From a virus: DNA of 28,145 nucleotides. The stretch lies in IMG/VR virus record IMGVR_UViG_3300017968_000030, positions 1-28,145 of that record; one strand, 5' to 3'. This document shows positions 1 to 28,145 of this stretch, in pieces. The notes under the pieces are model-generated. The model did no database searches. It saw only the letters and a program-made list of their open reading frames with translations, and was not told where the DNA came from. The first letter of the stretch is position 1. Each line of letters opens with the position of its first letter. The position numbers were made by a program, and so were the translations under genes.

Positions 1-2913
1 CAACCTGTCAAACCAGCGCCTGTCAGTGAGGCAGAACTTGAAACATTGGCTGCGGCTAGAGAGGCTGAGATAGGCACACCGCGTGAGGTGCCATCGCCAT
101 CAGCGGCGCAACTAGAGGCTGGGCTGGTTAAAGGCCCGGTCAACACCCGCTTTTATGATGATGATGGTCTGGCGGCTACAATACAAGCCACAGCAAAAGC
201 CGTGGATGACGGCGCACTCATTGCAATAAAACCAAGAACTATTGGCGAGATTTACGATGCTGCCATAGAGGCTGGCACTCCAAAAGAAAATTTGGACGCT
301 ATATTTGGTGGCCAGCCAATGTCCACCCCCATTGGCAATGATCAACTCAACCAGCGTATGGCCGGCCTCGTTTTGCTTGAAAGGGCAAGCGCGGAAAGGG
401 TTGATGAGTATTTGCGGCTGGCGGCAAGAAATGAACTTGACGATGCCGGCAAGCTAGAGGCCCGGGAAGCTATTGCGCAGCACAATGTTATAATGGCAGA
501 ACTTGCTGGCGCAAAAACTGACATAGCGCGTTCAATGAATGTGTTTAAGGGGATCCAAGGCCAACGCGCTGGTGTGAGCATCAATGAAATGCGTGCCGCG
601 CTTGATAACCTTGGTGGTGACGATCAACTGCGTTTGCTGGCTGAGACATACAACAGCACAAACAGCAAGGCCGCACGCAACGCTTTGCTGCGTAACAGCG
701 TCAGGCGCAAGGCTTATGAATCTATGGTCTATATGGCGCAGTCGGTCATGCTGAACGATTACACCACCCATATGTACAACGCCGCCGGCAACGCACTGAT
801 GCAGTTCTTAGATGTGCCTGAACGTATGGGCGCAGTTGCTGTAGCGCCTTTGCGAAAGGGGCTTGAGGCGCTTGTTGGTAAGGCCAACCCAGATCAATAC
901 TATGGTGCAGATATCTATGCGCGGCTGTCTGGCATTCGCAATGGATTGGTCGATGGTTGGGGCATGATGGGCCGCAAGTTTGTGGAGGCTGGCGCGGCGA
1001 AGGATGCGCCACGCGATCCGCTGCGTGCAGAATATTGGGCGGGTGCGCCTTACAGAATACCGTTCACCAAGCAAATTAGGGAGTTCCCTGATCTTACAGA
1101 CACCGCACTTGGCAAAGCATTTAATGGGATGGGGCTTGTTTACAGCCTGCCATTTAGAGCGCTTGGTGCCGCCGATGAGTTTTTTGCCGGGGTTGCCCAG
1201 CGGGTGCAGTTGCATGAAGAGGCTGCGCGTCTTGGCGGTGAGGTGTTTGACCAAACATTTGCAGATCTGATCGCACGCGGCGCAGAAGAAAAAACGGCTC
1301 ACGCGCAAGCTATAGAAGCTGGCCAACGTGCCGTGCAAAAATTATTGTCTGAGCGCCCGGCAGATGTCGAGGCGTCTGTTCAGGCTTGGCGCAAGCAAGC
1401 CACGTTGCAGGACGATCTCGACAGAGAACTGCCTATGGCTGGCATCTATGCCGGCGCAAACAAACTGATGAACAAATGGTACATCAAGCCGCTTGCGCCG
1501 TTTTCCAAAACCTTAACAAACATTGCCAATGAGGGCGCGGCTAGATCTGGGCCGCTTGCGTTGTTGTCTGCGCGTTTTTGGAGTGACTGGCAAAAGGGTG
1601 GGCGTCATCGTGATCTAGCTATTAGCCGGCTTGCGCTTGGTGGCGCTATGATATGGGCAGGCTATGAGGTAGCAGGGCGGGGCAGGGTCACAGGCGCTGG
1701 CCCCGGCGACACAGGCCAGAGAAACGATTTGAAAAGCAGGGGCTGGCGCGAGTTCTCGCTCCGGGTTGGAAAGGATGAGGTTCCATCCGATCTTGTGTCG
1801 CAGCTTAGAGAAATCATCGGCGAGGAAAATTTTGGTGACGGCACTGGCGAGGACTTTGGCGACAGCTACTTTATCCCGCTCAATCGCCTTGAGCCGGCAA
1901 ACATGCCCTTTTTGATGGGCGCTGCTATTGCTGATGCAGTTAAGTATGACGGCTACGATCCAGATAACACAATGTTTGACACTGCATTTAGCGCTGGTAT
2001 GGCTGGTGTTTCTGAATACGCCACATCTATACCGACAATGCAAACATTCTCAGAGATGATGGCAATTGCCGGATACAGGCAAGAGACAGCCGGCGATCGT
2101 GGCATGAAAATATGGAATGCTTTTGTGAAGCGGTATTCCAGCTTTTACATCAATGCCATCCCGATTGCCGGCATGAGTAACAGCACGATGGCATCGCGCA
2201 TTGAGAGGGCCATTGATCCGACCGTCAGAGATGTCGGCGTGGGTGATGAGTATCATCCGGCATTGGCTGGCTTTGGTGAGGCTATGAATAGATGGCGCTC
2301 TCGCATCCCATACTATTCGACCGGGTTGCCGGCGAAGCTGGACAAGTGGGGCAATGAAATCGGCATGTCAGAAAACTCTGCTTGGATCCCGCTCACCGTA
2401 TCAAAGGGTGAGAGCAATGAGGTGCTTGAGTTTTTGGATGCTATTCAATACTCGCCGCCAGAAGTGCCACGCGCCATTGATGGCGTCAAAATACCATCAG
2501 ATATTAAAAAGCGGTTTGCTGAATTGTACTCAAAACAAATTATGATTGATGGCATGAGCCTCGAAGAGAACATCAAGTCAACTATGGGCGAAATGATGGA
2601 AGAGTACAAAGTGGAAGGCATATATGGCAGTGATGTGCCTATAGGCGACATGCGTTCAATGGTCGCTAACATAGTTGGCCAATACCGCAAGATTGCAAAG
2701 GCGCGAATGTTTGGGGCTATCCAAGAAGATCCGATGAACCCCGGAAGATATGAGTATTCACTGACGCCAGAAGATCTGTCGGATTATGGCCTCGATGATA
2801 TGCGGATTGAGTTCCCTGCATTTGCCGAAATGCTGGCAATTGCAAAAAACAAAAAGAGATACCCAAGGCTGGCGGCTCCAGCTAAACCCACCTTACAAGG
2901 GATCTTGGATTAG
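1..2913 (+). CDS. Large internal virion / ejection protein with polyvalent-protein-associated region, 5' end missing
   Basis: The reading frame is open from the first base, so the protein extends upstream of the window; about 970 C-terminal residues are present, and an internal TTG at 46 is probably not the true start. The region around 720-800 encodes a helix-rich stretch with YTTHMYNAAGNAL, the kind of sequence found in large polyvalent proteins of podoviruses. Around 1480-1900 comes PLAPFSKTLTNIANEG, then a hydrophobic helix (LALGGAMIWAGYEVAG), then GRVTGAGPGD and a GW...FSLRVG segment, another recurring part of these proteins. Family knowledge: such proteins are packaged in the capsid and ejected with the DNA, as T7 gp15/gp16 are. 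Its place directly before the tail fibre gene fits. No lytic transglycosylase motif is visible in this part; one could lie in the missing N-terminus. The family resemblance is fairly clear; the ejection role is inferred. Confidence 0.72.
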   Translation, partial: QPVKPAPVSEAELETLAAAREAEIGTPREVPSPSAAQLEAGLVKGPVNTRFYDDDGLAATIQATAKAVDDGALIAIKPRTIGEIYDAAIEAGTPKENLDAIFGGQPMSTPIGNDQLNQRMAGLVLLERASAERVDEYLRLAARNELDDAGKLEAREAIAQHNVIMAELAGAKTDIARSMNVFKGIQGQRAGVSINEMRAALDNLGGDDQLRLLAETYNSTNSKAARNALLRNSVRRKAYESMVYMAQSVMLNDYTTHMYNAAGNALMQFLDVPERMGAVAVAPLRKGLEALVGKANPDQYYGADIYARLSGIRNGLVDGWGMMGRKFVEAGAAKDAPRDPLRAEYWAGAPYRIPFTKQIREFPDLTDTALGKAFNGMGLVYSLPFRALGAADEFFAGVAQRVQLHEEAARLGGEVFDQTFADLIARGAEEKTAHAQAIEAGQRAVQKLLSERPADVEASVQAWRKQATLQDDLDRELPMAGIYAGANKLMNKWYIKPLAPFSKTLTNIANEGAARSGPLALLSARFWSDWQKGGRHRDLAISRLALGGAMIWAGYEVAGRGRVTGAGPGDTGQRNDLKSRGWREFSLRVGKDEVPSDLVSQLREIIGEENFGDGTGEDFGDSYFIPLNRLEPANMPFLMGAAIADAVKYDGYDPDNTMFDTAFSAGMAGVSEYATSIPTMQTFSEMMAIAGYRQETAGDRGMKIWNAFVKRYSSFYINAIPIAGMSNSTMASRIERAIDPTVRDVGVGDEYHPALAGFGEAMNRWRSRIPYYSTGLPAKLDKWGNEIGMSENSAWIPLTVSKGESNEVLEFLDAIQYSPPEVPRAIDGVKIPSDIKKRFAELYSKQIMIDGMSLEENIKSTMGEMMEEYKVEGIYGSDVPIGDMRSMVANIVGQYRKIAKARMFGAIQEDPMNPGRYEYSLTPEDLSDYGLDDMRIEFPAFAEMLAIAKNKKRYPRLAAPAKPTLQGILD

Positions 2914-2921
2914 TGTATAAT
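2893..2921 (+). promoter_or_regulatory. Candidate sigma70-type promoter for the tail fibre gene
   Basis: A perfect TATAAT lies at 2916-2921, with TTACAA 17 bases upstream at 2893-2898. It falls at the end of the ejection protein gene and in the 33-base gap before the tail fibre. A GAGG ribosome binding site at 2936-2939 sits 7 bases before the ATG at 2947. The -35 box is a weak match, so this is a moderate call. Confidence 0.4.
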
Positions 2922-2946
2922 GCACACAACAAAATGAGGCACAGAG

Positions 2947-5900
2947 ATGGCTGACTACAACATTAATGCAATCACGCGCCGGGTCGTGTTCACTGGTTCA
3001 GCCGGGCTTGGGCCATACGCCTTCACGTTTGAGGTGTTGGACGAGAACGATGTTGCGGTGTATTTCAACACCACGCTGCTGACGCTGACCACAGACTACA
3101 CTGTGACGATCAACGCCAATGGCACCGGCTCAGTGACGATTGTGACCGGCAGTTCTGTACCATCAACGCCAACTGCGTCTGACAGCATCATCATCGTTGG
3201 CGCACGCGACATCGAGCGCGTAACCGACTTTGTGACAGCGGGTGATCTGCTGGCATCCAGCCTCAATGAGCAGCTTGATGCGCTCACCATCTTTGATCAG
3301 CAGCTTGCCGAAGAGAATGCCAGGACGCTGCGTGCGCCTGTTTACGACCCGGCCCTTGTGGCTGATGGCGGCACGCTGGACATGACACTGCCTGCCAAGG
3401 CGGCGCGTGCTGGTAAGTACCTCCAGTTTAACAGCACCACCGGCAACCCAGAGGCCGGGCCTGACAGCACCGATGTGACGGCGTTGGCTGACATCGCCAC
3501 CGATATTGCTACGCTGGCAGACATCGAGGACGGCACCGATGCGACTGATGCCATTCAGACAGTGGCCGGGATCTCAGCCAACGTCACGACAGTCGCTGGC
3601 ATCGCATCAAACGTCAGCACAGTGGCTGGCATCCAAGCGGATGTGACGGCTGTTGCTGGCGATGCCACTGACATCGGAACCGTTGCCACCAACATTGCGT
3701 CTGTCAACACAGTGGCTGGCAACATCAGTGAGGTTGTTGCTGTTGCCAACGATCTGAATGAAGCGGTGTCCGAGGTTGAGACGGTAGCCAACGATCTCAA
3801 TGAGGCGGTATCGGAGATTGAGACGGTTGCGGCCAGCATCGCCAATGTCGATACGGTTGGCACCAACATTGCCAACGTCAACACCGTGGCTGGCAATAAC
3901 GCCAACGTCACAACGGTTGCTGGTATCAGCGCAAACGTCACAACCGTGGCCGGGATCTCTGGCAACGTGACTACGGTTGCTGGCATCAGCGGCGATGTTA
4001 CTACGGTTGCGGCTGATGGCACTGACATCGGCACAGTAGCTGGCGCAATCAGCAATGTTAACACTGTCGCTGGCATCTCAGGCAACGTGACAACCGTTGC
4101 TGGGATTAGCGGCAATGTTACGACAGTTGCGGGGATTAGTTCTGATGTGACGGCTGTCGCAGCAGATGCGACTGACATTGGTACGGTAGCCACTAACCTT
4201 ACTGGCACTGACACCATCGGCACTGTGGCTACCAACATTGCAAACGTAAACTCAGTTGGCGGTTCAATCTCTAATGTCAACACCGTTGCGACTAACATCT
4301 CATCGGTCAACGACTTTGCTGACAAGTATCGTATTGGCGCATCTGACCCAACAGTGGACAACGATGAAGGTGATTTGTTCTACAATACCACCACAGACAC
4401 GTTGAAGGTGTACACTGGTGCTGCTTGGGAGCAGGGTGTAACGGCTGGCTCTGGCTTCTTGCCCACAACTGGCGGCACGATGACAGGCGACATCAATTTC
4501 GGCGACAACGACAAGGCCGTTTTTGGTGCTGGGTCTGACTTGCAGATTTATCACGATAGTGCAAATGCTAATAGTTACATTCAAGATGCTGGGACAGGTC
4601 AGCTAAGATTAGAAGCTGATAGTGTTGCAATTACAAACACTGGACATACAGAATATGTTGCTTTGTTTAATGAAAACGCAGATGTAAAACTTTATTACGA
4701 TGGCTCAGAAAAACTCGCCACCAGTGCCACTGGCGCGGTCATCACCGGAGTGCTGACTGCGGATGGGTTGACTATAAGCACAGACGGTTACAGACAATTA
4801 CTACTTACATATCCTGACGCGTTTACATCAAAGTTACAAATAGGCTTTTCTAACTTTTATGTGCAAGGTTCTGTGACAACCGATGAACTTACTATAGCAA
4901 ACAATTCGAGCGGTCAGACTAAATTTATAAACCAGAGCAAAACATCACTTCTTATTGATAACTCTAACGATGTGTCGCTGTATGATTCAACAGGCACAAC
5001 ACAAGGTTTCTTCTGGGATGCCTCGACACAGCGGCTTGGGCTGGGAACTACGAGTCCCTCCAGTTATGGGCGTCTCGCAGTGATGACACCGACAGCTAAC
5101 TACGGCTTTTTTGGCGTTGACAATTCTGTTGGCGGCGGCGGCGGTATCAACCTTGCGGCTTACTACGGCACAACAAAAATAAGCTACATCGACACTACGT
5201 TGGAAGATGGCACTCCCGCTTCGGAAGACACAAGAATTACGTTTGCTACAATTAACAATGGAACACTGGCTGAAAAAGTCCGCATCACATCGGATGGCTC
5301 GGTGGGCATCGGCACTGCGAGTCCTAGTGATAAGCTACACGTTGAAGGCGACATCCGTGTAAATAATGCGATTGAAAGCCCAAACAACCTCAACCTTGAA
5401 GCTGAAAATGGCGCATTGCGATTTTACACAGGGTCAGGTAGCCCTAGCGAAAGGGCGAGGCTGGATTCGTCAGGGAATTTCTTGCACGGCAAAACATCTG
5501 CAAACTATCGCTCAGATGGAGTGGAACTAAACTCAAACAACAAACTGTACTTATCAAATACCAGCGACAGCTGTTCAAATATGAACCGTGAGGGTACAGA
5601 CGGTACTGTTTTGGCGTTTAGTAAAGCTGGGGCTACGGTTGGAATAATAAGCATCACCACATCCGGCACCACCTACAACACCACCTCCGACCTACGCCTC
5701 AAGGAAAACATCGAACCGCTAGTCGCTACCGACAAGCTGATGGCGATGAACCCAGTGTCGTACAACTGGAAGGCTGACCCTGACGGCCCACGTTCTATGG
5801 GCTTTATTGCACAAGAGATGCAAGAGGTAATGCCAGAGGCCGTGGCTGCTGGCGATGATGAAGATGCGATGATGTCTATGGACTACGGACGCATTACGCC

Positions 5901-5982
5901 GATATTGGTGTCTGCGTTGCAGGATGCACATCGTAAGATTGAACAACTGGAACAGCGTATTGCTGATATGGAGGCTAAATAA
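2947..5982 (+). CDS. Tail fibre protein: T7-type N-terminal domain, decapeptide repeats, S74 chaperone domain
   Basis: 1011 aa, nearly twice the length of T7 gp17 (553 aa). Residues 1 to about 135 resemble the T7 tail fibre N-terminal domain that docks on the tail (AFTFEVLDENDVAVY, then LNEQLDALTIFDQQ). Residues about 203-458 are roughly 25 ten-residue repeats of the type NVTTVAGISG. From about 510 there is a TTGGTMTGDINFG segment and a beta-rich region with YDGSEKLATSATG. The last 98 residues are a Peptidase_S74 intramolecular chaperone domain: SDLRLKENI has the Ser914/Lys919 pair spaced as in the known autocleaving chaperones (Ser911/Lys916 of endosialidase NF). That domain trimerises the fibre and then cuts itself off. 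A coiled coil (KIEQLEQRIADMEA) ends the protein. Codons in the middle part (about 4540-5640) are more AT-rich than in the repeats, suggesting exchange of the receptor-binding part. Confidence 0.92.
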   Translation: MADYNINAITRRVVFTGSAGLGPYAFTFEVLDENDVAVYFNTTLLTLTTDYTVTINANGTGSVTIVTGSSVPSTPTASDSIIIVGARDIERVTDFVTAGDLLASSLNEQLDALTIFDQQLAEENARTLRAPVYDPALVADGGTLDMTLPAKAARAGKYLQFNSTTGNPEAGPDSTDVTALADIATDIATLADIEDGTDATDAIQTVAGISANVTTVAGIASNVSTVAGIQADVTAVAGDATDIGTVATNIASVNTVAGNISEVVAVANDLNEAVSEVETVANDLNEAVSEIETVAASIANVDTVGTNIANVNTVAGNNANVTTVAGISANVTTVAGISGNVTTVAGISGDVTTVAADGTDIGTVAGAISNVNTVAGISGNVTTVAGISGNVTTVAGISSDVTAVAADATDIGTVATNLTGTDTIGTVATNIANVNSVGGSISNVNTVATNISSVNDFADKYRIGASDPTVDNDEGDLFYNTTTDTLKVYTGAAWEQGVTAGSGFLPTTGGTMTGDINFGDNDKAVFGAGSDLQIYHDSANANSYIQDAGTGQLRLEADSVAITNTGHTEYVALFNENADVKLYYDGSEKLATSATGAVITGVLTADGLTISTDGYRQLLLTYPDAFTSKLQIGFSNFYVQGSVTTDELTIANNSSGQTKFINQSKTSLLIDNSNDVSLYDSTGTTQGFFWDASTQRLGLGTTSPSSYGRLAVMTPTANYGFFGVDNSVGGGGGINLAAYYGTTKISYIDTTLEDGTPASEDTRITFATINNGTLAEKVRITSDGSVGIGTASPSDKLHVEGDIRVNNAIESPNNLNLEAENGALRFYTGSGSPSERARLDSSGNFLHGKTSANYRSDGVELNSNNKLYLSNTSDSCSNMNREGTDGTVLAFSKAGATVGIISITTSGTTYNTTSDLRLKENIEPLVATDKLMAMNPVSYNWKADPDGPRSMGFIAQEMQEVMPEAVAAGDDEDAMMSMDYGRITPILVSALQDAHRKIEQLEQRIADMEAK
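3553..4320 (+). repeat. 30-base in-frame repeats in the tail fibre gene (about 25 decapeptide copies)
   Basis: Tandem degenerate 30-base units encode VAGISGNVTT-like decapeptides, with variants such as VATNIANVNT, VAADATDIGT and VANDLNEAVSEVET. The DNA is diverged between copies while the amino-acid pattern holds, so the protein repeat is under selection. Two neighbouring longer units (DLNEAVSEVETVAN, then DLNEAVSEIETVAA) look like a recent local duplication. Such repeats probably form the fibre shaft; the fold is inferred. Confidence 0.9.
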
Positions 5983-6311
5983 TGTCTAGCTTTGGACCTA
6001 ACCATCATGCGGCTGGCTCGTGGGCAAATATAAATGGCGGCACATCCGCATTTAGAGATAGCTTTAATACATCTTCACTGACAGACCACGGCACAGGAGA
6101 TTTTAGCGTAAACTTTTCGACTAACTTCTCAAACGCCCTCCATTCATCAAGTGGGCTGGCAAATCAAAACCAGTCGACAAACTACAATAGAAATGTCTCT
6201 GGCGTAAGCGCACTAAGTTCAAGTTATATAAGAACTAGGTCTTGCTATTCCCCCACAGGAGGGCTTGGAGATTGGGAAAGCATACAGATAATAACCCACG
6301 GTGACATCTAA
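5982..6311 (+). CDS. Small fibre-tip-like protein (AW-N-GT...RDSFN...DxGTGDFxVNF motif)
   Basis: 109 aa; its ATG overlaps the tail fibre stop by one base (TAATG), so it is translationally coupled to the fibre. It contains SWANINGGTSAFRDSFNTSS followed by DHGTGDFSVNFSTNF. I recognise this pattern from the C-terminal ends of tail fibres and from separate small proteins downstream of fibres in marine phages, where the usual form is AWVNFNGTGT...SFNVSSITDNGTGDYTVNF. The rest is rich in Ser, Asn and Gly, as in adhesin tips. The likely role is a separate receptor-binding or tip subunit of the fibre. Role inferred from the motif and the coupling; no enzyme motif is seen. Confidence 0.6.
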   Translation: MSSFGPNHHAAGSWANINGGTSAFRDSFNTSSLTDHGTGDFSVNFSTNFSNALHSSSGLANQNQSTNYNRNVSGVSALSSSYIRTRSCYSPTGGLGDWESIQIITHGDI

Positions 6312-6730
6312 TGCACTTGCTTGGCCGCATAACAAAGGCAAAGCAAAGCCTTCAACCACACCAGACAGAGTATGCTGTTGTGTATGAGGACGTTGATATG
6401 GACTGCTGTGCTGTTATGCACCCTGACCCACACGCTATGTCTGCGCTAATGGCTGGTGGTGTATTCCCGCCTGTCTGGGTTTATTGGGAACTGGCAAAAG
6501 ATGAGGCACAACCTGATTTCAACCGGCACACTAGAGGCTATCTGTTGCACGACACGCCAAGAGAAGGGCCAAAGACAGAACGTGAAGCCCTGTTGTATTT
6601 GATTATGAAGGATGTGCCACAACATATCTGGCGTAACTATGAGACTAGCAACAGCGTCAAGATGAAGATTTGCAAACGTAAACAACTGCCAGACAGAGAG
6701 TTCCGAAACGCTTGGAGAATAGCGGCATGA
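6311..6730 (+). CDS. Fibre-region protein of unknown function, C-terminal DREFRNAW motif
   Basis: 139 aa, starting with a one-base TAATG overlap with the preceding gene. I do not recognise the N-terminal 100 residues, which contain a cluster of Cys and Met (MDCCAVMHPDPHAMSALMAGG) and several aromatic residues. The last residues (LPDREFRNAWRIAA) match the motif near the start of the next protein (SGRHFRNAWAL). In phage fibre-assembly proteins this motif normally precedes an acidic helical segment, which is absent here. It could be a tail fibre chaperone or minor tail protein. The function is not established. Confidence 0.55.
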   Translation: MHLLGRITKAKQSLQPHQTEYAVVYEDVDMDCCAVMHPDPHAMSALMAGGVFPPVWVYWELAKDEAQPDFNRHTRGYLLHDTPREGPKTEREALLYLIMKDVPQHIWRNYETSNSVKMKICKRKQLPDREFRNAWRIAA

Positions 6731-7083
6731 TAACACATATCGTAGATAAAGACGGCAATGAGATTGATGCCGCCAACGCAACGGTGCCAAGCGGTAGGCA
6801 CTTTCGCAATGCTTGGGCTTTGGATGGCACGGTCATTTCTGAGGATTTGACTGCGGCTAAAGCTATTTTTGCTGACAAAGTGCGTGAAGCTAGAGCGCCA
6901 TTGCTTGAGGCTTTGGATGCTGACTACATGAAAGCACTAGAGGCAAATGCAGATACGGCGCAGATTGTAGCCGACAAACAGGCGTTGCGTGATGCGCCTA
7001 CTGCTGGTGACAGCGCAACAACCATCACTGAACTGAAGGCGGCTTGGCCTTCATGCTGTGGCACTAGCCCATACGAGGAGTAG
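6727..7083 (+). CDS. Fibre-associated helical protein (FRNAW ... LEALDADYMKALE type)
   Basis: 118 aa from the ATG at 6727, which overlaps the previous stop as ATGA; a TTG at 6712 would add five residues but is less likely. After an N-terminal ITHIVDKDGNEI segment comes GRHFRNAWALDGTVISEDL, then a helical stretch (ARAPLLEALDADYMKALEAN) and ADKQALRDAP, ending TTITELKAAWP. This arrangement recurs in small proteins beside phage tail fibre genes, especially in alphaproteobacterial phages. They are often annotated as tail proteins or fibre assembly proteins. Membership of that group is clear from the motifs; the molecular role is inferred. Confidence 0.65.
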   Translation: MITHIVDKDGNEIDAANATVPSGRHFRNAWALDGTVISEDLTAAKAIFADKVREARAPLLEALDADYMKALEANADTAQIVADKQALRDAPTAGDSATTITELKAAWPSCCGTSPYEE

Positions 7084-7086
7084 AAA

Positions 7087-7434
7087 ATGGCAAACACATA
7101 TGCTTGGGATTTCCCAACACTTGACACAGCCCCCACCGAAGGTGCTTTGTCAGACGTAATCAAAACTATTCACTGGCGCATAACTGCTGTCAGTGACAGT
7201 GAAACAGACGCTGAAGGCAATGCCTTGTCAACATCAACATACGGCACAGCAAGTGCTGGTGAAGCTAATGCAGATAACTTTGTAGCATTTGACAGTGTTA
7301 CAAAAGACTGGTGCAAAGAAAAGGTGCTGGCTTCATTGGGCAAGACAGAGGCAGAGATGCAAGCGATGCTTGACACAAAGATTAACGAGATGGCAAATCC
7401 ACCTATCGTGGGCAAAGTACCTGCTGGGTGGTAA
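7087..7434 (+). CDS. DUF7936-like small phage protein
   Basis: 115 aa; GGAG lies seven bases before the ATG. The N-terminus (YAWDFPTLDTAPTEGALSDVIKTIHWRITA) follows the pattern of the DUF7936-type proteins of marine phages: a short beta strand, then L(S/T)DVI...HWR. The C-terminus (MANPPIVGKVPAGW) fits these too. They are encoded among fibre and tail genes and have no known activity. The acidic middle (DSETDAEGNAL) resembles a substituent loop. Assigned to the virion or fibre group by position only. Confidence 0.6.
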   Translation: MANTYAWDFPTLDTAPTEGALSDVIKTIHWRITAVSDSETDAEGNALSTSTYGTASAGEANADNFVAFDSVTKDWCKEKVLASLGKTEAEMQAMLDTKINEMANPPIVGKVPAGW

Positions 7435-7437
7435 GCA

Positions 7438-7662
7438 ATGGAAATGTCCGGCCTCATAGATTTGCTCATTGGACTAGTCATTGCTGGCGGTGGCTGGTGG
7501 GTCAACCGTATGGCTGATGAACAAAAGAGGCTGGAGATTTTATTGAACAGAACCCGCGAGGATTACGCCACAAAGTTTGAACTGCGTGAGGATATGCGTG
7601 ACGTTATGGAGGCGTTGAACCGTTTGGATGCCAAGCTAGATAAGCTAATGAGCCGCCAATAA
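7438..7662 (+). CDS. Small membrane protein with C-terminal coiled coil (possible spanin or holin accessory)
   Basis: 74 aa. A hydrophobic segment at about residues 4-22 (LIDLLIGLVIAGGGWWV) is followed by a charged helix with coiled-coil character (EQKRLEILLNRTREDY ... VMEALNRLDAKLDKLMSRQ). One N-terminal membrane segment plus a coiled coil is the layout of inner-membrane spanins, though this is shorter than most, and XhlA-like accessory proteins carry these parts in reverse order. It opens the lysis region that continues to the endolysin and holin. The lysis role is an inference from layout and position. An internal ATG at 7444 is an alternative start. Confidence 0.5.
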   Translation: MEMSGLIDLLIGLVIAGGGWWVNRMADEQKRLEILLNRTREDYATKFELREDMRDVMEALNRLDAKLDKLMSRQ

Positions 7663-7663
7663 T

Positions 7664-7855
7664 GTGGTTCATGCTTTCCTACTTTTTGTGTTCGTGGGTC
7701 TTGCCGAGGACCAACGCCTTGTCAGCAACGACCTCTACTTTCGGAGCCTCGCCGATTGTGTCTGGTACGCTCAGACATTGCACAAACAAGGCTCAACCAT
7801 AACCGCCTACTGCCTGCCGAAGCTGGTGCCGGAAGGAACACGCATTTATGATTGA
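7664..7855 (+). CDS. Small exported or membrane-anchored protein with Cys pair
   Basis: 63 aa with a GTG start directly after the previous stop; no ATG is available in this frame. Residues 1-14 are hydrophobic (VHAFLLFVFVGLA after the start) and could be a signal or anchor. Then comes YFRSLADCVWYAQTL with Cys32 and TAYCLPKLV with Cys50, which could form a disulfide outside the cytoplasm. I recall similar short proteins with an F-x-S-x3-C-x-W-Y-A core in marine phages. The protein encoded at 13464-13688 has the same core. The function is unknown; a role at the envelope is inferred. Confidence 0.5.
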   Translation: MVHAFLLFVFVGLAEDQRLVSNDLYFRSLADCVWYAQTLHKQGSTITAYCLPKLVPEGTRIYD

Positions 7856-8321
7856 TCCTATCTCTGCCGCCGCAACAGCATCAGCCGCCTTCACCACAAT
7901 CCAACGAGGCTTTCAGGTCGCACGGTCTATCGAGGAGATGGCTGGTGATTTGTCACGCTGGATGGGTGCGCTGTCTGACTTAGAACAGGCAGAGAAGGAA
8001 GCCAAGAACCCGCCCATATTTAAGAAGCTGTTTGCTGGACAGTCTGTCGAGGCGCAGGCAATGGAGGCGTTTGCCGCCAAGAACAAGGCCGAAGAGCAAC
8101 GCGCCCAACTGAAGCAGTACATACAATATAGTTACGGCCAAAGCAAATGGGATGAGCTTGTTAAGATGGAAGGCTCTATCCGCAAGCAGAGGCAGGAAAC
8201 TATCTACAAACAGCGCGAGAGACGCCGCAAGTTTTTGGAGATCGTGGCAATCATACTGCTGGTTGTCTCTGGTGTGGGCGGCCTTATACTGCTGGCAATG
8301 TGGCTGAAGGGGATGCAGTAG
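7848..8321 (+). CDS. Helical phage protein with C-terminal membrane anchor
   Basis: 157 aa; the start overlaps the preceding gene by eight bases. The N-terminus (IDPISAAATASAAFTTIQRGF) is an Ala-rich helix, the middle is charged and helical, and residues about 130-152 (LEIVAIILLVVSGVGGLILLAMW) form one clear transmembrane segment, preceded by the very basic KQRERRRK. Proteins of this size with such an N-terminus and a single C-terminal anchor are common near lysis or internal-virion genes of marine podoviruses. It might act in lysis or in DNA entry at the inner membrane. No conserved catalytic motif is visible. Confidence 0.55.
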   Translation: MIDPISAAATASAAFTTIQRGFQVARSIEEMAGDLSRWMGALSDLEQAEKEAKNPPIFKKLFAGQSVEAQAMEAFAAKNKAEEQRAQLKQYIQYSYGQSKWDELVKMEGSIRKQRQETIYKQRERRRKFLEIVAIILLVVSGVGGLILLAMWLKGMQ

Positions 8322-8746
8322 CATTGTCAACAAGGACCGGGCTGGCTGGTGAGTTCATCGTTTGCTCATCGATCCTGCGACTAGATGGTGACTGGAAGGT
8401 TGTCCACACGCCGCAGGACAAGATCGATATACTGGCGTTCAACGATGAAGGCATGTTCCTGCGTGTACAGGTTAAGACTAGCACGCTTAAAACAGACAAG
8501 CCGGGGCATCGGCCCTTTTATCACTTTCAAAATGGCAGCGGCTGCAAGAACAAATCCCTGCCCACTATTAAGGAAATGGACATTGTGGCACACTGTTTTT
8601 TGGATGAGCGAACGGTTGCCTATTACGCCACCGAACAGGTGCGCCAGTACAGCCAGCGGCGTCCGATGCACTACGCCTCTGCGCCGGGCTTTGAGCAGGA
8701 CACTTGGGATAAGGCGCTGCAAATTGTGCAAGACAGGATGAGATGA
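8300..8746 (+). CDS. PD-(D/E)XK-type nuclease
   Basis: 148 aa, starting 22 bases inside the preceding gene; a TTG at 8324 is an alternative start. The order of motifs fits the PD-(D/E)XK endonuclease fold: GEFIVCSSIL with Glu18, a strand carrying KIDILAF with Asp43, then FLRVQVKTS with Gln57-x-Lys59 in the (D/E/Q)xK position. The family contains Holliday junction resolvases and restriction-like nucleases. It lies between a membrane protein and the endolysin, an unusual place, and overlaps the endolysin start (ATGATGA). It may resolve DNA branches before packaging or degrade host DNA; the substrate is unknown. Confidence 0.68.
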   Translation: MAEGDAVALSTRTGLAGEFIVCSSILRLDGDWKVVHTPQDKIDILAFNDEGMFLRVQVKTSTLKTDKPGHRPFYHFQNGSGCKNKSLPTIKEMDIVAHCFLDERTVAYYATEQVRQYSQRRPMHYASAPGFEQDTWDKALQIVQDRMR

Positions 8747-9201
8747 TGGATAAAGACAGATTACGCGCTGAGATAGCCGCTGATGAGGGGTGTCGGCATG
8801 AGATCTATCTCGACCATCTGGGCCTACCAACGCACGGCATAGGGCATTTGATCCGCGAACATGAGCCGGAACACGGCCAACCAGTAGGCACGCCGGTCAG
8901 CGATGAGCGGGTGCGTCAATGCTTTGCGCTCGACATTGCCGTCACACTTGAGGATTGCCTGCGGCTGTTCCCAGACTTTGCGGATCTGCCATTAGAGGCA
9001 CAGCTAGTGATAGCCAATATGTGCTTCAACCTTGGCTATCCCCGGCTGTCCAAGTTCAAGAATTTTCGGGCTGCGGTTGAAGAGCGCGACTGGATCAAAG
9101 CCGCAGATGAGATGGTCGATAGCCGCTGGCACGATCAGGTGCCGAACCGGGCAAAGCGGCTGGTCAAAAGAATACGAGATCTGGCAGAGGAGCAATTATA
9201 A
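8743..9201 (+). CDS. Endolysin: T4-type lysozyme (glycoside hydrolase family 24)
   Basis: 152 aa; cuts peptidoglycan between N-acetylmuramic acid and N-acetylglucosamine. The catalytic triad is visible with T4 lysozyme spacing: Glu15 (ADEGC), Asp24 (YLDHLG) and Thr30 (LPTHGIGHL), matching Glu11/Asp20/Thr26 of T4. A later FNLGYPRLSKFKNF segment and SRWHDQVPNRAKRL also match the family. There is no signal peptide, so it should depend on the holin encoded directly downstream, whose start overlaps by one base (TAATG). The start ATGATG overlaps the nuclease stop. Confidence 0.93.
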   Translation: MMDKDRLRAEIAADEGCRHEIYLDHLGLPTHGIGHLIREHEPEHGQPVGTPVSDERVRQCFALDIAVTLEDCLRLFPDFADLPLEAQLVIANMCFNLGYPRLSKFKNFRAAVEERDWIKAADEMVDSRWHDQVPNRAKRLVKRIRDLAEEQL

Positions 9202-9560
9202 TGATTAGTATACTGGCAAAGATCCTTGGATCTGGTGACGTTATCAAGCAAGGCATGAGCCTCATCGATGACATGCACACCAGCACAGAGGAAGAGGTCG
9301 CGATTAAGTCCAAGGCCAAGACAGATTTGCTTGCGGCCTATGCGCCGTTCAAGCTGGCCCAGCGTTATCTGGCGCTGATGTTTGCATTCACCTTCCTGCT
9401 GTGCTTTGCGATCACGTTGGGCATGACGCTGGCAGGCAAGGGTGACATCGAAGGCGTGAAGGCGATCCTTGGTGATTTCTGGATTGGAGAAATCATGCTG
9501 ATCATCGTGGGCTTTTACTTTGGCGGCGGCCTTGCCGAGAGTGTAAAGTCCAAGAAATAA
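9201..9560 (+). CDS. Holin, gene-transfer-agent / phage type
   Basis: 119 aa. The N-terminal 45 residues are amphipathic and charged (IDDMHTSTEEEVAIKSK), followed by APFKLAQRYLAL and two strong membrane segments at about 56-78 and 93-111, ending GGGLAESVKSKK. This arrangement matches the 3TM holin family found in gene transfer agents and marine phages, where the N-terminal amphipathic part may be a third segment. It is coupled to the endolysin by a one-base overlap and is the last gene before the terminator. It should form the membrane lesion that releases the endolysin. Confidence 0.8.
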   Translation: MISILAKILGSGDVIKQGMSLIDDMHTSTEEEVAIKSKAKTDLLAAYAPFKLAQRYLALMFAFTFLLCFAITLGMTLAGKGDIEGVKAILGDFWIGEIMLIIVGFYFGGGLAESVKSKK

Positions 9561-9586
9561 AAAGACCCCCGGCGCGGGGCCGGGGG
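9556..9586 (-). terminator. Rho-independent terminator of the leftward operon
   Basis: An 8-bp perfect GC stem (CCCCCGGC at 9566-9573 with GCCGGGGG at 9579-9586, 5-base loop) is followed on the minus strand by TCTTTTTATTT. It sits between the convergent ends of the holin (+) and the LexA-like gene (-). On the plus strand no T-run follows, so it stops mainly leftward transcription and perhaps weakly the lysis operon. Confidence 0.8.
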
Positions 9587-9611
9587 CAGTTGTCGGTGGG
9601 AGGTGTTGGTT

Positions 9612-9818
9612 TTATTCCAACGGCAATAATTCTATCGCCCGGTTGCTGATGCGTCTAGCCCCGCCCCGCTCGATCAAGCCGGTCAATTGCATCTGGATCG
9701 TGGTCTGGCCCTTCCCCATAAAGCGACCTAATTCCCGCGTGGACGGCGTGTAGCCGTATTCCCGCTGGAATATACTGATCGCATCCCAGATGCGCCTCTG
9801 TGCCTCTGTAAACGCCAT
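9612..9818 (-). CDS. Stand-alone LexA-type winged-helix DNA-binding domain
   Basis: 68 aa, all of it matching the N-terminal DNA-binding domain of LexA: FTEAQRRIWDAI, YGYTPSTRELGRFMG, then QMQLTGLIERGGARR and RAIELL. The S24 autocleavage domain of LexA is absent, so the protein cannot be inactivated by RecA-stimulated self-cleavage. Its ATG overlaps the YqaJ stop by one base (TAATG on the minus strand); it is the last gene of the leftward operon. It is likely a transcription regulator of the phage, perhaps reading SOS-box-like sites or autoregulating the operon. The domain call is solid; the target is unknown. Confidence 0.82.
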   Translation of the reverse strand: MAFTEAQRRIWDAISIFQREYGYTPSTRELGRFMGKGQTTIQMQLTGLIERGGARRISNRAIELLPLE

Positions 9819-10777
9819 TAATCCAGTTCCTTGATTTGCAGGGTCTTGGATCTAACTGTGCGCTCCGGCTTGGCCGGGGTCAGCTTTTCGGGCTGCGCAC
9901 GATATGTGCGGCTTGGCCACTTAACCAGCACCCGGCGGTTGCCGACCATCGCCTCAACCTCTTCAGACCGGCCCATCCTGTCCATAAGGAATGATGTGAA
10001 CTCAGCGATGTCCTCTTCGGCGTTGGCCTTTTGCTTGAGCGCGTGCATCAGGCAGTCAATGGCTGTCGCCTCATCGCCTGCGCCATCATCCCAGTACAGC
10101 CGGTCATCGATGCCGGTCGGATAGGCAGCGATGCCATCCTCCGGCGATGTCACTGGATACATCTCACCAGTCTTGCGGCGTTCCTCGAAGTCTTGGATGG
10201 CCAGCACGATGCGTTGCTGTATGGCCGGATCGGCTTTGTAGAGGAACAGGCGCAACTCAGTGCCACGATACAGCACCGCGATGACCCCGGCTTTGAGGCC
10301 AGTACACATCATCTGGGCCTGCAACTGCAAAGGACCGCGATGTGCGGCTGGCGGGTTCTCCGGCATGACGCTGGTATTCTTCGCTTCCAGCAGGATCTCG
10401 CCGGTCAGGTCGATCATGTCACCACCCTGCGGCGTGTAGATGCCGTTGGCTGGATCAGACGCCCACTTGCGATTGCCCTTGGCAGATCCATCGAGACTGG
10501 CCGCAAGCGGCAGTGTCGGATGCTGGAACGCGGCGGGGAAGCTGGTGCGCAGATCTTTGAGGCCGAGGCGTTCAGCCGCAACGGTCAGGATCTGCTCTTC
10601 CAGCGTGTCGCCCCAGAACATCGGTTCGTTCTGCGGGATGCGGGTTGGTGTGCCTCCCCGGTCGATGTCGATCATCTCAGCCAGCAGTTCGTTGCGGGTC
10701 TGATACGGTGATGCGTTCAGTAGAACCGGGATGCGGCTGGCTGAAAGCTGGTCATCTCTAGTCAGTTTGCCAACCAT
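9818..10777 (-). CDS. YqaJ-type viral recombinase / exonuclease
   Basis: 319 aa. The family are PD-(D/E)XK 5'-3' exonucleases that work with a recombinase or an ssDNA-binding protein, as lambda Exo does. Visible motifs: ASRIPVLLNASPYQT near residues 13-27, MFWGDTLEEQI at about 53-63, LAASLDG with Asp96, ILLEAKN with Glu131 and Lys133, and QLQAQMMCTGL (151-161) with the Gln-rich motif typical of YqaJ. No partner annealing protein (RecT/Bet) is obvious in the operon; the ssDNA-binding candidate at 14145 might serve. The start overlaps the 72-aa gene upstream by one base. Confidence 0.88.
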   Translation of the reverse strand: MVGKLTRDDQLSASRIPVLLNASPYQTRNELLAEMIDIDRGGTPTRIPQNEPMFWGDTLEEQILTVAAERLGLKDLRTSFPAAFQHPTLPLAASLDGSAKGNRKWASDPANGIYTPQGGDMIDLTGEILLEAKNTSVMPENPPAAHRGPLQLQAQMMCTGLKAGVIAVLYRGTELRLFLYKADPAIQQRIVLAIQDFEERRKTGEMYPVTSPEDGIAAYPTGIDDRLYWDDGAGDEATAIDCLMHALKQKANAEEDIAEFTSFLMDRMGRSEEVEAMVGNRRVLVKWPSRTYRAQPEKLTPAKPERTVRSKTLQIKELD

Positions 10778-10995
10778 TATATCAGTCCTCTCTCTTGCAT
10801 TTGTCCTTTGATGAGCATGACGATCTGGCAGTCATCTCCATCCAAAAAATGTTTTTCCAAATATTCGATTTCCTCTTTTGTTGGCAAAACATCTTCGACA
10901 TATCTGATTGCAAAAAACTCCATCGCAGAGATTTTAATATCATTGTGCCAAGCCTCAAACTCTGACACCAATACATGATTTCTATTGTTACTCAT
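10777..10995 (-). CDS. Small acidic protein of unknown function
   Basis: 72 aa starting at the ATG at 10995, which overlaps the HNH stop as TAATG; an upstream start would add five residues but lacks this coupling. I do not recognise a family. The sequence has mixed helix and strand character and is acidic (VEDVLPTKEEIEYLEKHF, DGDDCQIVML). Its DNA is clearly more AT-rich than that of the flanking YqaJ and recombinase genes and like that of the HNH gene, so the two may have arrived together. It could be an accessory or inhibitor of either nuclease neighbour; this is speculation. Confidence 0.5.
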   Translation of the reverse strand: MSNNRNHVLVSEFEAWHNDIKISAMEFFAIRYVEDVLPTKEEIEYLEKHFLDGDDCQIVMLIKGQMQERGLI

Positions 10996-11594
10996 TATAC
11001 AGTCTCCCATTTGTTAGATTTACGCAGATTTTCTTCAGCCGTGATTATCTGCAAATTCCACGGCACATGCAGACCACAAACATTTTCGCCTTTAAGTGGC
11101 ACGATGTGGTCAACGTGATACTTAATAAATCCAGCATCCTTGTTCATTTGACGAGACTTCCTGTAGAGCCTCATTATCGATGGACGCAGAGACTTACATA
11201 TAGGCCTTATGCTTTCTCCCCTGCTTTTGACACCATTTGCCTTTTCGTAAGCCCTCATATAATCAATTATTTTTGCTTTATTTTTTAGATAATATTCGCG
11301 CTTATACTTTTGGCGCTTGGCCTTGTTTTTTATTCGGTCTAACCTCGCGCACTCAACGCAAGTAAAAGAACAAGAATAGCGAAGTGTGTGACCATATTTA
11401 CACGGTTTGCCGTGGTGCTTTGCCCCTTTTTCTTTTGCCATCTCCCGCGCTTTTTTTGTTAGACCCACATCACAAGCGGCGCACACTTTTCTTTTTGTGT
11501 GTCGCTTATCTATGTGACCCCGCTTGCAAGGCTTGCCAGTGAAATAGTGCGACAAACCTTGCTCAACCGCCTCTTGGCGCGTAATAATCTCCAT
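10995..11594 (-). CDS. HNH endonuclease with two Cys-rich zinc-binding repeats
   Basis: 199 aa from the ATG at 11594, chosen because it overlaps the stop of the small upstream gene (TGATG). Two N-terminal copies of GKPCKxGH...CxxC (Cys23/His27/Cys38/Cys41 and Cys65/His69/Cys79/Cys82) look like tandem zinc-binding knuckles. A long basic stretch follows (about 84-120). The C-terminus is a classic HNH nuclease: [11 protein letters not shown] with Asp162-His163, HVPWNLQ with Asn180, and ENLRKSNKW. Family members are homing endonucleases or packaging-associated nucleases. The AT-rich composition and the place inside an otherwise coupled operon suggest a free-standing homing endonuclease; no intron is seen. 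Confidence 0.85.
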
Positions 11595-11725
11595 CACACT
11601 GCTCCCCCAAAGCGAGCCATCAAGGCCCAGACGTTCCAATCCTCAGTCACAAGGCTTGTCCCGAATACGATGACCAAGCCGGTCAGGATAATCATGCCAA
11701 TTGCATCGATTATGTTTTCACGCAT
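11594..11725 (-). CDS. 43-aa single-span membrane peptide
   Basis: A short frame of 43 codons: ATG at 11725 with a GGAGACA ribosome binding site four bases upstream, ending in TGA that overlaps the HNH start (TGATG). The peptide begins [19 protein letters not shown] after Met, followed by [21 protein letters not shown], giving one clear membrane segment (about residues 5-24). It fills the whole gap between recombinase and HNH. The good ribosome site and the coupling support it as a real gene. The function is unknown; such peptides in phages are often superinfection or holin-like factors. Confidence 0.55.
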
Positions 11726-11737
11726 CACTTGTCTCCT

Positions 11738-12370
11738 CTATGCGTTGATGATGTTGCGCACGCTGGCGGCGTACCATTTGCCGCCGAGTGCAGTTGGAAT
11801 GCCAGCATCATTCAGTTTGCTGGCGATGGCGCGGAGTGAGGCACCAGCCTCACGCAGCGCCGCGATGATAGGCATTGCCTGCGTGGCAGCGGCCTGCTGC
11901 TTTTCGCGGCGTACTGCGCCAGAGGCAAAGCCGCCAGCGCGTGGGTTGGGTGAGCCAAGTTTGACGCCACGCGCCTTGGCGGCGGCGAGAGCGTCCTTGG
12001 TGCGCTTGCTGATCTCTTCGCGCTCGTGCTGTGCGAATACGGCGCGGATGCCGAACTCCAGCGTGCCAGCATTGGGCATGTCAGCGGCAACGATCTCAAC
12101 ACCGGCTTTGCGCAGCGACATCAGGAATGCGGCGTCACGCGACAAGCGGTCGATCTTGGCAATCAGGATGGAAGCGCCGGTCTCGCGGCACAATGCAAGC
12201 GCGGCATCAAGCTGTGGCCGGGCATCGTTCTTGCCGCTCTCGACCTCAGTGAAGCTGTGCAGGATGTCGTCAGCATACGGCGCGACAAGCTGCTGCTGCG
12301 CCTCAAGGCCAAGGCCGGATTGGCCCTGACGCTTGGTTGAGACGCGATAGTAAGCAACGTATTTGGTCAT
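11738..12370 (-). CDS. Small serine recombinase (resolvase/invertase family)
   Basis: 210 aa. The N-terminal catalytic domain is clear: YYRVSTKRQGQSGLGLEAQQ with the nucleophile Ser11, then ILIAKIDRLSRDAAF (the conserved DRL(S/A)R), an AADMPNAGTL strand and QHEREEISKRTKDAL. The C-terminus (LREAGASLRAIASKLNDAGIPTALGGKWYAASVRNII) is a helix-turn-helix DNA-binding domain of the recombinase type. At 210 aa it is much smaller than the large serine integrases, so inversion or resolution fits better than attP/attB integration, although integration by small members cannot be excluded. GGAGACA lies three bases before the ATG. It belongs to the leftward operon. Confidence 0.88.
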   Translation of the reverse strand: MTKYVAYYRVSTKRQGQSGLGLEAQQQLVAPYADDILHSFTEVESGKNDARPQLDAALALCRETGASILIAKIDRLSRDAAFLMSLRKAGVEIVAADMPNAGTLEFGIRAVFAQHEREEISKRTKDALAAAKARGVKLGSPNPRAGGFASGAVRREKQQAAATQAMPIIAALREAGASLRAIASKLNDAGIPTALGGKWYAASVRNIINA

Positions 12371-12397
12371 GACTGTCTCCCGGTTGGGGCGGGGCCG

Positions 12398-12748
12398 TTA
12401 AGCCGCCGCCTTTTGCTCGTTAATGATCTCTGCGCAGTTGCAAATGATGACGCGATAACACGCTGCGTTGATTGACCATTTTGGGATGCCGCCATCAAGG
12501 TTGAGGCCTCTTGAGATATCGTGGTCATTAAGCAAGGTTTCTGCGTAGTAACGAGAAACAAACTGACCTAGAACACGGCCATCAACGTCTTTCTCAAAAT
12601 TATATTCAGCGTCATAAAACTCAATCATTGGTTCAATGTCATCGTGAACCAGACACATATCACGGCCATACCTGTCACCTTGAAACACAACGCGAACTGT
12701 CCAATCGAGGTTTGTTTCGAGATCAGTAATTGTAAAAACGCTTGTCAT
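12398..12748 (-). CDS. Unknown protein, first gene of the leftward operon
   Basis: 116 aa; a strong site (AGGGAGACA) precedes the ATG. I do not recognise the family. The N-terminus (TSVFTITDLETNLDWTVRVVFQGD) looks like a small beta domain, followed by an acidic segment (HDDIEPMIEFYDAEYNFEKDVDG) and a helical part with VSRYYAETLL. Two cysteines near the end (YRVIICNCAEIINEQKAAA) could bind metal but no full motif is present. Being promoter-proximal it would be made early; a host-takeover or regulatory role is possible but not supported by a motif. Confidence 0.55.
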   Translation of the reverse strand: MTSVFTITDLETNLDWTVRVVFQGDRYGRDMCLVHDDIEPMIEFYDAEYNFEKDVDGRVLGQFVSRYYAETLLNDHDISRGLNLDGGIPKWSINAACYRVIICNCAEIINEQKAAA

Positions 12749-12845
12749 CGGTGTCTCCCTTTGATGATTAACTCATATGAACTATATAATACATCAACCA
12801 TTGTGGTACAAGGGTGGTTGTCTACTTTTTTTTGGAAAAAATGCA
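12749..12845 (+). promoter_or_regulatory. Divergent promoter / operator region between leftward and rightward early genes
   Basis: This AT-rich 97-base gap separates two divergent operons. On the plus strand TTGATG (12761-12766) and TATAAT (12785-12790), 18 bases apart, form a good sigma70 promoter. TTGATG and CATCAA (12793-12798) form a 6-bp inverted repeat around the -10 box, and a second short one (TTGT/ACAA) lies just downstream. On the minus strand TTGTAC with TATATA at 17-base spacing is a weaker candidate that would overlap the rightward promoter. Both could be controlled by the ribbon-helix-helix or LexA-like protein; this is inferred. Confidence 0.6.
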
Positions 12846-13046
12846 ATGGCCCCTAGCAAACAGGTACATTTTCGACTGAGATCAAGCACTTACGATATGT
12901 TGCGGCACTGTCTAGCTACATCTGCACACCGCTCAATGGCGGCGTTGGCTGATGAGATACTTGAGCAGGAACTGTCTAGGCGCATCAATAGTGGTCAGGA
13001 CCGGGCGGCTGAGACAATGCGCTCGTTGGTGCGGCGCGATGGTTAA
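12846..13046 (+). CDS. Ribbon-helix-helix (Arc-like) regulator
   Basis: 66 aa from the ATG at 12846; a frame extension to 12777 would run across the promoter and is rejected. The N-terminal strand KQVHFRLRSSTYDMLRHCLA followed by RSMAALADEILEQELSRRI has the strand-helix-helix pattern of Arc/MetJ-type repressors. These bind operators as dimers through the strand. It is the first rightward gene, next to the divergent promoters, so autoregulation and control of the early switch are likely. The C-terminal 20 residues are an unassigned charged tail. Confidence 0.75.
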   Translation: MAPSKQVHFRLRSSTYDMLRHCLATSAHRSMAALADEILEQELSRRINSGQDRAAETMRSLVRRDG

Positions 13047-13464
13047 CGGTCGCCAAAAAGGGGCCAGTTTCGAGCGCCAGATCGCATCGATGTTGAACGA
13101 TGAGTTTTCGCCGCACATCACGTTCAAACGCAATATCCTGCAATACCAGACTAAGGGGCTGGATGATCTGACGCCTAGTGAGCCGTTCCCTTTTCGGTTG
13201 GAATTGAAGCGTTACAAAAATTCAGTGGACCCAAAGTGGTGGGACCAGATCTGCGAGACTTGCCGGTCTGCGCATAATACAAATGACGCATTCCCGGCGC
13301 TGATCTGGAAGCTGGATCGCCAGCCGATCAATGTGCGCATCCCGATTGAGGCGCTGGTCGTGCTTGGCCGGGATGATGCGGCTACGCATGATGCCTATGA
13401 CTGGCGCTACACCGCCACGCTGTCGTGGGATGACTGGGTTATGGTGTGCAGGGAGTTGCTGTGA
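13039..13464 (+). CDS. PD-(D/E)XK nuclease, Holliday-junction-resolvase-like
   Basis: 141 aa from the ATG at 13039 (8-base overlap with the regulator gene). KGASFERQIASML carries Glu12, then RNILQYQTKGLDDLT gives Asp42/Asp43, and FRLELKRYKN gives Glu55-x-Lys57: the E-D-ExK order of the fold. The sequence near WWDQICETCRSAHNTNDAFPALIWKLDR is also typical of archaeal-type resolvase relatives found in phages. It probably cleaves branched DNA during recombination or before packaging. Exact substrate not determinable. Confidence 0.7.
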   Translation: MVNGRQKGASFERQIASMLNDEFSPHITFKRNILQYQTKGLDDLTPSEPFPFRLELKRYKNSVDPKWWDQICETCRSAHNTNDAFPALIWKLDRQPINVRIPIEALVVLGRDDAATHDAYDWRYTATLSWDDWVMVCRELL

Positions 13465-13688
13465 TGTATGAAACAATCCTCGCCTTTTGCTTCGCGATCA
13501 ACATTGGTGGGCAACCGACAAACCCCTGCTGGATGGGCAAGGAAGAGACGCGGTTCAGCACCATCGAGGAATGCGAGTTCTATGCTGAACGGCGCGAGGC
13601 TTATGTGGCGCAGGACATTGCGGTGAATTATGACGTGCCGCCAGTGGTCAGCGTGCAGTGTGGCCCGGTACAGGGGCGCGGATCTTGA
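13464..13688 (+). CDS. Small Cys-containing, possibly exported protein; relative of the one at 7664
   Basis: 74 aa; the ATG overlaps the preceding stop (TGATG). The N-terminus (YETILAFCFAINIGG) is moderately hydrophobic and could be an export signal or a buried segment. Cysteines at 9, 22, 37 and 66. The core RFSTIEECEFYAERR shares the F-x-(S/T)-x3-C-x-(W/F)-Y-A pattern with the 63-aa protein at 7664-7855. Cys37 and Cys66 would be the equivalent pair. The function is unknown. The overlap with both nuclease genes places it in the early transcript. Confidence 0.5.
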   Translation: MYETILAFCFAINIGGQPTNPCWMGKEETRFSTIEECEFYAERREAYVAQDIAVNYDVPPVVSVQCGPVQGRGS

Positions 13689-14113
13689 GCAGACCACAGT
13701 ATGAAAGCCAGCTAGACCGGCAGAATGAGCAGATCGTGGCCACAGCCCTCCAAGGGCTGGGGTACGACCTGGTCAAGCTGCCGCCACATTACCGGCTGGA
13801 TTATGTGCTGATGCAGGATGGTCGGCCCAAGGCATTTGTCGAGGTGAAAGCCCGGACCTTTAACATGCAGAAATATCCGACAGCGCTGGTCAACTTGCAC
13901 AAAGTGATAGCAGCGCGTCAGCTATCGTTTGAGACAGACTTGCCCAGCTATATGGTGGTGCTATATAAGGACGCCCTTGCGCGGATCAGCTTCGCGGAGG
14001 ACTTTGAATTGGGGTTTTTGGCCAATGGTCGCAGTGATCGGGATGACCCGATGGATCGTGATCTGGTGTGCCATTTCCCAATAAGCCGGTTCACAATCGT
14101 GAACCAACGTTAA
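13685..14113 (+). CDS. PD-(D/E)XK nuclease (second early copy)
   Basis: 142 aa from the TTG at 13685, whose bases overlap the previous stop (TTGA); a GTG at 13658 is an alternative. The active site is clear: YRLDYVLMQDG with Asp39, then KAFVEVKART with Glu53-Val-Lys55; Glu15 may be the N-terminal acidic residue. The spacing is that of small VRR-NUC or resolvase-like nucleases. It differs from the nuclease at 13039 and is not an obvious duplicate. Candidate roles: repair, host DNA breakdown or branch cleavage. Confidence 0.7.
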   Translation: MSRPQYESQLDRQNEQIVATALQGLGYDLVKLPPHYRLDYVLMQDGRPKAFVEVKARTFNMQKYPTALVNLHKVIAARQLSFETDLPSYMVVLYKDALARISFAEDFELGFLANGRSDRDDPMDRDLVCHFPISRFTIVNQR

Positions 14114-14144
14114 AACGCTAAAACGTCAAAGAGGTAAACAGACG

Positions 14145-14774
14145 ATGCTTAGTTATCAATCAGCCGGAAGCGGCAACGGCGGCGGGGATCGCACCCCAAT
14201 CCTGAAATTCTCAGCCAAGGACGGCAGCTTCATTGCTGTCGATCGGCAGCAAGTGGATGGCCAGTGGACATCTCACGAGCAGGAACTGGAGGCACCGATC
14301 AAGGTGGCGATGGATCTGGCTGAGATCGAAATGGGTTGGATGCACTTTAATCCAGCGCCGGATTTCCATATGGCCAAGTCTGGGCAACAGCGCCCAGAAA
14401 AGCCGACACCTGACCACAAGTGGGGCTTTCGCGTGCGCCTCACCAATAAAGAGATGGGCCTGCGTGAACTGTCCAGCAGCAGCCGCAACGTGTATGAGCG
14501 GATGCTGGCGCTGTATCAGGCGTATGAGGCTGGCAAGGCCCAGAACCCGGGCAAGGTGCCAGTCGTGGACATCACCGGCACAGAGCGCGTGACGCAGACG
14601 CTGAACGATGGCCAGACCCAAACGTGGCGTGTGCCGCAGTGGACGCTGTCGGGCTGGACTGATCGCCCGGCGTCTTTTGACGGCGCACCAGCACAAGAAC
14701 CCGCACCGGCGCCGGTCGCGCCGCCAGCCTCAATTCCTCCGAGCGAGGCAGCGGCAGGCGCAGACCTGTTCTGA
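14145..14774 (+). CDS. Putative single-stranded DNA-binding protein
   Basis: 209 aa; AGAGG precedes the ATG. The first 165 residues contain many aromatic and basic positions (LKFSAKDGSFIAVDRQQ, EMGWMHFNPAPDFHMAK, HKWGFRVRLTNKEMG, SSSRNVYERM). A Pro/Ala-rich linker (PAQEPAPAPVAPPASIPPSE) then leads to a short tail ending GADLF. A folded domain, disordered linker and short hydrophobic-ended tip is the layout of ssDNA-binding proteins. It lies directly before the primase-ATPase. I recognise the type from phage replication modules without being able to name the family. Function is inferred. Confidence 0.55.
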   Translation: MLSYQSAGSGNGGGDRTPILKFSAKDGSFIAVDRQQVDGQWTSHEQELEAPIKVAMDLAEIEMGWMHFNPAPDFHMAKSGQQRPEKPTPDHKWGFRVRLTNKEMGLRELSSSSRNVYERMLALYQAYEAGKAQNPGKVPVVDITGTERVTQTLNDGQTQTWRVPQWTLSGWTDRPASFDGAPAQEPAPAPVAPPASIPPSEAAAGADLF

Positions 14775-14775
14775 T

Positions 14776-14815
14776 GCGGGAGGGGCGGCGGGGATTTCTC
14801 CCGCCTCGCCGCCCC
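14776..14815 (+). promoter_or_regulatory. GC-rich hairpin with two competing folds, before the primase gene
   Basis: In the 75-base gap, GGGGCGGCG (14782-14790) pairs perfectly with CGCCGCCCC (14807-14815), enclosing GGGA-TTTC-TCCC (14791-14802). Alternatively GCGGGA (14776-14781) pairs with TCCCGC (14799-14804), which overlaps the first fold. No T-run follows, so this is not a standard terminator. It may adjust transcript level or stability between the ssDNA-binding gene and the primase gene. Confidence 0.55.
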
Positions 14816-14849
14816 GCCTACATTGGGAGAACCGGGAGAGTAAGAACAG

Positions 14850-16673
14850 ATGACAAATTTATCAGCATACATAGAACAGGTGGCGCGGCATTATCTGGGG
14901 GAGCCAAACGCCAAGCTGTCGAAAGGCACCGAACTTCGCTTCGGCAATTTTGGCAGTACGTCGGTGGATCTCAGAAAGGGCACGTTCTTCGATCACGAGA
15001 AAGGCGTTGGCGGCGGCGTGATTGATCTCGTGCGCCTGCATGAGCCGGTCAGCATGAATGGCAGATTGCCGGATATTCTGGAGACCAAGTTCGGCATCCC
15101 GAAGCAGACGCAGACAAAGCTGCAACCGAGCCGGTTCCTCGCCAAGCGATACAGCTACGTCAATGCTGACGGCGAGGTGGTGTTCGAGGTTGAGCGGTAT
15201 GAGCCAAAGACATTCAGACAGCGCCGCCCTGATGGCAAGGGAGGATGGCTGTACAATATGGATGGCGTCCAAGCGGTGCCGTACAATCTGCCGAAGATGA
15301 TGGAGAAGCCAGACGCGGCGGTATTCATCGTGGAAGGTGAGAAATGCGCCGACAGGTTGTCAAAGCACGGCCTGATCGCCACCACAAATCACGGCGGCTC
15401 AAAGAATTGGAAGCCGGACCTCAACCAGTATTTTGCTGGCCGCAAGGTGGTGCTGATCCCTGACAACGATGAGGCGGGGCAAAAGCACGCCGATGTGGTG
15501 CAGAGCCAGCTATGGGGCGTTGCAGCGGCCATCAAGCGCGTGGATCTGCCGGGATTGCCTGACAAGGGCGATATCGTGGATTGGCTGCTTGCTGGCAATA
15601 AGGTGGAGGACTTGCAGGCACTGGTGAAGGCGACACCGCCACTAGCGGTGGAGCCGGAGCCAGCACAGCCGGAAGAGGCGCAAGACATATATCCGCTGTA
15701 TGACGAGGCGTACCTGATGGCGATGCCGCCGGTCGAGTGGATGATAGACGGCGTGCTGACCAAGCACGGCTTCACGGTGATGTATGGCGCACCCGGTACA
15801 GGTAAGTCGTTCATCGCCATTGATATGGCGCTCTGCATGACGCACGGCCTGTTGTGGCACGGCAGGGAAACAAGCGCCGGGGCCGTGCTGTACATAGCCG
15901 GGGAAGGCGTATCCGGCCTTGGCAAGCGCGTCAAGGCGTGGAAGCAGCACAATGAGGTGGACGGCACCGGCTCACTCAGGGTGCTGCCAGTGGCGGTCGA
16001 TATGATGGATCAGGAAAGCGTGGAAAAGCTGCTGCGCACGATCGACAGCCTGAACACAGAGTTTAGCTGTCTGGTGATCGACACAGTGGCGCGAAGCATG
16101 ACCGGGGAAGAGAACAGCGCCACCGACATGAGCGCCTTCATACGCGGCTGTGACGCCATCAAGCATCACACCGGCTGTGGCCTGCTGGCGATACATCACG
16201 CTGGCAAGGACGCATCACGCGGCATCAATAGCATGCGGGGATCGTCAGCGCTGGCTGGTGCCGCCGATACGGTGCTGGCGGTAGGCAAGTCGGAGAGCAT
16301 CGTGACGCTATCGATGGAAAAGCAAAAAGACGCAGATCCGATGGATAGAATCACGTTTGAGATGGTGCCGATCGCACTGCTGGAGGACAGCAGCGTGGTG
16401 CTGCGGCCTATCGAGGCACAAGGCGCAACCAAGAAGCAGAACCTGTCGCCGAGGCAGTATCATGCGCTGCAAGCACTGCGAAACACGCTAATCAAGGTGG
16501 GTGTGGATGCGGTCGGAACCGGGCTTTGGCATGACGCACATAAGGTAAAATCGCCCGATCTTACGCCGCAACAGCGCAAAGATGCGCGTCAGGGGCTGCA
16601 AGACAAGGGTGTGGTGACTGTGCATGAGGGCAAAGTGTGGATAAACAAGGACATAGGGGAAAATGTAAGATGA
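14850..16673 (+). CDS. Primase-ATPase fusion: TOPRIM domain plus RepA-like AAA ATPase
   Basis: 607 aa. Residues about 1-95 resemble the N-terminal part of TOPRIM primases (GTFFDHEKGVGGGVIDLV) but lack the zinc-binding cysteines. The TOPRIM domain spans about 155-250, with FIVEGEK (159-165) and PDNDEAG (204-210). A linker leads to a RepA/DnaB-like ATPase with Walker A GAPGTGKS (313-320) and Walker B CLVIDTVA (407-414), then LLAIHHAGKDASRG and GSSALAGAAD. The C-terminal 80 residues look like a small winged helix (LTPQQRKDARQGLQDKGVV). It should prime and unwind at the phage origin. It is the central replication protein here, as no phage DNA polymerase is visible. Confidence 0.87.
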   Translation: MTNLSAYIEQVARHYLGEPNAKLSKGTELRFGNFGSTSVDLRKGTFFDHEKGVGGGVIDLVRLHEPVSMNGRLPDILETKFGIPKQTQTKLQPSRFLAKRYSYVNADGEVVFEVERYEPKTFRQRRPDGKGGWLYNMDGVQAVPYNLPKMMEKPDAAVFIVEGEKCADRLSKHGLIATTNHGGSKNWKPDLNQYFAGRKVVLIPDNDEAGQKHADVVQSQLWGVAAAIKRVDLPGLPDKGDIVDWLLAGNKVEDLQALVKATPPLAVEPEPAQPEEAQDIYPLYDEAYLMAMPPVEWMIDGVLTKHGFTVMYGAPGTGKSFIAIDMALCMTHGLLWHGRETSAGAVLYIAGEGVSGLGKRVKAWKQHNEVDGTGSLRVLPVAVDMMDQESVEKLLRTIDSLNTEFSCLVIDTVARSMTGEENSATDMSAFIRGCDAIKHHTGCGLLAIHHAGKDASRGINSMRGSSALAGAADTVLAVGKSESIVTLSMEKQKDADPMDRITFEMVPIALLEDSSVVLRPIEAQGATKKQNLSPRQYHALQALRNTLIKVGVDAVGTGLWHDAHKVKSPDLTPQQRKDARQGLQDKGVVTVHEGKVWINKDIGENVR

Positions 16674-16757
16674 CCATCTTACGCAAATCTTACGTTCATC
16701 GCAGGGTGGGTGGGGTGTGATGATCCCTAGGATCACACCCTACCATCGCACCCTACC
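16665..16757 (+). repeat. Iteron-like direct and inverted repeats; candidate origin or operator
   Basis: At the end of the primase gene and in the following gap there is GTAAGAT (16665-16671), inverted relative to two ATCTTACG copies at 16676-16683 and 16687-16694, which are 11 bases apart start to start. Next comes a hairpin, GGGTGTGAT (16713-16721) with ATCACACCC (16732-16740). CACCCTACC occurs at 16736-16744 and 16749-16757, with a one-mismatch inverted copy at 16709-16717. The set lies between primase-ATPase and the initiator pair, a natural place for an origin. No sign of a terminator T-run. Confidence 0.6.
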
Positions 16758-16775
16758 TTTTAAGGGTACATTTTA

Positions 16776-17336
16776 ATGGCTAAACGACCAAAAAAACCGA
16801 ACAAGACTTACTATGCGCCTAGTCAACTGGCGATGCGCCGGATGCAAGATGCGCTGGTCAAGTATGATGAGGCAGTGACCAAGCTGGAAGCGAAATGGGG
16901 CGTGGACCGATTGCCGTGGCTAGTCGGGCATGAACTGCGGGAGCGGTTTGATGCGCAGATGGACAAGCTGAACAAGGCCATCGATGATCAGGCCGATGTC
17001 GAGCATCAGGTGGATGTGACGATGAGAGGGCTGACGCTGCTGGAGCAGAAGGCCATCGAGGCAGGACATCAGCCGCTGACCGGCGAGTATTGGGAAGCGC
17101 CGATGCCGAACGGCAAGGTGCTGGCAATCGTGCGCACCGGCTATGAGGTGGGCAAGGTCAAACGTGAGAACAGGGAAATGGTGGTGTGCAGTGTCGAAGA
17201 GGTGGCAAAGATGGTGCAGGCTTATATGGAGCAGGCACCAGCGGTGGAGAAGGCAAAGGATCTGTGGCCGGGCGCAACCGTTGAGAAGATCAAAACAGCA
17301 ACCGAGAAGGAACTGAATGATGAAATCCCTTTCTGA
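16776..17336 (+). CDS. Replication-region protein with SSB-like acidic C-terminal tip
   Basis: 186 aa with a basic N-terminus (AKRPKKPNKTYYAP), a helical middle with coiled-coil character (about 25-85) and a small folded part around GKVLAIVRTGYEVGKVKRENREM. The last residues are ELNDEIPF, very close to the DDDIPF tip through which bacterial SSB recruits repair and replication proteins. The gene is in the replication block after the repeats, and its end overlaps the initiator start by 20 bases. I do not recognise a named family. A partner of host SSB-binding proteins is an inference from the tip. Confidence 0.6.
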   Translation: MAKRPKKPNKTYYAPSQLAMRRMQDALVKYDEAVTKLEAKWGVDRLPWLVGHELRERFDAQMDKLNKAIDDQADVEHQVDVTMRGLTLLEQKAIEAGHQPLTGEYWEAPMPNGKVLAIVRTGYEVGKVKRENREMVVCSVEEVAKMVQAYMEQAPAVEKAKDLWPGATVEKIKTATEKELNDEIPF

Positions 17337-18024
17337 AGATAAGCGGCCTTGGTCTGTTGTGCCGATGCGTGCATTCGGGGATAGGACGCTGAAGGAACGC
17401 GAACTGCGGGTGCTGGGAGCGCTGTCAGCCTTTGCAAACAGGGCTGGCGTGTGTTGGCCCAGCATGTTCACGCTGTGCGATGTGACGGCCTACAAAGAGC
17501 GGCAGACGATACATGACGCGATCAAGGTGCTGAAGCAAAAGCGATACATCCGGCAGTTGCGGCCCAAGGATTACCAAGAGACGGCAAGCGGCTGGAAGAG
17601 CAATCGCTATCAGGTGCTGTGGGATGGTGACGAGCCGCTGCCCACGCGGGAAGAGATAGACATCGCCAAGCCACTACAGCCTGTGCGTGACCAAGATGGC
17701 GATGGGCAGGAAGAAACAGGGGGTCTGGGGGATTTGCAATCACCCTCTCATCACCCCGATCAGCCGCGACCCGGCGACCCAAAGTTAACCGGAATTCAGT
17801 TAACAGCCGATGAGATCTGCAACGCCTACATCGTGGCCGTGCAGCAGGCGACCGGGCAGGCGCGGCTGTACGCCAATGAGATAGCACACGCGCGGCGGCT
17901 GGCTGACGCTGGCCACGGTGCGGCTGACGTAAAGGCGGCAACGCTTAACGTATGCGACCAAGCGCTGGAGCGCCGGGCAGGGGTTCCATCGCTGGCAGAC
18001 GTAGCGAGGGCGATGAGTGTATAA
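17317..18024 (+). CDS. Replication initiator with winged helix-turn-helix
   Basis: 235 aa; ATGATG start within the end of the preceding gene. Residues about 28-85 (RELRVLGALSAFANRAGVCWPSMFTLCDVTAYKERQTIHDAIKVLKQKRYIRQL) are a classic winged helix-turn-helix of replication initiators, with SGWKSNRYQVLW as the wing region. A hydrophilic linker (about 110-155) separates a C-terminal helical domain (TADEICNAYIVAV ... SLADVARAMSV) that may act like the DnaD or lambda P type of helicase-loading part. It probably binds origin repeats such as those at 16665-16757. The domain is clear; the origin site is inferred. Confidence 0.75.
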   Translation: MMKSLSEDKRPWSVVPMRAFGDRTLKERELRVLGALSAFANRAGVCWPSMFTLCDVTAYKERQTIHDAIKVLKQKRYIRQLRPKDYQETASGWKSNRYQVLWDGDEPLPTREEIDIAKPLQPVRDQDGDGQEETGGLGDLQSPSHHPDQPRPGDPKLTGIQLTADEICNAYIVAVQQATGQARLYANEIAHARRLADAGHGAADVKAATLNVCDQALERRAGVPSLADVARAMSV

Positions 18025-18169
18025 CGAGCAAACCGACATTTGCAGGATTACAGGCTGGGAAAGGTCGCCTGTTTCTGCCGGCTGGGCAAAAGACGACCCC
18101 TTGCCCCCGGCCCCTTCCTACATATCGATAGGGGTCTCACACAAAATTTTGGAGGGTTTTGACGCATGA
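18017..18169 (+). CDS. Possible 50-aa small gene filling the gap after the initiator
   Basis: A GTG at 18017 with AGGG (18007-18010) six bases upstream begins a 50-codon frame that ends in TGA overlapping the next ATG (ATGA). Its GTG overlaps the initiator stop by eight bases. Couplings at both ends match the pattern of neighbouring real genes. The peptide (EQTDICRITGWERSPV ... YISIGVSHKILEGFDA) has no recognisable domain. If it is not a gene, the 141 bases from 18025 to 18165 hold only a GGAGG ribosome site for the next gene. Confidence 0.4.
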   Translation: MYNEQTDICRITGWERSPVSAGWAKDDPLPPAPSYISIGVSHKILEGFDA

Positions 18170-18438
18170 CCGAACACACCGAAGATGAGCGCCCACTGTT
18201 GCGCAAGGATACCATTTATCGCCAGATTGCGGCGCATACTTGGGTTGATATCGACAAGCTATCTGTGCATATCGAGCGCACAAGGGATGGCGTCCGGGTG
18301 GAGATCTGGCCTATAGTGGATGAGGGCAGCCGCCAGCCATTGGCGCGTGCCTTTGCGCCGTTTGATGCAGTGAAGCTGCCACGCCTGCGCAATCGGCTGA
18401 TTACGAGGGTGCGACACTTGGGGCCGGACGATGATTGA
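18166..18438 (+). CDS. Small unknown protein in the early region
   Basis: 90 aa; TTGGAGGG lies just upstream of the ATG, a strong ribosome site. No family recognised. The sequence has alternating strands (KLSVHIERTRDGVRVEIWPIVDEG), then a basic helix (LPRLRNRLITRVRHL), and an acidic end. A small alpha/beta fold is likely. It overlaps the next gene by eight bases, so both are expressed together with the packaging genes downstream. Confidence 0.55.
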   Translation: MTEHTEDERPLLRKDTIYRQIAAHTWVDIDKLSVHIERTRDGVRVEIWPIVDEGSRQPLARAFAPFDAVKLPRLRNRLITRVRHLGPDDD

Positions 18439-18619
18439 GAAGGGTGACGGCATCATGCAGCGGCGAATGGACGCCGGTCGCTGCCCGAACTGCAACACTG
18501 CGACTTTGGTGGTGCGGCGCATCACTGAGTTACATGCGGAGTATCAATGCGGCATCTGCCGGTTGAAGATCAAGGATTACAAGGGAGATGGCAATGAAGC
18601 CGGAAATCACGATGGATAG
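18431..18619 (+). CDS. Small zinc-ribbon-like protein
   Basis: 62 aa with two CxxC pairs: GRCPNCNTATLVVRR and EYQCGICRLKI, about 20 residues apart, which is the spacing of a zinc ribbon. The remainder is basic. An internal ATG at 18455 would give a shorter form starting just before the first pair. Such tiny zinc ribbons in phages often bind nucleic acid or proteins of the transcription machinery. The specific function is unknown. Confidence 0.55.
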   Translation: MIEKGDGIMQRRMDAGRCPNCNTATLVVRRITELHAEYQCGICRLKIKDYKGDGNEAGNHDG

Positions 18620-18890
18620 GTTTGATCTGCTGGATGCAGCCAAGGAGGCTGTCAGGGATCGCGGCGAGGAATATGGGTCGCCGTGGGAAAACCACGAGCG
18701 GATCGCGGTTATGTGGTCTGCGATTATGGGCGTGGAGTTTGAGCCGGAGCAAGTCGCGCTGTGTCTTGCGGCTATGAAGATTGCCCGGTTGTCGTATAAT
18801 CGGGATCATCAGGATAGCTGGAAGGACTTGGCTGGCTATGCCGCAGTAGGATCGGAGTGCTTGCATGAGCGAGAAAACGCCAACGATTAG
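18594..18890 (+). CDS. DUF6378-like phage protein
   Basis: 98 aa from the ATG at 18594, preferred over the ATG at 18588 because GGGAG lies at a good distance. The pattern LLDAAKEAVRDRGEEYGSPWENHERIAVMWSAIMG followed by PEQVALCLAAMKIARL and HQDSWKDLAGYAAVG is characteristic of DUF6378, a common small phage protein. The helical layout and the conserved Glu and Asp residues recall all-alpha NTP pyrophosphatases, but that link is only a suggestion. It overlaps the terminase small subunit start. Confidence 0.8.
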   Translation: MKPEITMDRFDLLDAAKEAVRDRGEEYGSPWENHERIAVMWSAIMGVEFEPEQVALCLAAMKIARLSYNRDHQDSWKDLAGYAAVGSECLHERENAND

Positions 18891-19263
18891 GAGCCAGCGT
18901 GCGGCTTTGTCGTCTCAGGACGACAGCCGCCGCGAGGCTGTTGTGCAGGAGTTGGAGGCCATAGCGGCTGGTGAGGCGACTGATGTCATCCAGTGGGATG
19001 ATATGGGCCGGGTCACGCTGACGCCGAGTGATCAGTTGTCGGAGCGTGCCAAGCGATCTGTCAAAAAGGTGAAGGTCACGCCCAACCAGTTTGGCAACAC
19101 GATCGAGGTTGAGATGCACGACAAGCTGTCGGCGTTGCGGCTCTTGGCGAAGCATCGCGGGTTGTTGGAACCAAACAGTGACAGCCAGCGTCCAAGTATG
19201 ATCGGCATCAACATAACCGGGCCGACTGCAAAGATTGTTGAGATTGAGGGTGACGATGGCTGA
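18865..19263 (+). CDS. terS: Terminase small subunit (short form)
   Basis: 132 aa. The C-terminal half has RSVKKVKVTPNQFGNTIEVEMHDKLSALRLLAKHRGLLEP, the characteristic part of Terminase_2-type small subunits, and it lies just ahead of the large subunit with one tiny gene between. The usual N-terminal helix-turn-helix for pac or cos recognition is not visible; the N-terminal 45 residues look too short (SQRAALSSQDDSRREAVVQELEAI). The protein may be shortened or recognise DNA differently. It overlaps the genes on both sides. Confidence 0.7.
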   Translation: MSEKTPTIRSQRAALSSQDDSRREAVVQELEAIAAGEATDVIQWDDMGRVTLTPSDQLSERAKRSVKKVKVTPNQFGNTIEVEMHDKLSALRLLAKHRGLLEPNSDSQRPSMIGINITGPTAKIVEIEGDDG

Positions 19264-19465
19264 CGTTATATCGATGAAGGAATATTTGAGTATCCGATTT
19301 TTTTCTGAGGATGTGGTTTGTGGCCATTGTGAGTGTGACACCCGGGGCCGTGTTTATGATAGTGGTGAGGCGGTGTTGTGCAGTGAATGCGGTGGTCCGC
19401 TCATCACGATTGGCCCGGCTGAGTACACTGGTTTCACGATTGTTACGTTTTCGCCGGAGGAGTAA
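19256..19465 (+). CDS. Small zinc-ribbon protein between terminase genes
   Basis: 69 aa from the ATG at 19256 (8-base overlap with terS). Two CxxC pairs, VVCGHCECDTRG and VLCSECGGPL, about 23 residues apart, form a probable zinc ribbon; the end is FTIVTFSPEE. The stop overlaps the terminase large subunit ATG by one base (TAATG). A role in packaging or in DNA end recognition is possible from position. No family name recognised. Confidence 0.55.
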   Translation: MADVISMKEYLSIRFFSEDVVCGHCECDTRGRVYDSGEAVLCSECGGPLITIGPAEYTGFTIVTFSPEE

Positions 19466-21018
19466 TGGCTAGATCACCCAGAGCGACAGATCGGTCGCCA
19501 CGCAGACGCAAGCAGCCCACGACTGAGGCGCTTGCTGGTTTGAACTTGAACTTTTCGGAAAGCCCAACGGTATGGCAGTTTTTACAGGACGACAGCTTTG
19601 TGCGTGGCTTGATGGGGCCGGTCGGCTCTGGCAAGACGTTTGCCTCGCTTGCCGAGGTGATGTTGAGGGCGGTGAAGCAGGAGCCATCGCCGATCGATGG
19701 GATCAGATATACCAGATTTGCCGTGATACGAAACAGCTACCCGGAATTGCGGACCACCACGATCAAGACTTGGCAGGAGATCTTCCCGGAGAATGTTTGG
19801 GGTCCGATGCGGTGGTCGCCGCCGATCACGCATCACATCAAGCTGCCACCGCGTGATGGCGTTGCGGGGATTGACTGCGAGGTGATTTTTCTGGCGTTGG
19901 ACCAACCCCGGGATGTTCGAAAATTGCTCAGTCTTGAATTATCGGGGGGCTTCATTGACGAAGCGCGTGAGTTGCCAAAAGCGGTGGTTGACGGCCTGAC
20001 ATCGCGTGTTGGCCGTTATCCGACAAAGGCGAATGGCGGCTGCACTTGGCGCGGCGTCTGGATGTCCACCAACCCGATGGACAGCGATCACTGGTGGCCG
20101 AACCTTGCGGAGAAAAACCCGATTAAGGGCAAATACCCTTGGAAGTTTTACAAGCAGCCCGGCGGCGTGGTTGAAGGCACTGCCGAGCATGAGGACGCGA
20201 TCTTTGCGGCTGAGAAATGGTGGATCAACAACCCACTGGCTGAGAACGTCAACAATCTGCCGCCCGGCTATTATGAGCAGCAGTTGGCTGGCAAGTCGAT
20301 TGATTGGATCCAGTGCTATGCCGGTGCGCAGTATGTGTATGTGCAGGATGGCAAGCCGGTCTGGCCGGAGTTTTCTGACAGCGTGATGTCAACCGATGTT
20401 GAGATTGAGCCGGGCTGGCCGGTGCATATCGGGCTTGACTTTGGTTTGACGCCTGCCGCTGTGTTTGGCCAGAAAATGCAAAACGGTCGCTGGAATGTGG
20501 TGCATGAGTTGGTTGCGTTTGATATGGGTTTGGAGCGGTTCTGCCATCACTTGATTGCGGACATCCAGCAGCATTTCCCGAAATGCGATGTGCTGGTGTG
20601 GGGCGACCCGGCTGGTGTTAAGCGGGATGAGATCTTCGAGGTCACGGCGTTTGAGCATCTGCGCACGCTTGGTTTGCACGCCCGGCCAACCCAAAGCAAT
20701 GATTTTATGGTGCGCCGCGAGGCTGGTGCTATGCCGATGAACCGCATGATTGACGGCAAGCCAGGGTTGTATGTCAGCAACAAATGCACGCGCACACGCA
20801 AGGCATTGGCTGGCGGCTATCATTTCAAGCGGGTTGCGGTCGGATCTGGGCATGAGCGGTTCAGGGATGCGCCGAATAAGAACGAACACTCGCATGTGGG
20901 TGATGCGTTTGGCTATCTGATGCTTGGTGCCGGTGAGGTGCGCAGCCTGACGCGGAACAGCCAGTTCAGCCAGCAGTTCAAGCAGTTGACGGCGAATGCT
21001 GATTTCAGTGTGTTCTGA
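19465..21018 (+). CDS. terL: Terminase large subunit (ATPase and nuclease)
   Basis: 517 aa; the motor that packs DNA into the prohead. Walker A is GPVGSGKT (51-58), Walker B GGFIDEAREL (161-170), and the coupling region is around 198-206 (GVWMSTNPM). The nuclease domain has HIGLDFGLTPA (first acidic residue), LVWGDPAG and HVGDAFGYLM near the C-terminus. It is of the type found in marine podoviruses with direct terminal repeats or headful packaging; which one cannot be told here. It is coupled to the genes on both sides by one-base overlaps. Confidence 0.93.
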   Translation: MARSPRATDRSPRRRKQPTTEALAGLNLNFSESPTVWQFLQDDSFVRGLMGPVGSGKTFASLAEVMLRAVKQEPSPIDGIRYTRFAVIRNSYPELRTTTIKTWQEIFPENVWGPMRWSPPITHHIKLPPRDGVAGIDCEVIFLALDQPRDVRKLLSLELSGGFIDEARELPKAVVDGLTSRVGRYPTKANGGCTWRGVWMSTNPMDSDHWWPNLAEKNPIKGKYPWKFYKQPGGVVEGTAEHEDAIFAAEKWWINNPLAENVNNLPPGYYEQQLAGKSIDWIQCYAGAQYVYVQDGKPVWPEFSDSVMSTDVEIEPGWPVHIGLDFGLTPAAVFGQKMQNGRWNVVHELVAFDMGLERFCHHLIADIQQHFPKCDVLVWGDPAGVKRDEIFEVTAFEHLRTLGLHARPTQSNDFMVRREAGAMPMNRMIDGKPGLYVSNKCTRTRKALAGGYHFKRVAVGSGHERFRDAPNKNEHSHVGDAFGYLMLGAGEVRSLTRNSQFSQQFKQLTANADFSVF

Positions 21019-21488
21019 TGTGGCGTGACATACTGACCAGCCCGGACATCACGATTGTGCCGTTTCATTGGGGCCATCCATACACGGCCAATCTGCGTGA
21101 GTTCGATCTGGCGTATTTCACTGATCTGCCAAATTACCGCGATGTGCTAAAAGCGTATCAGGCGGCTGGCACCGCATATACGGCTATGGTGGGTGGCAAG
21201 GTTGCCTGTTGCTTCGGTTATCAGATCTTGTGGCCCGGCGTTGCCGAAGCGTGGATGCTGACATCCGACCAGATCAATACCAGAGCGGTATCGCTGACCC
21301 GCTCCGCTGGTAGGTATTTTGACCACATAGCTACCAAAGAGGGACTGAAGCGGTTGCAAATCACGGTAAATGTCCGACACCGCCTTGCTGTGAGGTGGGC
21401 CATTGCGTTACAATTCACGCAAGAGGGGCGTCTGCGCCGGTATGGGCCTGACGGCTCCGATCATATTATGTTTGCGAGGTATTACTGA
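21018..21488 (+). CDS. T7 gp13-like virion protein (DUF2833, acetyltransferase-like fold)
   Basis: 156 aa. AEAWMLTSDQINTRAVSLTRSAGRYFDHIAT, LKRLQITVNVRHRLAVRWAIAL and RRYGPDGSDHIMFARYY match the DUF2833 family, which includes T7 gp13, needed for virion assembly. The fold resembles GNAT acetyltransferases but the acetyl-CoA loop is not obvious. Here it sits directly after terL rather than after the tail genes as in T7. It overlaps terL by one base. Confidence 0.78.
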   Translation: MWRDILTSPDITIVPFHWGHPYTANLREFDLAYFTDLPNYRDVLKAYQAAGTAYTAMVGGKVACCFGYQILWPGVAEAWMLTSDQINTRAVSLTRSAGRYFDHIATKEGLKRLQITVNVRHRLAVRWAIALQFTQEGRLRRYGPDGSDHIMFARYY

Positions 21489-21703
21489 TGGGTGGATTGC
21501 TCAAAACGCCAAGAGAGCCACAGCCAGATCCTGAGATTACTGCGGCGCAGGAACGCACAGAGGCGCGTCTGGCCGAAGAAGAGCGCACAAAACTAAAGCA
21601 GATTGCGGCCCGGCGGCGTGCCAGACAAGCAGGCGGCCAGCGTTTGCTGCTGTCGTCAATACGCGAGGATGCCGAAAAGGGCATTCAGGAAACACTAGGA
21701 TAG
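21488..21703 (+). CDS. Small basic virion-associated protein
   Basis: 71 aa, starting in a one-base overlap (TGATG). The N-terminus GGLLKTPREPQPDPEITAAQ and the charged helix ARLAEEERTKLKQIAARRRARQ, ending RLLLSSIREDAEKGIQETLG, match small proteins that precede the portal region in marine T7-like phages. No enzyme motif. It is probably a minor head or connector protein, or binds DNA through the basic helix. Confidence 0.6.
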   Translation: MGGLLKTPREPQPDPEITAAQERTEARLAEEERTKLKQIAARRRARQAGGQRLLLSSIREDAEKGIQETLG

Positions 21704-21713
21704 GGGTGCAGGC

Positions 21714-22259
21714 ATGAGATATGGCGGTTACAGCGGTGGTCGTGGTGAAAGAGGGCGCGGTGCGCCTGCTAGTCGGGGGCCAAGCCGAGCCGAACAGCGG
21801 AGCCGTGACGCAGCGTCTGTACGAGATCGTGGCGGTGAGGGCGAACAGCAAATGGTGCCATCGCTGTCTTTGGCAATAGCCAGAGCGATTGGTGCAAATA
21901 TCGGCGAAAGAGTGCGTGAGGGCATTGCCAGCCGGATTGAGGCCGGTGGCACGCCTGTTCGCGAAGGCGGCATCATCATCGGCGTTGAAACAGACGGCAC
22001 ATATTTCGGTCGCCCTAGAGCGGCTGATGTCAGAACCACAGGTGACGGCGAAGGCCGTGCTGCTGCACCGTCCGCGCAGATGGGCGCGGCGGCTCCGCAG
22101 CCCGAACAGCCAGCCGCCAAGACAGTGCGCCGCTCAAAGCTGGTGCAACAGATCGAAGAGGAAAACCGCCGCCGCCGTTTGGCTGGTATGCGCAGGCTTG
22201 GATCGCGCACATTGCTGAGTGGCGACCGGCTTACGGCTGACACATTGGGGGCCGCGTAA
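21714..22259 (+). CDS. Arg/Gly-rich protein, probable minor head protein
   Basis: 181 aa. The N-terminus is rich in Arg and Gly (RYGGYSGGRGERGRGAPASR). A middle part (LSLAIARAIGANIGERVREGI) is helical, then VREGGIIIGVETDGTYFG. After a Pro/Ala/Gln linker (APSAQMGAAAPQPEQPAAK) comes a basic end (EENRRRRLAGMRRLGSRTLL) and DTLGAA. The basic end resembles that of the preceding 71-aa protein. No named family is recognised. A DNA-binding or connector role in the head is suggested by position and composition. Confidence 0.5.
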   Translation: MRYGGYSGGRGERGRGAPASRGPSRAEQRSRDAASVRDRGGEGEQQMVPSLSLAIARAIGANIGERVREGIASRIEAGGTPVREGGIIIGVETDGTYFGRPRAADVRTTGDGEGRAAAPSAQMGAAAPQPEQPAAKTVRRSKLVQQIEEENRRRRLAGMRRLGSRTLLSGDRLTADTLGAA

Positions 22260-22393
22260 TGCCACTGATGAAGGGCTACGGCAAAAAAACCGTCAAGCGC
22301 AACATTGAGATGCTGATGCGCGAAGGTCGTCCGCAAAAGCAAGCTGTTGCTATCGCAATGTCAAAGGCTGGGAAAAAGAAAAATGGAAAATAA
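22259..22393 (+). CDS. DUF6496-like 44-aa basic protein
   Basis: The ATG overlaps the preceding stop (TAATG), giving 44 aa. The sequence LMKGYGKKTVKRNIEMLMRE followed by GRPQKQAVAIAMSKAGKK follows the DUF6496 pattern (KGYS..T...NI..L...G.PQKQAVAIAL..A). Proteins of this kind occur next to portal or head genes in many phages. The function is unknown; a helix-turn-helix-like or helical-hairpin fold is plausible. It overlaps the next gene by 11 bases. Confidence 0.7.
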   Translation: MPLMKGYGKKTVKRNIEMLMREGRPQKQAVAIAMSKAGKKKNGK

Positions 22394-22547
22394 GAAAAAA
22401 GAGGTTTGGGATAAAAAGCGGCCAAAGGATCTGGGCAAGCCGAAGGGTTTGTCGCCAGCACAAAAGCGGTCAGCTATGCGTGCCGCTGCCAAGGCTGGCC
22501 GTCCATATCCAAACCTGATTGACAACATGAGGGCTGCTCGTGGCTAG
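22383..22547 (+). CDS. Small basic phage protein, GRPYPNLIDNMRAA motif
   Basis: 54 aa from the ATG at 22383, within the last codons of the previous gene; an upstream start is possible but less likely. The residues SPAQKRSAMRAAAKAGRPYPNLIDNMRAARG form a motif that I recognise from small proteins beside portal genes. It is very basic at the N-terminus (ENKKKEVWDKKRPKDLGKPK). Role unknown. It overlaps the next gene start by eight bases. Confidence 0.6.
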   Translation: MENKKKEVWDKKRPKDLGKPKGLSPAQKRSAMRAAAKAGRPYPNLIDNMRAARG

Positions 22548-22836
22548 TCCAGCTTGGCAACGCAAAGAGGGCAAGAACCCAAAGGGTGGCTTGAACGAGG
22601 CCGGGCGGCGTTCTGCCAAGGCCGAAGGCATGAACCTAAAACGCCCTGTAAAAAGCGGGGATAACCCCCGCCGGGCGAGTTTCTTGGCGCGTATGGGCAA
22701 CATGCCCGGACCTGAATACAAGGACGGCGAACCCACGCGCCTGACCTTGTCGCTGCGCGCTTGGGGCGCTAGCTCCAAGGCTGACGCGCGCAAAAAGTCA
22801 AAGGGGATTAGCAAGAGAAACGAGGCGAAGGCATGA
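22540..22836 (+). CDS. DUF6321-like basic protein
   Basis: 98 aa with a GTG start in the overlap with the previous gene. SPAWQRKEGKNPKGGLNEAG, then RRASFLARMGNMPGPEYKDG and PTRLTLSLRAWG match the DUF6321 pattern of phage proteins encoded by the portal. It is strongly basic, with an ending KKSKGISKRNEAKA. It may bind DNA or RNA in the head. The stop overlaps the portal ATG as ATGA. Confidence 0.7.
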   Translation: MASPAWQRKEGKNPKGGLNEAGRRSAKAEGMNLKRPVKSGDNPRRASFLARMGNMPGPEYKDGEPTRLTLSLRAWGASSKADARKKSKGISKRNEAKA

Positions 22837-24386
22837 GGTACAGTGTTGAGCAGATCCTGAAGCGGCACGATGCCGCGCAGCGGCGCAAGGACAATTGGCG
22901 GCAGATCTATGAAGATTGCTATGAGTTTGGCCTGCCGCAGCGCAATCTGTATGATGGCTATTACGAGGGTGGCGGTTCACCCGGCCAGAACAAGATGGTG
23001 CGCGTGTTCGACAGCACCGCCATCAATGCGGTGCAGCGCTTTGCCAATCGCATCCAGTCTGGCCTGTTTCCACCGTATGCGCCTTGGTGCCGGTTGGAGC
23101 CGGGGCCGGAGATCCCGGAAGATCGCCGCCTAGAGGCGCAAGCCGCGCTGGATCTGTACTCAAACACGATGTTTTCAGTGTTGCGCCAGTCCAATTTTGA
23201 TCTGGCTATGGGCGAGTTCCTGCTTGATCTGGCGGTCGGTACGGCTGTCATGCTTGTGCAGCCCGGTGATGAATTGACGCCAATCCGCTTTACAGCGGTG
23301 CCGCAGTATCTGGTCAGCATCGAAGAGGGTGCGCACGGCAAGGTCGATAATGTGTATCGCCGGATGCGGCTGAAGGGTGAGGCCATCACCCAGCATTGGA
23401 TGGATGCCGAGATCCCCGATCGCTTGCAGCGCATGATTGATGAAAAGCCGACTGAAGAGATCGACCTGATCGAAGCTACGCTGTACGACCCAGAGCGCGG
23501 CGAATACTGCTATCATGTGATCTGGGCCGAGGGCAAAGCAGAATTGCTGCATCGCTACATGAAATCCAGCCCTTGGATCGTGGCGCGTTACATGAAAGTT
23601 GCCGGTGAGGTGTATGGCCGGGGGCCGCTGGTCACAGCGATCCCTGACGTTAAAACGCTGAACAAGACGCTGGAGTTGCTGCTGAAGAATGCCAGCTTGT
23701 CGATTGCCGGTGTTTACACAGCGGCAGATGACGGCGTTCTGAACCCGCAGACGATCCGCATTGCGCCGGGTGCCATTATCCCGGTCGCACGCAATGGCGG
23801 CCCGAATGGTGAAAGTCTGCGTCAGATGCCACGTTCCGGCGACTTTAACGTGAGCCAGATTGTGATCAATGATCTGCGCATGAACATCAAAAAGATCCTG
23901 CTGGACGACACGCTGCCGCCTGACAATATGTCGGCCCGGTCTGCCACCGAGATTGCCGAGCGCATGAAGGAACTGGCCCAGAACCTTGGGTCTGCTTTTG
24001 GTCGCCTGATCACCGAAACTATGGTGCCGCTGGTTGCACGCATCCTGTATGTGATGGATGAGCAGGGTCTGATTGAGATGCCATTGCGCGTCAATGGCCT
24101 TGAGGTCAAGGTCACGCCGGTCAGCCCGATTGCCCAGGCGCAAAATATGGGCGACATCGAGAAGATCATGCAGTGGGTGCAGATGTCTGCGGCGCTTGGC
24201 CCAGAGGGCCAGATGGCCGTCAAGACCGGCAGCATCTCCGATTATGTGGCTGACAAGATGGGCATTCCGGCAGATCTGCGCACTACGCCACAAGAACGTC
24301 AGCAGATGATGGAACAAGCAATGCAGGCGGCACAGATGCAGGCACAAGCCGAGCAGGGGCCGCCGCCAGAAGGTGAGATGGTATGA
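22833..24386 (+). CDS. Portal (head-tail connector) protein, T7 gp8 type
   Basis: 517 aa, similar to T7 gp8 (536). The protein forms the 12-subunit ring through which DNA enters and leaves. Matching parts: YDSTAI-like segment VRVFDSTAINAVQRFANRIQSGLFPPYAPWCRLEPG (about 58-93), VGTAVMLVQPGDEL, GEVYGRGPLVTAIPDVKTLNKTLELLLKNA (about 254-283), LDDTLPPDNMSARSATEIAERMKEL and a C-terminal MMEQAMQAAQMQAQAEQG helix. It is coupled to the genes on both sides. Confidence 0.92.
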   Translation: MRYSVEQILKRHDAAQRRKDNWRQIYEDCYEFGLPQRNLYDGYYEGGGSPGQNKMVRVFDSTAINAVQRFANRIQSGLFPPYAPWCRLEPGPEIPEDRRLEAQAALDLYSNTMFSVLRQSNFDLAMGEFLLDLAVGTAVMLVQPGDELTPIRFTAVPQYLVSIEEGAHGKVDNVYRRMRLKGEAITQHWMDAEIPDRLQRMIDEKPTEEIDLIEATLYDPERGEYCYHVIWAEGKAELLHRYMKSSPWIVARYMKVAGEVYGRGPLVTAIPDVKTLNKTLELLLKNASLSIAGVYTAADDGVLNPQTIRIAPGAIIPVARNGGPNGESLRQMPRSGDFNVSQIVINDLRMNIKKILLDDTLPPDNMSARSATEIAERMKELAQNLGSAFGRLITETMVPLVARILYVMDEQGLIEMPLRVNGLEVKVTPVSPIAQAQNMGDIEKIMQWVQMSAALGPEGQMAVKTGSISDYVADKMGIPADLRTTPQERQQMMEQAMQAAQMQAQAEQGPPPEGEMV

Positions 24387-24652
24387 TTGTAGAGGGATGG
24401 GAAGGTCTGCAAGCGGTAGACCCGAAGATTGCAGAAAAGCAGCAAGTCGACAAGGATGACATTGATCGGCTTTATCTGCGCGTGTTCGCCAGTGACGATG
24501 GGGCAAAGCTGCTCACCCATCTGCGGTCACTGACGATAGAGCAGCCGACTTGGTATCCCGGTGAGGATGCAAGCCACGGTTTTGCTCGTGAGGGCCAGAA
24601 CAGTCTGGTCAGAGAAATCGAGCGGCGTATCAAAAGAGCGAGAAACCTATGA
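24383..24652 (+). CDS. Bbp19-like phage protein
   Basis: 89 aa starting in an ATGA overlap with the portal. DIDRLYLRVFASDDGAKLLTHLRSLTIEQPTWYPGEDASHGFAREGQNSLVREIERRIKRA has all marks of the Bbp19-type domain (named from a Bordetella phage): a conserved helix, a proline-containing middle and the REGQNSLVREIERRI ending. It is regularly encoded between portal and scaffold genes in T7-like phages. Precise role unknown; likely head assembly. It overlaps the next gene by four bases. Confidence 0.82.
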   Translation: MIVEGWEGLQAVDPKIAEKQQVDKDDIDRLYLRVFASDDGAKLLTHLRSLTIEQPTWYPGEDASHGFAREGQNSLVREIERRIKRARNL

Positions 24653-25422
24653 GTGAAACTGAGGGGTTGTTGGCCGAAGCCCAGATTGAGGGTGACGATA
24701 ACCAGCAGCAAGCAGATGAAACAATCTCACACATGCAACCAGACGCAGAGGCAGTTAATGCTGAGGCTCTGGCAACAGAAGAGGACGGCGATGCCAGACC
24801 AGAATGGTTGCCCGAAAAATTTAACACTGCGGAAGATCTGGCAAATGCTTATTCGGAATTGCAGAAAAAGTTTTCGCAGGGCAAGCACAAGGCTCCAGAT
24901 GAGTATGATCAGTCTGTCTTTACACAAGCTGGCATTCCAGAGGACGATGAACTCTATTCAACCTATCGTGATTGGGCGAAAGATAACGGCATCAGCCAAG
25001 ATGCTTTTGACCAATTGGCTGGTAAGTTTATTGAATTGGCTGGTTCTGAGGCTGAACAAGCTGAGATCAGCTATCAGGAAGAGTACAAGAAACTAGGTGC
25101 CAATGCCGATGCGACTATCAAGTCGATGACGCAGTGGGCGCAAAGTCTTGTCAATAAAGGTGTTTGGGGTCAGGACGACTTTGAAGAGTTCAAGATTATG
25201 GGCGGCACTGCCCAAGGCATCAAGGCTCTACAAAAGATCCGATCTTACTACGGCGACAGGCCGATACCAATTGACGTTGGCCCGGTTGACGGTGCGCCAT
25301 CCAAGGATGAGTTGCAGTCAATGATTAGCAAGCCGGAATACCAAAGTGATCCGGCATATCGCGCCAAGGTTGAGCGAATGTTTGAACAGGTGTATGGCAC
25401 CGAACAATACAGCGCCGTATAA
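24649..25422 (+). CDS. Capsid scaffolding protein
   Basis: 257 aa, shorter than T7 gp9 (307). The N-terminus is acidic and probably disordered (EIGDD/QQQADET-type stretch), followed by RPEWLPEKFNTAEDLANAYSELQKKF, the usual start of the conserved part of scaffold proteins in T7-like phages. Then come KAPDEYDQ, DDELYSTYRDWAKDNGISQDAFDQL, the helical body and a C-terminal KPEYQSDPAYRAKVERMFEQVYG, which probably contacts the capsid protein. It guides prohead assembly and then leaves. The gene ends right before a strong terminator. Confidence 0.85.
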   Translation: MSETEGLLAEAQIEGDDNQQQADETISHMQPDAEAVNAEALATEEDGDARPEWLPEKFNTAEDLANAYSELQKKFSQGKHKAPDEYDQSVFTQAGIPEDDELYSTYRDWAKDNGISQDAFDQLAGKFIELAGSEAEQAEISYQEEYKKLGANADATIKSMTQWAQSLVNKGVWGQDDFEEFKIMGGTAQGIKALQKIRSYYGDRPIPIDVGPVDGAPSKDELQSMISKPEYQSDPAYRAKVERMFEQVYGTEQYSAV

Positions 25423-25426
25423 ACCT

Positions 25427-25460
25427 AAAGCGGGGGTCATTTACAGCCCCCGCTTTTTTT
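25427..25460 (+). terminator. Strong Rho-independent terminator after the scaffold gene
   Basis: AAAGCGGGGG (25427-25436) pairs with CCCCCGCTTT (25447-25456) in a perfect 10-bp stem with a 10-base loop, followed by four more T. It ends the packaging/portal transcript and sets the capsid gene apart, so capsid must have its own promoter or depend on readthrough. Confidence 0.88.
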
Positions 25461-25599
25461 CATATAATCCCCTTGACAGACAATCGTTTTTCGACCTGTT
25501 CGACCCGCTTGGGGGCGAAGCGTAATCGCCCAAGCCGCAGCCCGGAAGGATACCTGTTTGGCGTCAATCGTGTTTTAACTTTTACAAAGGAACAGGAAA
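25461..25599 (+). promoter_or_regulatory. Capsid gene leader: promoter region and structured 5' sequence
   Basis: Downstream of the terminator lie TATAAT (25463-25468) and TTGACA (25473-25478); neither has a good partner box at the usual spacing. TTCGACC is repeated at 25490-25496 and 25499-25505. A hairpin follows: GCTTG (25507-25511) and GGCG (25514-25517) pair with CGCC (25527-25530) and CAAGC (25531-25535), with a two-base bulge. The sequence then runs to AAAGGAACAGGAAAATGG, with AAAGGA as ribosome site. The hairpin could stabilise the abundant capsid mRNA; this is inferred. Confidence 0.5.
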
Positions 25600-26433
25600 A
25601 TGGCAGTAGGCATTTCCAATGCTTTTGTACAGTTGTTCGATGCCGAGGTAAAGCAGGCATACCAAGCTGCTCGTCAGCTTGCCGGTGTAACTCGCGAGCG
25701 TACAAATGTCGAAGGCAATCAGGTCAAGTTCCCGAAGATCGGGAAGGGAACCGCAACAGTCCGCGTACCGCAGACTGACGTAACTCCGCTGAACGTGACG
25801 TACTCACAAGTCACAGCCACAATGAGCGACTACATTGCTGCGGAATATAGCGATATCTTCAACCAGCAGAAAGTCAACTTTGACGAGCGCCGTGAGCTTG
25901 TCCAAGTTGTCGGTAATGCCATTGGTCGCCGGATGGACCAGCTTGTTATTGACGCGCTCAATGCAGCTTCTTCACCGTCAACCGTTGCAACAAGTGTTGG
26001 TGGCGCAGGTACAAACATGAACCTTGCCAAGCTGCTTGCAGCCAAGAAGGCTCTGGATACCAAGAACGTGCCATCTGAAGGCCGCTGCATGATCATTCAT
26101 GCCAATGGCCTGTCAGCATTGCTTGATGAGACTGAACTGACCAGCAGCGATTTCGCTACTGTTAAGGCTCTCTCAACTGGTGAGATTGACACTTTCCTTG
26201 GCTTCAAGTTCATCACCCTTGGCGATCGTGACGAAGGTGGTCTGCCGCTCCCATCAACCCGCACTTGCTTTGCGTTCCACCGCGATGCAATCGGTCTGGG
26301 CATCGGCATGAACCAGAAGTCTGAAATCAACTACGTTCCTGAAAAGACATCGTTCCTCGTGTCCTCAATGTTCTCCGCTGGCGCGGTTGCCATTGACGAT
26401 GATGGCATTGTCAAGATTTCAGCGACTGAATAG
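25600..26433 (+). CDS. Major capsid protein
   Basis: 277 aa, shorter than T7 gp10A. The sequence has the features of the HK97-fold capsid proteins of marine T7-like phages: SNAFVQLFDAEVKQAYQ at the N-terminus, DYIAAEYSDIFNQQKVNFDERRELVQVVGNAIGRRMDQLVIDAL in the middle, and KTSFLVSSMFSAGAVAIDDDGIVKI at the end. The protein lies between scaffold and a decoration-like protein and has its own leader region, as expected for the most abundant virion protein. A GGAAGGAG site for the next gene begins right after its stop. Confidence 0.88.
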   Translation: MAVGISNAFVQLFDAEVKQAYQAARQLAGVTRERTNVEGNQVKFPKIGKGTATVRVPQTDVTPLNVTYSQVTATMSDYIAAEYSDIFNQQKVNFDERRELVQVVGNAIGRRMDQLVIDALNAASSPSTVATSVGGAGTNMNLAKLLAAKKALDTKNVPSEGRCMIIHANGLSALLDETELTSSDFATVKALSTGEIDTFLGFKFITLGDRDEGGLPLPSTRTCFAFHRDAIGLGIGMNQKSEINYVPEKTSFLVSSMFSAGAVAIDDDGIVKISATE

Positions 26434-26448
26434 GAAGGAGTGTAAACA

Positions 26449-26721
26449 ATGGCTTTCTCTTCAGCAGGATGGAACGTGATTGGCGCAGCCAAGTCTGGCA
26501 ATGCTCCAAGCATGTACACTTACACATCAGCAGACGCAATCGCGACTGTGAACACATCTGGTTATTTCAATGACCTGTCAGACACAGTGGCAGTCGGCGA
26601 TGTGATCTTTGTTCACGACAGCGCGACACCAACAATGTCAATCGTTGTTGTTCTGTCAAACGCCTCTGGTGTTGTCGATGTGTCAGACGGCACGACAGTG
26701 TCTGTCGCTGACGCCGACTAA
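26449..26721 (+). CDS. Small beta-rich head decoration-like protein
   Basis: 90 aa; a very good ribosome site (GGAAGGAG) upstream suggests high expression. FSSAGWNVIGAAKSGNAPSMYTYTSADAIATVNTSGYFND, then VGDVIFVHDSATPTMSIVVVLSN and VVDVSDGTTVSVAD; this pattern recurs in small structural proteins right after the capsid gene of alphaproteobacterial phages. All-beta, no charged helices. Likely a decoration or head-stabilising protein. A terminator directly follows, so it and capsid form a highly expressed unit. Confidence 0.72.
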   Translation: MAFSSAGWNVIGAAKSGNAPSMYTYTSADAIATVNTSGYFNDLSDTVAVGDVIFVHDSATPTMSIVVVLSNASGVVDVSDGTTVSVADAD

Positions 26722-26728
26722 TCATAGC

Positions 26729-26760
26729 GGGGCCGGGCAACCGGCCCCCTTTCCCTTTTT
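26729..26760 (+). terminator. Hairpin terminator after the capsid/decoration pair
   Basis: GGGGCCGG (26729-26736) and CCGGCCCC (26741-26748) form a perfect 8-bp stem closed by a GCAA tetraloop (GNRA type), followed by CTTTCCCTTTTTT. It probably lets only part of the transcripts continue into the tail tube genes, so capsid is made in excess. Confidence 0.82.
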
Positions 26761-26772
26761 TGGAGTTACGCG

Positions 26773-27387
26773 ATGGCGGCTGGTGATACCAAACTATCAA
26801 TTTGTTCTGATGCTCTCATCATGCTTGGCGCGGCTCCGCTCTCATCATTTGCCACCGGCACCGATGAGGCACAGGTCGCTGACCGCCTTTATGACGATGT
26901 GCGCGACACACTGCTTATGCAGTACCCCTACAGTTGGACGTTGAAAAAGGTGAAGCTGGCCCAGCTTGCTGACACGCCTATCAACGAGTGGAAATACAAA
27001 TACCAGATCCCCGGTGATGTGCTTGGCAACCCAAAGGCTGTTTTCAGTTCTGGCAGTGTTGGCGCAAATACTGTGCGTGACTTTGAGATCTATGCAGGCG
27101 GCTTGTACACAAATCTTGAAGAGGTTTGGATTGATTACCAGTACCGCCCAGAACCAGCCATCTTCCCGCCATATTTTGTGCGCCTGTTAAAGATGGCGCT
27201 GGCCGCTGAGTTTGCCGAGCCAATTACCGACCAGATTACCAAGGCCGATTATTACCACGGCAAGGCATACGGTTCGCCATCAGAAAACATGCGCGGCGGT
27301 TTGGTGCGCGTTGCCATCAACATTGATGCCGCTGGCCAGCCAACCCAGAACATCCAAGAGTTCCCCATTGCTGACATAAGGTACTAG
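26773..27387 (+). CDS. Tail tubular protein A, T7 gp11 type
   Basis: 204 aa, close to T7 gp11 (196). DTKLSICSDALIMLGAAPLSSFATGTDEAQVADRLYDDVRDTLLMQYPYSWTLKK is the typical N-terminus. The middle has EWKYKYQIPGDVLG and VWIDYQYRPEPAIFPPYFVRLLKMALAAEFAEPIT, and the C-terminus resembles IADIRY. It forms the ring between portal and tail tube B. GGAG lies eight bases before the ATG. Tail tube B follows directly. Confidence 0.9.
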   Translation: MAAGDTKLSICSDALIMLGAAPLSSFATGTDEAQVADRLYDDVRDTLLMQYPYSWTLKKVKLAQLADTPINEWKYKYQIPGDVLGNPKAVFSSGSVGANTVRDFEIYAGGLYTNLEEVWIDYQYRPEPAIFPPYFVRLLKMALAAEFAEPITDQITKADYYHGKAYGSPSENMRGGLVRVAINIDAAGQPTQNIQEFPIADIRY

Positions 27388-27388
27388 C

Positions 27389-28145
27389 ATGAGCCGCATC
27401 ATTCAGATCCAGAATGACTTTACCAGCGGCGAACTAGATCCGAAGCTGCGTGCGCGTACTGACATTGCGCAGTACAAGTCTGGCCTGACAACAGCACGCA
27501 ATGTCAGCATCCAGCCGCAGGGCGGTGCAAAGCGCCGGGATGGCACCAAATACATCGCCGCGCTGGATAGCGGTGCAGGCACTGCTGTGCGGATGGTGCC
27601 ATTTGAGTTTAGTGTGAATGACAGCTACATGCTGGTCTTTACGCCGGGCAAAATGTATGTGTTCAAGAACGGCGCACAGATTACCGACATCAATGGCAGT
27701 GGCAACGATTATCTGACGGTTGCCAGCCTGACCAGCGCAATCCTGCCTCAAATGAATTGGGTGCAGTCTGCCGACACCGTGATTGTCGTGCATGAGGATC
27801 TTGCGCCCACGAAGATTGTGCGCGGCGCGACAGATGCCGACTGGACAGCCAGCGTCATTGAGTTCGATCATGTTCCCTTGTATGCATTTGAACTAGATTT
27901 CCACAATCCGCAATTCACTATTACGCCATCAGCAATAAGCGGCAACATCACGATCACCGCGTCATCGGTAACAAGTGACACAGGCACAGCGCAAGCTGGC
28001 GGGGCCAACACAATTACATTGAAGGCGGCGTCTAGCTTTACGCTCGATGATGAGCCAAATGGCATGTTTATTGAGATTACGTCTGGCACCGGCTCTGGGC
28101 AAAAGCGGCATGTTGAGGACTATGTTGCGTCAACAAAAGTTGCGA
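27389..28145 (+). CDS. Tail tubular protein B, T7 gp12 type, 3' end missing
   Basis: The ATG at 27389 lies just after the tail tube A stop and the frame stays open to the window end (252 codons present). The N-terminus SRIIQIQNDFTSGELDPKLRARTDIAQYKSGLTTARNVSIQPQGGAKRRDGTKYIAAL is the usual start of tail tubular protein B. It goes on with VRMVPFEFSVNDSYMLVFTPGKMYVFKNG and MNWVQSADTVIVVHEDLAPTKIVRG, also typical. T7 gp12 has 794 aa, so most of the protein lies beyond the window. Confidence 0.9.
   Translation, partial: MSRIIQIQNDFTSGELDPKLRARTDIAQYKSGLTTARNVSIQPQGGAKRRDGTKYIAALDSGAGTAVRMVPFEFSVNDSYMLVFTPGKMYVFKNGAQITDINGSGNDYLTVASLTSAILPQMNWVQSADTVIVVHEDLAPTKIVRGATDADWTASVIEFDHVPLYAFELDFHNPQFTITPSAISGNITITASSVTSDTGTAQAGGANTITLKAASSFTLDDEPNGMFIEITSGTGSGQKRHVEDYVASTKVA

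Follow-up and report, generated by a model that had tools for sequence, protein, structure and literature searches.

We found that a phage protein without a single-stranded DNA-binding protein (SSB) domain carries the C-terminal tip of a bacterial SSB. Across its family, the tip sits on either this protein (hereafter, the tip protein) or the phage SSB, never on both, as if it were kept where it can be presented. The window we analyzed is the whole 28,145-bp viral record IMGVR_UViG_3300017968_000030. The tip protein gene (P0001, 186 aa) lies at 16776..17336 (+), and its translation ends in ...EKELNDEIPF. Read directly from the sequence, the codons for NDEIPF occupy 17316..17333 (+) and the stop codon 17334-17336. 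The initial annotation had likened this tail to the bacterial SSB tip, and we agree, as the chain ends in an acidic residue, Ile, Pro and, at the last position, Phe.

Layout of the replication cassette

The upstream end of the replication cassette is a PDDEXK_14 phage endonuclease (13658..14113, +; Pfam match, 1.3e-29). It is followed by an unannotated 209-aa SSB-like protein that we call type A (P0002; 14145..14774, +), by a RepA-like primase/helicase (AAA_25, Toprim-like; 14850..16673, +), by the tip protein gene, and by an HTH_36 replication-initiation-like protein (17317..18024, +), the RepA-like and HTH_36 products being assigned by family searches. The tip protein gene is therefore upstream of the initiator, as previously annotated, flanked by the helicase gene on one side and the HTH_36 gene on the other. 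The ATG of the HTH_36 gene (17317) overlaps the tip codons. Ahead of the tip protein gene is an intergenic stretch (16674..16775, +) in which a repeat search found inverted repeats, with arms at 16709-16721/16732-16744 and 16662-16671/16687-16696; it is a possible origin or operator. The region 16662-16744 also holds a 13-nt direct repeat. The cassette order (SSB, RepA helicase, tip protein) is fixed, and a RepA-like gene separates the SSB and tip protein genes in 266 of the 272 loci with a recognized SSB. Elsewhere in the window, a minus-strand block (9612-11639) encodes a LexA-like DNA-binding protein, a YqaJ/RecE-type exonuclease, a small ORF, and an HNH-like protein.

Conservation of the tip

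Our first homologue search returned 67 loci, all with the tip. One query peptide (EKELNDEI) included part of the tip itself, which biased the result toward conservation, and we therefore repeated the searches with profiles of the body alone. With conservation among homologues checked in this way, D-x-I-P-F/W was present in all 139 distinct relatives that adjoin a type-A gene (136 with the exact tip and 3 with one extra Gly). The tip is the best conserved part of the family, even though only the body was used for searching. Among 61 clusters of the type-A-adjoining relatives (80% identity, positions counted from the C terminus), positional entropy was 0.33 bits for D(-5), 0.69 for I(-3), 0.21 for P(-2), and 0.49 for F(-1), against 2.6-3.7 bits for the 24 residues preceding the tip. 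Ancylobacter, Methylocystis, and a betaproteobacterial genome carry relatives whose bodies are only 25-35% identical and whose linkers differ in length, yet these too have the tip.

As a control, from the loci collected up to that point we took the distinct plus-strand ORFs of 80 aa or longer, leaving out SSB genes; apart from tip proteins, 0 of 3170 ended in [DEN][DEN]x[ILV]P[FW]. The codons for the tip Ile, Pro, and Phe vary over all synonyms among relatives. These observations bear on the idea that the tip is a by-product of overlap, forced by the start of the next gene (ATGATGAAATCCC...). In the window, and likewise in 103 distinct relatives, a downstream start does overlap the tip codons. 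However, 77 distinct relatives carry the tip without any overlapping downstream start, and where the genes overlap the peptide in the other frame changes (MMKSLS, MTTYHF, MTLSLS) while IPF stays constant. We reject overlap as the cause of the tip and give it virtually no weight. The clean ORF control, the low entropy of the tip, the free codon variation, and the overlap-free relatives together make the tip more than chance, and show strong selection on its peptide sequence.

The tip resembles the bacterial SSB C terminus (DDDIPF) in its acidic-acidic-x-Ile-Pro-Phe pattern, in its place at the very end of the chain after a flexible stretch, and in matching the consensus of the host class. All 30 alphaproteobacterial SSBs that we sampled end in D/N-D-D/E-I/V-P-F, 18 of them in DDEIPF, and Glu at the third tip position is frequent in tip proteins, as in most of the sampled host SSBs. 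Unlike the bacterial case, the tip is here on a non-OB protein beside a separate phage SSB. The family is mainly phage-borne, since only 4 of 385 alphaproteobacterial genomes contain a match. In the phage isolate ctyzp037 (MW202711), RepA (L217, 481-2781) ends in ...TFDDIPFD, which is the tip plus one residue, and the tip protein ends in SDPIPF.

The type-A SSB-like neighbor

The type-A protein has a beta-rich core (AlphaFold pLDDT 88) joined by a Pro/Ala linker to an acidic-aromatic end that is conserved. This end is GADLF in the window (14757-14771, +, from the sequence) and GSDLF, YETDF, DDMEF, or ETDF elsewhere, never I-P-F. It is almost invariant as GADLF/GSDLF (or DDMEF, ETDF). GADLF is like sliding-clamp-binding motifs, and it also resembles some host tau ends (EADLF, DLDF). 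The type-A model had no significant match in the PDB, with a few OB-fold SSBs among the non-significant ones, and hhalign found no link between the type-A sequence and either the type-B SSB described below or host SSBs. From its gene position, its mutual exclusion with type B, and its beta-rich model, we infer that type A is the SSB of these phages.

Reciprocal placement of the tip

In other loci, the position of type A upstream of RepA is occupied by a gp2.5/Enc34-type SSB, which we call type B. No locus holds both types. Type B is gp2.5-like by profile (phrog_112, E of 1e-12 to 4e-17; PF10991 Enc34 above cut-off for CRP-831), and these profiles (phrog_112, PF10991) matched neither the tip protein nor the type-A gene of the window. 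Type-B SSBs, which include the "ssDNA-binding protein" of roseophages CRP-811/831, are unrelated to the tip protein in fold and sequence; the phage of the window has type A instead.

Counting distinct pairs of a tip protein and its SSB, we found the tip on the tip protein in 139/139 pairs with type A and in none of the 51 with type B (absent 51/51). In the type-B pairs, the tip lost from the tip protein is borne by the SSB in 50 of 51 cases, in forms such as DDDIPF, GDDIPW, and DDALPF. Of the 51 type-B SSBs, 46 terminate precisely at the tip, 4 continue for 3-5 residues beyond it, and 1 is degenerate. The four extended tips (L274, L284, L292, and L408) are followed by MMEWR, IMEWR, or DFAA. 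The terminal Phe of an SSB tip is normally free, and matters. The degenerate case, L279, is the sole locus without an intact tip on either protein, with a tip protein ending in GDDINFGETE and a type-B SSB reading DDEIPTNFA...EDAEWA. The untipped family members end in worn tips (EDDIDFGVIE, DDAIDFL, GDDINFGETE) in which Pro is gone and further residues follow. This untipped kind includes the cultured roseophages CRP-811/821/823/831. The hypothetical protein beside RepA in CRP-811/821/822/823/831 is a homologue in the same cassette, at 26-29% identity; it ends in DGLF/EGLF plus 2-3 residues, with no tip, and the SSB of these phages ends in DDALPF or DDDIPW.

A tree built from the body shows three separate origins of type B. 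Well-supported branches force this result, every bootstrap tree shows it, and a single type-B clade is rejected (p-AU 3e-6). Each of the three SSB replacements coincides with loss of the tip from the tip protein. Given five losses on the tree, the chance that all three replacement stems would carry one is about 1.5e-4, a rough value obtained by placing losses at random by branch length and treating them as independent. The remaining two losses, L192 and L246, are at loci where neither SSB type was found. At L192 (5986-6540), the relative has a worn tip (WQKGDNLPDYMMAG), and no SSB gene is recognizable upstream. A sign test on independent pairs had 2-3 pairs, all concordant, too few to reach significance.

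The initial annotation held that homologues lacking the acidic-Ile-Pro-Phe end would speak against its reading of the tail. Such homologues do exist, but only beside a tip-bearing SSB of the other family or at the few loci where no SSB was found. It had also left open whether the protein recruits or blocks host SSB partners. Because the tip-less homologues occur in this lawful pattern, with losses confined to those two settings, we favor recruitment for phage replication over blocking. The same pattern weighs against a decoy, in which the tip would titrate SSB partners off host DNA and shut down host replication or repair with no service to phage replication. On a soluble protein that is not an SSB, a free tip of this type could compete with SSB itself for partner pockets, and it does copy the SSB tail of the host class. 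Yet there is no reason for a decoy to become expendable at just the point where the phage SSB gains a tip, and the gene is always within the replication cassette beside RepA. We therefore consider a decoy quite improbable.

The target of the tip could instead be a phage protein, such as the RepA helicase, the RecE/YqaJ-type exonuclease, or a recombination protein, which the SSB tail would reach in type-B phages. This arrangement would give the same relocation pattern, and phage SSB tails do bind phage partners, as with HK620 Sak4 (PMC5928155). We nevertheless regard a phage target as unlikely, given that the peptide is close to the host SSB consensus, with Glu common at its third position as well, and has persisted while the cassette diverged deeply.

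Body of the tip protein

The tip protein consists of a basic N terminus (MAKRPKKPNK), a helical half (residues 17-95), a small alpha/beta module (105-163), a short linker, and the tip. Its AlphaFold model, from 69 sequences, has a mean pLDDT of 79 and a pTM of 0.49, so the overall arrangement is uncertain. The body had been annotated as lacking a recognizable OB fold; the predicted helices and small alpha/beta module bear this out, and PF00436 is not matched. Searches of Pfam, NCBIfam, and PHROGs gave no Pfam or NCBIfam family and no convincing PHROG, and a fold search of the PDB gave nothing significant. We also found no Pfam, PHROG, or PDB match to a recombination mediator (Orf/RecO/Sak-type). 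A viral structure library contained 13 related predicted models, all of uncharacterized viral proteins; one bears the name "terminase small subunit", which we take as a misnomer. Weak Pfam matches in single relatives (portal, histone-fold, troponin, and others) were treated as chance.

The basic N terminus raises the idea of intramolecular or partner control, in which the acidic tip would mask a basic surface that binds DNA, either on its own body or on the type-A SSB, and recruit nothing. Acidic tails are known to reach back to the DNA-binding site of their own SSB, as discussed in PMC5928155. Such control has no need for the exact Ile-Pro-Phe of the host, and its tip would not vanish upon a change of SSB type, which makes it highly improbable.

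Just ahead of the flexible tail, residues 156-175 (AVEKAKDLWPGATVEKIKTA; 17241..17300, +) resemble the last structured stretch of the C-terminal domain of alphaproteobacterial DnaX (tau), PF12362 (DUF3646), sharing V..vK..FPGA.VE.vK. Matches to PF12362 by hmmscan in relatives had E values of 0.003-0.007 and scores of 17-18 bits, under the 30.2 cut-off; no domain-wide match rose above the curated cut-off, and the signal was confined to these residues. By hhalign, the likeness to PF12362 gave P 1.4e-6 over 23 columns and disappeared once residues 156-175 were removed. When 12,598 ORFs from the loci were scored, no protein outside the tip protein family reached E <= 0.1. We treat this resemblance of about 20 residues as a lead and make no claim of family membership.

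Discussion

We propose that the tip protein is probably an accessory replication adaptor, displaying in trans a docking tip of the SSB type and so recruiting host replication proteins. Host proteins dock on the SSB tip. Candidates are the chi subunit of the Pol III clamp loader, PriA, DnaG, and RecO/RecG. Single-stranded DNA coated by a tail-less type-A SSB would be invisible to such proteins. The body would anchor the tip protein at the replication fork of the phage by binding the phage SSB, the RepA helicase, or DNA, and the tip protein would offer the missing tip and allow the host Pol III holoenzyme and its helpers to work on phage DNA. Supply of the tip in trans is the simplest account of the reciprocity. 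Phages whose SSB bears the tip still keep the tip protein, so its body may serve in a further way that does not involve the tip.

Twenty-eight large records of the family, from both type-A and type-B phages and mostly incomplete, were searched for PF00436 SSBs and for the Pfam DNA polymerase families A, B, and pol III alpha, and none of these was found. From these records, such phages would depend on host Pol III. Some subgroups were described as lacking a polymerase gene in the CRP-822 paper (PMC12629253). The SSB of phage HK620 offers a parallel, as its C-terminal hexapeptide (NDYPPF) is required for bringing its partner Sak4 to SSB-coated ssDNA (PMC5928155); a phage-encoded tail of this kind can thus work by recruitment. 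Unlike the tip described here, the HK620 tail is on the SSB itself. Several points count against the adaptor reading: (i) there are only three independent replacements; (ii) L279 is degenerate on both proteins; (iii) four type-B tips carry an extension; (iv) the case for type A as an SSB draws on gene position, mutual exclusion, and a beta-rich model; (v) most of the phage records are incomplete; and (vi) the tip may have a phage target.

The tau-like stretch allows a more detailed version of the adaptor, to which we assign a low probability. The C-terminal residues of E. coli tau bind Pol III alpha (PMC11470591). In such a split SSB, type A would coat ssDNA, and a fork adaptor with an SSB tip and a tau-like element could grip a tip-binding subunit (e.g., chi) and Pol III alpha, coupling the phage helicase to the host replicase, provided that the tau resemblance is functional.

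In the literature we searched, which covered few subscription papers, no phage protein other than an SSB was described as ending in an SSB tip. The tip itself is known; its carrier and its relocation appear to be undescribed there. Our results suggest that evolution can shift the SSB docking signal, as a movable element, between unrelated proteins of one replication cassette, and its relocation is a natural experiment on the purpose of the tip. They also point to type A as a phage SSB-like family that has been overlooked, and to a small natural tip carrier that would be useful for mapping SSB-partner contacts in Alphaproteobacteria. More broadly, they point to a way in which polymerase-less phages may enlist the host replisome.
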